A stretch of DNA of 64,000 nucleotides from Falsirhodobacter sp. 20TX0035 (GTDB lineage Bacteria; Pseudomonadota; Alphaproteobacteria; Rhodobacterales; Rhodobacteraceae), in contig NZ_JAQMHV010000003.1 of NCBI RefSeq assembly GCF_028307215.1, positions 124,001-188,000 on the forward strand, read 5' to 3'. The notes below the pieces were generated by a model, which was given only the letters and a program-made list of their open reading frames with translations, ran no database searches and was not told the DNA's origin. Each line of letters starts with the position of its first letter. The stretch's first letter is position 1. The translations under genes and the position numbers were made by a program. Shown here one piece after another: positions 1 through 64,000 of the stretch.

Positions 1-899
1 TCGACATGATCCGCCAGGACCCCGTCCTGCGCGACCTGAAGCTGATCGCCGAACCCTGGGACGTGGCCGACTACCGCCTTGGCCAGTTCCCGCCGCCCTT
101 TGCCGAATGGAACGACCGATTCCGCGACGACGTCCGCCGTTTCTGGCGGGGGGAGAAGGTGGCCGGGGCCGTGGCTTCGCGCCTCACCGGCTCGGCCGAG
201 GTGTTCGACCATGGCCGGCGTCCGGCGTGGTCCTCGGTCAACTATGTCACGGCGCATGACGGGTTCACGCTGACGGATCTGGTCAGCTATGCCGAACGCC
301 ACAACGACGCCAATGGCGAAGGCGGGCGCGACGGGGCGGGCGACAACCTTTCGGACAACATGGGCACCGAGGGGCCCGATCCCGCGCTGGACGCCGCCCG
401 CGCCCTGCGCCGCCGCAACCTTCTGGCCACGCTGATGCTGTCGCAGGGCACCCCCATGATCCTTGCGGGGGACGAGATGGGGAACAGCCAGAACGGCAAC
501 AACAACACCTATGCTCAGAACAACCCGACCGGTTGGACCGACTGGCGCCGCGATCCGCTGACGGACTTCGTGGCCCGCCTGTCCGCCCTGCGTCACGGGA
601 CGGACCTGCTGCGCCAGCCTCGCTTCCTGCATGACGACGTCGTGGCTTGGTATCTTCCCGACGGGAGGGAGGCCGCGCCCGGCGACTGGGACGCGATGAC
701 GACCCTGTGCATGGAGTTGCAGGGCGAGGACGAGGCCGTCTTCGTCGTGCTGAACCCCGGTCCGGCCGTGGCCCTGACGCTGCCCCCCGGCTGCGACTGG
801 CAACTGGTGCTGGACACCACGCAACCTGCTTCCGATCCGCCGGAATGGGGGGTTGATGCCCCGGCCCATTCCGTGCTGGTCTTCCGCCACATCGACTAG
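1..899 (+). CDS. glgX: glycogen debranching enzyme GlgX, 3' portion (5' end outside window)
   Basis: Isoamylase-type GH13 enzyme that cuts alpha-1,6 branches in limit-dextrin glycogen in the cytoplasm. The frame is open from base 3, so the N-terminal part lies outside the window and the ATG at base 6 is internal. Visible motifs are LIAEPWD, which carries the general acid/base Glu, and VNYVTAHDGFTL, with the third conserved catalytic Asp of the family. A small C-terminal beta domain follows and the gene ends with TAG. pgm begins 9 bp downstream, so the two are very likely co-transcribed as part of a glycogen operon whose upstream genes are not visible. Confidence 0.95.
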   Translation, partial: DMIRQDPVLRDLKLIAEPWDVADYRLGQFPPPFAEWNDRFRDDVRRFWRGEKVAGAVASRLTGSAEVFDHGRRPAWSSVNYVTAHDGFTLTDLVSYAERHNDANGEGGRDGAGDNLSDNMGTEGPDPALDAARALRRRNLLATLMLSQGTPMILAGDEMGNSQNGNNNTYAQNNPTGWTDWRRDPLTDFVARLSALRHGTDLLRQPRFLHDDVVAWYLPDGREAAPGDWDAMTTLCMELQGEDEAVFVVLNPGPAVALTLPPGCDWQLVLDTTQPASDPPEWGVDAPAHSVLVFRHID

Positions 900-3438
<2,539 letters not shown>

Positions 3439-3534
3439 AGGATTCTCCCTTTGGTGTTGTTCTAGGGGAACTTTCCGCACTCGCAACTTCCCAATCCCGT
3501 CTTATGTCAGGAAAAGGCAAATCGAGGAGGCCGC

Positions 3535-5166
3535 ATGAACGTGAGCGCGAAGCCAGTGGACTGGGCCGACCGTAACTGGTGGCGCGGGGCGACGATCTAT
3601 CAGATCTATCCGCGCAGTTTCCAGGACACGGATGGCGATGGCATCGGCGACCTGCGCGGCATTGAAAAGCGTCTGGAACACATCGCGGCCCTTGGCGCCG
3701 ATGCGGTGTGGATCAGCCCGTTCTTCAAGTCGCCCATGAAGGATTTCGGCTACGACGTCGAAGACTACACGCTGGTCGATCCGATGTTCGGCACGAACGA
3801 GGATTTCGACGCGGTGATCGCGAAGGCTCGCGAACTGGGGCTGCGGGTGATGGTGGACCTCGTCTTCTCTCACACCTCGGACAAGCACGCCTGGTTCCAG
3901 GAAAGCCGCCTCAGCCGCGACAATCCGAAATCGGACTGGTATGTCTGGGCCGACGCGCGCCCCGACGGCACCGTGCCCAACAACTGGCTGTCGATGTTCG
4001 GCGGGACGGCGTGGCACTGGGATTCGCGGCGCGAGCAGTATTACCTGCACAACTTCCTCAGCTCTCAGCCCGACCTGAACCTGCACAATCCGGAGGTGCA
4101 GAACGCGCTTCTGGACGTGCTGCGTTTCTGGCTGGAGCGGGGGGTGAGCGGGTTCCGCTTCGACGTGATCAACTTCTACTTCTGCGACCGCTACTTGCGC
4201 GACAACCCGCCGCTGCCGCGCGAGCTGCGCAACGACAGCATCGCGCCGTCCGTGAACCCCTATAATCACCAGCTGCACCTGTTCGACAAGAACCAGCCCG
4301 AGAACATCGACTTCCTGCGCAAGCTGCGCGCAGTGATGGAGCCCTACGCCGCCGCCGCCGTGGGCGAGGTGGGCGACGCCCAGCGCGGGCTGGAGATCAT
4401 GGCCGAATACACCTCGGGCAACGACAAGGTGCACATGTGCTATCCGTTCGAGCTGTTGCAGCCGACGAAGCTGACCGCGCGCATCCTGGAGGACACGTTC
4501 CAGCGCATGAACCGCGCCGCGCCCGACGCCTGGCCCTGCTGGGCCTACAGCAACCATGACACGGTGCGCCTGCCTACCCGCTGGCAGGCCTCCGACGCGG
4601 CGCTGAAGAACTATGCCGTGCTGCTTATGTGCCTGCGCGGGTCGGCCTGCATCTATCAGGGCGAGGAGCTGGGCCTGCCGGAGGCGGAGCTGACCTACGA
4701 GGATCTGCAGGATCCTTACGGCAAGGAGTTCTGGCCCGAGTTCAAGGGACGCGACGGCGCCCGCACGCCCATGGCGTGGGCCGAGACGGCCCATGGCGGC
4801 TTTTCGGCCAACGCGAAGCCGTGGCTGCCGGTGCCGCTGGATCACGTATCCCGCTCGGTCGCGGGGCAGCAAGGCGTCAGCGGATCGATGCTGGAACATT
4901 ACCGCGCGGCCCTGCGCCTGCGCCGCGACCACCCGACGCTGAAGCATGGGGCGATGGACGCAATGTGGACGTCGGACGATCTGGTCCAGTTCCTGCGTCT
5001 GGGCGTGCAAACGGTCTTCTGCGCCTTCAACCTGGGCGAAGGCACGGTGGAGGCGCGACTCCCCGAAGGCCACTGGCACCCCGTCGGCGCGGACACGGGC
5101 GCGAAACCGCCCGCACCCACCGTGACGCTGGGCCCGTGGGAGTTCTGCCTGGCCTATCGCGACTAG
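3535..5166 (+). CDS. aglA: alpha-glucosidase, GH13 family
   Basis: Exo-acting alpha-glucosidase that hydrolyses maltose or sucrose-type alpha-glucosides, probably in the cytoplasm because no signal peptide is visible. In the 543-aa product the GH13 catalytic residues are in place: nucleophile Asp210 in GFRFDV, acid/base Glu278 in AVGEVGD, and Asp342 in SNHDTVR. The N-terminal WWRGATIYQIYPRSF block is typical of bacterial oligo-glucosidases. A strong GAGGAGG site sits just before the ATG. With glk divergent and glgX/pgm nearby it fits a glucan-to-glucose-6-phosphate route. Exact substrate cannot be read from sequence. Confidence 0.92.
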   Translation: MNVSAKPVDWADRNWWRGATIYQIYPRSFQDTDGDGIGDLRGIEKRLEHIAALGADAVWISPFFKSPMKDFGYDVEDYTLVDPMFGTNEDFDAVIAKARELGLRVMVDLVFSHTSDKHAWFQESRLSRDNPKSDWYVWADARPDGTVPNNWLSMFGGTAWHWDSRREQYYLHNFLSSQPDLNLHNPEVQNALLDVLRFWLERGVSGFRFDVINFYFCDRYLRDNPPLPRELRNDSIAPSVNPYNHQLHLFDKNQPENIDFLRKLRAVMEPYAAAAVGEVGDAQRGLEIMAEYTSGNDKVHMCYPFELLQPTKLTARILEDTFQRMNRAAPDAWPCWAYSNHDTVRLPTRWQASDAALKNYAVLLMCLRGSACIYQGEELGLPEAELTYEDLQDPYGKEFWPEFKGRDGARTPMAWAETAHGGFSANAKPWLPVPLDHVSRSVAGQQGVSGSMLEHYRAALRLRRDHPTLKHGAMDAMWTSDDLVQFLRLGVQTVFCAFNLGEGTVEARLPEGHWHPVGADTGAKPPAPTVTLGPWEFCLAYRD

Positions 5167-5345
5167 GGCTTGATCTTCATCGACCCGCCGCCCTGCGTCG
5201 TCAGCCAGTCGGGCCAGCCGACGTAACGCTCGACGATGAACAGGGCGGCGCAGGCGGCGATGACGCTCAGAACCAGGATCACCTTCCACACGGGTGGGGG
5301 GTGACGCACCCACTGCATCATGCGGATGAACCAGATGGGATTCAT
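5163..5345 (-). CDS. small single-pass membrane protein, function unknown
   Basis: A 60-aa protein with a Trp/Arg-rich amphipathic N-terminus (about residues 1-20), one hydrophobic segment of about 18 residues (22-40) and a short C-terminal tail, consistent with a single-pass inner-membrane protein. I do not recognise a named family. Its ATG overlaps the hpt stop codon (ATGA), so it is probably translationally coupled to hpt, which supports it being real. Its stop overlaps the alpha-glucosidase stop by 4 bp (CTAG). No function is proposed. Confidence 0.7.
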
Positions 5346-5887
5346 GTGCCCTCCGTGAAACGCACCTTGCCGATATAGGGCAGGTTGCGGTTCGATTGCG
5401 CGTAGTCGATGCCGTAACCCACGACGAATTCGTCGGGGATGGTGAAGCCGGTCCAGCTGGCCTGCACCTCCACCTCGCGGCGCGAGGGCTTGTCAAGAAG
5501 GGCGCAGACCTCCAGCCGCTTCGGCTCGCGCGATTTCAGAAGGCGGGTGACGTGGGAGAGGGTGAAGCCCGTGTCCACGATGTCCTCCACCACCAGCACG
5601 TCGCGGCCGGCGATCTCCCCCCTCAGGTCCTTCAGGATCCGCACCTCCCGCGAGGAGCGCATGGCGTTGCCGTAGGAGGAGGCTTCAAGGAAATCGACCT
5701 CCACCGGCAGGTCGATCTCGCGCACCAGATCGGCGATGAAGATGAAGCTTCCCCGCAACAGGCCCACGACCACCAGCTTGTCGGTGCCGGCGTAGTGGGT
5801 CGTGATCTCGCGGGCCAGTTCCTCCACCCGGGCGGCGATGGCCTTAGCCGAGATCATCTGGTCGATGACATAAGGTTGTTTCGACAT
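5342..5887 (-). CDS. hpt: hypoxanthine phosphoribosyltransferase
   Basis: Purine salvage enzyme that joins PRPP to hypoxanthine (or guanine) to make IMP/GMP. The 181-aa product has the acidic PRPP-binding loop [11 protein letters not shown] followed by FTLSHV, the GLLRGSFIF PPi loop, and the C-terminal [11 protein letters not shown] segment of bacterial HPRTs. The start at 5887 begins [10 protein letters not shown], as in homologues; a longer in-frame extension to 6277 runs antisense through the next gene and is rejected. It is divergent from the START-domain gene, with a 6-bp dyad (ACTCGG-GACA-CCGAGT, 5901-5916) in the 63-bp gap. Confidence 0.95.
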
Positions 5888-5950
5888 GCTATCCCCTTGC
5901 ACTCGGGACACCGAGTAGCGAAAACCTGCGGGAAAGTCACGGAGGATGCC

Positions 5951-6412
5951 ATGCCGACCCATCAGGAAACGCGGCGGTTGCCCTACACGGCGACGCAGAT
6001 GTTCGATCTCGTGGCCGATGTCGGCGCGTACCCCCAGTTCCTTCCTTGGAACTCCGCCGCGCGGATCCGGTCGCGCACGCCCGTCGAGGGGGGCGGGGAG
6101 GTGATGGAGGCCGACCTCGTCATCTCGTTCAAGGTGTTCCGAGAACGGTTCGGCAGCCGCGTGACGCTGTGGCCCGAGCAGAAGAAGATCGACACCGAGT
6201 ACCTCGACGGGCCGTTCAAGTACCTGAAATCCACATGGTCGTTCCGCGACCTGCCCGAGGGCGGGTGCGAGGTGCACTTCTTCGTGGATTTCGAGTTCAA
6301 GAACGCGATCCTGCAGGGGATCATCGGCATGGTCTTCAACGAGGCGATGCAGCGCATCGTGCGCGCGTTCGAAAAGCGCGCGGCGCAGCTTTACGGGCCC
6401 AGCGCGGCCTGA
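5951..6412 (+). CDS. RatA/COQ10-type START-domain protein
   Basis: The 153-aa protein belongs to the polyketide-cyclase/START superfamily and matches the group annotated as COQ10 or RatA. The N-terminal [24 protein letters not shown] segment and the [15 protein letters not shown] stretch near the C-terminus are typical. In alphaproteobacteria and mitochondria this family is tied to ubiquinone binding or delivery. The toxin name RatA comes from an E. coli homologue and no antitoxin gene is adjacent, so the ubiquinone role is preferred here by inference. GGAGG lies 5 bp before the ATG. The 3' end overlaps convergent cinA by 22 bp. Confidence 0.88.
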
Positions 6413-6858
6413 AGCAGCGTCAGCGCATGGGCCACGGTGGCCCGGCGCACGCCCTCCCGGCCCAGTGCGCCGAAATCCACGGTTTCCGTGCGGGTGCCGG
6501 AGGGGGTGGAGATGCCGAAGCAGACGCGGCCTTCGGGCTTGTGGTCCGACCCGCCGGGCCCCGCGATGCCCGTCACGCTGACCGCCAGCGTCGCGCCCGA
6601 CCGGGCCCGCGCGCCTTCGGCCATCTGTTGCGCCACGGGTTCGGACACGGCGCCGTGGGCGTCCAGCGCCTCTTGCGTCACGCCCAGCATCTCGCGCTTG
6701 GCCGCGTTGGAATAGGTGACGAAGCCGCGTTCGAAGACCTTCGACGATCCCGCATTGTCCGTCAGCGCGGCCGAGATCATGCCGCCGGTGCAGCTTTCGG
6801 CCGTGGCGACCGTGACGCCGGCGGCAAGGGCGCGCTGCTGGAAGGACAGCCAGGTCAC
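6391..6858 (-). CDS. cinA: CinA-family nicotinamide-nucleotide amidohydrolase (stand-alone C-terminal domain)
   Basis: The 155-aa protein is the CinA C-terminal (PncC-type) domain, which deamidates NMN to NaMN in pyridine-nucleotide recycling. Conserved blocks are ATAESCTGG near residue 20, the FVTYSNAAK segment and [10 protein letters not shown]. The COG1058 N-terminal domain of long CinA is absent, which is common in proteobacteria. I place the start at the GTG at 6858, which overlaps the pgpA stop as GTGA; this indicates translational coupling. Minus-strand order is ispDF-pgpA-cinA. Confidence 0.92.
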
Positions 6859-7346
6859 ATCAGCACCCAATGGGCGATGCCGGCGGCGATCATGGTGGCG
6901 ATGCCCGCGAACAGGCCCGCCCACAGATCATCGGTCATGACGCCGGTGACGCCGCCGCGCCGGTCGGCCTGGCCCACAAGCCACGGCTTCCAGATGTCGA
7001 ACAGGCGGAAGAACAGAAAGGCCGCGACCCAGCCGGGATAGGCGACGGCGGCCCAGTTTTCCACTCCGTGCCACCAGAAGGCGGCGGCGGGGAACAGAAG
7101 GGCGAGCCATTGGCCGGCCACCTCGTCGATGACGAATTCGGACGGATCCTCATGCGCGCCGGTCAACTCGCGCGACAGGGCCCAGAAGCCCAGCGCCGTG
7201 ACGGCCAGCGTCGCCAGCACCAGCACCGGAAAGCCAAGGAAGCGGTCGATCAGCAGGCCCAGCGCGATCGCCCCCGCCGACCCCCAGGTGCCCGGACCGG
7301 GGCGCAGCAGCCCAAGGCCGAAGCCAAGGCAGATCAGCCGCGTCAT
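6855..7346 (-). CDS. pgpA: phosphatidylglycerophosphatase A
   Basis: Dephosphorylates phosphatidylglycerophosphate to phosphatidylglycerol in the inner membrane. The 163-aa product has the PgpA signatures RPGPGTWGS near the N-terminus, [10 protein letters not shown] in the middle and [10 protein letters not shown] followed by the TGVMTDD metal-site segment. There are three to four hydrophobic segments, including the C-terminal one. Its ATG overlaps the ispDF stop (ATGA) and its stop overlaps the cinA GTG, so the three genes form one translationally linked unit. Confidence 0.95.
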
Positions 7347-8458
7347 GCCGACACCAGAACAACGGTGGCGAGGGAGGCGATGCCTTCCTCACGCCCCGTG
7401 AAGCCCAGCTTTTCAGACGTCGTGGCCTTGACCGAAACGGTGGCCACATCGACGCCCATGATGTCCGCCAGCGCGGCGCGCATGGACCCCGCAACCGGCC
7501 CGATCTTCGGGTATTCGCAGACCAGCGTCACGTCGCAGTTCGACAAGCGGAAGCCGCGGGCCCGCATCCGTTCCATCGCGTGGCGCAGGAAGATGTGGCT
7601 TTCGGCGCCCTTCCATTTCATGTCCGACGGCGGGAAGTGCTGGCCGATGTCGCCTTCGGCCAGCGCGCCATAGATCGCGTCGGTCAGGGCGTGCATGCCC
7701 ACGTCGGCGTCGGAATGGCCCTGAAGGCCGCGCCCGTGCGGCACCTTCACGCCGCACAGCCAGACGTGGTCCCCATCCCCGAAGCGGTGCACATCATAGC
7801 CGTTGCCCATGCGGATGTCCATGTCGCGCCCTTTCAGCATACCCTCGGCCCGTGCGAAGTCGGCGGGCCATGTCACCTTGATGTTGGTTTCGTCGCCTTC
7901 CACGATGGCGACGTCAAGGCCTGCGGCGCGCGCCACCTCCACATCGTCGGCCGCGTTGCCGGGATGGGCCAGATGTGCCGACAGGATCGCGTCGAAGCGG
8001 AAGCCCTGCGGCGTCTGCGCCCGCCACAGCCCGGTGCGGTCGGCGGTGCCCGTCACATGCGCCTCGCCTCGCCACAGGGCGTCGCTGACGGGGAGGGCGG
8101 GCGCGGCACCGTCGGCTGTGTCCAGCGCCGCCACCACGCGGTCGATCACGGCGCGCGGCACCAGCGGGCGGGCCCCGTCATGGATCAGCACGCGCGTCAC
8201 GCCCTGGCCTTCCAAGGCGCGCAGGGCGTTCAGGACGGATTCGGCGCGTGTGGCGCCGCCTTCCACCATCTCCACGCCCAAAGGCTCCGCCCAGGGGCGG
8301 TCGTCGGGGTGGATCACCAGAAGGCGCCTCATCCCGGCAAAGGCGTCCAGCGTGTGGGACAGGATCGGGCGGCCGTTCAGCGGGCGCCACTGCTTGGGCA
8401 CCCCGCCGCCCGCGCGGCTGCCGCGTCCGGCGGCGACGATGATGGCTACGGTGGTCAT
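7343..8458 (-). CDS. ispDF: bifunctional IspD/IspF enzyme of the MEP isoprenoid pathway
   Basis: Fusion enzyme catalysing two non-consecutive MEP-pathway steps. Residues 1 to about 215 are the cytidylyltransferase IspD, with the nucleotide-binding loop [17 protein letters not shown] and the [10 protein letters not shown] motif. The rest is the cyclodiphosphate synthase IspF, with [15 protein letters not shown] and the C-terminal [14 protein letters not shown]. The 371-aa length is normal for the alphaproteobacterial fusion. Start at [11 protein letters not shown] (8458), since the upstream in-frame extension has no IspD similarity. It is divergent from dusB across a 174-bp gap. Confidence 0.97.
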
Positions 8459-8577
8459 GGTTCGGATATGACATGCCCTCCGCGCCGGGTGAAGTCTGGA
8501 GTTTGCCTGCAAAAAAGGCTATGCGCATAGAAAGAAGGCGCGCGGCCCGCCGCATCCCCGAAAGTCATTCCAAAAAT

Positions 8578-8606
8578 TTGTAATATGTCAGCACGTGGCG
8601 TAATCG
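8578..8606 (+). promoter_or_regulatory. candidate sigma-70-like promoter of the dusB-ntrBC operon
   Basis: TTGTAA (8578-8583) and TAATCG (8601-8606) are separated by 17 bp, which would start transcription about 20 nt before the dusB TTG codon. It lies in the 174-bp gap between divergent ispDF and dusB. The -10 is imperfect. This is an assignment from sequence only. Confidence 0.4.
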
Positions 8607-8632
8607 GAAGCTGACGCTCAAGGATTAGGCAC

Positions 8633-9619
8633 TTGTCCATTCAGATCGACTCCGTGACGCTTGACCCGCCGGTGCTGCTGGCCCCGCTGGCCGGGATCAC
8701 GGACCTGCCGTTCCGCCAGCTGGTCGCGCGCTTCGGCGCGGGCCTTGTGGTGTCCGAGATGGTGGCGAGCCAGGAGGTCGTGCAGGCCAAGCCCGCCGCC
8801 CGCGCGAAGGCGGAACTGGGGTTCGGCGATCACGCCACCTCGGTCCAGCTGGCGGGGCGGGACGCCTACTGGATGGCCGAGGCGGCGCGCTATGCCGAAC
8901 AGCAGGGCGCGCGGATCATCGACATCAACATGGGCTGCCCGGCGAAGCGCGTCGTGGCGGCGGGGGGCAACGGGGCCTGCGGGTCGGCGCTGATGCGCGA
9001 ACCCGATCTGGCCCTGCGCCTGATCGAGGCGGTGGCCGGCGCCGTCCGCGTTCCGGTGACGCTGAAGATGCGGCTGGGCTGGGACGAGGACAGCCTGAAC
9101 GCGCCGCAGATCGCGAAGGCTGCCGAAGGGGCAGGGATCCGCATGGTCACGATCCATGGCCGCACGCGCTGCCAGTTCTACAAGGGCTCGGCCGACTGGG
9201 CCGCGATCCGCGCGGTGAAGGACGCCGTGGCCATCCCCGTGATTGCCAACGGCGACATCGTCGACAGCGCCACCGCCGCGACGGCGCGGCAGATGTCGGG
9301 CGCGGACGGCGTGATGATCGGGCGGGGGGCGCAGGGCCGCCCCTGGCTGCTGGCGCAGGTGGCGGCGGCGCTGCACGGCCGCCCGGCCCCCGTGGTTCCG
9401 CAAGGGCAGGCCCTGGCCGACATGGTGGTGGAGCATTACGAAAGCATGCTGTCCTTCTATGGGATCGAACTGGGCGTGAAGATCGCCCGCAAGCATCTGG
9501 GCTGGTATCTGGAGGCGGCGAACGTCCCCAAGGGCGACGTCCTGACCCGCACCGCCCCGGCCGAGGTGACCCGCGCCTTGCGGCACGCGCTGTCGGACCC
9601 GCCGGGGCAGGCGGCATGA
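8633..9619 (+). CDS. dusB: tRNA-dihydrouridine synthase DusB (NifR3)
   Basis: FMN enzyme that reduces specific uridines in tRNA to dihydrouridine. The 328-aa TIM-barrel protein has LAPLAGITDLPFR, the catalytic-Cys motif NMGCPAKRV and IANGDI, with GVMIGRGAQG near the phosphate site. The start is a TTG (8633) with AAGGA about 8 nt upstream; the N-terminus MSIQIDSVTLDPPVLLAPLAG fits the family and no better start is present. The stop overlaps the ntrB ATG (ATGA). In Rhodobacter capsulatus the orthologue nifR3 is the first gene of nifR3-ntrB-ntrC, exactly this arrangement. Confidence 0.95.
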   Translation: MSIQIDSVTLDPPVLLAPLAGITDLPFRQLVARFGAGLVVSEMVASQEVVQAKPAARAKAELGFGDHATSVQLAGRDAYWMAEAARYAEQQGARIIDINMGCPAKRVVAAGGNGACGSALMREPDLALRLIEAVAGAVRVPVTLKMRLGWDEDSLNAPQIAKAAEGAGIRMVTIHGRTRCQFYKGSADWAAIRAVKDAVAIPVIANGDIVDSATAATARQMSGADGVMIGRGAQGRPWLLAQVAAALHGRPAPVVPQGQALADMVVEHYESMLSFYGIELGVKIARKHLGWYLEAANVPKGDVLTRTAPAEVTRALRHALSDPPGQAA

Positions 9620-10725
9620 CGCGCGGATCCTCCATCGCGGGCATCCTGCCCAGCGGCGCCATCTGGGCCAGCCTGCCCGTGCCTGCGCTGCTGCTGGACG
9701 CGCGCAACAACATCCTCGCGATCAACCCGGTGGCGGAAAGCTTCCTCAACGCCTCGGAAAAAAGCCTGCGGAACGAACCGGCGCTGGACCGGCTGTCGAT
9801 CGACGCCCCGATGGACGAGGCGCTGGCCCGCGTGCGCCGCAACCAGGCGGCCATGTTCATCAACGACGTGGACGTGACCACGGGCGAAAAGGCCCCGGTG
9901 CAGTGCAACCTCCAGATCGCGCCGCTGGCGGACCGGCCCGACCTCGTGATGCTGCTGATCTCTTCGCGCGACATCGCGGACCGGCTGGGGCGGGTGGCGG
10001 CGGTGCGGTCGGCCGCGCGGTCCGCCATCGGCATGGCCGAGATGCTGGCACATGAGATCAAGAACCCGCTGGCCGGCATCGCGGGGGCGGCGCAGCTGAT
10101 CGCCATGAACCTGCCGGCCGAGGACCGCGAGTTCGCCGACCTGATCGTGGAGGAAACCCACCGCATCGTGAAGCTGCTGGAGCAGGTGGAGCAGTTCGGC
10201 AACGTCCGTCCGCCCGACTGCCGCCCGGTGAACATCCACGACGCGCTGGACCGGGCCCGACGTTCGGCCGCGCTGGGCTTTGCCGCGAAGATGACGATTC
10301 TTGAAGATTACGACCCCTCGCTTCCCGCCACGTTCGCCGATCCGGACCAGCTGATGCAGGTCTTCCTGAACCTGATCAAGAACGCGGCCGAGGCGGCGGG
10401 CGCGCAGGGCGGCACGATCCGCCTGCGGACCTTCTACGACCTCGCGCTGCGGCTGCGGCGGGCGGATGGCGGCGGATCGCTGCCCCTTCAGGTGGAAATC
10501 ATCGACGACGGCCCCGGCATCAAGCCCGAGATCGCCGCCTCCATCTTCGACCCCTTCGTGTCGGGGCGCGAGAACGGGACCGGGCTGGGGCTGGCGCTGG
10601 TGTCCAAGATCATCTCGGACCACGGGGGGATCATCTCCGTGGATTCGATGCCGGGGCGGACGGTCTTCCGCGTGTCGCTGCCCATGGCGCCCCGCGAGGC
10701 GCCCACGAACAAGATGGAGGTCTGA
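9616..10725 (+). CDS. ntrB: nitrogen regulation sensor kinase NtrB
   Basis: Cytoplasmic PII-controlled histidine kinase/phosphatase that sets phosphorylation of NtrC under nitrogen limitation. In 369 aa: an N-terminal PAS domain (about 15-120), the DHp helix with phospho-accepting His146 in LAHEIKNPL, and an ATP-binding domain with NLIKNAAEA (N box), DDGPGI (G1) and NGTGLGLALV (G2). No transmembrane segment is seen, as expected. It overlaps dusB by 4 bp and is followed by ntrC after 3 bp. The PII gene glnB lies about 15 kb away in this window. Confidence 0.96.
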   Translation: MTRGSSIAGILPSGAIWASLPVPALLLDARNNILAINPVAESFLNASEKSLRNEPALDRLSIDAPMDEALARVRRNQAAMFINDVDVTTGEKAPVQCNLQIAPLADRPDLVMLLISSRDIADRLGRVAAVRSAARSAIGMAEMLAHEIKNPLAGIAGAAQLIAMNLPAEDREFADLIVEETHRIVKLLEQVEQFGNVRPPDCRPVNIHDALDRARRSAALGFAAKMTILEDYDPSLPATFADPDQLMQVFLNLIKNAAEAAGAQGGTIRLRTFYDLALRLRRADGGGSLPLQVEIIDDGPGIKPEIAASIFDPFVSGRENGTGLGLALVSKIISDHGGIISVDSMPGRTVFRVSLPMAPREAPTNKMEV

Positions 10726-10728
10726 GAG

Positions 10729-12093
10729 ATGGACGGAACGATCCTCGTGGCGGATGACGACCGCACGATCCGCACGGTGCTGACGCAGGCGCTGACGCGC
10801 GCGGGCTGCAAGGTGCATGCGACCTCCTCGCTTTTGACGCTGATGCGGTGGGTGGAGGAAGGGAAGGGCGATCTCGTCATCTCGGACGTGGTGATGCCGG
10901 ACGGGAACGGGCTGGAAGCGCTGCCCCGCATCGCCAAGCTGCGGCCCGGGCTGCCGGTGATCGTCATCTCGGCCCAGAACACGATCATGACGGCCATCCA
11001 GGCGGCCGAGGCGGAGGCCTTCGACTATCTTCCCAAGCCCTTCGACCTGCCGGACCTGATGAAGCGGTCGGCGCGGGCGCTGGAATCGAAGCGCCGCGCG
11101 CCGAACCGCCCGGCCCCGGCCCGCGAAGGGTCGGACGACCTGCCCTTGGTGGGGCGCACGCCCGCGATGCAGGCGCTCTATCGGCTGGTGGCGCGGGTGA
11201 TGAACACGGACCTGCCGGTGCTGATCACCGGCGAATCCGGCACCGGCAAGTCCCTGATCGCGCGCGCGATCCACGATTTCTCTGACCGTCGCGCGCTGCC
11301 CTTCGTGGTGGCGCAGGCGTCGGACCTGCAGGGCGCCGATGGCCCCGCCACGCTGATGGCGCGGGCCAAGGGCGGAAGCCTTGTCTTCGACGAGGTGGCC
11401 GATTGCAGCGACGAGGCGCAGGGCCGCATCGTGCGCCTTCTGGACCAGATGGGCGAACAGGCGCCGCGCATCATGTCCACCTCGCAATCCGACCTTCAGG
11501 CGCGGATGGAACAGGGGGCCTTCCGGCAGGACCTGTTCTACCGTCTGGGCGGCGTGACGCTGCACGTGCCCGCCCTGCGCGAACGGGTGGACGACATCCC
11601 GCTGCTGGCCGAACATTTCCTGGCGCGGGGCGAACGCGACATGGGATCCGTCCGTCGCCTGTCGGCCGAGGCGCGGGAACTGGTGCGCGCCTATGGCTGG
11701 CCCGGCAACGTGCGGCAGCTGGAAAACACGCTGCGCCGCCTGATCGTCACCTCGGCCGAGGCGGAGATCACCAAGGCCGAGGTGGAGGCCGTTCTGGGCA
11801 ACCAGCCGGTGATGGAGCCCCTGAAGGGGGGTGGCGAGGGCGAGAAGCTCTCCGCCTCGGTCGCGCGGCACCTGAAGCGGTATTTCGACCTGCATGGGGG
11901 CGCCCTTCCGCCGCCCGGCGTTTATCAGCGCATCCTGCGCGAGGTGGAGGGGCCGCTGATCGAGATCGCGCTGGACGCCACCGCCGGCAACCAAGCGAAA
12001 TGCGCCGATCTGCTGGGGATCAACCGCAATACCCTGCGCAAGAAGATCACCGACCTCGATATCCGCGTGACACGGCGGCGCAAGCTGATGTAA
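10729..12093 (+). CDS. ntrC: nitrogen regulator NtrC lacking the sigma-54 GAFTGA loop
   Basis: Response regulator of nitrogen-controlled genes, 454 aa. The receiver has Asp53 in ISDVVMPDG and Lys103. An AAA+ domain follows, with Walker A GESGTGKS (168-175) and Walker B near LVFDEVAD (219-225). A Fis-type helix-turn-helix lies at the C-terminus. Between Walker A and Walker B (about 191-216) the ELFG...GAFTGA segment that contacts sigma-54 in enteric NtrC is missing and the domain is shortened. Rhodobacter capsulatus NtrC is known for the same deletion and activates sigma-70 polymerase; the same mode is inferred here. Confidence 0.95.
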
Positions 12094-12151
12094 ATCGGCA
12101 ACAGAAGAAGCAGCGGGGGCCGACCCTCGCCGAACGGGGCAGGTCTTTTCG

Positions 12152-14356
12152 GTGCGATCCGCGGCACGACATTCCACGCTTTCGCGCCTGCTGCGCCTGC
12201 GCCGGCAGCGCCGCGTGAAGACGGCGGCCACGTTCACGCTGGTGGCGCTGGGCCCGGTGCTGACGGCGGTGACGCTGGTTTTCCTGGGGCCCATGGACCT
12301 GTCCAGCAGTTCGCCGATGTTGCGGCTGTTGCTGCTGACGGACCTGATCTATGTGCTGGCGGTGGCCGCGCTGGTCATCGCGCGGGTCGCGCAGATTGTG
12401 GCGGATCGTCGCAGCAAGTCGGCCGGGTCGCGGCTGCACCTGCGCCTGTCGGGGGTGTTCGCGCTGGTGGCGCTGATCCCCACGATCCTTGTGGCGGTCT
12501 TTGCCGTGGTCACCCTGAACATTGGGCTGGAAGGGTGGTTTTCGGATCGGGTGCAGCGGGTGGTCGGCAACTCGCTGGCTGCCGCGCAGGCCTATGAGGC
12601 CGAACACCGCGAGGATCTGATCGCCGACGCGCAGGCGCTGGCGCGCTATCTGGATGCGGCGAAACGCGGCAGCGTGTTCCTTCAGGACGAACAATTGCGC
12701 CCGATCCTGAGCCAAGGGCAGGAGCTGGTGCAGCGCGGGTTGCGCGAGGCCTATCTGATCGACGGCGGCGGCGATCTGCGCACGCGGGGCGACCGCAGCT
12801 ATCTGTTCGACTTCGACCACCCGACGCGGGAACAAATCGAGCAGGCGCGGACCGTCGGCTATTTCCTGATCCAGGACTGGGCGCACAACGAATTCCGCGC
12901 ACTGGTGCATCTGGAGGCGTTTCCCGACCGCTACCTTTACGTCACCCGCGAGGTGGACGGCCAGATCCTGAGCCTCTTGGACGACACGCGTGAAACCGTG
13001 CGCCTGTATCACCAGCTGGAGGCGGATCGGGGGCGGATGCTGTTCGAATTCGCGCTGCTGTATCTGGGCTTTGCCGTCATCCTGATTCTGGCGGCGGTGT
13101 GGCTGGGCCTGTGGTTCGCCGAACGCCTGTCGGGGCCGGTGGGCCGTCTGGCGGGCGCGGCGCAGCGGGTGGGCGCGGGCGATCTGGACGTGCAGGTGGC
13201 CGAGGAGGATGGCGATGACGAGATCGCCATGCTGGGCCGCCTGTTCAACCAGATGACCCGGCAGCTGAAGCACCAGCGCGACGACCTGCACCACAGCCAT
13301 GCCGTGGTGGAACGGCGCCGCCGCCTGTTCGATTCCGTGCTGTATTCGATCACCGCCGGGGTGATCGGTCTGGACGCGGGCGGGCGGGTCGATTTCATCA
13401 ACCGGGCTGGCCGGCGTCTGCTGGACATGGAAACGACCGACCTGCCGCTGGAAGTGGCCGTGCCGGAATTCGCGACCCTGTTCCACCGCCTGCGCGAGAT
13501 GGGCGGCACGGTGCAGGAGGAGATCCGCCTGAACCGCAAGGGCAAGCTGGAAAGCCTGCTGGTCCGCATGTCCGTGCGGGAAACGCCCGAAGGTCTGGAA
13601 GGCTATGTGGTGGCCTTCGACGACGTGACGGATCTGGTCAGCGCGCAGCGTCTGGCGGCCTGGGGCGACGTCGCCCGCCGCATCGCGCACGAGATCAAGA
13701 ACCCCCTGACGCCCATCCAGCTGTCGGCCGAACGGATCAAGCGCAAGTTCCGCCCCCTAGTGGGCGACATGGCCGGGGATCTGGAGCAGTACACCGACGT
13801 GATCGTGCGCCAGACCAACGACCTGCGCCGCATCATCGACGAATTCTCACGCTTCGCCCGCATGCCGGAACCCGACCGGAGGGAGCGGGATCTGGTGAAG
13901 ATCGTCAGGGATGCTGCGGTCTTGCAGGCCGGACTTCGTGTGGAAACGGTTCTGCCGGATGAGCCGATGATGGTGGATGTGGACGAAACCATGATCTCCC
14001 AAGTTCTTACGAACTTGTTGAAGAATGCGGGCGAAGCCATTGAAGAGGACCATGTTTCCGATGGGTTGGTGAAGCTGTCCCTTCAGGCCGAGGCCGAGGC
14101 GGCCGTGATCCGCATCGCCGACAACGGCTGCGGCCTTCCGCCGGATCGATCCCGCCTGTTCGAGCCCTATGTCACCACCAGAGAAAAGGGCACGGGGCTG
14201 GGATTGGCGATCGTCAAGAAAATCGTGGAAGAACATGGGGGAACGCTGTCTCTGACCGACGCCCCCGTTTTCGAGGGACAGACGCGTGCCGGCGCGCTGG
14301 CTGAAATACGACTGCCGCGCAACCTGCGCCGCCGCAAGAACGGAGAGGGTAAATGA
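12152..14356 (+). CDS. ntrY: nitrogen regulation sensor kinase NtrY
   Basis: Membrane histidine kinase partner of NtrX, 734 aa. Three hydrophobic segments lie in the first 120 residues (about 25-45, 58-80, 96-118). A periplasmic region ends at a fourth membrane segment (about 295-320), followed by HAMP, a PAS domain (about 375-480), the DHp helix with His513 in IAHEIKNPLTP, and an ATP-binding domain with NLLKNAGEA and KGTGLGLAIV. Translation probably begins at the GTG at 12152, 58 bp after ntrC. The stop overlaps ntrX as ATGA. The signal sensed by NtrY is not evident from sequence. Confidence 0.94.
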   Translation: MRSAARHSTLSRLLRLRRQRRVKTAATFTLVALGPVLTAVTLVFLGPMDLSSSSPMLRLLLLTDLIYVLAVAALVIARVAQIVADRRSKSAGSRLHLRLSGVFALVALIPTILVAVFAVVTLNIGLEGWFSDRVQRVVGNSLAAAQAYEAEHREDLIADAQALARYLDAAKRGSVFLQDEQLRPILSQGQELVQRGLREAYLIDGGGDLRTRGDRSYLFDFDHPTREQIEQARTVGYFLIQDWAHNEFRALVHLEAFPDRYLYVTREVDGQILSLLDDTRETVRLYHQLEADRGRMLFEFALLYLGFAVILILAAVWLGLWFAERLSGPVGRLAGAAQRVGAGDLDVQVAEEDGDDEIAMLGRLFNQMTRQLKHQRDDLHHSHAVVERRRRLFDSVLYSITAGVIGLDAGGRVDFINRAGRRLLDMETTDLPLEVAVPEFATLFHRLREMGGTVQEEIRLNRKGKLESLLVRMSVRETPEGLEGYVVAFDDVTDLVSAQRLAAWGDVARRIAHEIKNPLTPIQLSAERIKRKFRPLVGDMAGDLEQYTDVIVRQTNDLRRIIDEFSRFARMPEPDRRERDLVKIVRDAAVLQAGLRVETVLPDEPMMVDVDETMISQVLTNLLKNAGEAIEEDHVSDGLVKLSLQAEAEAAVIRIADNGCGLPPDRSRLFEPYVTTREKGTGLGLAIVKKIVEEHGGTLSLTDAPVFEGQTRAGALAEIRLPRNLRRRKNGEGK

Positions 14357-15735
14357 GCAGCATCCTGATCGTGGACGATGAACGCGACATCCGCGAACTG
14401 ATCGGCGACATCCTGCGGGACGAAGGGTTCGCCGTGCGGCTGGCCGGGAATTCCGACGACTGCATGGCCGAGATCAACGCCGAGCCGCCCTCGCTGATGA
14501 TCCTCGACATCTGGCTGAAGGACAGCCGGATGGATGGGATCGACATCCTGAAGACGGTGAAGCGCAACAACCCGGATGTGCCGGTGGTCATCATCTCCGG
14601 CCATGGCAACATCGAGATCGCGGTCGCGGCCATCAAGCAGGGCGCCTACGACTTCATCGAAAAGCCGTTCAACATCGACCAGCTGATGGTCGTGGTGACG
14701 CGGGCGATGGAAACCTCGCGCCTGCGCCGAGAGAACAGCGAACTGCGCCGCAAGGACGTCACCTCGGCCGAGATGCTGGGCAATTCGACGGCCTTCCGCA
14801 TCCTGCGCCAGAATCTGGACAAGGTGACGAAGTCGAACGCCCGCGTGATGCTGGCCGGTCCCGCGGGATCGGGCAAGGAGATGGCGGCCCGCTACATCCA
14901 CTCCAACTCCGCCCGGGCCGAGGCGGCCTTCGTCACCGTGTCGTCCGCCGGGATCGAGCCGGAACGGATGGAGGAGGTGCTGTTTGGCCGCGAGACGGAG
15001 CGGGGGCTGGAAAAGGGCCTTCTGGAACAGGCGCATGGCGGCATCGTCTATCTGGACGAGGTGGCGGACATGCCGCTGGGCACCCAGTCGAAGCTGTTGC
15101 GCGTTCTGGTCGAACAGCAGTTCACCCGCGTGGGCGGGGTGGAAAAGGTGCGCGTGGATCTGCGGGTCATCTCCTCCACCTCGCGCGATCTGCGGGCCGA
15201 GATCGCGGCCGGCCGCTTCCGGCAGGAGCTGTATGACCGGCTGAACGTGGTGCCGATCCACGTGCCGCCGCTGTCCGAACGCCGCGATGACATTCCTGAT
15301 CTGGCGCGGCATTTCATCGACCTGCTGCACCGGGTGCAGGGCCTGCCCCTGCGCCGCCTGTCGCCGGACGCCGAGGCGACGCTGCAGACGATGCCTTGGC
15401 CCGGCAACGTGCGGCAGCTGCGCAACGTGATCGAACGCGTGCTGATCCTTGGCGAAAGCTCGGGCCCGATCGAGCCGGCGGAATTGCCGAACCGCGACGG
15501 CGCGCCCGCCGCGGGTGACGGGCTGACCATCGGCGGCGTGGTCGCGACCATGGCCCTGCGCGAGGCGCGGGAGCTGTTCGAGCGGGAATACCTTCTGGCC
15601 CAGATCAACCGCTTTGGCGGCAACATCAGCCGCACGGCGAGCTTCGTCGGGATGGAACGGTCGGCCCTGCACCGCAAGCTGAAGTCGCTGGGCGTGGTCA
15701 AGGCCAACGGCAACGGTGCCGAGGACGAGGCATGA
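14353..15735 (+). CDS. ntrX: nitrogen/respiration response regulator NtrX
   Basis: NtrC-family regulator, 460 aa, phosphorylated by NtrY. The receiver has Asp52 in LDIWLKD and Lys104 in EKPF. The AAA+ domain has a Walker A-like AGPAGSGKE (168-176) and the Walker B segment IVYLDEVADMP. A Fis-type HTH closes the protein. The GAFTGA loop is absent here too; the equivalent stretch reads LFGRETERGLEKG. NtrX of this group is therefore not expected to work as a classical sigma-54 activator. The ATG overlaps the ntrY stop and the stop overlaps the trkA ATG. Confidence 0.94.
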   Translation: MSSILIVDDERDIRELIGDILRDEGFAVRLAGNSDDCMAEINAEPPSLMILDIWLKDSRMDGIDILKTVKRNNPDVPVVIISGHGNIEIAVAAIKQGAYDFIEKPFNIDQLMVVVTRAMETSRLRRENSELRRKDVTSAEMLGNSTAFRILRQNLDKVTKSNARVMLAGPAGSGKEMAARYIHSNSARAEAAFVTVSSAGIEPERMEEVLFGRETERGLEKGLLEQAHGGIVYLDEVADMPLGTQSKLLRVLVEQQFTRVGGVEKVRVDLRVISSTSRDLRAEIAAGRFRQELYDRLNVVPIHVPPLSERRDDIPDLARHFIDLLHRVQGLPLRRLSPDAEATLQTMPWPGNVRQLRNVIERVLILGESSGPIEPAELPNRDGAPAAGDGLTIGGVVATMALREARELFEREYLLAQINRFGGNISRTASFVGMERSALHRKLKSLGVVKANGNGAEDEA

Positions 15736-17108
15736 AGATCATCATCTGCGGCATCGGGCAGGTCGGCTGGCAGATCGCGCGGCAGTTGTCGGGCGAACGC
15801 AACGACGTGACGGTCGTGGACATGACGGCCGACCTCGTGCGGCGGGCGACGGAAACGCTGGACGTGCAGGGGGTGATCGGCTTTGCGAGCTATCCGGACG
15901 TGCTGGAACGGGCGGGGGCCAAGGACGCCGACATGATCGTGGCGGCCACCCGTTCGGACGAGGTGAACATGGTCATCTGCCAGGTGGCCCATTCCATCTT
16001 CGAGGTGCCGCGCAAGGTGGCGCGGCTGCGGGCGCAAAGCTATCTCGACGCGATCTATGCCGACCTTTACCGGACGGGGCACATGCCCATCGACGTCGTG
16101 ATCTCCCCCGAAAAGGAGGTGGCGGAGGCGGCGCTGCAACGTTTGGCGGCCCCCCGTGCCTTTGACACCGAAAGCTTCATGGACGGACGGGCGCAGCTGC
16201 TGGGGCTGGCGCTGGACGAACAGTGCCCGGTGCTGAACACGCCCCTGCGACAGCTGAGCGAGCTGTTCTCCACCCTCCGCGCGACGGTGGTGGGGGTGCG
16301 GCGCGGCGGCAAGCTGTTCGTGCCAGATGCCGATGCGCAGCTGCTGGCCGAGGATTCGGTGTATCTCTTCACCCATTCCGACGATGTGGGCCGGGTGATG
16401 GAGATTTTCGGCAAGGCCCGCCACGCGCAGGAACGGGTGGTCATCATCGGGGGCGGCGCGGTGGGCCTGACGGTCGCCAAGGCGCTGGAGCGGCAGACGG
16501 CGCGTGTGCGCGCGAAGCTGATCGAGCGGGACCGCAGCCGGGCCGAGGCCGCCGCGGACGAGCTGGACAGCACCATCGTGCTGAACGGTGACGGCATGGA
16601 CGGCGCCTTGCTGGAGGAGGCCGACATCCGCAACGCCGACGCGGTTCTTGCGCTGACGGATGACGACAAGACGAACCTTCTGGCCGCCGTGCGCGCGAAG
16701 GAGGCGGGGTGTCCGCTGTCCATCGCGCTGGTGAACGACGCCTCCCTTGTGGCGCTGATGGGGCCCTTGGGGATTGACGCGCATATCAATCCGCGGGCGA
16801 CGACGGTGTCGTCGATCCTACGCTACATCCGCCACGGCCGCGTGCGCCAGATCTATGCCATCGGCGATTCCGAGGCGGAGATGATCGAGGCGCAGGTGCT
16901 CTCCACCTCCTCGCTGGCGGGGCGGCTGATCCGCGACATCGAGTTTCCGCGCAACGTGCTGGTCGGCGGCGTCCTGAAGGGCGACCGCATGATGAAGCCC
17001 GTGCCCGACCTGCGGGTGGAGGAGGGCGACATTATCGCCATCTTCACCACCACCGAGGATGTGCCGGAGGTGGAGCGGTTGTTGCAAGTGTCGATCGACT
17101 TCTTCTGA
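15732..17108 (+). CDS. trkA: Trk potassium-uptake regulatory subunit TrkA
   Basis: Peripheral NAD(H)-binding protein that gates the TrkH potassium channel. The 458-aa protein has two RCK (TrkA-N plus TrkA-C) repeats. The first Rossmann fold begins at residue 1 with CGIGQVGWQIA and the second near residue 235 with IIGGGAVGLTVA. It overlaps ntrX (ATGA) and its TGA shares a base with the trkH ATG (TGATG). An ntrBC-ntrYX-trkA order is common in alphaproteobacteria. Confidence 0.96.
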   Translation: MKIIICGIGQVGWQIARQLSGERNDVTVVDMTADLVRRATETLDVQGVIGFASYPDVLERAGAKDADMIVAATRSDEVNMVICQVAHSIFEVPRKVARLRAQSYLDAIYADLYRTGHMPIDVVISPEKEVAEAALQRLAAPRAFDTESFMDGRAQLLGLALDEQCPVLNTPLRQLSELFSTLRATVVGVRRGGKLFVPDADAQLLAEDSVYLFTHSDDVGRVMEIFGKARHAQERVVIIGGGAVGLTVAKALERQTARVRAKLIERDRSRAEAAADELDSTIVLNGDGMDGALLEEADIRNADAVLALTDDDKTNLLAAVRAKEAGCPLSIALVNDASLVALMGPLGIDAHINPRATTVSSILRYIRHGRVRQIYAIGDSEAEMIEAQVLSTSSLAGRLIRDIEFPRNVLVGGVLKGDRMMKPVPDLRVEEGDIIAIFTTTEDVPEVERLLQVSIDFF

Positions 17109-18613
17109 TGCCGCGCCTGCGCAGCCTTCCCCTGCTGATCTGGATGGGCGCGATCGGCGCGCTGACCATGTATCTGCCCGCCGCGCATGCGCTGGTGCGG
17201 GGCGACATGCCGGTGTCGCGCGCCTTCTTCTATGCGGGAACGCTGGGTCTGGTGGTGCTGGCGATGCTGGCCATCGCCACGGCGCAGCGCCGTCCGAACG
17301 ATGTGGCGCGCGCGCATCTGGCGGCGCTGGTCACGGCCTATCTGGTGATGCCGGTGATGTTCGCGGTGCCGTTCCGCTGGTCGGTGCCCGACACCAGCTT
17401 TCTGAATGCGTGGTTCGAGATGCTGTCCTCGTTCACGACCACGGGGGCCACGCTCTATGAAACCCCGGGGCGGCTGTCCGAGACGCTGCACCTGTGGCGC
17501 GCGATCGTTGGCTGGCTGGGCGGGTTCTTCGTGCTGCTGACGGCGGTGGCGATCATGGGGCCAATGAACCTTGGCGGGACCGAGGTGATCTCGGGCCGGC
17601 CGCCGGGGCGTCCGAACCTGGGCGCCTGGATCGAGGTGGCGGACGCGGACGAACGCATCGTACACCACGCGCAGCAGATCTTTCCCGTCTATGCGGGGCT
17701 GACGCTGATCCTGTGGGTCCTTCTTCTGGTATCGGGGGAGCCGGGGATCTACGCGCTGTCCTATGCGATGGGCACGATCTCGACCTCCGGCATCTCTCCG
17801 GGACCGGGCTTCGGGCATCAGCCGGAGGTGCCGGTCGGGGAACTGTTCGTTTTCGTGTTCTTTGCCGTGGCGATCAGCCGGCGCTTCGTGCCGGGGATGG
17901 TGCTGCTGGACCGGTCCTACCGCCTGCGCGACGACCCCGAGATCCAGTTCGCGGCGCTTCTGATGCTGACCGCGCCGACCGCGCTGATCCTGCGCCACTG
18001 GCTGGGCAGCGTGGATTACACGGGCGGTCTTCTGGATTTCGCGCAGGCCTTGTGGGGCAGCCTGTTCACCACCCTCAGCTTCATGACGACGACCGGATAT
18101 GTGTCGGGCGGCTGGGACGTGACGCGCGGGTGGTCGGGGCTGGACAGTTCGGGCCTGATCCTGCTGGGGCTGGCCACCGTGGGCGGTGGCGTCGGCACGG
18201 CGGCGGGGGGCGTGACGCTGCTGCGAGTCTACGCCCTGTATCGCCATGCGCAACGAGAGATGCAGCGGATCGTGCATCCGTCTTCGGTCGGTGGGGGTGG
18301 GCCGGTCGCGCGGCGCATCCGAAACGACGGGGCGTACGTCGCGTGGATCTTCATCATGCTGTTCGGGCTGACGGCGGCCGTGGCCATGCTGGCCCTGTCC
18401 CTGACCGGCATGGCCTTCGAACCCGCGATGATCCTGTCCATGTCGGCGTTGAGCACGACGGGGCCGCTGGCCGCCGTTGCGGGGGAGGTGCCCGTGTCAT
18501 GGGCGGCGCAGGGCAGCGCGGCCAAGGTCATCCTGGGCGCGGTGATGATTCTCGGACGGGTGGAAACCCTTGCGGTGCTGGCCCTGATCACTCCGGCCAC
18601 CTGGCGGCGTTAA
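17108..18613 (+). CDS. trkH: Trk potassium-uptake channel subunit TrkH
   Basis: Integral membrane potassium transporter subunit of 501 aa. It has at least ten hydrophobic segments and the repeated pore-loop pattern of the Trk/Ktr/HKT superfamily, including SSFTTTGATLYE (about 115), TISTSGISPGPGFG (about 225) and FMTTTGY (about 325). It starts at an ATG that overlaps the trkA stop, so TrkA and TrkH are made together. A 108-bp non-coding gap follows before hfq. Confidence 0.94.
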   Translation: MPRLRSLPLLIWMGAIGALTMYLPAAHALVRGDMPVSRAFFYAGTLGLVVLAMLAIATAQRRPNDVARAHLAALVTAYLVMPVMFAVPFRWSVPDTSFLNAWFEMLSSFTTTGATLYETPGRLSETLHLWRAIVGWLGGFFVLLTAVAIMGPMNLGGTEVISGRPPGRPNLGAWIEVADADERIVHHAQQIFPVYAGLTLILWVLLLVSGEPGIYALSYAMGTISTSGISPGPGFGHQPEVPVGELFVFVFFAVAISRRFVPGMVLLDRSYRLRDDPEIQFAALLMLTAPTALILRHWLGSVDYTGGLLDFAQALWGSLFTTLSFMTTTGYVSGGWDVTRGWSGLDSSGLILLGLATVGGGVGTAAGGVTLLRVYALYRHAQREMQRIVHPSSVGGGGPVARRIRNDGAYVAWIFIMLFGLTAAVAMLALSLTGMAFEPAMILSMSALSTTGPLAAVAGEVPVSWAAQGSAAKVILGAVMILGRVETLAVLALITPATWRR

Positions 18614-18721
18614 CCGTTTTTGGGTCTGGAATATCATCGGCTTCCGCATCATATTGTGATTGCTTCCGGACCAGGGCCGGAGGGAAGAGGGCAAAAACAA
18701 TAATGATAAGGCAAGACACGA

Positions 18722-18955
18722 ATGGCCGCTGATAAGCAGAACCTCCAGGATGCCTTCCTGAACCACGTCCGCAAGGCCAAGGTTCCTGTCACGATCTTCC
18801 TGATCAACGGGGTCAAGTTGCAGGGCGTGATCACCTGGTTCGACAACTTCTGTGTTCTTCTGCGCCGGGACGGGCAGTCGCAGCTGGTCTACAAGCACGC
18901 GATCTCGACCATCATGCCGGGCGCGCCCATCAACCTTTATGAAGGTGAAGACTGA
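18722..18955 (+). CDS. hfq: RNA chaperone Hfq
   Basis: Hexameric Sm-like RNA chaperone that pairs small RNAs with mRNAs. The 77-aa protein carries Sm1, with [10 protein letters not shown] and [13 protein letters not shown], and the Sm2 motif YKHAIST, with only a very short C-terminal tail, typical of alphaproteobacteria. AAGG lies upstream of the ATG. hflX follows immediately, the classic hfq-hflX order, and its frame is open back into the last codons of hfq. Confidence 0.98.
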
Positions 18956-19020
18956 TTTCGGAACACGATCTCCACACCACCGAGGCGGCGCCGACGCGCG
19001 CCTTTGTCCTTCACCCCGAC

Positions 19021-20241
19021 ATGAAGGCGCAGCGCACGCGGCGGCTTCCCGAACACGGACTGGCCGAAGCGGTGGCCCTTGCCGCCGCCCTGCCGGGGCT
19101 TGATGTTGTCGGCGCCGATGTGGTCCGGGTTGCCAAGGCCACCCCTGCCACGCTGTTCGGATCCGGCAAGGTGGAGGAGCTGGCCCAGCGGCTGAAGGCC
19201 GAGGAGGTGGAGCTGGTGCTGGTGGACGGTCCCGTGACCCCCGTGCAGCAGCGCAACCTGGAAAAGGAATGGGGCGTCAAGCTTCTGGACCGGACCGGGC
19301 TGATCCTGGAAATCTTCGCCGACCGCGCGCGCACGAACGAGGGCGTGCTGCAGGTGGAACTGGCGGCGCTGTCCTATCAGCGGACGCGGCTGGTGCGCGC
19401 CTGGACCCACCTTGAACGGCAGCGGGGCGGCTTCGGCTTTGTCGGCGGCCCCGGCGAGACGCAGATCGAGGCGGACCGTCGCGCCATCGACGACCAAATG
19501 ATCCGCCTGCGCCGCCAGCTGGACAAGGTGGTGCGCACACGCGAACTGCACCGCGCCGCGCGGCGCAAGGTTCCGTTCCCGATCGTGGCGCTGGTGGGCT
19601 ACACCAACGCTGGCAAGTCCAGCCTGTTCAACCGCATGACCGGGGCCGAGGTTCTGGCCAAGGACATGCTGTTCGCCACGCTGGACCCGACCATGCGGGC
19701 GGTGGAATTGCCCACCGGCTTCAACATCATCCTGTCGGACACGGTGGGCTTCATCTCGGACCTGCCGACGCAGCTGGTGGCCGCCTTCCGCGCCACGCTG
19801 GAGGAGGTGCTGGAGGCGGACCTGATCCTGCATGTCCGTGACATCGCCCATCCCGAAAGCGCCGAACAGGCGGCCGATGTGGGCGACATTCTGGACAGCC
19901 TTGGCGTGAATCCCGCCGTGCCCATGTTCGAAGTGTGGAACAAGCTGGACCTTGTGGACGAGACGGCGCGGTCGGCGATCCTGGATCGGGGACGTTCGGA
20001 CCGGGTGTTCCCGATTTCTGCCCTGACGGGCGAGGGGTTGCCGGCGCTGATTGATGCCATGACGGTGGCGCTGGACGATGAGCGTCATGTGGAGACGGTG
20101 CTTTTGTCCTTTGCCGAAGGGCGTCAGCGGGCCTGGCTGCACGAACAGGGCGTGGTGGAAAAAGACATCGCCACCGAGGACGGGCACCGCCTGACGCTGC
20201 GCTGGTCGGCGCGGCAGCGGGCCCGGTTCTCGAAGCTTTAA
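19021..20241 (+). CDS. hflX: ribosome-associated GTPase HflX (start uncertain; coding probably begins near 18952)
   Basis: GTPase that splits or rescues ribosomes under stress. The 406 residues from the first ATG contain the HflX N-terminal domain and glycine-rich GFVGGPGETQIE. The G domain has G1 GYTNAGKSS, G3 DTVGF and G4 NKLD. No ribosome-binding site precedes the ATG at 19021. The frame is open upstream to 18949 and encodes TRAFVLHPD, which looks like the usual HflX N-terminus, so translation probably begins about 23 codons earlier at a non-ATG codon such as CTG 18952 or ATT 18955. The 3' end overlaps the convergent glycosyltransferase by 4 bp. Confidence 0.93.
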   Translation: MKAQRTRRLPEHGLAEAVALAAALPGLDVVGADVVRVAKATPATLFGSGKVEELAQRLKAEEVELVLVDGPVTPVQQRNLEKEWGVKLLDRTGLILEIFADRARTNEGVLQVELAALSYQRTRLVRAWTHLERQRGGFGFVGGPGETQIEADRRAIDDQMIRLRRQLDKVVRTRELHRAARRKVPFPIVALVGYTNAGKSSLFNRMTGAEVLAKDMLFATLDPTMRAVELPTGFNIILSDTVGFISDLPTQLVAAFRATLEEVLEADLILHVRDIAHPESAEQAADVGDILDSLGVNPAVPMFEVWNKLDLVDETARSAILDRGRSDRVFPISALTGEGLPALIDAMTVALDDERHVETVLLSFAEGRQRAWLHEQGVVEKDIATEDGHRLTLRWSARQRARFSKL

Positions 20242-22205
20242 GCCTCGTCCACCGGGATCAGGACGGAGCGGATGGCGAGTTCGCGCATCTGCTCCTCATA
20301 CCCCTCGGACATGCGCAGCCGGTCCAGCTTGGCGGCGTAGCGTTCGCGGATCATCGCCTCGGCCGCGGCCACGGCAGGATCGCGGCGCAGCGTGGCCATC
20401 AGGTCGGCCAGGCGGTCGGCATTGCGCGTGGCGCTCGTGTCCTCCACCTCGTTCCGGTCGAAGCGGCGGAAGTAGTCGATGTTGTACTTGCCGTGATTGT
20501 TCAGAACGTCGCCCCGCAGGCGGCGCATCAGGTATTCCTCGTGCGTCTTGACGCCGTAATGGTTCACCTGCGCGAAATCATAGCCCTTGCTTTGCCGCGT
20601 CTGGCGCCAGGTCATGATGTTGCCGTCGATGGGCTTGGCCGAGCCGTTGATCCAAGGGAGCCCGCGGGGGTTGGGCTTCTTCTTTTCCGCGCGGGGGCGG
20701 TGGATGGCGAGGCGCAGGTAATCTTCGTTCCGGAACAGGGTTTTCACGCCGTAGCCGGGGTTGAAGTCGTCATTCGCGGCACGGGTCAGGCGCTGCGTGA
20801 CGGGTTCGGGTCCGTAATGGGGGATGTGGGACGATCCAAAGAAGCGCCAGGTCACGGCCATGGCGTCCGTGTCCGTGTCGCGCATCAGGTCGATCAGGCT
20901 GTTGATGTCGCCGCCTTCGGTCTTGACCGTCAGGAATTCGTCGAAATCCATCACCATGATGTAGTCGGAATGCTGCACCAGCGGATGGCCCGTGGCGCGC
21001 TTCAGGGCGCGCGACTGGGGCGGCAGGTCTCGCATGGGGCCGTTTTCCATGCGGGTGACAAGGCCAAGGGCGGCCAGCGCGTCCAGCATCTCGTCCGTGC
21101 CGTCGGTGCAGTCGTTGGTGTAGGCGAGGATGTCGGTGAAGCCCAGAAGGTGGTGATAGGCCACCCATTCCAGCACGTAAGGGCCTTCGTCCTTGGCCAT
21201 CGTGACCAGCGTGACGCGGCCGTGACGTGATGCATTGGCGCCCGTGGGCAGGGCCGTCTTGCGGGCGTCCAGATCGCCGAGGAACTGTTCTGGGTCCAGC
21301 TTGACGGTGGCCTTGCGTTCGGCCTGTTCCTTTTCGTCCTTCGCCTCCCGCGGTTTCTTTTCGCGGGGCGCGGGGGGCGGAAGGCTGTCGTAATCGGCCA
21401 GATCGTGATCGATCAGATAGGTGCCCAGCCAGCTGGTCGCGGGCGGCAGGCCGCCGGGCATGCCGGCGGTGTATTTGCGCAACCAGCGGGAATAAAGGTG
21501 GACGGACAGGCTGCCTTCACGCTCCAGCTGCTCTTCCAGACGCTCCCGCTCCGGCGGTTTCACAAGGCGCTTGCGGTCGTTGAAGGCCACGGGGAAGAAG
21601 GTGTGGGTGGGCTGGGCCTTCGCGATCTCTCCGCTGTCCTGCGCGAACCAGGTCAGCGCCTCGGGCCCGGTGGAGCCCCAGGACAGGCTTTCCAGCCGCA
21701 CCGCGACGCCTTCGGACCGCTTCTGTTCCAGTTCCCGGCGGAACTTGCCCTTGGACCAGGGCGGGATCGGGAAGTCGGAGGTCAGGAAGTCCATCATCGC
21801 CTTCAGGGTCTGCGAATCCGCGGGCATCCCGAGGATGGCGTTGCCCAGCAGCAGGCGGTCCTCACGCTCGTGCCCGATGAACCAGCCGAGGTCGGCGGGG
21901 AAGGGTTGCAGGGCGATCACGTCGGTGTCGGCCCAGACGTTGCCTTCCTGCGCGACCATGCGCACGCGGAACACGTCCGCGTGGATCGCGGGGCTTTGGG
22001 CCTTGTCGTGCATCAGGATGCGGTCGGTGTCCCACACCTCGCGCGCGTTCACGACGTTGGTGCCCTCGGGCACGTTCGGAACATCCTCATAGGTGTAGAG
22101 GGTGTAGTCGTGGCCCAGCCGAAGGAAGGATTTGATCGACGCGATTTCCATCCATGACAAGGGGCCACCGATCCAAAGCGATCCGATCCGTGCGCGTACC
22201 GTCAT
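20238..22205 (-). CDS. two-domain glycosyltransferase (GT32-like DXD domain plus GT2/GT92-like domain)
   Basis: A 655-aa protein with two apparent sugar-transfer modules. The N-terminal part (about 1-280) resembles DXD sugar-transfer proteins, with WADTDV (DTD at 93-95) and HADVFR. A charged Pro/Lys/Glu linker spans about 288-320. The C-terminal part (about 330-600) resembles GT2/DUF23-type transferases, with TMAKDEGPYVLEWVAYH and MVMDFDEFL. No signal peptide or membrane segment is evident, so it is probably cytoplasmic and may act on surface polysaccharide. Donor and acceptor are unknown, and no other polysaccharide genes are nearby. Confidence 0.8.
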   Translation of the reverse strand: MTVRARIGSLWIGGPLSWMEIASIKSFLRLGHDYTLYTYEDVPNVPEGTNVVNAREVWDTDRILMHDKAQSPAIHADVFRVRMVAQEGNVWADTDVIALQPFPADLGWFIGHEREDRLLLGNAILGMPADSQTLKAMMDFLTSDFPIPPWSKGKFRRELEQKRSEGVAVRLESLSWGSTGPEALTWFAQDSGEIAKAQPTHTFFPVAFNDRKRLVKPPERERLEEQLEREGSLSVHLYSRWLRKYTAGMPGGLPPATSWLGTYLIDHDLADYDSLPPPAPREKKPREAKDEKEQAERKATVKLDPEQFLGDLDARKTALPTGANASRHGRVTLVTMAKDEGPYVLEWVAYHHLLGFTDILAYTNDCTDGTDEMLDALAALGLVTRMENGPMRDLPPQSRALKRATGHPLVQHSDYIMVMDFDEFLTVKTEGGDINSLIDLMRDTDTDAMAVTWRFFGSSHIPHYGPEPVTQRLTRAANDDFNPGYGVKTLFRNEDYLRLAIHRPRAEKKKPNPRGLPWINGSAKPIDGNIMTWRQTRQSKGYDFAQVNHYGVKTHEEYLMRRLRGDVLNNHGKYNIDYFRRFDRNEVEDTSATRNADRLADLMATLRRDPAVAAAEAMIRERYAAKLDRLRMSEGYEEQMRELAIRSVLIPVDEA

Positions 22206-22312
22206 GACATCCTTCCCTGACCCCGGTCCTGCACGATGATTGGACGCTGGCCCCGCCCGGTGTCAAGGCGTGAACGCCCCGATCGGCGCGATGGGGCGCA
22301 ACCATCGGTGGC

Positions 22313-22346
22313 GCAAAAGAAAAGCCGCCCCGGGGGGCGGCTTTCC
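22313..22346 (-). terminator. intrinsic terminator of tig
   Basis: AAAGCCGCCCC followed by GGGGCGGCTTT forms a GC-rich hairpin. On the minus strand the stem is followed by TTTTCTTTT, the expected U-tract, about 20 bp after the tig stop codon. Confidence 0.8.
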
Positions 22347-22367
22347 GAAAACGGCGGGTGGGACGCC

Positions 22368-23702
22368 TCAGAGCTCGTCGAGCGCGTCGATCGCGGTCTG
22401 GAGTTCTTCCTTGGTAACGTTCTTTTCGGTCACGGTCGCGCCGGACACGATGTGATCGACGACCTTGTCCTCGAACAGCGGCGCGCGCAGTTGCTGCTGC
22501 ATCTGCGGGTTCTTCTGCACGAACTCGAAGAAGGCGCGTTCCTGGCCCGGATACTGACGGGCCTGGTTCAGGACGGCCTGCGTCATTTCCTGATCGGACA
22601 CCTGCACGTCGGCCTTGCGGCCGATCTCGGCCAGCAGGAGGCCAAGGCGCACGCGGCGCACGGCCAGTGCCTTGTGCTCGTCCGTCGGCTCGATCGCGCC
22701 GTGGTTGTGGTCGTGATCGTCCGGATGCTCTTCATGGTAAAGCTGGTGGGCGATCTGGCCGGCCTCGGCTTCGACCAGCGAAGGGGGCAGGTCGAAGCTG
22801 ACCATGCCGTCCAGCTGGTCCAGCAGGGCGCGCTTCATCACCGCGCGCGAGGCGCCGGCGTATTCGGCTTCCAGACGACCGGAGATCTGGGTCTTCAGGG
22901 CTTCCAGATCTTCCGCACCGTATTTCTTGGCCAGCTCGTCGTTCAGCTCGGCCTCGGCCGGGGCCTTGACGGCCTTCACCTTGCACTCGAACAGGGCTTC
23001 CTTGCCCGCGAGGTGCGAAGCGCCGTAGTTCTCGGGGAAGGTAACCTTCACTTCGACGTCGTCGCCTTCCTTGGCGCCGGTCAGCTGGTCCTCGAAGCCC
23101 GGGATGAACGAGCCGGAGCCGAGAACGAGCGGGTAGTCCTCGGCGGTGCCGCCTTCGAACACTTCGCCGTCGACCGAACCCTTGAAGTCGATCACGATCT
23201 GGTCGCCGTCCTTGGCCTTGGAGCCCTTCTTGCGGTCCGCGAAAGTCTGGGCCGAGGAAGCTAGGTTCTTCAGCGCTTCTTCGACGGCCGAATCATCGGC
23301 CTTCACGACCAGACGCTCCAGCGTGACGGAGGACGTGTCGAGCTCCGGGATCTCGGGCAGGGCCTCATAGGTCATCTCGACCACGACGTCCTGGCCTTCC
23401 TTCCACTCCTCTCCGCCGACCATCTTGACGTCGGGCTGAAGGGCGGGGCGGTCGCCGGTCTTTTCGAAGTGATCCTTCATCGCGCCGTCGATGGCGTCCT
23501 GCATGGCATCGCCGAGGATGCGCGGGCCGAACTGCTTTTTCAGCATGGCCATCGGGACCTTGCCCTTGCGGAAGCCCTTCATCTCGATCTCGGGCTGCAC
23601 CTCGATCAGCTTTTCCTGCACCTTGGCGTCAAGGTCGGCCGCCGGAACGGTGATCGTGTAGCTGCGTTTCAGACCTTCGTTCAGGGTCTCGGTGACCTGC
23701 AT
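22368..23702 (-). CDS. tig: trigger factor, ribosome-associated chaperone
   Basis: Folds nascent chains at the ribosome exit tunnel. The 444-aa protein has the ribosome-binding N-domain with the [16 protein letters not shown] signature (about 44-60), a central FKBP-type prolyl isomerase domain (about 160-245, with [10 protein letters not shown]) and the long helical C-domain. There is a short His/Asp-rich stretch (HPDDHDHNH, about 335). It lies 26 bp downstream of the tRNA-Leu gene on the same strand and may be transcribed from the same promoter. Confidence 0.97.
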
Positions 23703-23727
23703 GTGATCGTCCTTCTCAAACCTTTTG

Positions 23728-23812
23728 TGGTGCGGGTGGAGGGACTTGAACCCCCACGCCTTGCGGCGCCAGAACCTAAATCTGGTGCGTCTACCAATTT
23801 CGCCACACCCGC
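23728..23812 (-). tRNA. tRNA-Leu, anticodon UAG
   Basis: 85 nt including an encoded CCA end. The acceptor stem is GCGGGTG pairing with CACCCGC, with discriminator A. The D-arm contains TTGGTAGA, and the anticodon stem CCAGA/TCTGG encloses TTTAGGT, giving anticodon TAG (reads CUA/CUG). The variable arm is long (GCC-GCAA-GGC), as in class II tRNAs, and the T-loop is TTCAAGT. It is transcribed toward tig. Confidence 0.97.
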
Positions 23813-23896
23813 AAACCGGCGGACCGCCCGGATGGGCGGCCCGCTGTTCCGCAGCCTTCTAGCAAAGCGCTTGCACGGAGGCGAGAGCAAAAAGCG

Positions 23897-25336
23897 TCAC
23901 ACGCCCAGCTTGCGGAAGACGGGGGGCAGGAGGTCGGGCAGATCCTCGGCCGTGAGGCCGGGGCCGAACTGACGGGCGCATTCGATGTGCAGCCAGGCCC
24001 CGGTTTCCGCCGCGGAGAAAGGCGAAACGCCGCGCGCCAGCAAGCCGGTGATCATGCCGGCCAAGACGTCACCCGCGCCAGCTGTCGCGAGCCACGGTGC
24101 CGCCCGATCGTGGGAGGCGTGGGCCAGCACCGCGCGGCCCGTGGGGTCGGCGATGACGGTGTCATGCCCCTTCAACAGCACGGTGCAGCCGGCGCGACGG
24201 GCGGCTTCGCGGACCGCGTCGGGCTTCGACATCGGCCAGTCGGGCGGGGTGGTCGTCATCGCCTGTGCCAGATCGGGGAACAGGCGGGCGAATTCGCCGG
24301 GATGCGGGGTCAGGACGCAATCGGGGTGCAGGCCGACCAGATCGGTGGCGGCCAGCGCCGTCAGCGCGTCGGCGTCCAGCACCGTCGGCCGTCGGGCACG
24401 CAGCGCGACGGGAAGGAGGGCCTTCGCCCGCTCCACCCCCAAGCCGGGGCCGAGGCAGAGGGCGTTGATCCGGGCGTCGGCCAGCATCTCCTCCAACGTG
24501 CGGGGGTCGTCGACCGCTCGCAGCATGATCGCGTCCAGACGTGCGGCGTGTTCGGGGATGGCCAGGGCAGGCGGGGCCAGCGTGACCAGCCCGGCCCCGA
24601 TCCGAAGCGCCGCCCGCGCCGACATGCGCGCGGCACCGCCTTGGCCCGAGGCCCCGCAGAGCACCAGCGCATGGCCATGGTCGAACTTGTGGCCCCTGGC
24701 CTTGCGCAGGGACGGGATGTCGGGGGCGGCGAGATGCAGATCGGCGGTGACCGGCAGGCCGAGGTCCGCGACATGGAGGTGCCCGGTCAGGTCCGGACCT
24801 TCGGCAAGATAATGTCCGGGCTTGGCGGCGTGGAAGGTAACGGTCAGGTCCGCCCGGATCCTTGGGGCGACGGCGTGGCCCGTGTCGGTGTCCAGCCCCG
24901 TGGGCATGTCGATGGCGACGATGCGCGCGTCGGACAGCGCGAGGGTGAAGGGACGGGGGCGGCCGATGCCCAGAAGGGCGTCGATGATCAGTTCAGGGTC
25001 TTCGACCGGGGTGCTGGTGGCGCGCGCTCGATTCGCGCGGGCTTCGTTTGTCGTGGGCGGGGCGGTGGGGCGGACCTCCACGCTCCACCCGCGGGCGTGG
25101 AGGAGGCGGGCCACGACATAGCCGTCACCGCCGTTGTTTCCGGAGCCGCAGAGGATCAGGGTGCGGGGCGGGGTTTCCGCGTATTCGGGCCAGTGGCGCA
25201 GGATGGCGGCGACGACCGCCTGACCGGCCTGCTCCATCAACTCGGAAGATTCTGCCTGTCTTGAGGCGAAAGCCTCTGCTTCGATGCCGCGGATTTGGGC
25301 AGAAGTGGGAAGGGCATCGCGGGAGGAGTGGCCCAT
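23897..25336 (-). CDS. nnr: bifunctional NAD(P)HX epimerase/dehydratase
   Basis: Metabolite-repair enzyme for hydrated NAD(P)H. The N-terminal YjeF_N epimerase domain (about 1-200) has LCGSGNNGGDGYV and IDALLGIG. The C-terminal ADP-dependent dehydratase domain (about 215-479) has the ribokinase-like LTPHPGEFARL and the end motif TAGAGDVLAGMI. I prefer the ATG at 25336 (479 aa), which has AGGA 7 nt upstream; an in-frame ATG at 25351 lacks such a site. The gene is divergent from glnB. A GC-rich hairpin (GGACCGCCC-GGAT-GGGCGGCCC) lies in the 84-bp gap before the tRNA. Confidence 0.94.
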   Translation of the reverse strand: MGHSSRDALPTSAQIRGIEAEAFASRQAESSELMEQAGQAVVAAILRHWPEYAETPPRTLILCGSGNNGGDGYVVARLLHARGWSVEVRPTAPPTTNEARANRARATSTPVEDPELIIDALLGIGRPRPFTLALSDARIVAIDMPTGLDTDTGHAVAPRIRADLTVTFHAAKPGHYLAEGPDLTGHLHVADLGLPVTADLHLAAPDIPSLRKARGHKFDHGHALVLCGASGQGGAARMSARAALRIGAGLVTLAPPALAIPEHAARLDAIMLRAVDDPRTLEEMLADARINALCLGPGLGVERAKALLPVALRARRPTVLDADALTALAATDLVGLHPDCVLTPHPGEFARLFPDLAQAMTTTPPDWPMSKPDAVREAARRAGCTVLLKGHDTVIADPTGRAVLAHASHDRAAPWLATAGAGDVLAGMITGLLARGVSPFSAAETGAWLHIECARQFGPGLTAEDLPDLLPPVFRKLGV

Positions 25337-25827
<491 letters not shown>

Positions 25828-25866
25828 TCATCCCATTATCAAGTTTCACGGAGGGATAGAAACCTG

Positions 25867-27273
25867 ATGAACGTCCAAGAAGTTCTGAGCCTGATGAAGG
25901 ACGAGGAGGTCGAGTATGTCGACATCCGCTTCACCGATCCGAAGGGCAAGCTGCAGCACGTGACGCTGGTCGCCGATCTGGTCGATGAGGACTTCTTCGA
26001 AGAAGGCTTCATGTTCGACGGTTCGTCCATCGCGGGCTGGAAGTCGATCGACCAGTCGGACATGAAGCTGATCATCGATCCGGCTTCCGCCTACATCGAT
26101 CCCTTCTATGCCGAGAAGACGCTGTGCGTGCACTGCAACGTGGTGGAGCCCGACACGAACGAGCCCTATGACCGCGACCCGCGGGGCACGGCCGTGAAGG
26201 CCGAGGCCTACCTGAAATCCTCGGGGATCGGCGACGCGTTCTATTGCGGTCCGGAAGCCGAGTTCTTCATCTTCGACGACGTCCGCTATTCCGTTTCGAT
26301 GAACAAGGTGTCGTTCCAGGTGGACGCCATTGACGCGTCGTGGAACACCGACACCGTGTACGAGGGCGGCAACACCGGCCACCGTCCGGGCGTCAAGGGC
26401 GGCTACTTCCCGGTGAACCCGATCGACGACGCGCAGGACCTGCGCGGCGAAATGCTGTCCACCATGAAGCGAATGGGCATCAAGGTCGACAAGCACCACC
26501 ACGAGGTCGCGTCCTGCCAGCACGAGCTGGGCATGATCTTCGGTGGTCTGGTCGAGCAGGCCGACAACATCCAGAAATACAAATACGTCATCCACAACGT
26601 CGCGCACGCCTATGGCAAGACCGTGACGTTCATGCCGAAACCCATCAAGGGCGACAACGGCACGGGGATGCACGTGAACATGTCGATCTGGAAGGACGGC
26701 AAACCCCTGTTCGCCGGTGACAAGTATGCCGACCTGAGCCAGGAAGCCCTGTTCTTCATCGGCGGCATCCTGAAGCACGCGAAGGCGCTGAACGCGATCA
26801 CCAACCCGTCGACCAACAGCTACAAGCGTCTGATCCCGGGCTTCGAGGCGCCGGTTCTGCGCGCGTATTCGGCACGCAACCGTTCGGGCTGCGTCCGTAT
26901 TCCGTGGACGGAATCGCCCAAGGCGAAACGCGTGGAAGCCCGCTTCCCCGATCCCTCGGCGAACCCCTACCTGGCCTTTGCGGCGCTGCTGATGGCCGGC
27001 TTGGACGGCATCAAGAACAAGATCGATCCGGGTCCGGCTTCGGACAAGGACCTTTACGATCTGCCGCCGGAAGAACTGGCCTCGATCCCGACCGTCTGCG
27101 GTTCGCTTCGCGAGGCGCTGGAGGAGCTGGAGAAGGACCACGAGTTCCTGCTGGCCGGCGACGTGTTCACGCGCGACCAGCTGGAAGGCTACATGGCCCT
27201 CAAGTGGGAAGAAGTGTACGCCTACGAGCATACGCCCCACCCGATCGAGTACCAGATGTACTACAGCTGCTGA
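25867..27273 (+). CDS. glnA: glutamine synthetase type I
   Basis: ATP-dependent synthesis of glutamine from glutamate and ammonia; dodecameric, cytoplasmic. The 468-aa protein has the beta-Grasp motif FDGSSIAGW, the metal-site segment [10 protein letters not shown], the ATP-binding segment [20 protein letters not shown], and the adenylylation Tyr in [14 protein letters not shown] precedes the ATG. It is co-directional with glnB and closed by an intrinsic terminator just after the stop. Confidence 0.98.
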
Positions 27274-27281
27274 GGCAGCCG

Positions 27282-27306
27282 GGCCGCCCTTCGGGGCGGC
27301 CTTTTT
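27282..27306 (+). terminator. intrinsic terminator of glnBA
   Basis: GGCCGCCC-TTCG-GGGCGGCC stem-loop followed by TTTTT, 8 bp after the glnA stop codon. Confidence 0.92.
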
Positions 27307-27382
27307 CGTTGCACGGCGGGCTTTGGTTGCGGTTCGGGGCCCGGCGGGCTATCCCGAAACGAAACCGCGAAGGAGCCTTATC

Positions 27383-28321
27383 ATGCGTGCGTTCGTCTTC
27401 CCCGGGCAGGGTGCCCAGACCATCGGCATGGGCCGTGCCCTGGCCGACGCCTATCCGTCCGCGAAAGCGGTGTTCGAGGAGGTGGACGAGGCGCTGCAGG
27501 AAAAGCTGTCCGCGCTGATCTGGGACGGCGACATCGACACGCTGACCCTGACGATGAACGCGCAGCCGGCGCTGATGGCGACCTCCATCGCCGCGATGCG
27601 GGCGCTGGAGGCCGAGGGCGTGACGGTGGAGGCTGCGGACTTCGTGGCCGGCCATTCGTTGGGGGAATATTCGGCGCTGTGCGCGGCGGGCTCGCTGACG
27701 CTGACGGACACGGCGCGCCTGCTGCGGACGCGCGGCGCCGCGATGCAGGACGCCGTGCCGGTGGGCGTGGGCACTATGGCCGCGATCCTCGGCCTTGATT
27801 TCGAGACGGTGGTCGCGGTGGCCGAGGAGGCCGCGCAGGGCGAGGTGTGCCAGGCCGCCAACGACAACGACCCAAGCCAGGTCGTTGTGTCCGGCCACGT
27901 GGCGGCGGTGGAGCGGGCGATGGAGATCGCCAAGGCCCGCGGGGCCAAGCGCGCCCTGCTGCTGCCGGTGTCGGCGCCCTTCCATTGCGACCTGATGCAG
28001 CCTGCGGCCTCGGTCATGTCCGAGGCCCTGGCGGCCGTGGTGATCGACGCGCCGAAGGTGCCGGTGGTCGTCAACGTGCGGGCGGAGGCGGTGACCGAGC
28101 CCGACCGCATCCGCGCGCTGCTGATCGCCCAGATCACCGGGTCCGTGCGCTGGCGGGAATCGGTGCAGTACATGGAAGGCGCCGGCGTCACCCAGTTCTG
28201 GGAGATCGGTGCCGGCAAGGCGCTGTCGGGCATGATCAAGCGCATCGCCAAGGGGGCCGAGACGCGCGCGATCGGCACGCCCGAGGACGTGGCCGCGGCC
28301 CGGGCCGCACTGAACGCATAA
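27383..28321 (+). CDS. fabD: malonyl-CoA:ACP transacylase
   Basis: Loads malonyl groups onto ACP for fatty acid synthesis. It is 312 aa, with the N-terminal FVFPGQGAQ, the active-site GHSLGEYSAL (Ser92) and SAPFHCDLM carrying the catalytic His. The start at 27383 has AAGGAG upstream; 20 in-frame codons further upstream are non-family sequence. fabG follows after 13 bp. Confidence 0.97.
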   Translation: MRAFVFPGQGAQTIGMGRALADAYPSAKAVFEEVDEALQEKLSALIWDGDIDTLTLTMNAQPALMATSIAAMRALEAEGVTVEAADFVAGHSLGEYSALCAAGSLTLTDTARLLRTRGAAMQDAVPVGVGTMAAILGLDFETVVAVAEEAAQGEVCQAANDNDPSQVVVSGHVAAVERAMEIAKARGAKRALLLPVSAPFHCDLMQPAASVMSEALAAVVIDAPKVPVVVNVRAEAVTEPDRIRALLIAQITGSVRWRESVQYMEGAGVTQFWEIGAGKALSGMIKRIAKGAETRAIGTPEDVAAARAALNA

Positions 28322-28334
28322 CAAGGAGCAGACA

Positions 28335-29072
28335 ATGTTCGATCTGACGGGCAAGAACGCGCTGGTGACCGGCGCATCGGGTGGCATCGGCGCCGACATC
28401 GCGCGGGCGCTGCACAAGGCGGGCGCGGTTGTGGCGCTGTCGGGCACGCGCGAGGCGCCGCTGGCGGAACTCGCGGCCGAGCTGGGCGAGCGGGCGCATG
28501 TCGTGACCTGCAACCTTTCGGACGCCGCCGCCGTGGAGGCGCTGCCGAAGGCGGCGGCCGAGGCGATGGGGTCCGTGGACATCCTGGTGAACAACGCGGG
28601 CATCACGCGCGACAACCTGGCCATGCGGATGTCGGACGACGAATGGCAGTCGGTGATTGACGTGAACCTCACCTCCACCTTCCGGCTGTGCCGCGGGGTG
28701 CTGCGGGGCATGATGAAGGCGCGGTGGGGGCGGATCGTCAACATCACCTCCATCGTGGGGGCGACGGGCAATCCGGGGCAGGTGAACTATTCCGCGGCGA
28801 AGGCCGGGATGGTGGGCCTGTCCAAGAGCCTGGCCTTCGAAGTGGCCAGCCGCGGCATCACCGTGAACTGCGTGGCGCCGGGCTTTATCGCGACGGCGAT
28901 GACGGACAAGCTGAACGACGACCAGAAGGGCCGGATCCTGGCGCAGATCCCGTCGGGACGCATGGGAACCCCGGCCGAGATCGCGGCGGCGGTGCTGTAT
29001 CTGTCCAGTTCCGAGGCGGGCTATGTGACCGGTTCGACGCTGCACGTAAACGGCGGGATGGCCATGCTTTAA
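28335..29072 (+). CDS. fabG: 3-oxoacyl-ACP reductase
   Basis: NADPH-dependent short-chain dehydrogenase of fatty acid elongation. In 245 aa: the cofactor loop TGASGGIG (12-19), NNAG (87-90) and the catalytic triad Ser139, Tyr152 and Lys156 (YSAAK). An AAGGAG site precedes the ATG. It forms fabD-fabG with acpP downstream across a 168-bp gap that contains its own promoter. Confidence 0.97.
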   Translation: MFDLTGKNALVTGASGGIGADIARALHKAGAVVALSGTREAPLAELAAELGERAHVVTCNLSDAAAVEALPKAAAEAMGSVDILVNNAGITRDNLAMRMSDDEWQSVIDVNLTSTFRLCRGVLRGMMKARWGRIVNITSIVGATGNPGQVNYSAAKAGMVGLSKSLAFEVASRGITVNCVAPGFIATAMTDKLNDDQKGRILAQIPSGRMGTPAEIAAAVLYLSSSEAGYVTGSTLHVNGGMAML

Positions 29073-29073
29073 T

Positions 29074-29117
29074 AACGCTTGAAAGCGTTTGCCTTGCCAC
29101 ATAACCCTTGCTATAGC
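29074..29117 (+). promoter_or_regulatory. acpP promoter with an overlapping palindromic operator candidate
   Basis: TTGCCT (29089-29094), 17-bp spacer, TATAGC (29112-29117): a good sigma-70-type promoter for acpP. A perfect dyad AACGCTT-GA-AAGCGTT (29074-29089) touches the -35, directly after the fabG stop. It could be an operator or a short fabG terminator. The regulator is unknown. Confidence 0.55.
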
Positions 29118-29240
29118 GCGCTTTGAGACCACGGGGGCGGCAACGCCACCGGGGCACCCCGTCGCGCTGTCGGGACAACCGCCCTTTCGGGCAATGACAA
29201 CTGGGACGGGACCGCTCCCGCAATGAATGAGGACATGGAC

Positions 29241-29474
29241 ATGAGCGACATCGCAGATCGCGTGAAGAAGATCGTCGTCGAGCATCTGGGCGTCGAAGAG
29301 GAAAAAGTGACCGAGAACGCGTCGTTCATCGACGATCTTGGCGCTGACAGCCTTGACACCGTTGAACTGGTGATGGCGTTCGAAGAAGAGTTCGGCATCG
29401 AGATCCCGGACGACGCGGCCGAGACGATCCAGACCTTCGGCGACGCCGTGAAGTTCATCTCGGAAGCGGCCTGA
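29241..29474 (+). CDS. acpP: acyl carrier protein
   Basis: Carrier of growing acyl chains on a phosphopantetheine arm. It is 77 aa and acidic, with the modification motif [10 protein letters not shown] (Ser37). The start at 29241 ([10 protein letters not shown]) was chosen because GAGG sits 8 nt upstream; in-frame ATGs at 29223 and 29235 are poorly spaced. It is preceded by its own promoter and followed by a bidirectional terminator. Confidence 0.97.
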
Positions 29475-29492
29475 TCACTTTCACGACCTGTG

Positions 29493-29521
29493 AAAAAGGC
29501 GCCCCGCGGGGCGCCTTTTTT
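29493..29521. terminator. bidirectional intrinsic terminator between acpP and the phytochrome gene
   Basis: AAAAAGGCGCCCC directly followed by GCGGGGCGCCTTTTTT is an almost perfect palindrome with an A-tract on one side and a T-tract on the other. It can end acpP transcription on the plus strand and the convergent phytochrome transcript on the minus strand. Confidence 0.92.
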
Positions 29522-32034
29522 CATTTGCGGAAGGCGGTGGCCAGCGCTTCGATCAGGTTCTCGGCGTCGTAGGGTTTGCGCACGATGGGAACGTTGCGCA
29601 TCGTTTCGGGCAGGGCGGAGGTTTCGTCGTAGCCTGTGGCGAATACGAAGGGCGTACCGCGCGTGCGCAGCGCCTCGGCCACGGCGACGGAGGTTTCGGA
29701 GCCGAGGTTCACGTCCAGCATCGCCAGTTCGATCCCGCCGTTTTCCACGAGGTTCAGCGCCTGCGCCACGTTCCGCGCCAGCGAGATGCGCTTGAAGCCC
29801 GCCTCCTCCAGCATCGCTTCCACGTCCATGGCGATCAGCAGCTGGTCTTCCAGAAGCAGCACATGGGCGTCTTCGGGCACGGCGGGGGGGACCGCCCGAA
29901 GGGCGGTGGGGGTGGATGTCATGGCAGTCTCCTCAAACCGGACGAAACGGGCGGGAAGCACGAATTCGGCTTCCACCCCCGTGGGGCGATAATCAATAAA
30001 GGAACGGCCGCCCAGATCAAAGGGCAGGGAGCGTTCCAGAAGCAGCGAGCCGAAGCCGCTGCGGTCGGGCGCGACCACGGCGGGGCCGCCGCTTTCGCGC
30101 CATTGGACAAGGCAGTCGCCATCCTCGGACCGGGACCAGATCACCTCCAGCCGGCCGCCGGGGCGGGACAGGGCACCGTATTTGGCGGCGTTGGTCGCCA
30201 TCTCGTGCAGGATCTGGGCCATGACGGAGAAGCCGCGGCTGTCGAGCAGCGCTTCGGGCCCTTCGAGGCGCATGACCGAGCTGCCGCGATAGGGGGCGAG
30301 TTCGGCCTGAAGGAGCGCCGAGAAGGAGCCGCCGCCGTCGCCGCGCATCACCTGGTCATGGGCAAAGGACAGCGCCTGGATGCGCCCCTTGAGCGAGGCG
30401 ATGTAGGATTCGAGCGTGCGGCCTTCTTCCACCGGATGGCCGATGACGGACTTGATCACCGCGAGGATGTTCTTCACGCGGTGGTTCAGCTCGTCGTTGA
30501 GGACGCGCTGGCGCAGGGCGGCGCGGTCACGTTCCTCGGCCAGAAGCTCGTTGTGCAGAAGGACGATCTCCACCAGCGTGGTGCGCAGGGCGCGGGCGGT
30601 GTCGAGGTCATCCTCGGTCCAGGGGGCGGAGCGGCGGTGCACCTCCTCCTTCCACAGGGCGAAGCTGTGGCGGGGAGTCAGCCGGTCGCCCAAAGGGCCG
30701 GTTTCGTAGGTCTTTTCAGGGTTGCCGGCCCAGTTCACGGTGCGGACCTGTTCCTGGCGGAAGAACAGGATCCAGTCGCGCGCGATCTGGGATATGGGAA
30801 CGGCCAGCACGCCGGCGGTCCGGCCGTGGAACGGTTCCGCCTGCGGCACGTGGTCGGCAAGGTTGTCGGTGAACCAGAATCCGTCCTCGGTCTGGCCCGC
30901 GACGTGGGACAGGATCGCGTCCAGCGCCGCGGCGTCCGGGACGGTGCCGGTGGAGGTGCTGTGGTCGTTCATCTTCACCACGACACCGTCGCATTCCAGA
31001 AGGCGTGCCAGATCCTCGATCCCGTTGGCAAGGACGTGCTGCACGTCCTGCGAGGTGTCGAGCCGCGACAGCTTCTGCATCTGGGCGCGGGTGCGGGCCG
31101 CACGGTCCAGCTTGCGCTTGCGCAGAAGGGCGCCGAGGTGGAGGGACAGGAACTCTCCGAACATCTCGGCCGCGACGCGGACGGCCATGGGCAGGGTGTG
31201 CGGCGTGTAGTGGTGGCAGGCGATCAGGCCCCAGAGAACGCCGTCCACGATGATGGAGATCGACATGGAGGCGCCAACGCCCATGTTGCGCAGGTATTCG
31301 CAGTGGATGGGGGAGACGGACCGAAGGTGGGCCTGCGACAGGTCCAGGGGCTGGCCAAGGAAGCGTTCCGGCGTGATGGGCACGCGTTCGGCCTGGACGT
31401 CCGAGATGACGCGGATCGTGTTGGTGAGGTAGAGGCGCCGCGCCTGGGCCGGAATGTCGGCGGCCGGGAAGTGCTGGCCGAGGAAGGATTCAAGGTGGGG
31501 CGCCTTTTCTTCCGCGATGACGCGACCGGAGCCGTTGGCGGCAAATTCGTAGACCATGACGCGGTCATAGCCAAGATGGGCGCGAATCAGGCGTGTCACC
31601 TCGGCGAAAAGGGCATCGGCCTCTTCGAACCCGCTGATGCGGTCCATCATCAGGCGCGCCAGTTGCAGCGGCGCGGTGTTGGTGGAGGCCGCCTCCATCT
31701 CCACCATCGTGGCCATGCCGTTGCTGTGCAGGGCCATGTCGACGCGGCGGCCGGAGGGGAGTTGGACGTCGAAGAGCAGGACGGGGCGGGTCTGTTCGGC
31801 GGTGAGGGCCAGCGCGTCCTGCAGGCGGGCGGTGACGGCCGGGCCGAGGAGCTGGATGGGCGCCTCGCCGTTGCGGACGGCCTCGCGGCCGATCAGCTGG
31901 GCGCTGTTGGCCGAATGCTGCTGCAGCCGTTGCAGTTGGAGGTCGAAGGCCAGAAGCGCGCCGTAGGGCTGGATGGTGCCCGGGATGTGGATCGGCTCGC
32001 GGTCGCAATTGGTGAGGGTGACGGGCTCGTTCAT
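29521..32034 (-). CDS. bphP: bacteriophytochrome HWE histidine kinase with fused C-terminal receiver
   Basis: Red/far-red photoreceptor of 837 aa. Domains in order: PAS with the candidate biliverdin-attachment Cys10 in TNCDREPIHIPG; GAF with DIP (193-195) and chromophore-pocket His244; PHY with the tongue motif PRHSF (454-458); an HWE/HisKA_2 kinase with His518 in ELNHRVKN; an ATPase domain; and a receiver (about 722-837) with Asp774 and Lys820. Cytoplasmic, with no membrane segment. The ATG overlaps the stop of the heme oxygenase gene, whose product would supply biliverdin. No separate output gene is adjacent, so downstream targets are unknown. Confidence 0.93.
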   Translation of the reverse strand: MNEPVTLTNCDREPIHIPGTIQPYGALLAFDLQLQRLQQHSANSAQLIGREAVRNGEAPIQLLGPAVTARLQDALALTAEQTRPVLLFDVQLPSGRRVDMALHSNGMATMVEMEAASTNTAPLQLARLMMDRISGFEEADALFAEVTRLIRAHLGYDRVMVYEFAANGSGRVIAEEKAPHLESFLGQHFPAADIPAQARRLYLTNTIRVISDVQAERVPITPERFLGQPLDLSQAHLRSVSPIHCEYLRNMGVGASMSISIIVDGVLWGLIACHHYTPHTLPMAVRVAAEMFGEFLSLHLGALLRKRKLDRAARTRAQMQKLSRLDTSQDVQHVLANGIEDLARLLECDGVVVKMNDHSTSTGTVPDAAALDAILSHVAGQTEDGFWFTDNLADHVPQAEPFHGRTAGVLAVPISQIARDWILFFRQEQVRTVNWAGNPEKTYETGPLGDRLTPRHSFALWKEEVHRRSAPWTEDDLDTARALRTTLVEIVLLHNELLAEERDRAALRQRVLNDELNHRVKNILAVIKSVIGHPVEEGRTLESYIASLKGRIQALSFAHDQVMRGDGGGSFSALLQAELAPYRGSSVMRLEGPEALLDSRGFSVMAQILHEMATNAAKYGALSRPGGRLEVIWSRSEDGDCLVQWRESGGPAVVAPDRSGFGSLLLERSLPFDLGGRSFIDYRPTGVEAEFVLPARFVRFEETAMTSTPTALRAVPPAVPEDAHVLLLEDQLLIAMDVEAMLEEAGFKRISLARNVAQALNLVENGGIELAMLDVNLGSETSVAVAEALRTRGTPFVFATGYDETSALPETMRNVPIVRKPYDAENLIEALATAFRK

Positions 32035-32567
32035 GTCGGCTCCTTGGCGAACGCGTCGCGGGCGAGGTCGAACGTGAGTGTGGCCCCGACGACGGCCTGA
32101 TCGGCGTCAAAGGGTTCGGCCATGTCGAGGACGGACAGGAACGCGGTCCAGTTGGCCACGGTGCCGGACAGGTGCCGCGCGCCGAAGGTGGCGTCGAAGC
32201 CGAGGGTCTGGGCGCGCTTGCGCAGGATCTGGCTGCCGAGGGCGGCGCCTTCGAGGACGTAGAGGCGGCCGATCAGGGCGCTGCCGGACAAGGACGGGGC
32301 CGGCGTGGGATCGGGGAGCGGGAGGCCGAGGTCGGTCATGTCGCGGCGCAGGTCGTCCAGAAGCAGGCGGGGCCGCCAGGGGCTGAAGGCGACGCCCTTC
32401 AGAGCAGGCTCGACGGTGGCCCGGAACCGGAGGTTCGCGCGGAGGTAGGCGGCGTAGCTTTCGCGGTCGCCGAAGCCGCCCACGGCGGCGTCCAGCGCCG
32501 CGTGGGCTTCGGCCGTCGCGTCCCGCAACTGCCAGCGCCTGTTCGAAAGTCGTCCCGTCTGATCCAT
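32031..32567 (-). CDS. bphO: biliverdin-producing heme oxygenase
   Basis: Opens heme to biliverdin IX-alpha, the phytochrome chromophore. It is 178 aa, starting MDQTGRLSNRRWQLRD at 32567. The candidate proximal heme ligand is His22 in TAEAHAALD and the distal-helix glycine region is VLEGAALGSQIL (about 115-126). A 17-codon in-frame extension upstream has no similarity. The stop overlaps the phytochrome start by 4 bp (ATGA), so chromophore synthesis and apoprotein are translationally coupled. It is divergent from fabF. Confidence 0.92.
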   Translation of the reverse strand: MDQTGRLSNRRWQLRDATAEAHAALDAAVGGFGDRESYAAYLRANLRFRATVEPALKGVAFSPWRPRLLLDDLRRDMTDLGLPLPDPTPAPSLSGSALIGRLYVLEGAALGSQILRKRAQTLGFDATFGARHLSGTVANWTAFLSVLDMAEPFDADQAVVGATLTFDLARDAFAKEPT

Positions 32568-32588
32568 GGGGCGAACGTAGCGACCGGC

Positions 32589-32646
32589 TGCGCATGCGCA
32601 AGGCCTGTTTGCGCGCACTGGCGCGCCGGCGGATGTGGCTTATATT
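32589..32646. promoter_or_regulatory. bphO/fabF divergent region: 12-bp palindrome and candidate fabF promoter
   Basis: A perfect palindrome, TGCGCATGCGCA (32589-32600), lies between the divergent genes. For fabF, TATATT (32641-32646) is a good -10, with a weak -35 TGGCGC (32619-32624) 16 bp upstream. The palindrome is a possible operator. Confidence 0.4.
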
Positions 32647-32702
32647 GCAGGGTTGTGCCGTCGCGTGTATCAGGCGCGAAAGTTTTCGGAAGGAAGTTCT
32701 GC

Positions 32703-33965
32703 ATGCGTCGCGTTGTCGTCACGGGTCTGGGTCTTGTCACGCCTCTTGCGTCGGGCGTGGAGGAAACGTGGAAGCGTTTGCTGGAAGGGCAGTCCGGAGC
32801 GGGCACGATCACCCGTTTCGATCCGGTGAACGTCGTCACGAAATATGCCTGCGAAGTGCCCCGCGGCGACGGGACAAACGGAACGTTCAACCCGGACGAC
32901 TGGATGGAGCCGAAGGACCAGCGCAAGGTCGACGACTTCATCATCTATGGCATGGCGGCGGCGGTTCAGGCCGTGAAGGATTCGGGCTGGGAGCCCGAGG
33001 ACGAGGAAGGTCGCGCGCGCACGGGCGTGATGATCGGGTCGGGGATCGGGGGTTTGAGCACGATCGCCGAGACGGCGGTGCTGATCAAGGAGAAGGGTGC
33101 GAAACGCGTGTCGCCGTTCTTCATTCCGGGCTCTCTCATCAACCTCGTGTCGGGGCAGGTGTCGATCCGGTTCGGCTTCAAGGGGCCGAACCATGCGGTG
33201 GTGACGGCCTGCTCGACCGGGGCGCATGCCATCGGCGATGCGGCGCGGCTGATCGCGTTCGACGATGCGGACGTGATGGTGGCGGGCGGGGCGGAAAGCC
33301 CGATCAGCGAGATCGGGATTGCGGGCTTCAACGCGTGCAAGGCGCTGTCGACCAAGCGTGCGGACGAGCCGACGAAGGCGAGCCGGCCCTATGATGCAGA
33401 CCGCGACGGGTTCGTCATGGGTGAAGGCGCCGGCATCGTGGTGCTGGAGGAATACGAGCACGCCAAGGCGCGCGGCGCGAAGATCTATGCCGAGGTGCTG
33501 GGCTATGGCATGTCGGGCGACGCCTATCACATCACGGCGCCGTCCGAGGATGGCGATGGCGGATACCGCGCGATGGAGGCGGCGCTGAAGCGTGCCGGGG
33601 TCGAGCCGTCGCAGGTCGATTACATCAACGCGCATGGCACCAGCACCATGGCCGACACGATCGAACTGGGCGCGGTGGAGCGGCTGTTGGGTGATCACGC
33701 GGCCGGGGCGACGATGAGCAGCACGAAATCGTCGATCGGGCACCTTCTGGGGGCGGCGGGATCCGTGGAGGCGATCTTCTGCGCACTGGCCATTCGCGAC
33801 CAGATCGCGCCGCCGACGATCAACCTGGACACCCCGGCGATGGAACCGAAGCTGGATCTGGCGCCGAACAAGGCGGTGAAGCGCAAGATCGACATCGCAC
33901 TGTCGAATTCGTTCGGGTTTGGCGGCACGAATGCGAGCCTGGTTCTGGGGCGGGTGCGCGACTGA
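32703..33965 (+). CDS. fabF: 3-oxoacyl-ACP synthase II
   Basis: Condensing enzyme of fatty acid elongation, 420 aa. The Cys-His-His catalytic triad is visible: Cys170 in TACSTGAHA, then INAHGTSTM and SSIGHLLGAAGS. The ATG at 32703 has AAGGAAG at good spacing; the much longer in-frame extension runs antisense through bphO and is rejected. Its stop shares a base with the mltG ATG (TGATG). fabD, fabG and acpP lie about 3 kb upstream, beyond the bphOP insertion. Confidence 0.97.
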   Translation: MRRVVVTGLGLVTPLASGVEETWKRLLEGQSGAGTITRFDPVNVVTKYACEVPRGDGTNGTFNPDDWMEPKDQRKVDDFIIYGMAAAVQAVKDSGWEPEDEEGRARTGVMIGSGIGGLSTIAETAVLIKEKGAKRVSPFFIPGSLINLVSGQVSIRFGFKGPNHAVVTACSTGAHAIGDAARLIAFDDADVMVAGGAESPISEIGIAGFNACKALSTKRADEPTKASRPYDADRDGFVMGEGAGIVVLEEYEHAKARGAKIYAEVLGYGMSGDAYHITAPSEDGDGGYRAMEAALKRAGVEPSQVDYINAHGTSTMADTIELGAVERLLGDHAAGATMSSTKSSIGHLLGAAGSVEAIFCALAIRDQIAPPTINLDTPAMEPKLDLAPNKAVKRKIDIALSNSFGFGGTNASLVLGRVRD

Positions 33966-35143
33966 TGTGGAAATCTGTCGCCTCCAACGCGCTGACGCTG
34001 TTCATCGTCATTCTGGTTTTTGTGGCGGGGTTGGTTGCGTGGGGGCGGCAGACGTTCTTTGAGCCGGGGCCGCTGACGCAGGCGATCTGCCTGCGGGTGG
34101 ACAAGGGGGCCTCCACCTCTGACGTGGCGGAGGCGCTGGCGGCGCAGGGGGCGATCGAGAACACCTATGTGTTCCGGATTGGCGCGGACTACACCGAAAA
34201 GTCGGGGCGCGAGAAGTTCGGGAGCTTCCTGATCCCGGCCAGTGCGTCGATGCCGCAGATCCTGGACATCGTGACCGCGGGCGGGCAATCGACCTGCGGG
34301 CGCGAGATCAACTATCAGATCGGCGTGGCGAACGCGCAGATGGTGTTGCGCGACCTGAACCCGGCCACGGGCCGGTTCGAGGAAGTGGCGAAATACGATC
34401 CCGCCGCGGGCGAGGCGCCGGAGGCGTTTGCGGGCGTCGAGGGAGAGGATCTGCGCCTGCGCGTGACGCTGGCGGAAGGCGTGACCAGCTGGCGGGTGGT
34501 GGACAGCTTGAAGCGGGCGGATTTCCTGACGGGCGATGTGGACAAGGTGCCGGCGGAAGGCAGCCTTGCGCCCGACAGCTACGAGGTCGTGGAGGGTCAG
34601 TCGCGGAGCGAGTTGCTGGCGGAGATGGCCGAACGGCAGACCCGCATCTTGGCCGATCTGTGGGTCGGGCGCGACGAGGGGCTGCCCTATGAGACGCCGG
34701 AGGAGGCGCTGGTCATGGCCTCTATCGTGGAGAAGGAGACGGGGATCGCGGGCGAGCGGCCGATGGTGGCCAGCGTCTTCGTGAACCGGCTGCGCGACGG
34801 GATGCGGCTTCAGACCGACCCGACCGTGATATATGGCGTGACGAAGGGCGAGGGCGTGCTGGGACGCGGGTTGCGGGCCAGCGAATTGCGCGCGCGCAAT
34901 CCCTACAACACCTATGTCATCGACGGGCTGCCGCCGACGCCCATCGCCAATCCGGGGCGGCTGAGCATCGAGGCGACGCTGCATCCGGCGGATTCAGAGT
35001 ATGTGTATTTCGTGGCGGACGGGACCGGCGGGCACGTGTTCGCCCGCACCTTAGACGAGCACAACGCCAACGTGGTCAAGTGGCGCGAGATCGAGCGGGA
35101 GCGCGGGCAGGCGCCGGCGGGCGGCGTGCAAACCGGAGAATAA
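33965..35143 (+). CDS. mltG: endolytic murein transglycosylase MltG
   Basis: Inner-membrane lytic transglycosylase proposed to end nascent glycan strands. It is 392 aa, with one N-terminal membrane helix (about 8-27), a LysM-like region, and the YceG catalytic domain with MASIVEKETG (catalytic Glu256), SVFVNRL, LQTDPTVIYG and YNTYVIDGLPPTPIANPG. It is coupled to fabF by a TGATG overlap, in the common fabF-mltG pair. The GTA leader begins just after it. Confidence 0.95.
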   Translation: MWKSVASNALTLFIVILVFVAGLVAWGRQTFFEPGPLTQAICLRVDKGASTSDVAEALAAQGAIENTYVFRIGADYTEKSGREKFGSFLIPASASMPQILDIVTAGGQSTCGREINYQIGVANAQMVLRDLNPATGRFEEVAKYDPAAGEAPEAFAGVEGEDLRLRVTLAEGVTSWRVVDSLKRADFLTGDVDKVPAEGSLAPDSYEVVEGQSRSELLAEMAERQTRILADLWVGRDEGLPYETPEEALVMASIVEKETGIAGERPMVASVFVNRLRDGMRLQTDPTVIYGVTKGEGVLGRGLRASELRARNPYNTYVIDGLPPTPIANPGRLSIEATLHPADSEYVYFVADGTGGHVFARTLDEHNANVVKWREIERERGQAPAGGVQTGE

Positions 35144-35162
35144 ACGGGCGGTAAACGCCCCG

Positions 35163-35200
35163 CGCGCGCAAGTATCTGAAATAACTTGACTTTGCGCGCG
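35163..35200. repeat. 9-bp inverted repeat bracketing the GTA -35 element
   Basis: CGCGCGCAA (35163-35171) and TTGCGCGCG (35192-35200) are perfect inverted copies separated by 20 bp that include the -35 hexamer. It is a candidate operator for the GTA operon activator or repressor; the protein that binds is unknown. Confidence 0.5.
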
Positions 35201-35214
35201 GCCTGAGGTATCAC
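35186..35214 (+). promoter_or_regulatory. candidate promoter of the gene transfer agent cluster
   Basis: TTGACT (35186-35191), 17-bp spacer, TATCAC (35209-35214). A start about 7 nt after the -10 would fall at or next to the ATG of a four-codon ORF (35222-35236). This is the only good promoter seen between mltG and the first GTA gene. In R. capsulatus GTA transcription depends on the regulator GafA; its binding site cannot be identified here from sequence alone. Confidence 0.55.
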
Positions 35215-35221
35215 TACAGGC

Positions 35222-35236
35222 ATGCTGGAAGACTGA
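35222..35236 (+). other. four-codon ORF in the GTA leader
   Basis: ATG-CTG-GAA-GAC-TGA. If transcription starts from the promoter just upstream, the ATG would be almost at the 5' end (leaderless). It is placed 4 nt before a terminator-like hairpin. It may be chance; its position makes it a candidate for translation-linked control. Confidence 0.25.
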
Positions 35237-35240
35237 ACGA

Positions 35241-35273
35241 ACGGCCTCGGGGGTGACCCGCGGGCCGTTTTTT
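35241..35273 (+). terminator. terminator-like hairpin inside the GTA leader
   Basis: ACGGCC (35241-35246) pairs with GGCCGT (35263-35268), with an inner CGGG/CCCG stem, followed by TTTTTT (35268-35273). It lies downstream of the candidate GTA promoter and upstream of the first GTA gene, so it would stop most transcription unless read through. It could instead end the fabF-mltG transcript. Confidence 0.7.
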
Positions 35274-35311
35274 CGTTGGCTCGTGCGGGCAGCATGAGAG
35301 GCGGGACGGGC

Positions 35312-35629
35312 ATGAACATGGATCTCTCCATCGGAGAAGCTTCGCGAGTGGATCTGCTTGCGGAGACTGAGAGGCTGTATCGCGAGGTTGCCGAGGAGCT
35401 GGCCGTGGCCACGCGCCGAGTCAGCGAGGGCGACATGGGAGAAGTGGCGGGAGCGATGCGGGCAATGAAGGATCTGCGCGCCGCGTTCCAGATGGTGATG
35501 GAAGAAAGGACACGGGTTGAGAAACTTCGCAAGCAGGCCGGCGGCGTCGTCAACGAATACGCCCTCGACCTTGACGCCGCACGCGATGAGATCGGGCGCC
35601 GGCTGGCTCGCCTCCGCGGCGCAGGATGA
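35312..35629 (+). CDS. GTA g1-like protein, candidate terminase small subunit
   Basis: A 105-aa, mostly helical, charged protein in the position of RcGTA orfg1, which acts as the small terminase. It has an extended Glu/Arg-rich coiled-coil-like middle (about 15-80) and ends about 44 bp inside the large-terminase gene. The ATG at 35312 was chosen, with GAGAGG about 10 nt upstream; ATGs at 35294 and 35318 are in frame and possible. Assignment rests on position and general character rather than a strong motif. Confidence 0.7.
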   Translation: MNMDLSIGEASRVDLLAETERLYREVAEELAVATRRVSEGDMGEVAGAMRAMKDLRAAFQMVMEERTRVEKLRKQAGGVVNEYALDLDAARDEIGRRLARLRGAG

Positions 35630-36929
35630 GGTGGATGCCTTTCTGGAAGGTCTGGGGGACAATGCGCTGATGGCGTTGCCGTGGCTGTTCGAGTTCTGGG
35701 CGCTGGCGCATCAGCTGCCGCCCGATGGCGCGTGGAAGAGCTGGGTGATCATGGGGGGGCGCGGGGCGGGGAAGACCCGCGCCGGGTCCGAATGGGTGCG
35801 GGCGGAGGTGGAAGGGGCGCGGCCGCTGGATCCGGGCCGGTCGCATCGCGTGGCGCTGGTAGGGGAGACGATCGACCAGGTGCGCGAGGTGATGGTGTTC
35901 GGGGAAAGCGGGATCCTTGCCTGCTGCCCGCCCGACCGGCGGCCCGTGTGGGAGGCGGGGCGGCGGCGGCTTGTCTGGCCGAACGGGGCGGTGGCTCAGG
36001 TGTTTTCGGCGCATGAGCCGGAGAGTTTGCGCGGGCCGCAGTTCGATGCGGCCTGGGTGGACGAGCTGGCGAAGTGGAAGAAGGCGGAGGAGACCTGGGA
36101 CATGCTGCAATTTGCGCTGCGGCTGGGGGATCATCCGCGGCAGGTGATCACGACGACGCCGCGCAACGTGGGCGTGCTGAAGACGATCCTGAAGAACCCG
36201 TCGACCGTGGTGACCCATGCGCCGACCGAGGCGAACCGCGCTTATCTGGCGGCAAGCTTTCTGGAGGAGGTGCGGGCGCGTTACGAGGGCACGCGGTTGG
36301 GCCGGCAGGAGCTGGACGGGGTGTTGCTGGAGGATGTGGAGGGGGCCTTGTGGACGACACCGGCGCTGGAGGCGGGCCGGCTGGACCGGGCGCCGAAGCT
36401 GGACCGGATCGTGGTGGCGGTAGATCCGCCCGTGACGGGGCATGCGGGGTCGGATGAGTGCGGGATCGTCGTTGTTGGCGCGGTGACGGAGGGGCCGCCG
36501 CAGAACTGGCGCGCGGTGGTGCTGGAGGATGCCAGCGTGACGGCGGCGAGCCCGGACGCCTGGGCGCGGGCGGCTTTGGCGGCGATGGAGCGGCACGGGG
36601 CGGACCGGCTGGTGGCGGAGGTGAACCAGGGCGGCGATCTGGTGGAAACCGTGATTCGGCAGATCGATCCGCTGGTGCCGTTCCGCGCGGTGCGCGCGAC
36701 CAAGGGCAAGGTGGCGCGGGCGGAGCCGATCGCCGCGCTGTATGAGCAGGGGCGGGTAAAGCACCTGCGGGGCCTTGCGCGGCTGGAGGACCAGATGTGC
36801 CGCATGACGGTGCGCGGCTATGACGGGAAGGGGTCGCCCGACCGGGTGGATGCGCTTGTCTGGGCGGTGTGGGAGCTGATGGTGGAGCCTTCCTCGGTGT
36901 ATCGCCGCCCGCAGATCCGGGGGCTGTAG
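35586..36929 (+). CDS. GTA terminase large subunit (g2)
   Basis: ATP-driven motor and nuclease that packages random host DNA into the particle. The 447-aa product has Walker A MGGRGAGKT (about 56-64), Walker B AAWVDE (about 155-160) with the TTTPRN coupling motif, and an RNase H-like nuclease domain with the acidic residues in AVDPPVTGHAGSDECG, AEVNQGGD and DRVDALVW. The start at 35586 overlaps g1 by 44 bp and gives an N-terminus (GWLASAAQDEVDAFL) like that of GTA relatives; the frame stays open further upstream. Confidence 0.93.
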   Translation: MRSGAGWLASAAQDEVDAFLEGLGDNALMALPWLFEFWALAHQLPPDGAWKSWVIMGGRGAGKTRAGSEWVRAEVEGARPLDPGRSHRVALVGETIDQVREVMVFGESGILACCPPDRRPVWEAGRRRLVWPNGAVAQVFSAHEPESLRGPQFDAAWVDELAKWKKAEETWDMLQFALRLGDHPRQVITTTPRNVGVLKTILKNPSTVVTHAPTEANRAYLAASFLEEVRARYEGTRLGRQELDGVLLEDVEGALWTTPALEAGRLDRAPKLDRIVVAVDPPVTGHAGSDECGIVVVGAVTEGPPQNWRAVVLEDASVTAASPDAWARAALAAMERHGADRLVAEVNQGGDLVETVIRQIDPLVPFRAVRATKGKVARAEPIAALYEQGRVKHLRGLARLEDQMCRMTVRGYDGKGSPDRVDALVWAVWELMVEPSSVYRRPQIRGL

Positions 36930-37076
36930 GGCACCGCGCGGAGGTATTAAGCGGCGTTAACGCTTTCGCCGTAGATTGCCTTCAACGGACAAGGAAGTCC
37001 GGTTCTGACAACGAAGACGAAGCGGCCGCGCCCCCTTGGCGCGGACCGGAGGCGGCTTGCCCGGATGGAGGTGCGG
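36930..37076 (+). promoter_or_regulatory. g2-g3 intergenic region with TTAA repeats and a hairpin
   Basis: This 147-bp gap is unusual in an otherwise tightly packed cluster. It holds TTAA-N6-TTAA (36947-36960), one base short of the CtrA spacing of N7, and a hairpin CCGCGCC-CCCTT-GGCGCGG (37026-37044). Either may control expression of the capsid genes. No ORF with support was found in it. Confidence 0.35.
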
Positions 37077-38243
37077 ATGTTCGATTTCCTGAAGCGGGGC
37101 GCGGCGCAGGTGCCGGAGGCGAAGGCCTCGGCCACCGGGCCCGTGATCTCGTATCAGAGTTCGGGGCGCGTGGCGTGGAGCCCGCGCGACACGGTGAGCC
37201 TGACGAAGACCGGGTTCCAGGCGAACCCGATCGCGTTCCGGGCGGTGAAGCTGATCTCGGAGGCGGCGGCGGCGTTGCCGATGGTATTGCAGGATGCGGA
37301 GCGCCGGTATGACCTGCATCCGGTTCTGGACCTGATGCGCCGTCCGAATGCGGCGATGGGACGGGCCGAGTGGTTCGAGGCGCTGTACGCGCAGCTTCTG
37401 CTGTCCGGCAACGCCTATCTGGAGGCGGTGCCGGGGGCGCTGCTGCCGGGCGAGCTGCACGTTCTGCGGTCGGACCGCATGAGCTTGGTGCCGGGGCCGG
37501 ACGGGTGGCCGGTGGCCTATGACTATACCGTGGCGGGGCGGAGCCTGCGGTTTGACATGACGGGGGGCTTCCAGCCGATCTGCCACATCAAGAGCTTCCA
37601 CCCCCAGGACGATCATTACGGGTTGTCGCCGATGCAGGCGGCGGCGGTGGCGCTGGATGTCCACAACTCGGCCTCGCGCTGGTCGAAGGCGTTGCTGGAC
37701 AATGCGGCGCGGCCGTCGGGGGCGATCATCTACAAGGGCGTGGACGGGCAGGGCGCGCTGTCGACGGACCAGTACGACCGGCTGGTGACCGAGATCGAGA
37801 TGAACCATCAGGGCGCGCGCAATGCCGGGCGGCCGATGCTTCTGGAAGGCGGGCTTGATTGGAAGCCGATGGGGTTCAGCCCGTCGGACATGGAGTTCCA
37901 CGAGACGAAGCTGGCGGCGGCGCGCGAGATCGCCATCGCATTTGGCGTGCCGCCCATGATCCTGGGCATCCCGGGGGATGCGACCTATGCCAATTATCAG
38001 GAGGCGAACCGTGCATTCTATCGGCTGACGGTTCTGCCCTTGGCGGCAAAGGTGGCGGCGGCGGTGTCGCACTGGCTGTCGTCGTTTTCGGGCGAGGAGG
38101 TCGAGTTGCGGCCGGATCTGGACCAGGTGCCGGCCTTGGCCGCGGAGCGTGATCAGCAATGGGCGCGTGTGGGCGAGGCCGACTTTCTGACCGTGGCCGA
38201 GAAGCGGATGCTTCTGGGGCTTCCGAGGGTTCCGGAGGAATGA
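37077..38243 (+). CDS. GTA portal protein (g3)
   Basis: HK97-type portal that forms the head vertex for DNA passage. It is 388 aa, with the family core ANPIAFRAVKLISEA near the N-terminus, GNAYLE, the HIKSFHPQDDHYGLSP segment and the GVPPMILGIPGDATYANYQEA stretch near the C-terminus. The start at 37077 (MFDFLKRG) has GGAGG 5 nt upstream, better than the ATG at 37065. The stop overlaps g3.5 as ATGA. Confidence 0.94.
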   Translation: MFDFLKRGAAQVPEAKASATGPVISYQSSGRVAWSPRDTVSLTKTGFQANPIAFRAVKLISEAAAALPMVLQDAERRYDLHPVLDLMRRPNAAMGRAEWFEALYAQLLLSGNAYLEAVPGALLPGELHVLRSDRMSLVPGPDGWPVAYDYTVAGRSLRFDMTGGFQPICHIKSFHPQDDHYGLSPMQAAAVALDVHNSASRWSKALLDNAARPSGAIIYKGVDGQGALSTDQYDRLVTEIEMNHQGARNAGRPMLLEGGLDWKPMGFSPSDMEFHETKLAAAREIAIAFGVPPMILGIPGDATYANYQEANRAFYRLTVLPLAAKVAAAVSHWLSSFSGEEVELRPDLDQVPALAAERDQQWARVGEADFLTVAEKRMLLGLPRVPEE

Positions 38244-38473
38244 GGGAAACCGGATCGCGCTTCTTGTACGACAGTTTCGATGCGGCTTCGGCGCGCATCG
38301 AGGCGAACGAGCGCGTGTCCGAGCAACGCTGGACCGGGCTGGAATACCGCCTTGTCCAGATCGAGGGCACGCTGGACCGGCTGGAGCGGCGCGTCTGGCT
38401 GGGTGTTTACGGTGTCGCGGCGTTTCTGCTGACGCAAGGGGCGGAAGCGCTGATCCAATCGGCGATGAGGTGA
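38240..38473 (+). CDS. GTA g3.5 head-formation protein
   Basis: A 77-aa protein at the position of RcGTA g3.5 (RCAP_rcc01685 family). It has a charged amphipathic N-terminal half containing a likely coiled coil (about 15-50) and a hydrophobic C-terminal helix (about 52-68). The ATG overlaps the portal stop, indicating coupled translation. The family is needed for normal head formation in R. capsulatus by annotation; nothing in the sequence shows the mechanism. Confidence 0.82.
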   Translation: MRETGSRFLYDSFDAASARIEANERVSEQRWTGLEYRLVQIEGTLDRLERRVWLGVYGVAAFLLTQGAEALIQSAMR

Positions 38474-38475
38474 GG

Positions 38476-39012
38476 ATGAACGGATTTCATGGAGCGCCCG
38501 AGCGCAAGTTCCACGCCACCGGCACGCTGGAGGTGCGGGGCGGCGTGATCGAGGGCTATGCCTCGCGGTTCGGGTTGCGCGATCAGGGGGGCGACGTGGT
38601 TCTGCCCGGCGCCTATGGCGGCAGCCTGGCGCGTCTGGGTGACCGGCGCGTGAAGATGCTGTGGCAGCACGACGCGGGCGAGCCCATCGGCGTCTGGGAC
38701 GAGGTGCGCGAGGACGCCACGGGCCTGTTCGTGAAGGGCCGGATCCTGCCCGACGTGGCCCGGGGCCGCGAGGCCATCGCCTTGCTCGATGCAGGGGCCA
38801 TCGACGGGCTGTCCATCGGGTACCGCACCGTGCGGGCCGAACGGGATGCCAAGGGTCGGCAGCTTGCGGAGCTGGATCTGTGGGAGGTGTCGCTTGTGAC
38901 CTTCCCCATGCAGATGGAGGCCCGCGTGCAGGCCAAGAGCGACGATGTCCACGGCTGGCGCCAGATCGCCGCCGTGATCCGCGAGGCGACGGCCGAGATC
39001 GCCGCGCGCTGA
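38476..39012 (+). CDS. GTA prohead protease (g4)
   Basis: HK97-family S78 peptidase that removes the capsid scaffold domain during head maturation. In 178 aa, catalytic-type residues are visible as the His in MLWQHD, the Ser in DGLSIGYR and the Glu in LWEVSLV. The ATG at 38476 is preceded by GAGGTGAGG; a GTG at 38470 that overlaps the g3.5 stop is the alternative start. Confidence 0.93.
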   Translation: MNGFHGAPERKFHATGTLEVRGGVIEGYASRFGLRDQGGDVVLPGAYGGSLARLGDRRVKMLWQHDAGEPIGVWDEVREDATGLFVKGRILPDVARGREAIALLDAGAIDGLSIGYRTVRAERDAKGRQLAELDLWEVSLVTFPMQMEARVQAKSDDVHGWRQIAAVIREATAEIAAR

Positions 39013-39038
39013 CGATTTTCACGACAATGGAGGGTGAA

Positions 39039-40229
39039 ATGACCGAGACGAAGTCCCGGACCGGAGGCGGCATGCCGGACGATCCGGCGTCCGAGATGGC
39101 TGCGGCCATGAGCGGGTTCATCAGTGAACTCAAGGGTTTCAAGACCGACGTATCGAAATCGCTGCAGAAACAGGAAGAGCGACTGACCATGCTGAACGCC
39201 AAGACGATGTCCTATGGCCGCCCGGCCCTTTCCACCGCCGCCGAGGTCGAGGTGCCGCATCAGAAGGCGTTCAACGCCTATCTGCGTTCGGGCGACGATG
39301 ACGGGCTGCGTGGCCTGACGCTGGAAGGCAAGGCGCTGAGCACTTCGGTTGCGGCGGATGGCGGCTATCTGGTCGATCCGCGCACGGCGGAGACGATCCG
39401 TTCGATGCTGGTGTCCACCGCGTCGATCCGCGCCATCGCCAATGTGGTGAACGTGGAGGCCAGCTCCTATGACGTGCTGATCGACCGTTCGGAAGTGGGT
39501 TCGGGCTGGGCGACCGAGACGGCCGGTCTGACCGAGACGGCAACGCCGGCGATCGAGCGCATCTCCATCCGGCTGCACGAGCTGTCGGCCATGCCGAAGG
39601 CGAGCCAGCGCCTGCTGGACGACAGCGCCTTCGACGTGGAAGGCTGGCTGGCCGGCAAGATCGCCACGCGCTTCATGCGTGCGGAATCGGCGGCCTTCGT
39701 GTCGGGCGACGGCGTGGACAAGCCGACGGGCTTCCTGACGGCGGCGAAGGTGGCCAACGCCTCGTGGACGTGGGGCAGCCTCGGTTACGTCACCTCGGGC
39801 GCGGCATCGGACTTCGCGTCGACCAATCCGGCCGATTGCATCGTGAACCTGGTCTATTCGCTGCAGGCGCAGTACCGGGCGAACGCGAACTTCGTCATGA
39901 ACTCGAAGACCGCCGGGGCCGTGCGCAAGATGAAGGACGCGGATGGCCGCTTCCTGTGGTCGGACGGTCTGGCCGCCGGTCAGCCGGCGCACCTGATGGG
40001 CTATCCGGTCCTGATCTGCGAGGACATGCCGGACATCGCGGCCAACGCCTTTGCCGTCGCCTTCGGTGATTTCGCGGCCGGCTACACCATCGCCGAGCGT
40101 CCGGACCTGCGCCTGCTGCGCGATCCCTTCTCGGCCAAGCCGCACGTGCTGTTCTATGCCACCAAGCGCGTGGGCGGCAACGTCACCGATTACGCGGCGA
40201 TCAAGCTGCTGAAATTCGCGACCTCGTAA
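39039..40229 (+). CDS. GTA major capsid protein (g5)
   Basis: HK97-fold capsid protein of 396 aa. The N-terminal about 100 residues are helical and charged, consistent with the scaffold (delta) domain removed by the g4 protease. The folded part begins around KALSTSVAADGGYLVDP, and contains the phage_capsid segments GWATETAGLTET and GYPVLICEDMP. The start at 39039 has GGAGGG 5 nt upstream. A GC-rich hairpin follows the gene, so it may be expressed above the downstream genes. Confidence 0.96.
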   Translation: MTETKSRTGGGMPDDPASEMAAAMSGFISELKGFKTDVSKSLQKQEERLTMLNAKTMSYGRPALSTAAEVEVPHQKAFNAYLRSGDDDGLRGLTLEGKALSTSVAADGGYLVDPRTAETIRSMLVSTASIRAIANVVNVEASSYDVLIDRSEVGSGWATETAGLTETATPAIERISIRLHELSAMPKASQRLLDDSAFDVEGWLAGKIATRFMRAESAAFVSGDGVDKPTGFLTAAKVANASWTWGSLGYVTSGAASDFASTNPADCIVNLVYSLQAQYRANANFVMNSKTAGAVRKMKDADGRFLWSDGLAAGQPAHLMGYPVLICEDMPDIAANAFAVAFGDFAAGYTIAERPDLRLLRDPFSAKPHVLFYATKRVGGNVTDYAAIKLLKFATS

Positions 40230-40242
40230 GAGGTTCGTGAAT

Positions 40243-40316
40243 GGGCGCCGCCACCGTGCTTTCCAGCTGTCCCCTCCGTTCGAGCGGTGCGGCGGCGGCG
40301 CCCCCCTTTCATTTTC
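40243..40316 (+). terminator. GC-rich hairpin with T-tract after the capsid gene
   Basis: GGGCGCCGCC (40243-40252) and GGCGGCGCCC (40294-40303) form a perfect 10-bp stem with a 41-nt loop, followed by CCCTTTCATTTT. It lies in the 98-bp gap between g5 and g6 and could partly terminate transcription or stabilise the capsid mRNA 3' end. Confidence 0.5.
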
Positions 40317-40327
40317 GAGGAGTTGCG

Positions 40328-40909
40328 ATGAACCTGATCGAGGAGAGCCCCGTCGCCGCCGACGCGCTGCCCATCGCCGCGCTGAAGGAGCATCTGCGGC
40401 TGGGCACCGGATTTGCGGATGACGGCTTGCAGGACCGTCTGGTGGAAAGCCATCTGCGCGCGGCACTGGCCACGATCGAGGGCCGGACCGGGAAGGCGCT
40501 GATCGCGCGGTCGTTCCGCCTGGTGCTGGGGCACTGGCGGGACGGGATGTCGCAGGCGCTGCCCTTGGCGCCGGTCGCGTCGGTTCAGGCGCTGCGCGTG
40601 GGCGGGGTGGAGGTTGCCTCTGCCGCTTGGTGGCTGGCGGAGGACATGCATCGTCCGCGCCTTGTGGGCCGTTCAGGTCTGCCGGTGATCCCCGAGGGGA
40701 AAAGCGCGGAGGTCGTGTTCACCGCGGGCTTCGGCGCGTGGGAGGCGGTGCCGGCGGATCTGGCGCAGGCGGTGATGCTGCTGGCGGCGGAATATTACGA
40801 GGTGCGCCACGAGGCCGGGCTGCGCGTGTCGGCCTTGCCGATGCAGGTTGCGACCCTGATCGAGCGGTGGCGGATCGTGCGCCTGCTGGGGGGTGCGGTA
40901 TGCGGATGA
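40328..40909 (+). CDS. GTA head-tail connector/adaptor (g6)
   Basis: Phage gp6-like connector of 193 aa. It binds below the portal and joins head to tail. Family features are the N-terminal LKEHLRL helix, the ATIEGRTGKAL segment and FTAGFGAWEAVPADLAQAVMLLAA. The ATG at 40328 has AGGAG upstream; the in-frame extension into the hairpin region is rejected. It overlaps g7. Confidence 0.88.
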   Translation: MNLIEESPVAADALPIAALKEHLRLGTGFADDGLQDRLVESHLRAALATIEGRTGKALIARSFRLVLGHWRDGMSQALPLAPVASVQALRVGGVEVASAAWWLAEDMHRPRLVGRSGLPVIPEGKSAEVVFTAGFGAWEAVPADLAQAVMLLAAEYYEVRHEAGLRVSALPMQVATLIERWRIVRLLGGAVCG

Positions 40910-41190
40910 ACCGTGCGCTGGTGCTGGAGGCGCCGGTGGATGCGCCAGACGGTGCCGGCGGCCGCAGCCGGACCTGGAGCGCGCTGGGCACGCTTTGGGC
41001 GGATGTTCAGGCGGGTGCGGTCAAGGACGGCGTGGTGGCCCTGAAGGTTCGCGTACGGGCGGCGGCCGTGGGCGCGCCCTCGCGCCCCGTGACGGGGCAG
41101 CGGTTTCGAGTGGGCGAGCGCGTATTCCCCATCCTTGGTGTGACCGAGGAGGACCGGATCCTGACCTGCCATGCGGAGGGCGTGCTGTGA
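40900..41190 (+). CDS. GTA head closure/stopper protein (g7)
   Basis: A 96-aa phage head-tail adaptor-type protein. It is beta-rich, with DGAGGRSRTWSALGTLWADVQ and a C-terminal QRFRVGERVFPILGVTEED, both typical of head closure proteins. The ATG at 40900 has a G-rich site upstream; an ATG at 40906 overlapping the g6 stop (ATGA) is equally possible. It ends in a GTGA overlap with g8. Confidence 0.85.
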   Translation: MRMNRALVLEAPVDAPDGAGGRSRTWSALGTLWADVQAGAVKDGVVALKVRVRAAAVGAPSRPVTGQRFRVGERVFPILGVTEEDRILTCHAEGVL

Positions 41191-41585
41191 GCTACACCAC
41201 TGCGGCGGCACTTCAGGCCGCGATCCACGGGCGTTTGACGGCGGCGCTGGATGTGCCGGTTCTGGACGCCGCGCCGGACGGGGAGCCGGGGACTTGGGTC
41301 CTGATCGGACCGGAGGATGTGCGGGACCGTTCGGACAAGAGCGGTGCGGGCGCCGAGCATCGGCTGGTGCTGACCGTCCGGTCCGACGCCGAGGGATTCC
41401 TGCGGGCCAAAGGGGTGGCGGGCGCGATCTGCGACGCCCTGGCCGCGCCGATGCAGATGACGCGGGGCCGGATCGCGGCCCTGTGGTTCGACCGGGCGGT
41501 GGCGCGGCGCGAGGACGCCGGGCGCACACGCCGCATCGACCTGACCTTCCGTGCGAGGGTCGAAGACAGCACAGGAGAGGCGTAG
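41187..41585 (+). CDS. GTA tail terminator (g8, DUF3168)
   Basis: A 132-aa DUF3168-family protein that caps the tail tube below the head. Typical features are the N-terminal LQAAIHGRLTAAL helix, VLDAAPDGEPGTWVLIGPE and the C-terminal RRIDLTFRARVED. Translation starts at GTG 41187, overlapping the g7 stop, with GGAGGG upstream. The major tail gene begins with no gap after its TAG. Confidence 0.85.
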   Translation: MSYTTAAALQAAIHGRLTAALDVPVLDAAPDGEPGTWVLIGPEDVRDRSDKSGAGAEHRLVLTVRSDAEGFLRAKGVAGAICDALAAPMQMTRGRIAALWFDRAVARREDAGRTRRIDLTFRARVEDSTGEA

Positions 41586-42002
41586 ATGGCCGTTCAGAAC
41601 GGAAAAGACCTGCTGATCAAGCTGGACATGACGGGCGACGGGCAGTTCGAGACCGTGGCGGGGCTGCGCGCGTCGCGTATCAGCTTCAACGCCGAGACGG
41701 TGGATGTCACGAGCCTGGAAAGCGCTGGCGGCTGGCGGGAGTTGCTGGGCGGGGCCGGTGTGCGCTCGGCCGCCCTGTCCGGTTCGGGCGTGTTCCGGGA
41801 TGCGGCGACGGATGAACGCGCGCGCCAGATCTTCTTTGACGGCGAGGTTCCGAACTTCCAGGTCATCATCCCCGGGTTCGGGGTGGTGCAGGGCGCGTTC
41901 ATGATCACGGCGATCGAATACGCCGGCAGCCATAACGGCGAGGCGACGTACGAGATGACCATGGCCTCGGCCGGGGCGCTGACATTCACGGCGCTGGCAT
42001 GA
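41586..42002 (+). CDS. GTA major tail (tube) protein (g9)
   Basis: Phage major tail protein of the TP901-1/RcGTA type, 138 aa, which polymerises into the tail tube. Recognisable segments are NGKDLLIKLDM, VDVTSLESAGGWRELLGGAG and AFMITAIEYAGSHNGEATYE. It starts directly after the g8 stop and overlaps g10 by 4 bp (ATGA). Confidence 0.92.
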   Translation: MAVQNGKDLLIKLDMTGDGQFETVAGLRASRISFNAETVDVTSLESAGGWRELLGGAGVRSAALSGSGVFRDAATDERARQIFFDGEVPNFQVIIPGFGVVQGAFMITAIEYAGSHNGEATYEMTMASAGALTFTALA

Positions 42003-42301
42003 ACCCGTTTGCCGGAGAGGTGGCGCTGGTCATCGATGGGCAGCGCCACGTGGCCAAGCTGACATTGGGGGCCTTGGCGGAGCTGGAGGACGTGTTGCAG
42101 GCCGACAGCCTGATCGCGCTGATCCAGCGGTTCGAGGAGGGACGCTTCACCACCCGTGACGTGCTGGCCGTGGTTGTGGCCGGTTTGCGTGGTGGTGGGT
42201 GGTCGGGGCACGCGTCCGACCTGATGACGGCGGAGATCGCGCCTGCCGAGGCGGCGCGATCGGCGGCGCTGCTTCTGGCGCGGGCGTTCGCCCTGCCATG
42301 A
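41999..42301 (+). CDS. GTA g10 protein, candidate tail assembly chaperone
   Basis: A 100-aa protein in the RcGTA g10 position. It begins with beta-rich NPFAGEVALVIDGQRHVAKLTLGALAELED and continues helical. Tail assembly chaperones occupy this slot between tube and tape-measure genes in siphophages, so that role is inferred. It overlaps g9 and g10.1 by 4 bp each. Confidence 0.85.
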   Translation: MNPFAGEVALVIDGQRHVAKLTLGALAELEDVLQADSLIALIQRFEEGRFTTRDVLAVVVAGLRGGGWSGHASDLMTAEIAPAEAARSAALLLARAFALP

Positions 42302-42516
42302 TCGCCCCGACGCGGATGGATTGGCCGGGCCTGATGCGGGCGGGACTGCACGGTCTGGGCCTGCAACCGAACCAGTTCTGGCGCCTGACACCCCTGGAAC
42401 TGCGGATCATGCTGGGGGCCGAGCAGGCGGCCCCGCTTTCCCGCGCGCGGCTGGAGGAACTGGCCCGCGCTTTCCCCGACAAAGGAGACGACCTTGGCCA
42501 AGATCGAGGATCTTGA
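42298..42516 (+). CDS. GTA g10.1 protein (rcc01693 type)
   Basis: A small 72-aa protein with MDWPGLMRAGLHGLGL and FWRLTPLELRIMLG, the pattern of phage tail assembly chaperone-like rcc01693 proteins. The ATG overlaps the g10 stop. Its end overlaps g11 by 23 bp. It is probably the second half of the chaperone pair; no slippery frameshift site between g10 and g10.1 was evident. Confidence 0.8.
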   Translation: MIAPTRMDWPGLMRAGLHGLGLQPNQFWRLTPLELRIMLGAEQAAPLSRARLEELARAFPDKGDDLGQDRGS

Positions 42517-43147
42517 GGAGCAGGTGATCGCGCTGGAATCGACCCTCGGGTCGGTGTCCGGGATGGTGGGCACGTTCGAGGGGGAACTGTCGCGGATGCG
42601 CGAGACAATGACCTTCACCGGCCGCGAGGCCGAGCGGTTGTCGAGCAGCATCGGCGGCGGCGTCCGGAACGCGTTCAACGGGCTGGTCTTTGACGGCGAC
42701 AAGCTGTCGACCGCGTTGAAGTCCATCGGGCAGTCCATCACGCAGGCGGTTTACAAGACGGCGACGAAGCCGGTGGAGACGGCGATGGGATCTCTCATCA
42801 CCGGTGGGATGAACGCATTGATGGGCGGGGCCATGCCCTTTGCCAAGGGCGGCGCCTTCAGCCAGGGGCGGGTGATGCCGTTCGCCAAGGGGGGTGTCGT
42901 CTCCTCTCCGGTGACGTTTCCCATGCGGGGGGCGACGGGCCTGATGGGAGAGGCGGGACCGGAAGCAATCATGCCGCTGACGCGCGGGGCCGACGGGCGG
43001 CTGGGCGTGGCGTCGCAAGGCGGGGGGCGGGCCGTCAACATCACCATGAACGTGAGCTCGCCCGATGTGGCGGGCTTCCAGCGCAGCCAGGTGCAGATCG
43101 CGGCGCAGGTCAGCCGGGCGCTGTCGCGCGGGCAGAGGAACAGGTAG
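42494..43147 (+). CDS. GTA tail tape measure protein (g11)
   Basis: A 217-aa protein that sets tail length. It has an N-terminal coiled coil (about 1-45), a Gly/Ala/Met-rich hydrophobic centre (about 90-130) with the repeated MPFAKGG, and GEAGPEAIMPLTRG, a motif shared by tape measures. It starts at TTG 42494 with GGAG 6 nt upstream. The short length predicts a short tail, as in RcGTA. Confidence 0.88.
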   Translation: MAKIEDLEEQVIALESTLGSVSGMVGTFEGELSRMRETMTFTGREAERLSSSIGGGVRNAFNGLVFDGDKLSTALKSIGQSITQAVYKTATKPVETAMGSLITGGMNALMGGAMPFAKGGAFSQGRVMPFAKGGVVSSPVTFPMRGATGLMGEAGPEAIMPLTRGADGRLGVASQGGGRAVNITMNVSSPDVAGFQRSQVQIAAQVSRALSRGQRNR

Positions 43148-43780
43148 ATGGCATTTCACGAGATACGGTTTCCGGCGAACCTTTCGTTCGGATCGGTGGG
43201 CGGGCCGGAGCGGCGCACGGACATCGTGACGCTGGCCAACGGGTTCGAGGAGCGGAACTCTCCCTGGGCGCATGCGCGGCGGTATTATGACGCGGGGGTG
43301 GGGCTGCGGTCCTTGGACGACGTGGCCGCGCTGATCGCGTTCTTTGAGGCGCGTCAGGGGCGACTGCACGGGTTTCGCTGGAAGGACTGGGCGGACTTCA
43401 AGTCGTGCCTGCCGTCAGGCACCGTCGGGCCGCGCGATCAGTTCGTCGCGCGCGGGGACGGGCAGTCGGTGACGTTCCAGCTGATGAAGACCTACACCTC
43501 GGGCGCGCAGAGCTATGACCGCGTGATCTCCAAGCTGGTGGAGGGCACGGTGCAGGTGGCGCTGGGCGGGGACGTGAAGGTGGCCGGGCTGGATTTCACG
43601 GCCGATGCACAGAAAGGCACCATCACCTTTGCCGTGGCGCCGGCCGTGGGGGCCGAGATCCGGGCCGGGTTCGAGTTCGACGTGCCGGTGCGGTTCGACA
43701 CGGACCGCATCCAGACCTCGGTGTCCTCATTCCAGGCGGGGGAGGTGCCGAACGTGCCGATCGTGGAGGTGCGGGTATGA
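43148..43780 (+). CDS. GTA distal tail protein (g12, DUF2460)
   Basis: A 210-aa DUF2460 protein linking tail tube and baseplate. Family segments are MAFHEIRFPANLSFGSVGG, GRLHGFRWKDWADFK near residue 75 and a C-terminal FDVPVRFDTDRIQ. It starts directly after the g11 stop and overlaps g13 by 4 bp (ATGA). Confidence 0.92.
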   Translation: MAFHEIRFPANLSFGSVGGPERRTDIVTLANGFEERNSPWAHARRYYDAGVGLRSLDDVAALIAFFEARQGRLHGFRWKDWADFKSCLPSGTVGPRDQFVARGDGQSVTFQLMKTYTSGAQSYDRVISKLVEGTVQVALGGDVKVAGLDFTADAQKGTITFAVAPAVGAEIRAGFEFDVPVRFDTDRIQTSVSSFQAGEVPNVPIVEVRV

Positions 43781-44652
43781 GCCTGTCCGAGCATCTGGCG
43801 CTGGGCGCCACGACGACGTGCCGAGCCTGGGCCGTGACGCGGCGGGACGGCGTGACGCTGGGTTTTACCGATCACGACCGCGATCTGGCGTTTGAGGGGG
43901 TGGTATTTCTTGCCTCGACCGGGGTGACGGCGCGGGCGTTGCAGCAGTCCACGGGCCTGTCGGTGGACAACAGCGAGGCCGTGGGCGCGCTGACTGATGG
44001 CGGCGTGACCGAGGTGGACATTCTGGCCGGCCGTTATGACGGGGCTGAGGTGCGCTGCTGGCTGGTGAACTGGGCGGATGTGGCCCAGCGCCGGTTGGAG
44101 TTCCGGGGGCAGATCGGCGACATCACCCGCGCAGGCGGCGCCTTTCAGGCGGAGCTTCGCGGCTTGGCCGATCTGCTGAACCAGCCGCAGGGGCGGGTCT
44201 TCCAGCGGGGCTGTTCCGCCGTTCTGGGGGATCGGGCCTGCGGGGTGGATCTGGCAAAAACGGGCTATGCCGCCGAGGTGGAGGTGGAAGCGGTCGAGGA
44301 TCGGCGCGTGTTCACTTTTAGTTCTCTTTCCGCCTTTGACGACAGATGGTTCGAACGGGGGCGTTTCCTCGTCCTGAGCGGTTCGGCCGAAGGGGTGATC
44401 GGCGTCGTGAAGAACGACCGTCTGGAGGCGGACGGGCGGTGGGTGGAGTTGTGGCAGGCGCTGGGTCCTTCCGTTGCCCCGGGCGACCGTGTCCGGATTG
44501 AGACGGGGTGTGATCGGCGGTTCGAGACGTGCCGGCTGAAGTTCGCCAACCTGACGAACTTCCAGGGCTTTCCTCATATTCCGGGCGAGGACTGGTTGGC
44601 GTCATACCCGACCTCCGGATCGCCCCATGACGGGGGGAGCCTGTTCCGATGA
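43777..44652 (+). CDS. GTA baseplate hub protein (g13, DUF2163)
   Basis: A 291-aa DUF2163 protein. Four cysteines are visible in two pairs, GCSAVLGDRACG (about 148-159) and GCDRRFETC (about 248-256), followed by NFQGFPHIPGED. In the RcGTA particle the hub has a cysteine-bound iron-sulphur cluster, and these four are the obvious ligands. It is coupled by ATGA overlaps to g12 and g14. Confidence 0.92.
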   Translation: MSLSEHLALGATTTCRAWAVTRRDGVTLGFTDHDRDLAFEGVVFLASTGVTARALQQSTGLSVDNSEAVGALTDGGVTEVDILAGRYDGAEVRCWLVNWADVAQRRLEFRGQIGDITRAGGAFQAELRGLADLLNQPQGRVFQRGCSAVLGDRACGVDLAKTGYAAEVEVEAVEDRRVFTFSSLSAFDDRWFERGRFLVLSGSAEGVIGVVKNDRLEADGRWVELWQALGPSVAPGDRVRIETGCDRRFETCRLKFANLTNFQGFPHIPGEDWLASYPTSGSPHDGGSLFR

Positions 44653-45071
44653 ACCCCTACGTAACCGAGGCGCGGCGCTGGATCGGCACGCCCTATCTGC
44701 ATCAGGCCGACACCCGCAGTGCGGGCACCGACTGTCTGGGGCTGGTGCGGGGGGTCTGGCGTCATGTTCTGGGGGCGGAGCCGGAAACGGTTCCGCCCTA
44801 TACCGCCGACTGGTCCGAGCCTTCGGGCGATGAGGTCCTGTGGCGCGCGGCGCGGCGGTGGCTTGTTCCGCAGGCCGACCTTATCCCGCGGACCGGCGAT
44901 GTGCTTCTGTTCCGTATGCGCGCCAACAGCGTGGCCAAGCATCTTGGCATCTTCAGCGGCGAGGCCCGGTTCATCCATGCCTATACGGGGCATGGCGTGA
45001 TCGAGAGCCCGCTTTCGACCCCTTGGGCGAGCCGTCTCGTGGCCCGCTTCGCGTTTCCCGAAAGGATCTGA
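44649..45071 (+). CDS. GTA NlpC/P60 peptidoglycan hydrolase (g14)
   Basis: A 140-aa cell-wall peptidase of the tail tip that helps DNA entry into recipients. The NlpC/P60 nucleophile is Cys29 in AGTDCLGLVRG, and the His lies in VAKHLGIFSG (about 98). No signal peptide is present, as expected for a particle component. It overlaps g13 by 4 bp, and g15 starts 1 bp after its stop. Confidence 0.92.
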   Translation: MNPYVTEARRWIGTPYLHQADTRSAGTDCLGLVRGVWRHVLGAEPETVPPYTADWSEPSGDEVLWRAARRWLVPQADLIPRTGDVLLFRMRANSVAKHLGIFSGEARFIHAYTGHGVIESPLSTPWASRLVARFAFPERI

Positions 45072-45072
45072 C

Positions 45073-48000
45073 ATGGCCACCCTTCTGCTTGCATCGGCCG
45101 GTGCCGCCATTGGCGGCAGCTTCGGCGGTGCCGTCTTGGGCCTGTCCGGCGCCGTCATCGGGCGGGCGGTCGGGGCCACCTTGGGCCAGGTGATCGACCA
45201 GCGCATCTTCGGCAGCGGATCCTCGGTCGTGGAGGCGGGAAAGCTGGACCGCTACCGCATCATGGGCGCCAGCGAGGGCGCCGCCATCCCGCAGCTTTAC
45301 GGCCGGACACGCTTGGCGGGGCAGGTCATCTGGGCCACTCGTTTCAAGGAGCACAAGAAGAGCAGCTCGGCCGGGGGCAAGGGCGCGAAGCAGCAGAAGG
45401 TGACGCAGTACTCGTACTCGGTCAGCCTGGCGATCGCGCTGTGCGAGGGGGAGATTTCGACCGTGGGCCGCATCTGGGCCGATGGGGTGGAGATCGTGCC
45501 GGCGGACCTGACGATGCGCGTCTATACCGGATCGGCGGACCAGCTGCCCGATGCCAAGATCGAGGCGGTGGAGGGGCAGGGCATGGCCCCGGCCTATCGC
45601 GGCATCGCCTATGTGGTGATCGAGGATCTGATGCTGTCAGCCTATGGCAATCGTGTGCCGCAGTTCAGCTTCGAGGTGCTGCGCGCCTCGGACGGGCTGA
45701 CGTTGCAGAACGCGGTGAAGGCGGTCGCGTTGATCCCGGGGACGGGGGAGTATTCGCTGGCGACCACGCATGTGCGCCAGAACCACGGTCTGGGCGCGTA
45801 TGAGGCGGTGAACGTCAACACGCCCTCGGGTCGGTCGGACTTGGAAACCTCGCTGGATCAGCTGGGGGCGGAGCTGCCGCAGGCGGGGTCGGTGTCGCTG
45901 GTGGTGTCGTGGTTCGGGTCCGACCTGCGCTGCGGCGCGTGCGAGATCGCGCCGAAGGTGGAACAGACGCGGATCGACGCCGAGAACATGAAGTGGAAGG
46001 TTGCGGGGCTGACGCGGTCGCGTGCCCGCACGGTGCCGACCGAGGCAGGGCGGCCCGTCTATGGCGGCACGCCGACGGACGAGTCCGTGATCGAGGCGAT
46101 CCGCGCCACCCGGGCCAGCGGGCGCGAGGTGATGTTCTATCCCTTCATCCTGATGGAGCAGGTGGCGGGCAATACGCTGCCCGATCCTTGGAGCGGGGGA
46201 ACGGGGCAGGCCGTGCTGCCCTGGCGGGGGCGGATCACGACCTCGCTGGCCCCGGGTCAGGCAGGGTCACCCGATCGGACGGCCGCGGCGGAAGCCGAGG
46301 TCGAGGCGTTCTTCGGGGCGGCGGAAGCCAAGGATTTTGACGGCACATCGTATTCGGGCCCCAACGAGTGGCGCTATCGCCGGTTCATCCTGCATTACGC
46401 GCATCTTTGCGCGAAGGCGGGCGGCGTGGACGCGTTCTGCATTGGGTCCGAGATGCGGTCCCTGACCCAAGTTCGTGGCGCGGATGACAGCTTCCCTGCG
46501 GTGGAGCAACTGCGTCGGCTGGCGGACGAGGTTCGCGCCATTCTGCCCGACGCCAAGATCAGCTATGCTGCGGACTGGAGCGAGTATTTCGGCTATCACG
46601 CGGATGGCAACGTGTACTTCCACCTCGACCCGCTTTGGGCCGACCCGGCGATCGATTTCGTGGGGATCGACAACTACATGCCGCTGTCGGACTGGCGCGA
46701 TGGTCAGGATCATGCCGATGCGCGCTGGGGGTCGACCTACAACCTCGACTACCTCAAGGCCAACATCGCCGGGGGGGAGGGGTATGATTGGTATTACGAC
46801 AGCCCCGAAGGGTTGGCGGCCCAAAGGCGCACGCCCATCACGGATGGTGCCTTCGATGAGCCGTGGGTGTTCCGCAACAAGGACATCCGCAACTGGTGGT
46901 CGCAGGAGCATCATGAGCGTCGTGATGGGGTACGGTCGGCTGTGCCCACGGCGTGGAAGCCGCAGTCGAAGCCGATCCGCTTCACGGAATACGGCTGTGC
47001 CGCCATCGACCGCGGCACGAACGAGCCGAACAAGTTCCTGGATCCCAAATCCTCGGAGTCCGTCCTGCCGCGGGCGTCGGACGGACGTCGGGACGACCTG
47101 ATCCAGATGCAGTATCTGCGCGCCATGGCCGAATTCTGGGGAGAGGTGGAGAACAACCCTTTGTCGATGCTTTACGGCAAGCCGATGGTGGACATGGATC
47201 ACGCGCATGTCTGGGCCTGGGACGCGCGACCGTTCCCGGCCTTCCCGAACCTTGTCGATCTGTGGTCGGACGGGGACAACTATCCGCGCGGGCACTGGCT
47301 GAACGGGCGTGCCGCGTCCCAGCCGCTGGCGCAGGTGGTGAAGGAGATCTGCGCGCGTTCCGGCGTGGAGGCGGACACGTCGGAGCTGTACGGCATCACG
47401 CGCGGCTATGCGGTGGAGCAGATTGGCCATGCCCGCGCCGCCCTTCAGCCGCTGATGCTGACCCACGGGTTCGAGGCGATGGAGCGGGACGGGCGCCTTG
47501 TCTTCCGCATGCGGGACGGGATCAGCCGGCGGACGCTGGACGCGGACCGTCTGGCGGTGAGCGCGGAACTAGAGGGCGCGCTGGAAACCGCCCGCGCCAC
47601 CGAGGCGGAGATGGCGGGCCATGTCCGTGTGGCCTTCACCGAGGCCGAGGGCGATTACGGCAGCCGTCATGCCGAGGCGATCTTCCCGGATGAACGCACG
47701 GTGTCCGTGTCGCAAACCGACCTGCCCATGGTGCTGACTGCGGCCGAAGGGCGCGGCGTGGCCGAACGCTGGCTGGCCGAGGCGCGGGTGGCCCGTGACA
47801 CGGCGCGGTTCGCGCTGCCCCATTCGGTGGATGTGGGGGCGGGTGATGTCGTCACGCTGAACGACGCGCTGTGGCGGATCGACCGTCTGGATAAGGGCGA
47901 CGTCCAGCTGGTCGAGGCGACGCGGGTGGAGCCGCATGTCTATGCCCCCTCCGACATGGTGGAGGAGCGGATCGTTCCGCAGGCCTTCGTGGCCCCGGTG

Positions 48001-48915
48001 CCGACCTTCCCGCTGTTCCTGGACCTGCCCTTGCTGCGCGGGGACGAGGTGGAGCATGCGCCCCACGTCGCCGTCACCGCCACCCCATGGCCGGGCCGCG
48101 TCGCGATCTGGAGCGCGGCACAGGATGCGGGCTACACCCTCAACACCCAGGTGGAGGACGCGGCCGTGATCGGCGTGACCGAGGGCGCACTGGGTGCGGC
48201 GCGATCGGACCTGTGGGACCGGTCGGAGCCGCTGCGCGTGAAGGTCTTTGGCGGCGCGCTGACCTCCGCCTCGGAGCTGGAGGTTCTGAACGGGGCGAAC
48301 GCCATGGCCATCGGCGACGGCCAGACATGGGAGGTGTTCCAGTTCGTCAAGGCGACGCTGGTGGACAAGGGGACCTATGACCTGAGCCTGCGCCTGCGGG
48401 GCCAGGCTGGGACGGACGGTGTCATCCCGCCCGAAGGCTGGCCGGCGGGCAGCTATGTCGTGCTGCTGGACGAGGCGCTGGCGCAGGTGGCGATGCCCAC
48501 CTCCTCGCGCAACCTAGCGCGGCACTACCGCGTCGTTCCGGCGGTGCGCGGGTATGACGACCCCACGGCGGTGCACGAGGTGCGGGCCTTCGGGGGAGTG
48601 GGGCTGCGCCCCTACGCCCCCTGCCATCTGCGTGTGACCGGCACGGGAGATGTGAAGGCGACGTGGGTGCGGCGCACGCGGATCGACGGGGACAGTTGGG
48701 AGTCCTACGAAGTGCCGCTGGGCGAAGCGGCGGAAACCTACATGATCCGCGTCATCGCCAACGACCAGATCGTGCGGGAGGTGATCGTCTCGTCGCCGGA
48801 ATGGACCTACACCGCCGTGATGCGCAGCGCGGATGGGGTGGGGACCGGGACGTTGGCGGTGGCGCAGGTGTCGGACCGGTTTGGGCCGGGGCCCTTCACC
48901 ACCGTCCCGATCTAG
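45073..48915 (+). CDS. GTA tail-tip/host-specificity protein (g15, megatron)
   Basis: 1280-aa baseplate protein, the largest in the window. A Gly/Ala-rich hydrophobic N-terminus (about 1-45) is followed by the phage tail domain (GRTRLAGQVIWATRF, about 80), a GTA TIM-barrel-like domain (about 430-720, with GIDNYMPLSDWRDG and WFRN-type blocks) and a Phage-tail_3-like region (about 790-960). The C-terminal part of about 250 residues probably contacts recipients. It is the last gene of the cluster, followed by a 228-bp gap. Confidence 0.92.
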   Translation: MATLLLASAGAAIGGSFGGAVLGLSGAVIGRAVGATLGQVIDQRIFGSGSSVVEAGKLDRYRIMGASEGAAIPQLYGRTRLAGQVIWATRFKEHKKSSSAGGKGAKQQKVTQYSYSVSLAIALCEGEISTVGRIWADGVEIVPADLTMRVYTGSADQLPDAKIEAVEGQGMAPAYRGIAYVVIEDLMLSAYGNRVPQFSFEVLRASDGLTLQNAVKAVALIPGTGEYSLATTHVRQNHGLGAYEAVNVNTPSGRSDLETSLDQLGAELPQAGSVSLVVSWFGSDLRCGACEIAPKVEQTRIDAENMKWKVAGLTRSRARTVPTEAGRPVYGGTPTDESVIEAIRATRASGREVMFYPFILMEQVAGNTLPDPWSGGTGQAVLPWRGRITTSLAPGQAGSPDRTAAAEAEVEAFFGAAEAKDFDGTSYSGPNEWRYRRFILHYAHLCAKAGGVDAFCIGSEMRSLTQVRGADDSFPAVEQLRRLADEVRAILPDAKISYAADWSEYFGYHADGNVYFHLDPLWADPAIDFVGIDNYMPLSDWRDGQDHADARWGSTYNLDYLKANIAGGEGYDWYYDSPEGLAAQRRTPITDGAFDEPWVFRNKDIRNWWSQEHHERRDGVRSAVPTAWKPQSKPIRFTEYGCAAIDRGTNEPNKFLDPKSSESVLPRASDGRRDDLIQMQYLRAMAEFWGEVENNPLSMLYGKPMVDMDHAHVWAWDARPFPAFPNLVDLWSDGDNYPRGHWLNGRAASQPLAQVVKEICARSGVEADTSELYGITRGYAVEQIGHARAALQPLMLTHGFEAMERDGRLVFRMRDGISRRTLDADRLAVSAELEGALETARATEAEMAGHVRVAFTEAEGDYGSRHAEAIFPDERTVSVSQTDLPMVLTAAEGRGVAERWLAEARVARDTARFALPHSVDVGAGDVVTLNDALWRIDRLDKGDVQLVEATRVEPHVYAPSDMVEERIVPQAFVAPVPTFPLFLDLPLLRGDEVEHAPHVAVTATPWPGRVAIWSAAQDAGYTLNTQVEDAAVIGVTEGALGAARSDLWDRSEPLRVKVFGGALTSASELEVLNGANAMAIGDGQTWEVFQFVKATLVDKGTYDLSLRLRGQAGTDGVIPPEGWPAGSYVVLLDEALAQVAMPTSSRNLARHYRVVPAVRGYDDPTAVHEVRAFGGVGLRPYAPCHLRVTGTGDVKATWVRRTRIDGDSWESYEVPLGEAAETYMIRVIANDQIVREVIVSSPEWTYTAVMRSADGVGTGTLAVAQVSDRFGPGPFTTVPI

Positions 48916-48949
48916 AGGCGGTTGCGCGTCCATCACAGGGTGGCATGAC

Positions 48950-48975
48950 GCCCTCGGTCCTGTCAAAGCGAGGGC
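48950..48975 (+). terminator. weak hairpin after the GTA cluster
   Basis: GCCCTCG (48950-48956) and CGAGGGC (48969-48975) form a 7-bp stem 34 bp after the g15 stop, with no T-tract. It may contribute to ending the GTA transcript. Nothing else recognisable was seen in the 228-bp gap up to the convergent fliG. Confidence 0.3.
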
Positions 48976-49143
48976 ACATGATCCGCCGGAGTTGGTTGTA
49001 ACGAAGGGGCGTCCGGGAACGGGCCGCCTTGCGTCATGGAGCATGGCAAAGCTCGGCCGCCGCGATGTGCTTCCTGTTCCTTGACGCGCTTTGGCCAAGA
49101 ACCTGAAGCACGCCACTTTCCTGATCGCGGCCCTTGCCGGGGC

Positions 49144-50178
49144 TTATCCTTCCTCGGACTGAATCAGCGCGATCTCCCGCGCCTTCTCGGCGCGGCGGAT
49201 TCCGTCGATCACGGCGGCCATCGCGGCCTCGCCGTCCTTTTCATGGGGAACACCTCGGTCCGCGATCTCGTCGCGGAAGGTCTGCGCCAGCCGCTGCGAC
49301 AGGTGGGACAGAAGGAACTCCCCCACCTCGGGCATGGCGGCCATGGCGGTGACCATCAGGCCTTGGTCCACGACGCGCATGACCTTGGGCACGTCGATCG
49401 GGGCGACGCGGGCGGGCACATGGGCGAAGGTGAAGATCGCCTTGCGCACCTCGGCCGAGAAGACGGCGTCCTCGGCGTCCAGACCGGCCAGAACATCCTC
49501 GCGCGTGTGGCTGCGCGCCACGTTCAGGATCGCGCCCACCCGTTCGCCGGGCTTGCTGTCAAAGGCGCGCGGGGGTTCGGCGTCCAGCTGCTGGGCGATG
49601 GTCTGTCCGATGCGACGCACGGTGGCCGGGTCCACGTTCCCGGTCTGCGACACGGCATAGGCGACACGGCGCGCGCGTTCGCCCGGCAGCTTGCCCAGCA
49701 GTTCCGCCGCACGGGCGATGGGCAGCTTCGAAATGACGACGGCGGCGACCTCGACGGCCTCCTCCTCCAGCACGGGCAGCAGCTTGTCGGGGGGAAGGGC
49801 GTTCAGGCGTTCCCACGGATCGGCTGGGCCCGCGCCCGCGCGACGCAGACGGCTGGCGGCTTCCGAGGAAATGTGCCCGTCCATCGCCTTCAGCGCGCCT
49901 TCCATGCCGCCGGGAAAGGCGAGGCCGACGCCTTCCAGCTCGGACACGAACTCCACCACCACGGCATCAAGGGTTTCGCGGTCCACCAGCCGCAGCTGCC
50001 CCATCTCTTCCGTCAGGTCGGCCTGCATGTCTTCGGGCAGAGCGGTGATGGGGATGGGGCTGCCTTCGGACAGCAGCAACCTCACGATCACGGCGGCCTT
50101 CTGGCGTTTCGTCAGCGCGCGCGGCAGCACGCGCACGGCGCGCTGCGCCGGTTGGATCTGTGCCAAGGCCTGAGACAT
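49144..50178 (-). CDS. fliG: flagellar motor switch protein FliG
   Basis: Rotor component that interacts with the stator and FliF. The 344-aa product begins with an N-domain carrying ALTKRQKAAVIVRLLL, has a middle domain with the ADPWERLNALPPDKL block, and ends in a C-domain around PKVMRVVDQGL and LLSHLSQRLAQTFRDEI. No other flagellar gene is in the window. It is 66 bp downstream of purB on the same strand, and its start codon and G-rich upstream site lie inside a perfect inverted repeat. Expression may therefore be controlled separately from purB. Confidence 0.85.
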   Translation of the reverse strand: MSQALAQIQPAQRAVRVLPRALTKRQKAAVIVRLLLSEGSPIPITALPEDMQADLTEEMGQLRLVDRETLDAVVVEFVSELEGVGLAFPGGMEGALKAMDGHISSEAASRLRRAGAGPADPWERLNALPPDKLLPVLEEEAVEVAAVVISKLPIARAAELLGKLPGERARRVAYAVSQTGNVDPATVRRIGQTIAQQLDAEPPRAFDSKPGERVGAILNVARSHTREDVLAGLDAEDAVFSAEVRKAIFTFAHVPARVAPIDVPKVMRVVDQGLMVTAMAAMPEVGEFLLSHLSQRLAQTFRDEIADRGVPHEKDGEAAMAAVIDGIRRAEKAREIALIQSEEG

Positions 50179-50212
50179 TCTGCCCCCTTCGTCTTTTCGG
50201 GGGCAGAATGTC
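50174..50212 (-). promoter_or_regulatory. 14-bp perfect inverted repeat sequestering the fliG start codon
   Basis: GACATTCTGCCCCC (50174-50187) and GGGGGCAGAATGTC (50199-50212), 11-nt loop. In the fliG mRNA the second arm contains both the G-rich ribosome-binding stretch and the AUG (50178-50176). No T-tract follows on either strand, so a plain terminator is unlikely. Confidence 0.65.
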
Positions 50213-50221
50213 AGCCACGTC

Positions 50222-50236
50222 TTAACAGCGGGTTAG
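50222..50236. promoter_or_regulatory. CtrA-like site upstream of fliG
   Basis: TTAA-N7-TTAG, one base from the CtrA consensus TTAA-N7-TTAA, 44-58 bp upstream of the fliG start codon in the gap after purB. CtrA controls motility genes in Rhodobacterales; binding here is inferred only from the motif. Confidence 0.4.
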
Positions 50237-50244
50237 CTCCGGGC

Positions 50245-51546
50245 TTACCCGAACACGCGCTTGAAGATCGTGTCCACGTGCTTCGTGTGATAGCAGAGGT
50301 CGAACTTCTCCTCGATTTCGGCCGGCGAAAGGGCGGCCAGAACCTCCGAATCGCCCAGAAGCTCGGTCTTGAAGTCGGCGCCCTGTTCCCAGACCTTCAT
50401 CGCGTTGCGCTGGACAAGGCGATAGCTGTCCTCGCGCGACACGCCCGCCTGCGTCAGGGCCAGCAGCACGCGCTGGCTCATCACCAGACCGCGGAACTTG
50501 TTCATGTTGGTCAGCATGTTGTCGGGGTAGATCACCAGCTTCTCGATCACGCTCGCCAGACGGTGCAGCGCGAAGTCCAGCGTGATGGTGGTGTCCGGCC
50601 CGATGGCGCGTTCGACCGAGGAATGGCTGATGTCGCGTTCATGCCACAGGGCCACGTTCTCCAGCGCCGGGATCACCGACATGCGGACCAGACGGGCCAG
50701 ACCCGTCAGGTTCTCCGTCAGCACCGGGTTGCGCTTGTGCGGCATGGCCGAGGAGCCTTTCTGGCCGGGAGAGAAGAACTCCTCCGCCTCCAGCACCTCG
50801 GTCCGCTGCATGTGGCGGATCTCGATCGCGATGTTCTCGATCGAGGACGCGATCACGCCCAACACGGCGAAGAACATGGCGTGACGGTCGCGCGGGATGA
50901 CCTGCGTGCTGATCGGCTCGGGGATCAGGCCCATCTTGGCGCAGACATGTTCCTCGACCGCCGGGTCGATGTTGGCGAAGGTGCCGACGGCGCCGGAAAT
51001 GGCGCCAGTGCGGATCTCCTCGCGTGCGGCTTCCAGACGGGTGCGGCCGCGCGCCATCTCGGCGTAAAACCGGGCGAAGGTCAGGCCCATCGTGGTCGGT
51101 TCGGCGTGGATGCCGTGCGAACGGCCGATACGGACGGTGTCCTTGTGTTCATGCGCGCGGGTCTTCAGCGCGGCCAGAACGCGGTCCATGCCGGCCAGCA
51201 GCAGGTCCGAGGCGCGCACCAGCTGCACGTTCAGCGTCGTGTCCAGCACGTCCGAGGATGTCATGCCCTGATGCACGAAGCGCGCGTCGTCCGAACCCAC
51301 ATGTTCCGCCAGATGCGTCAGGAAGGCGATGACGTCGTGTTTCGTGACGGCCTCGATCTCGTCGATGCGGGCCACGTCGAACTCGACATCCTTCGCGCGC
51401 CAGACGGCGTCGGCATTCTCGCGCGGGATCACGCCCAGATCGGCCTGCGCGTCGCAGGCATGGGCCTCGATCTCGTACCAGATGCGGAATTTCGTCTCGG
51501 GCGACCAGATGGCGACCATGTCGGGGCGGGAATAGCGTGGGATCAT
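50245..51546 (-). CDS. purB: adenylosuccinate lyase
   Basis: Catalyses two steps of purine synthesis (SAICAR to AICAR, adenylosuccinate to AMP). It is 433 aa, with the fumarase-superfamily signature SSAMPHKRNP, the HGMTSSDV-type segment (HQGMTSSDVLDTT, about 85) and RIGRSHGIHAEPTTMG. The start at MIPRYSRPDM (51546) has AAGGAAGG 8 nt upstream; the 21-codon extension is not conserved-looking. It is divergent from rpsF. Confidence 0.97.
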   Translation of the reverse strand: MIPRYSRPDMVAIWSPETKFRIWYEIEAHACDAQADLGVIPRENADAVWRAKDVEFDVARIDEIEAVTKHDVIAFLTHLAEHVGSDDARFVHQGMTSSDVLDTTLNVQLVRASDLLLAGMDRVLAALKTRAHEHKDTVRIGRSHGIHAEPTTMGLTFARFYAEMARGRTRLEAAREEIRTGAISGAVGTFANIDPAVEEHVCAKMGLIPEPISTQVIPRDRHAMFFAVLGVIASSIENIAIEIRHMQRTEVLEAEEFFSPGQKGSSAMPHKRNPVLTENLTGLARLVRMSVIPALENVALWHERDISHSSVERAIGPDTTITLDFALHRLASVIEKLVIYPDNMLTNMNKFRGLVMSQRVLLALTQAGVSREDSYRLVQRNAMKVWEQGADFKTELLGDSEVLAALSPAEIEEKFDLCYHTKHVDTIFKRVFG

Positions 51547-51677
51547 CGCTTGGGCCTTCCTTGCACGGGGATTGCGCGATCCCTTACGCTGCGGGGGCAA
51601 ATCTGGCAACGGGGAAGGGCGCGCGCCTCACGCGCCCCCAAGGGGGCACATTCGGCGCGCGCCGCTGCCGCGGACCC

Positions 51678-51705
51678 TTGCGGCAACGGGGAATGCGTGT
51701 ATAAC
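51678..51705 (+). promoter_or_regulatory. rpsF operon promoter
   Basis: TTGCGG (51678-51683), 16-bp spacer, TATAAC (51700-51705). It predicts a leader of about 100 nt before rpsF, long enough for S6:S18-type autogenous control as known in other bacteria, though I could not confirm the conserved motif. Confidence 0.55.
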
Positions 51706-51809
51706 GCGGCTTCCTTTCCGCATTCACGGATAACCGGCGCAGCCTCTCGTGGACGGGTCGCGGAAAGGCCAAGCCCGTCCTATGAAATGCGCCCTGAACA
51801 GGAGTGCAC

Positions 51810-52220
51810 ATGCCGCTTTACGAGCATGTCTTCATCTCGCGCCAGGACCTGTCCAACGCGCAGGCCGAAGGCCTTGTCGAACACTTCTCCACGGTACTGG
51901 CGGACAACGGCGGCAAGGTCGTCGAAAGCGAGTACTGGGGCGTCAAGACGATGGCCTACAAGATCAACAAGAACCGCAAGGGCCACTACGCCCTGCTGCG
52001 TTCGGACGCGCCGTCGTCCGCCGTGCAGGAAATGGAACGCCTGATGCGCCTGCATGACGACGTGATGCGCGTTCTGACCATCAAGGTCGACGCCCACGAA
52101 GAGGGCCCCTCGGTCCAGATGCAGAAGCGCGACGAGCGTGAAGGCCGTGGCGACCGCCCCGACCGTGGTGACCGCGGCGGCGACCGTGGCGACCGTGGCG
52201 GCTTCGGCGGCCGTCGTTGA
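51810..52220 (+). CDS. rpsF: 30S ribosomal protein S6
   Basis: Small-subunit protein that pairs with S18. It is 136 aa. The S6 fold occupies about 1-95 ([25 protein letters not shown]), and an acidic/basic tail rich in Arg-Gly-Asp units follows (about 108-136, for example [17 protein letters not shown]). The start at 51810 has AGGAG upstream. It leads the rpsF-rpsR-rplI operon. Confidence 0.97.
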
Positions 52221-52240
52221 TCCTGAAAGGAACCTGACAC

Positions 52241-52468
52241 ATGGCGAACAAACCGTTTTTCCGTCGTCGTAAAGTCGATCCGTTCGGGGGCGAGAACGCA
52301 CCCGCGATCGACTACAAGGACACGCGCACCCTGCAGCGCTACATCTCCGAGCGTGGCAAGATCGTGCCGTCGCGCATCACGGCCGTTTCGGCCAAGAACC
52401 AGCGCAAGCTGGCCGCAGCGATCAAGCGCGCGCGCTTCCTCGCCCTGCTGCCCTACGCTGTGAAGTGA
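52241..52468 (+). CDS. rpsR: 30S ribosomal protein S18
   Basis: 75-aa basic rRNA-binding protein. It has the family segments [13 protein letters not shown] at the N-terminus, [17 protein letters not shown] and the end [20 protein letters not shown]. It lies 20 bp after rpsF, with a GAAAGGA site in the gap, and 10 bp before rplI. Confidence 0.98.
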
Positions 52469-52478
52469 GGATCGACTG

Positions 52479-53060
52479 ATGCAAGTTATCCTTCTGCAAC
52501 GCGTGGCCAAGCTGGGCCAGATGGGCGACGTCGTGTCCGTCAAGGACGGCTACGCCCGCAACTTCCTGCTGCCGCAAGGCAAGGCGCTGCGCGCCAACGA
52601 CATGAACATCAAGTCGTTCGAAGCCCGCAAGGCACAGCTGGAAACCGAAAACCTCGAAACCCGCAAGGAAGCCGAGGCGGTTGGTGAAAAGCTGGACGGC
52701 CAGCAGTTCATCGTCATCCGTTCGGCCTCCGACGCCGGCGCGCTCTACGGTTCGGTCACCACGCGTGACGTGGCCGACGCGGCCACGGCCAACGGTTTCA
52801 CCATCGACCGCAGCCTGGTCGTTCTGGACCGTCCGATCAAGGATCTGGGTCTGCACCCGGTGACCGTGGTCCTGCACCCGGAAGTGTCTGTGAAAGTGTC
52901 GATCAACGTCGCACGTTCGCAGGAAGAAGCCGAACTGCAGGCGTCGGGCAAGTCGATCCAGGAACTGGCGGCCGAAGAAGAAGCGGCGGCCGAGTTCGAG
53001 ATCTCGGAACTCTTCGACGATCTGGGCGGCGCCCAGGACGACGAGGACGACAACCGCTAA
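52479..53060 (+). CDS. rplI: 50S ribosomal protein L9
   Basis: Large-subunit protein with two RNA-binding domains joined by a long helix. It is 193 aa. The N-domain signature is [22 protein letters not shown], the C-domain ends near VSIN, and an acidic Glu/Asp-rich tail (about 160-193) is longer than in E. coli L9. A terminator follows. Confidence 0.97.
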
Positions 53061-53086
53061 GATCGTCCAAAGGTCTGCGCCTTTTG

Positions 53087-53113
53087 CCGCGTCCCTTCGG
53101 GGGCGCGGTTTTC
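53087..53113 (+). terminator. intrinsic terminator of the rpsF-rpsR-rplI operon
   Basis: CCGCGTCCC-TTCG-GGGCGCGG stem-loop followed by TTTTC, 26 bp after the rplI stop codon. Confidence 0.82.
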
Positions 53114-53211
53114 ATTTGGGGGAACGTCCTCGGCGGATTTGCGTTGCTGTATCGATCGTGATGGAACAGAAGGCGGCCCGGATCCGCCCTTTCCGCCCAA
53201 GAGGATTAAGC

Positions 53212-54201
53212 ATGCCCGAACACGTCGCCCAGACGCCGTTGCCCGAGGAAGATCCCCCCGTCGGGCGCGGCGCGCGGTCCCCGCTGGAGATTCCACGCCG
53301 CGGCTGGTGGCAGATCGCGCAGCGGGTGTTCAACGCGGTGATGCAGGACCGGGTGCTGGCCGTTGCGGCCGGGATGACGTTCTTCCTGCTTCTGGCGCTG
53401 GTGCCGGCCATCACCGCATTCGTGTCGATCTACGGGCTGTTCGCCGACCGGGCCACGGTGATGGATCACCTTGCGCTGATGGATCAGGTGGTGCCGTCCG
53501 ACACCATGTCCATCGTCGCCGACCAGGTGAAGCGCATCGCCTCCACCGACGCGGCCACCATGACCTTTGCCTCCATCTCCTCGCTGCTGATCGCGATGTG
53601 GTCGGCCAACAGCGGCGTGAAGGCCATGATCGAGGCGCTGAACGTCGCCTACAACGAGGTGGAGAAGCGGTCCTTCATCAAGCTCAACCTCATCTCTCTG
53701 GGCATGATGTTCGCCTGCGTGGCGCTGATTCTGGTGATGATCGCCACCGTGGCCGTTCTGCCCGCCGTCCTGTCCTTCGTGCATATCGAGGCGAAAAGCG
53801 AGGCCGCGGCCGCCCTGTTCATCCGCTGGCCGATCATCTTCCTGGTGATGATGACCACGCTGGCCGGCCTTTACCGCTTCGCTCCCAGCCGGGCAGCCGC
53901 TCGCTGGCGCTGGATCAGCCCAGGCGCGCTGTTTGCCTCGGTGTCGCTGGTCATCTTCTCGATGCTCTTTTCGTTCTACGCCTCGAATTTCGCGGAGTTC
54001 AACGAGACCTACGGCTCCCTCGGTGCCGTGATGGGCCTGCTGACCTGGCTCTGGCTGTCCTCGGTCATCGTGCTGGTGGGGGCCGAGATCAACTCGGAAG
54101 CCGAAAAGCAAACCAACAAGGACAGCACGACCGGCCCCTCGCTCCCCATGGGGGAGCGGAAAGCCCATTCGGCCGATCACGTGGCCAAAGGCGTGTCCTG
54201 A
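53212..54201 (+). CDS. YihY/BrkB-family inner-membrane protein
   Basis: A 329-aa integral membrane protein with about six hydrophobic segments. It has the family signatures DRVLAVAAGMTFFLLLALVPA (first helix, about 50-70) and NETYGSLGAVMGLLTWLWLS (about 270-290), the latter ending in GAEIN. Transport function is suspected for the family but not established. The start at 53212 has AAGAGG 8 nt upstream; in-frame ATGs at 53116 and 53161 are alternatives. The C-terminus is charged and cytoplasmic. Confidence 0.9.
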   Translation: MPEHVAQTPLPEEDPPVGRGARSPLEIPRRGWWQIAQRVFNAVMQDRVLAVAAGMTFFLLLALVPAITAFVSIYGLFADRATVMDHLALMDQVVPSDTMSIVADQVKRIASTDAATMTFASISSLLIAMWSANSGVKAMIEALNVAYNEVEKRSFIKLNLISLGMMFACVALILVMIATVAVLPAVLSFVHIEAKSEAAAALFIRWPIIFLVMMTTLAGLYRFAPSRAAARWRWISPGALFASVSLVIFSMLFSFYASNFAEFNETYGSLGAVMGLLTWLWLSSVIVLVGAEINSEAEKQTNKDSTTGPSLPMGERKAHSADHVAKGVS

Positions 54202-54213
54202 ATGGCCACAGGC

Positions 54214-54309
54214 CCGGATCGCTCCGGACCTGTTTTCGGCTTTCGCGCAGTCTGCGCCAGTTCGTGAAGCCCACTTGGTCAACGCGCGTCCGGATCGCTT
54301 CGAACCTGT
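54214..54309. repeat. pair of 20-bp near-identical direct repeats
   Basis: Copies at 54214-54233 and 54290-54309 share 18 of 20 bases (CCGGATCGCT then C/TCG, G/A, ACCTGT), with 56 bp between them, in the 198-bp gap between the YihY gene and minE. No gene was seen in the gap. Confidence 0.6.
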
Positions 54310-54399
54310 GCATTCACCTTCGACGCCATCCGCTGGAAACTGATCGGCATGAGGTCGACCACTGTGTCAGCGCAGGCCGGGATCGCCCCCCGGTCCCGT

Positions 54400-54675
54400 T
54401 CACTCCGCCTTCGTCGCGGTCTTGGGCAGCTCGATGTTGATCTCGAGGCTCGACATCTGGTCGCCGCGTTCCATGCGGACCTCGACATCCTTGTCGCCGA
54501 TCTCCACGTATTTGCGGATCGCGGCGACGATGTCGCGCTGCAGCATGGGCAGGTAGTCGGCCCCCCCGGTGCTGCCGCTGCTGCGTTCATGCGCCAGAAG
54601 GATCTGCAGGCGATCCTTCGCGGTCTGGGCGGATTTGAGCGGGCGCTGTTTGCGGATGAAGTCGAACAGGCTCAT
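54400..54675 (-). CDS. minE: cell division topological specificity factor MinE
   Basis: Stimulates MinD ATPase and places the MinCD inhibitor away from midcell. It is 91 aa, with the N-terminal amphipathic MSLFDFIRKQRP, the MinD-contact region AKDRLQILLAHERS and the dimerisation domain PMLQRDIVAAIRKYVEI. The ATG overlaps the minD stop (ATGA). Confidence 0.97.
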   Translation of the reverse strand: MSLFDFIRKQRPLKSAQTAKDRLQILLAHERSSGSTGGADYLPMLQRDIVAAIRKYVEIGDKDVEVRMERGDQMSSLEINIELPKTATKAE

Positions 54676-55520
54676 GCCGACCGCCCGAACAGACGCTGGA
54701 ACAGGCCCGGGCGACGTTCTTCCACGATGCGCATCTGAAGATCGGTTCCGGTCAGGCGGGTCACGGCGTCCTCATAAGCCTCGGCCGCGGCCGAGGGGCC
54801 GTCCAGCACCACCGGCGTGCCGACGTTGGACGCGCGCAGGATCGCCTTGCTTTCCGGGATCACGCCCAGCAGCGGGACGGCCAAGATCTCCAGCACGTCC
54901 TCCACCGTCATCATCTCGCCGATCTCCACCCGCGACGGGTCGTAGCGGGTGATCAGCACCTGCGCCTTGATCGGATCCGCGCCCGCGGTTTCGGCGCGCT
55001 TGGTCTGGCTGCTCAGCAGGCCCAGAACCCGGTCGCTGTCGCGGACCGAGGAGACTTCGGGGTTGGTGACGACCACGGCCTCGTCGGCGAAATACATCGC
55101 CAGCTGGGCACCGCGCTCGATCCCGGCGGGGCTGTCGCAGACGATGTAGTCGAACTCCTGCTTCAGCTCGTTCAGGATCCGCTCCACGCCCTCCTTCGTC
55201 AGGGCGTCCTTGTCGCGGGTCTGCGAGGTGGGCAGGATCGACAGCGTGTCCAGACGCTTGTCCTTGATCAGCGCCTGCTTCAGCTTCGCATCGCCCTGGA
55301 TGACGTTGATGAAGTCGAAGACGACCCGGCGTTCGCAGCCCATGATCATGTCCAAGTTGCGCAGGCCGACGTCGAAGTCCACCACGACCGTCCGGAAGCC
55401 CTTCTTGGCCAGCGCGGCCGAGATGGCGGCCGAGGAGGTGGTCTTACCCACGCCCCCCTTGCCGGACGTGATCACGATGACCCGCCCGAGGGGCGGCTTT
55501 TCTGCGGGTTCCGTCGTCAT
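54672..55520 (-). CDS. minD: septum site-determining ATPase MinD
   Basis: Membrane-associated ParA-family ATPase that recruits MinC. It is 282 aa, with the deviant Walker A SGKGGVGKTT (19-28), DFDVGLRNLDM, YIVCDSPAGIE, and the C-terminal amphipathic membrane-targeting helix ending GLFQRLFGRS. The start at 55520 overlaps the minC stop (ATGA). An in-frame extension to 56345 runs through minC in another frame and is not coding. Confidence 0.97.
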   Translation of the reverse strand: MTTEPAEKPPLGRVIVITSGKGGVGKTTSSAAISAALAKKGFRTVVVDFDVGLRNLDMIMGCERRVVFDFINVIQGDAKLKQALIKDKRLDTLSILPTSQTRDKDALTKEGVERILNELKQEFDYIVCDSPAGIERGAQLAMYFADEAVVVTNPEVSSVRDSDRVLGLLSSQTKRAETAGADPIKAQVLITRYDPSRVEIGEMMTVEDVLEILAVPLLGVIPESKAILRASNVGTPVVLDGPSAAAEAYEDAVTRLTGTDLQMRIVEERRPGLFQRLFGRSA

Positions 55521-56275
55521 GCGATCACCTCCATGCAAAGTTTCTCGTTGTCCAGGTATATGTGCGTGCACCGCTGGCGGGCCGCATCTTCCAGCGTCTC
55601 GCTCGTCTGGTAAAGGCCCGCGATGGCCACCAGTTCGGCGTTCAGGCTCTGGCAGAAGATATGGGCATCCTCGTTCCCGTGGCAGCCGGCCATCGCGCGG
55701 CCGCGCAGGGCGCCATAGACGTGGATGTTCCCCGCCGCCACCAGTTCCGCGCCCGAGGCGACGGACCCGATGATCGTCAGATCGCCCCGTTCTGCCACGA
55801 CCATCTGCCCCGACCGGATGGGGGAGCGGATGACCTTGTTCTCCACCACGGGGGGCGCGTCGGGTGCGACGGCGTCCGCCGCGGGGGCAGGGTCCGCGTC
55901 CCGCGCCAGCGGCGCCTCGCGCCCCGTGGGCAGGGCGATCAGGCCTAGGGATTGCAGCGTCGAGGGTCCGACGCCCGCGGCGTTCTGCACCCCGAAGACG
56001 CGCAGGTCGCGCTGGCGCAGATTGTCCACCAGATCGCGAATGATGTTGGGATCCGCAAAGGACGGCGCGTTCACGAAGTCCAGCACGATCGGCGCGCCCA
56101 GGAACAGCTGCGGTGACTTGTGCAACTGTTCGTCCAGCTGCGCATAGAAGGGACCGTCCGCACGTTCGGTGTCGATGCGAAGCGCAAGCGCGGTCAGGAA
56201 GCGGCCGCGCACCTGAAAGGCCGCGACCGTGGCCGGCCCGGGGTCGCGACGGGTCCGGGCGTATCGATCTGACAC
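55517..56275 (-). CDS. minC: septum site-determining protein MinC
   Basis: FtsZ-assembly inhibitor delivered by MinD. It is 252 aa. The N-domain is about 15-110; a Pro/Ala/Asp-rich linker is about 115-145; the C-domain beta-helix (about 150-252) has VIRSPIRSGQMVVAERGDLTIIG and GNIHVYGALRGRAMAG. It starts at GTG 56275 with AGGAG about 10 nt upstream. It is first of minC-minD-minE. Confidence 0.95.
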   Translation of the reverse strand: MSDRYARTRRDPGPATVAAFQVRGRFLTALALRIDTERADGPFYAQLDEQLHKSPQLFLGAPIVLDFVNAPSFADPNIIRDLVDNLRQRDLRVFGVQNAAGVGPSTLQSLGLIALPTGREAPLARDADPAPAADAVAPDAPPVVENKVIRSPIRSGQMVVAERGDLTIIGSVASGAELVAAGNIHVYGALRGRAMAGCHGNEDAHIFCQSLNAELVAIAGLYQTSETLEDAARQRCTHIYLDNEKLCMEVIA

Positions 56276-56456
56276 GGCGAAACTGCTCCTGCATTCTGGC
56301 GGACGCGAATCGAGCCGCTCCGCCGGTGTTGATGTCCATTCTCACGAAGCGGCCATTCCGGGGAAGGTGCCGCTCGCGTGTTCAGCAGGAACCCGCCAAA
56401 TTGTAAAGGTCGGGGCCCCCGGTCGGCGAAAAGAAATATCCCGACCCGCGATGTGC

Positions 56457-56486
56457 AAAGCGGCAGATCCGAAGACCTGCCGCTTT
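56457..56486 (-). terminator. hairpin terminator of the nrdHIEF operon
   Basis: AAAGCGGCAG (56457-56466) and CTGCCGCTTT (56477-56486) are perfect 10-bp inverted copies, 24 bp after the nrdF stop on the minus strand. The T-tract is short (CTTT). Confidence 0.65.
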
Positions 56487-56509
56487 CGTTCGTCAAACCT
56501 GCCTCCGGA

Positions 56510-57581
<1,072 letters not shown>

Positions 57582-57658
57582 GTAAATCAACGGATTATGT
57601 CATGATTGCGGGCCGGCGGCAGATGCCGCCGGTCCTGTGGTTTCGCCTGACCGTTGAA

Positions 57659-59806
57659 TCACAAGGTGCAGCTGACGCAGCCCTCGACCTCGGTGCCTTC
57701 CAGCGCAAGCTGGCGCAGGCGGATGTAGTAGATCGTCTTGATGCCCTTCTTCCAGGCGTAGATCTGGGCGCGGTTGATGTCGCGCGTCGTGGCAGTGTCC
57801 TTGAAGAACAGCGTCAGCGAAAGGCCTTGGTCCACATGCTCGGTCGCGGCGGCATAGGTGTCGATGATCTTCTCGGGCCCGATCTCATACGCGTCCTGGT
57901 AGTATTCCAGGTTGTCGTTGTCCATGAAGGCGGCCGGATAATAGACGCGGCCGATCTTGCCTTCCTTGCGGATCTCGATCTTCGACACGATCGGGTGGAT
58001 CGAAGAAGTCGAGTTGTTGATGTAGCTGATCGATCCCGTCGGCGGCACGGCCTGCAGGTTGCGGTTGTAGATCCCCGTCGCCATGACGCGCGCCTTCAGG
58101 TCCGCCCATTCGGCGCGGGTCGGCAGCGCCACCCCGAACTTCTGGAACAGGGCCGTCACGGTTTCCGTCTCGGGCAGCCAGTCCTGCTCGGTGTACTTGT
58201 CGAAGAACTCGCCGCTCGCGTATTTCGACTCCTCGAAGCCCTTGAAGACCTCGTTACGCTCCACCGCCAGCAGATTCGACGCGCGGATCGCGTGGAAGGC
58301 GATGGCGGCGAAATAGGCGCGGGTGAAGTCGATGCCCTCAGGGCTACCGTAATGGATCCGTTCCCGCGCGAGGAACCCGTGCAGGTTCATCTGGCCCAGA
58401 CCGATCGCGTGAGATTCGTCGTTGCCGCGCCGGATCGACGGGACCGAATCGATCGCCGACATCACCGACACCGCCGTGAGCGCCCGGACGGAGGTTTCCA
58501 CCGTCAGCCCGAAATCCGGCCCGTCCATGGTCTTGGCGATGTTCAGCGACCCGAGGTTGCAGGAGATGTCGGTCCCGAGGTGCTTGTAGCTCAGATCCTC
58601 GTTGAACTCCGACGCCTCGTTCACCTGCAGGATTTCCGAGCAAAGGTTGGACATGGTGATCCGCCCCTTTACCGGGTTCATGCGGTTCACCGTGTCCTCG
58701 AACATGATGTAGGGATAGCCGCTCTCGAATTGGATCTCGGCGATGATCTGGAAGAAGTCGCGCGCCTTGATCTTCTTTTTCTTGATGCGCGGGTTGTCCA
58801 CCATCTCGCGATACTTCTCGGTGACCGAGATTTCGGAGAAGGGAACGCCATAGACCTTCTGCACGTCATGCGGCGAGAACAGATACATGTCCTCGTTCTT
58901 CTTCGCGAGTTCGAAGGTGATGTCCGGGATCACGACGCCCAGCGACAGCGTCTTGATGCGGATCTTCTCGTCCGCATTCTCGCGCTTGGTATCCAAGAAC
59001 TTCAGGATGTCCGGGTGGTGGCAGTTCAGATAGACCGCACCCGCGCCCTGACGCGCCCCAAGCTGGTTGGCGTAGGAGAAGGAATCCTCCAGAAGCTTCA
59101 TCACCGGGATCACGCCCGAGGACTGGTTCTCGATCCCCTTGATCGGGGCGCCCGCCTCGCGCAGGTTGGTCAGCATCAGGGCGACGCCGCCGCCACGCTT
59201 GGACAGCTGCAGGGCGGAGTTGATGGAGCGGCCGATGCTCTCCATGTTGTCCTCAAGCCGCAGCAGGAAGCAGGAGATCAGCTCGCCGCGCTGCTTCTTG
59301 CCGGCGTTCAGGAAGGTGGGCGTCGCGGGCTGGAAGCGGCCATCGATGACCTCCTCCATCAGCTGCATAGCAAGGGTTTCATCACCTTGGGCCAGCGTCA
59401 GGGCCAGCATGCAGACGCGGTCCTCGTAACGCTCCAGATAGCGCTTCCCGTCCTTCGTCTTCAGCGTGTAGCTGGTGTAATACTTGAACGCGCCCAGGAA
59501 GGTCGGGAAGCGGAAGCGCTTGGCATAGGCCGCGTCCCAGATCCCGCGCAGGAAGGGGCGGGAATACTGGTCCAGCACCTCGGTCTCGTAATACCCCTCG
59601 CGGACCAGATAGCCGAGCTTTTCCTCCAACGAATGGAAGAACACCGTGTTCTGGTTCACGTGCTGCAGGAAGTATTCCTTCGCCGCGCGCCGGTCGGCGT
59701 CGAAGCGGATCTTCCCCTCGGCGTCGTAAAGGTTCAGCATCGCGTTCAGCGCGTGATAATCCAGCGAAGACGACTCTACGGGCCGATCGAGCGTTGCCGT
59801 GTCCAA
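57659..59806 (-). CDS. nrdE: class Ib ribonucleotide reductase, catalytic subunit NrdE
   Basis: Reduces ribonucleoside diphosphates to deoxynucleotides. It is 715 aa, normal for NrdE. Recognisable segments are [23 protein letters not shown] (active-site Cys), SQMNLHG-type GQMNLHGFL and [16 protein letters not shown]. The C-terminus ends with a redox-active pair in GCVSCTL, reduced by NrdH. There is no ATP-cone at the N-terminus, as expected for class Ib. It overlaps nrdI by 31 bp. Confidence 0.97.
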
Positions 59807-60177
59807 AACGTTTCCAATCCTTGCCTGACGCGGGCCACATCTTCTTCGGTGCCGGCGAGTTCAAATGTGTAGAGCAGGGGGACTTGGCATTTCGTGGCGA
59901 TGATCTTGCCCGCCAAGGCGAAATGTTCCCCGAAATTCAGGTTACCCGTGCCGATGACGCCACGGATCAGGGCCCGGTTCGCCGGGTCGTTCAGGAACCG
60001 GATCACGGGCTTGGCGACAGCGCCATGCCCTTCACCGTCGGAATAGCTGGGGGTGATCAGGACGAAAGGCTCCGTCACCCGCGTGTCGGCCGCGATCCGC
60101 GTGGCGGGCAGGCCCAGCCGTTCCACGAACCGCCGCGTGTTGCCGGAGCCGGACGAGTAGTAGACCAGCCCCGTCAC
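59776..60177 (-). CDS. nrdI: flavodoxin-like RNR maturase NrdI
   Basis: FMN protein that supplies the oxidant for assembling the Mn-tyrosyl cofactor of NrdF. It is 133 aa, with the phosphate loop [12 protein letters not shown] near the N-terminus and the FMN-binding [11 protein letters not shown] (about 76-86). It lies 4 bp after nrdH and overlaps nrdE, consistent with one operon. Confidence 0.96.
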
Positions 60178-60181
60178 GTCG

Positions 60182-60403
60182 TCAGGCCAGCGCGCCGATC
60201 TTGTCGGGACGGAAGCCCGCCCAGTGATCGGTGCCCGCCACCACGACCGGCGCCTGGCGATAGCCCATGCCGGTCACGAGTTCCAGCGCCGCCGCGTCTT
60301 CCGACAGGTCGACGATGGTGTATGCGATTCCCTGCTTGTCCAGCGCGCGCTTCGTGGCATCGCATTGCACGCAGGCGGGTTTGGAATAGAGCGTCACGGT
60401 CAT
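60182..60403 (-). CDS. nrdH: glutaredoxin-like electron donor NrdH
   Basis: Small thiol-redox protein that reduces NrdE. It is 73 aa, with the active site CVQC (Cys11, Cys14) and the C-terminal WAGFRPDKI typical of NrdH. The start at 60403 is set by the family N-terminus [11 protein letters not shown]; 20 in-frame codons upstream belong to the structured leader. The ribosome-binding site is weak (GGGACG), which may fit control by the leader. Confidence 0.95.
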
Positions 60404-60629
60404 CGTTTTCGTCCCAATGGAGCGGGCCGGTCCCCCGGCGTCCGGCCCCGATGGGCCAGCCACCGGGCCCCGGGCCCGTGGTCATGATCTGGTCGAGGGG
60501 ACCCGGGAAGACAGGTTCGGCACCACAGGATATGGTGCCGCGTCCCCTTGGCCGGATGTCGGGCGCCCAACAATAAAAGGGCGTTTGGCGATCCTTCGCA
60601 TCAACCCCTAGGGGGGCATCCGCGCCTCT
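60404..60629 (-). ncRNA. long structured 5' leader of nrdHIEF, candidate cis-regulatory RNA
   Basis: About 225 nt between the predicted transcription start and the nrdH AUG, with several perfect stems: AGGGGAC (60496-60502) with GTCCCCT (60542-60548) enclosing GGCACCA (60519-60525) with TGGTGCC (60533-60539), and GGCCGG/CCGGCC nearer the gene. No ORF was seen. It does not match a cobalamin riboswitch, since no B12 box is present. A regulatory role is inferred only from length and structure. Confidence 0.45.
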
Positions 60630-60635
60630 TGTCTA

Positions 60636-60664
60636 GATATAGCGCCACACGATCCGAGTCTCAA
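60636..60664 (-). promoter_or_regulatory. promoter of the nrdHIEF operon
   Basis: On the minus strand TTGAGA (60664-60659), 17-bp spacer, TATATC (60641-60636). A GANTC (CcrM) site at 60656-60660 overlaps the edge of the -35. It is the best promoter in the 490-bp gap between nrdH and ndk. Confidence 0.6.
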
Positions 60665-60705
60665 TCTGGAATGCGAGGGCCTTGGCAGATTTCGGTGAAT
60701 GAAGT

Positions 60706-60714
60706 TGTGGATAA
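60706..60714 (-). promoter_or_regulatory. perfect DnaA box upstream of nrdHIEF
   Basis: TTATCCACA on the minus strand, the strongest DnaA-box sequence, 42 bp upstream of the nrd -35. DnaA regulates nrdAB in E. coli through such boxes. Here it suggests coupling of nucleotide supply to replication initiation. Confidence 0.55.
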
Positions 60715-60814
60715 GTGAAACCCCTGTTTCCGCCAGCCGGGGCAAGACATTGGTTCGCTTGACACATCCGGCGGGCGGGTCGCCGCCGCCTGTTGCGTGA
60801 TCGCCACGACGATC

Positions 60815-60843
60815 TTTTCATCGGACCCCTCGCATGCTAGCAC
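60815..60843 (+). promoter_or_regulatory. weak candidate ndk promoter
   Basis: TTTTCA (60815-60820), 17-bp spacer, TAGCAC (60838-60843), about 50 bp before the ndk ATG. A consensus TTGACA at 60759 lacks a matching -10. The remaining 60665-60893 sequence holds no gene I can support. Confidence 0.3.
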
Positions 60844-60893
60844 GGCGGCGGAACCGGGCCATTGGGGCCCATTGACTGCACAGAGAGACCAAC

Positions 60894-61316
60894 ATGGCCA
60901 TCGAACGCACCCTGTCGATCATCAAGCCCGACGCGACCCGCCGCAACCTGACCGGCAAGATCAACGCCAAGTTCGAGGAAGCGGGCCTCCGCATTGTCGC
61001 GCAGAAGCGCCTGCACCTGTCGACCGCGCAGGCCGGCAAGTTTTACGAAGTGCACGCCGAGCGTCCCTTCTACGGTGAACTGGTCGAGTTCATGGCGTCC
61101 GAACCGGTCGTCGTGCAGGTCCTGGAAGGCGAAGGCGCCATTGCCAAGAACCGTGAAGTGATGGGCGCCACCAACCCGGCCAACGCCGACGCCGGCACCA
61201 TCCGCAAAGAATTCGCTCTTTCGGTCGGCGAGAACTCGGTCCACGGTTCGGACGCGCCCGAAACCGCCAAGGAAGAGATCGCCTTCTTCTTCTCCGGCCT
61301 CGAACTGGTCGGCTGA
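60894..61316 (+). CDS. ndk: nucleoside diphosphate kinase
   Basis: Transfers the gamma-phosphate between NTPs and NDPs, and so follows naturally on the divergent ribonucleotide reductase. It is 140 aa, with the phospho-histidine His117 in [11 protein letters not shown] and the family segments [12 protein letters not shown] and [16 protein letters not shown]. The length is standard. Confidence 0.98.
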
Positions 61317-61324
61317 TCCGGCTT

Positions 61325-61360
61325 CGGGGCCCCGCACAACATCTGTGCGAACGGGCCCCG
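61325..61360 (+). terminator. long inverted repeat after ndk
   Basis: CGGGGCCC (61325-61332) and GGGCCCCG (61353-61360) with an inner GCACA/TGTGC stem, 9 bp after the ndk stop. There is no T-tract, so it may stabilise the mRNA end or act as a Rho-linked terminator. Confidence 0.45.
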
Positions 61361-61419
61361 AACCTCCGCTACCGCGGCTGCGGGCGTGCGCATAGGTTTC
61401 CCGGCGAAGGAGACCGAAG

Positions 61420-62172
61420 ATGACCCACGCCCCCCGCATCGGCCGCGTCACGCTGACCGTGAACGACCTGCCGAAGATGACCGCCTTCTACCGCGACGCC
61501 CTTGGCCTGAACGTCCTGTCCGCCGACACGGCCGAAGCCCTGCTGGGCGCGGACGCCCCGCTCCTGGTTCTGCGCGCCGATCCCGCCGCCCGCCGCCCCG
61601 AGGGGCGCGAGGCCGGCCTTTTCCACACCGCCTTTCTTCTGCCCGAACGCCGGGATCTGGCCAGCTGGCTTCTGCACGCCGTCGGATCGCGCTTGCCGCT
61701 GGCCGGCGCGTCCGATCATGACGTGAGCGAGGCGCTTTACATGCACGACCCCGAGGGCAACGGGATCGAGGTCTACTGGGACCGTCCGCGGTCCGACTGG
61801 GCCTGGACGGACGGCATCGTCCGCATGGGCACCTATCCCCTGGATCTGGACGCGCTGGCGCAGACGGGGCAGCGGTGGTCCGGCGCGCCATCGAGCACCA
61901 CCGTCGGCCACGTCCACCTTCAGGTCGGCGCGCTGCCGGTGGCCGAGGAGTTCTGGACCGGGCAGGGCGCCGACATCACCCACCGCTATCCCGGCGGCAC
62001 CTTCTTCGGCTGGAACGGCTATCACCACCACATCGCCACCAACGTCTGGAACAGCCGCGGCGCCGTGCCACGCAGTTTCCCCTCCACCGGGCTGGCAGAG
62101 GTGGAGATCTTGGGTCTGCCGGCGCAGGTGACCGAGGACCCTTGGGGCACCCCGATCCGCTTCGTGTCCTGA
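61420..62172 (+). CDS. VOC-family protein (glyoxalase/dioxygenase fold), substrate unknown
   Basis: A 250-aa protein with two vicinal-oxygen-chelate modules. The first is RIGRVTLTVNDLPKMTAFYRDALGL with YMHDPEGNGIEVYWD at its end (about 105-120). The second has STTVGHVHLQVGALPVAEEFW and WNGYHHHIATNVW. His and Glu residues in metal-ligand positions are present, resembling the CatE-type catechol 2,3-dioxygenase-like group. Substrate cannot be assigned. AAGGAG precedes the ATG. It is 103 bp after ndk. Confidence 0.85.
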   Translation: MTHAPRIGRVTLTVNDLPKMTAFYRDALGLNVLSADTAEALLGADAPLLVLRADPAARRPEGREAGLFHTAFLLPERRDLASWLLHAVGSRLPLAGASDHDVSEALYMHDPEGNGIEVYWDRPRSDWAWTDGIVRMGTYPLDLDALAQTGQRWSGAPSSTTVGHVHLQVGALPVAEEFWTGQGADITHRYPGGTFFGWNGYHHHIATNVWNSRGAVPRSFPSTGLAEVEILGLPAQVTEDPWGTPIRFVS

Positions 62173-62180
62173 CGTGTGCC

Positions 62181-62213
62181 AAGGCATGCCCAAGTATACT
62201 TGCCGCATGCCTT
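62181..62213. promoter_or_regulatory. nested palindrome upstream of pntA, candidate operator
   Basis: Outer arms AAGGCATGC (62181-62189) and GCATGCCTT (62205-62213) enclose a perfect 12-bp palindrome, CAAGTATACTTG. It lies 71 bp before the pntA start codon. The binding protein is unknown. Confidence 0.5.
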
Positions 62214-62283
62214 GCAACCTCTCATTCCCGTGTGCTTACTGCCCCCGCACAAGAAGAACATTCTTCGGAAGGGGGACAGACAT

Positions 62284-63858
62284 TTGAAGATCGGAGCGGC
62301 AAGAGAGATCTTCGCAGGCGAAGCGCGGGTGGCCATGACACCCGACAGCGCCCTGCAGATCCAGAAGCTGGGGCACACGTGCCTGATCGAAGCGGGTGCG
62401 GGCGCCAAGGCCGGCTTCACCGACGACGCCTATGCCAAGGCCGGCGTGACGGTGGTTCCCGACGCGGCGGCGCTGTTCGCCGAGGCCGATGTGGTCGTGA
62501 AGGTCCGCGGGCCCGAGGCGTCCGAAGTGGGCCTTCTGCGCGACGGCCAGACCCTCATCAGCTTCTTCTGGCCCGCCCAGAACGCCGAGCTGCTGGAGCA
62601 GGTGAAGGATCGCGGCGCCACCGTGGTCGCGATGGACATGGTGCCCCGCATCAGCCGCGCGCAGAAGATGGACGCGCTGTCGTCGATGGCCAACATCGCG
62701 GGCTACCGCGCGGTGATCGAGGCGGGGAACAACTTCGGCCGCTTCTTCACGGGGCAGGTGACGGCGGCGGGCAAGGTGCCCCCCGCGCGCGTGCTGATCG
62801 TGGGCGCGGGCGTGGCGGGACTTGCGGCCATTGGCACCTCCACCAGCCTTGGCGCGATCACGCTGGCCTTCGACGTGCGTCCCGAAGTGGCCGAACAGAT
62901 TGAATCCATGGGGGCGGAGTTCGTCTATCTCGACTTCGCCGAAGCCGGGCAGGACGGGGCCGCGACGGGCGGATACGCAGCACCATCTTCCCCCGAGTTC
63001 CGCGACGCGCAGCTGAAGAAGTTCCGCGAACTGGCGCCTGACATCGACATCGTCATCACCACAGCCCTGATCCCCGGCCGCCCCGCGCCCAAGCTCTGGA
63101 CCGAGGACATGGTCGCGGTGATGAAGCCCGGATCGGTCATCATCGACCTTGCGGCCGAACGCGGTGGCAACTGCGACCTGACCAAGCCGGACGAAAAGTT
63201 CGTGACCGACAATGGCGTGACCATCGTCGGCTACACCGACTTCCCCAGCCGGATGGCGACGCAGTCCTCCACGCTTTATTCCAACAACATCTGGCACATG
63301 CTGGCCGATCTTACGCCGAAGAAGGATGGCGTGATCGACCACAACATGGACGATGACGTCATCCGCACGGCCACGGCCACGCATGACGGCGCCGTCACCT
63401 TCCCGCCGCCGCCCCTGAAGATCAACGCCATCGCCGCGCAGAAACCGCGCGAAAAGGCCAAGGAGCTGACGGTCGAGGAAAAACGCGCGGCCGAGGTCGC
63501 GAAATTCAAGGACCAGACGAAGACGCAGGTCGGCCTTCTGGTCGCGGCGACGGTGCTGCTGCTGCTGGTCGGCGCGGTGGCCCCGGCCAGCTTCATGGCG
63601 CATTTCGTGGTGTTCGTGCTGGCCTGCTTCATCGGCTTCCAGGTGATCTGGGCCGTGTCGCATTCGCTGCACACGCCGCTGATGGCCGTCACCAACGCGG
63701 TGTCGGGGATCATCATCCTCGGCTCGCTGGTGCAGGTGGGCGCGGGCGGGTTCCTCGTGGTGCTTCTGTCCTTTGTCGCGATCCTGATCGCCACCATCAA
63801 CATCGTCGGGGGCTTCCTCGTGACGCGGCGCATGCTTGCCATGTTCCAGAAATCGTAA
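62284..63858 (+). CDS. pntA: NAD(P) transhydrogenase subunit alpha
   Basis: NAD(H)-binding subunit of the proton-pumping transhydrogenase that makes NADPH. It is 524 aa. The soluble domain I is about 1-380, with the dinucleotide fold VLIVGAGVAGLAAIG, RPEVAEQIESMG and GYTDFPSRM. The C-terminal part (about 418-515) has four membrane segments, as in the two-subunit form. Translation starts at TTG 62284 (MKIGAAREIFAGE) with an AAGGGGG site upstream; no ATG fits the family N-terminus. pntB follows after 10 bp. Confidence 0.96.
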   Translation: MKIGAAREIFAGEARVAMTPDSALQIQKLGHTCLIEAGAGAKAGFTDDAYAKAGVTVVPDAAALFAEADVVVKVRGPEASEVGLLRDGQTLISFFWPAQNAELLEQVKDRGATVVAMDMVPRISRAQKMDALSSMANIAGYRAVIEAGNNFGRFFTGQVTAAGKVPPARVLIVGAGVAGLAAIGTSTSLGAITLAFDVRPEVAEQIESMGAEFVYLDFAEAGQDGAATGGYAAPSSPEFRDAQLKKFRELAPDIDIVITTALIPGRPAPKLWTEDMVAVMKPGSVIIDLAAERGGNCDLTKPDEKFVTDNGVTIVGYTDFPSRMATQSSTLYSNNIWHMLADLTPKKDGVIDHNMDDDVIRTATATHDGAVTFPPPPLKINAIAAQKPREKAKELTVEEKRAAEVAKFKDQTKTQVGLLVAATVLLLLVGAVAPASFMAHFVVFVLACFIGFQVIWAVSHSLHTPLMAVTNAVSGIIILGSLVQVGAGGFLVVLLSFVAILIATINIVGGFLVTRRMLAMFQKS

Positions 63859-63868
63859 GGGGGCGGGC

Positions 63869-64000
63869 ATGGATTACGCACTGGTTTCCGCGGCCTACAT
63901 CGCGGCCGCAATTCTCTTCATCCTCTGCCTCGGCGGGCTTTCGGGGCAGGAAAGCGCCAAGCGCGCCGTGTGGTACGGCATCGCGGGCATGGCGCTGGCG
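63869..64000 (+). CDS. pntB: NAD(P) transhydrogenase subunit beta, 5' end only
   Basis: First 44 codons of the NADP(H)-binding membrane subunit, cut by the window end. The visible part begins MDYALVSAAYIAAAILFILC, a membrane helix, then GGLSGQESAKRAVWYGIAGM, a segment typical of PntB. A G-rich site precedes the ATG. Confidence 0.9.
   Translation, partial: MDYALVSAAYIAAAILFILCLGGLSGQESAKRAVWYGIAGMALA

Follow-up and report, generated by a model that had tools for sequence, protein, structure and literature searches.

A conserved predicted terminator between promoter and first gene of Rhodobacteraceae GTA clusters points to a probable GafA-dependent read-through switch

The DNA analysed here is a stretch of 64,000 nucleotides from Falsirhodobacter sp. 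20TX0035, which we call the window and to which all coordinates refer. It carries an RcGTA-type cluster with Pfam and NCBIfam matches to a large terminase, to the GTA megatron and to portal and capsid proteins of HK97 type. The megatron protein (45073..48915, plus strand; NCBIfam NF048004 GTA_megatron, 1842 bits) marks the cluster as RcGTA-type, and the large terminase is encoded by g2 (35517..36929, plus strand; Terminase_6N and Terminase_6C). Ahead of g2 lies g1 (35312..35629, plus strand), a small terminase candidate by its position and a by-eye alignment with R. capsulatus g1; it has zero Pfam or NCBIfam matches and two possible ATG starts, at 35312 or 35318. The gene upstream of g1 is mltG of the YceG family (33965..35143, plus strand; Pfam PF02618, E 1.5e-75). 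A few genes upstream of the cluster, on the minus strand, 29521-32034 encodes what we take from its sequence to be a phytochrome-like sensor kinase carrying a receiver domain at its C terminus, and beside it 32031-32618 presumably encodes a possible heme oxygenase. The gap between mltG and g1 is 168 nt long, and mltG ends 42 bp ahead of the -35 element. The initial annotation had described a promoter, a 9-bp dyad, a micro-ORF and a terminator-like hairpin in this gap, and all four are present.

The promoter consists of a -35 element TTGACT (35186..35191) and a -10 element TATCAC (35209..35214) on the plus strand, separated by a 17-nt spacer, and both elements are conserved in the related loci described below. 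The spacer itself contains a conserved element with the consensus CGnnCGGTC (35195..35203, plus strand; here CGCGCGGCC). Across the relatives, the mean over the first 12 spacer positions is 1.02 bits, compared with 0.11 for 60 nt well upstream of the promoter and 0.04 for random columns. The block of promoter and adjoining elements matches once in the window and in 0 of 100 shuffles; a scan with stock settings reported neither the GTA promoter nor the hairpin. The exact 9-bp inverted repeat CGCGCGCAA / TTGCGCGCG has its arms at 35163-35171 and 35192-35200, so that the right, inner arm falls inside the -35/-10 spacer and overlaps the conserved spacer element. Among relatives, the sequence around its outer arm is close to random, and the repeat is a weak signal, as 26/1000 shuffles of the 168-nt gap and 22/380 window tiles also have one. 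The proposal that this dyad flanks the promoter as a unit is therefore not borne out.

Between the promoter and g1, a GC-rich hairpin (35239-35270) and a T run (35268-35273) on the plus strand form a predicted promoter-proximal intrinsic terminator (35239..35273). The segment 35238-35273 folds with -22.5 kcal/mol, and among the 18 plus-strand hits that a strict scan gave in the window, the hairpin has the lowest energy (-21.9 vs -21.8 for the next, at 21470). For the wider 70-nt stretch the fold beats shuffles by a modest margin only (z -1.89). Within the genes of the cluster the same scan predicts two weak terminators, at 38082 and 44316. Downstream of the U-run, the second stem-loop CTCGTGC-GGGCA-GCATGAG (35280..35298, plus strand) is conserved in many GTA leaders; from this promoter it is reached only after passage of the terminator.

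For a comparison of this gap across relatives, we searched 160 genomes of the family and found TerL in 142. The upstream stretch was taken for 110 of these; 32 TerL genomes were left out for contig ends and for partial or weaker matches, and five more loci brought the set to 115. One locus (L001) was left out as a copy of another (L002), and a further search gave nine loci, six of which were dropped as chance matches. A position weight matrix was seeded from 26 exact matches, and loci scoring above 12 were taken to carry the module. By this measure the module block is found in 83/115 GTA loci, a score that is partly circular because some of these 115 loci had served to train the matrix; the top score on reversed sequences was 3.9. 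The safer test is a set of 40 out-of-sample loci, the first 40 among the matches listed with no more than one mismatch in genomes not used before. At up to three mismatches, the block occurs in 210/394 family genomes, usually once per genome, compared with 12/394 for the reversed control (table count).

The block has the consensus cTTGACtttgCGnaCGGTCt..aGTAta..Tt.tg.CAwGCTRGAAGAagTGGGc, followed by the GC hairpin and U-run, and the spacing between TTGAC and GCT is 37 nt for 27 loci and 38 nt for 55. TTGAC, CGnnCGGTC and the -10 element are conserved jointly with the initially transcribed sequence AWGCTRGAAGAAGTGGGC and with a hairpin that covaries and whose U-run starts between +38 and +53. 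A 47-bp signature from this comparison marks GTA clusters. By eye, the same module is found in Paracoccus denitrificans and P. versutus. In P. denitrificans HAMBI_2443 (L272, 1040-1340) and P. versutus DSM 17099 (L273, 1040-1340) the replicon that carries it was deposited as a plasmid; these plasmids are 1.7 and 2.2 Mb in size, and the plasmid table lists no genes in that stretch. In a sample at the level of the class, TerL was matched in 50/192 genomes, three of these being the Falsirhodobacter genome itself or members of its family, and from the remaining 47 we fetched 20. Only one of these 20 loci from other alphaproteobacterial families passes the module score (L212, 25.3) and 19 fail; the hairpin of L212 is weak (-14.3) and lies about 75 nt from its start. 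No phage record was similar to the R. capsulatus stretch used as query.

A terminator, defined as a hairpin with dG <= -16 and a T-run no more than 75 nt from the start, is present in 78/83 module loci vs 10/415 dinucleotide shuffles. With a laxer energy cut of -10 it is found in 79/83 loci, but 80/415 shuffles pass too. The out-of-sample genomes gave a terminator in 38/40 loci vs 12/400 shuffles, with TerL following in 38/40, and a viral collection gave a terminator in 74/77 loci, with TerL 200-500 nt downstream in 76/77. Loci lacking the module have a terminator in only 10/32 cases despite the longer stretch scanned, and module and terminator are associated (Fisher p 1.3e-11). The position of the hairpin is also constrained. 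In module loci the U-run begins between +39 and +53 with a mode of +46, and 45/79 fall at +46 to +48; in the out-of-sample loci the range is +38 to +50. The median hairpin energy over 79 loci is -22.8 kcal/mol. Absence of the hairpin from close relatives had been named at the outset as grounds for dropping the idea, and these counts show the opposite. The comparison separates the four parts: promoter and hairpin are kept as one block, and micro-ORF and outer dyad arm are not conserved.

We also looked at covariation in the hairpin stem. Over eight pairs, 53 cells with changes on both sides were counted vs 21.4 in shuffles, and 0/500 shuffles scored as high, in an alignment (A1) of 71/79 hairpin loci with imperfectly aligned inner stem columns and with relatedness that may inflate the counts. 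Left out of A1 were L115, a near copy of L114, and the divergent loci L038, L053, L098, L042, L068, L109 and L095; leaving out these eight was our choice and favours the covariation count. By another measure, the number of pairs changed on both sides, seven were found, which 9/500 shuffles matched. Stem cells are paired in 90.9% of cases in the true register, and a partner shifted by three columns still pairs in 80.4%.

The strict motif of the second stem-loop occurs in 38/83 module loci vs 0/830 shuffles and in 22/40 out-of-sample loci. Seven loci (L089, L091, L093, L100, L102, L105 and L108) are without the terminator and have in common a stretch like TACAGGCAAGAAAGGTGTCGAGC ahead of g1; of the initial element, L093, L100, L102 and L105 keep a GCTGG remnant. 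These seven possibly represent a lineage that has lost the arrangement or uses a different one.

Could the hairpin simply end the mltG transcript, with the GTA promoter elsewhere or g1 reached by passive read-through? In the window, mltG does stop 42 bp before the -35 element, and the strict scan finds no further plus-strand terminator in the gap. Among relatives, however, the distance of the hairpin is constant to the promoter and not to mltG. In 17/83 module loci mltG was undetected in the ~1.2 kb fetched upstream, and the hairpin is kept in 15/17 at the laxer cut; in 17 module loci the end of mltG is more than 100 bp from the -35 element, and at the same cut the hairpin is kept in 16/17. 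In R. capsulatus and R. viridis, and by our own reading in six further module loci, another terminator of its own stands upstream of the promoter. A sigma70-like site downstream of the hairpin is present in just 2/83 module loci, and the published R. capsulatus start site is placed within a probe upstream of the hairpin (PMC6363796). With the hairpin mostly persisting where mltG is undetected, distant or separately terminated, we regard the mltG terminator that the initial annotation had allowed for as very unlikely. The predicted terminator sits at a conserved position between promoter and g1, so read-through would be needed for g1 to be transcribed from this promoter, as initially suggested.

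The initially transcribed element (35222..35239, plus strand; consensus AWGCTRGAAGAAGTGGGC) begins at about the predicted +1, is conserved at the nucleotide level, and in its first part is unpaired in predicted folds. It contains the micro-ORF ATG-CTG-GAA-GAC-TGA (35222-35236, plus strand; ATGCTGGAAGACTGA), which had raised the idea of attenuation through a leader peptide or a coupled ribosome. The frame exists in the window; across relatives, however, the start position reads ATG in 42/82 loci, AAG in 31 and something else in 9, and among the 42 ATG loci the frame is no longer than eight codons in 6. Because the micro-ORF is not conserved, leader-peptide attenuation is unsupported, and we consider it extremely improbable. 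The region 35000-35450 has no Rfam match to a riboswitch or described leader at E <= 1.

A second way to read the same element is as the 5′ seed of a regulatory small RNA of ~50 nt that ends at its own terminator, with g1 served by low-level read-through. The conservation of the initial element, its unpaired first part and the terminator immediately after it would suit such an RNA. Against it, the module is usually single per genome and tied to GTA loci, TerL following in 38/40 and 76/77 cases, and Rfam is without a match; in R. capsulatus the initial element also lies inside the DNA interval bound by GafA. We therefore judge a small RNA to be improbable.

The published work on R. capsulatus allows the module to be set beside a known regulator. 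R. capsulatus g1 is reported as 107 aa long and beginning ATGGACATGGGG (PMC6854486), and the ORF from the R. capsulatus g1 ATG in our data is likewise 107 aa. One locus, L275, carries three primer sequences of R. capsulatus SB1003 exactly. In SP108, DSM 1710 and L275 the interval 76-125 bp before g1 spans the end of the -35 element, the spacer element, the -10 element, the start and the initial element. Of five probes tried in R. capsulatus, this interval was the only one to bind GafA, and the GTA start site was placed in this bound probe (PMC6363796); binding of GafA-C to it is also described (PMC9638019). CGnnCGGTC, conserved between -35 and -10, therefore falls within the interval published as GafA-binding. 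The L275 hairpin (-17.8 kcal/mol, with 0/200 shuffles as good) begins at the last base of the GafA-binding interval.

Falsirhodobacter sp. 20TX0035 encodes a GafA of 338 aa with an HTH and a DUF6456 match (E 1.9e-57). It shares 51% identity with its R. capsulatus counterpart, and its gene is on the contig that holds g1, ~121 kb ahead of it. GafA is found in 147/160 family genomes, including some with a GTA locus that lacks the module. Among 50,697 phage records, the sole match to GafA at E <= 1e-3 is MW462191.1 76124-76537, which covers the GafA C-domain alone at 41% identity. In Caulobacter, GafZ is described as homologous to the GafA C-domain and, from reporter evidence, as needed to pass terminators, its element being a palindrome between -10 and -35; the same source suggests that GafA may have an unrecognized anti-termination activity (PMC11150451). 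The genome thus encodes a homologue of an antiterminator, by the GafZ relation as published there, together with the layout of an antitermination system, namely a conserved element between -35 and -10 and a predicted terminator between promoter and genes. We propose CGnnCGGTC as a candidate loading element for the GafA C-domain.

A loading element, a conserved first transcript and a terminator are what anti-termination by GafA would need, and we therefore propose a lambda-Q-like late-gene switch, in which GafA carries polymerase through the leader terminator, as the likely reading of this locus. Without help in getting past the stop, RNA polymerase could probably not read the cluster, and the helper is most likely GafA. 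Transcription would start at about 35221-35222, and unaided polymerase would mostly stop ~50 nt on, at 35239-35273, leaving g1 and the whole cluster silent unless it is read through. GafA would dock via its C-terminal DUF6456 domain at CGnnCGGTC between -35 and -10 and perhaps also contact the initially transcribed element, a sequence that may make polymerase pause early. Loading of GafA onto polymerase would then confer resistance to the leader terminator. What we observed is the promoter-like block, the predicted terminator, the spacing, the hairpin covariation and the gafA gene; from these we infer the stopping at the hairpin, the loading of GafA, the pausing and the read-through. The earlier suggestion of processive antitermination by a GTA activator gains support as probable, on the basis of the conserved terminator after the promoter.

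Several points count against such a switch. In 32/115 loci the score is below the module cut, and GafA is present in some of these genomes (for example G032, with locus L082). The GafA N-domain bound specifically to probes flanking the 76-125 bp interval (PMC9638019), which the switch model leaves unexplained. GafA is described as an activator working by omega-mediated recruitment of polymerase (PMC9638019), and activation of this kind would by itself need no terminator. A rival view is that GafA activates initiation only and that the terminator is a leaky brake on background transcription, which frequent initiation would overcome. In its favour are the binding of GafA to the promoter and its interaction with omega (PMC9638019), and the general fact that terminators are not fully efficient. 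A strong hairpin before a late operon (median -22.8 kcal/mol) is more easily understood with anti-termination. That the homologue GafZ permits read-through (PMC11150451) is a further argument against initiation alone, which we hold to be unlikely. Beyond this locus, we lean towards the broader view that GTAs of the Rhodobacteraceae, including RcGTA, are controlled at elongation as well as at initiation, with GafA as a one-protein activator and anti-terminator that would be loaded at the spacer element and the initially transcribed element and release polymerase past a terminator at about +50.

If the switch operates as proposed, the sole product in cells lacking GafA would be an abortive RNA of ~50 nt. 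This would form a tight filter that helps confine the lethal GTA programme to few cells, and would help explain the silence of a lethal cluster in most cells. In many genera of the family a predicted terminator keeps a fixed place next to the GafA site known from the literature, and anti-termination by GafA thereby becomes directly testable. Anti-termination by GafA is already in print as a suggestion (PMC11150451). A literature search at the level of titles and abstracts found no paper on a leader terminator of Rhodobacterales GTA.

The RcGTA promoter of Rhodobacter capsulatus has the same module in the same place before g1, and in the main text of the RcGTA papers 'terminator' occurs 0 times in PMC6363796 and 'terminat' 0 times in PMC9638019. 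For BaGTA of Bartonella, integration of GTA expression by antitermination is stated in a title (Korotaev et al. 2025, cited in PMC13236601). The likeness to lambda Q and to P. aeruginosa AlpA is one of layout only, and we claim no sequence kinship of GafA to either. In lambda the terminator is much farther from the start than in the GTA leader. The shared layout consists of a promoter-located element for the factor and a terminator before the late genes (PMC11150451 and, in part, general background). A parallel in components is the GafYZ/CcGTA system of Caulobacter crescentus, with a homologous regulator, an element between -35 and -10 and a terminator in the GTA cluster to be bypassed; the Caulobacter ZBE and CGnnCGGTC share their location between -10 and -35 (PMC11150451). 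The CcGTA terminator, built of 150-bp repeats, follows the first gene, and that system has its start codon at +251 as well as an IHF site (PMC11150451); the place of its terminator after rather than before the first gene counts against the switch reading. Unlike CcGTA, the Rhodobacteraceae leaders have a single covarying hairpin, which comes to its end near +50, ahead of the first gene and beside a conserved initial element, and unlike the separate GafY and GafZ of Caulobacter, GafA is one fused protein.
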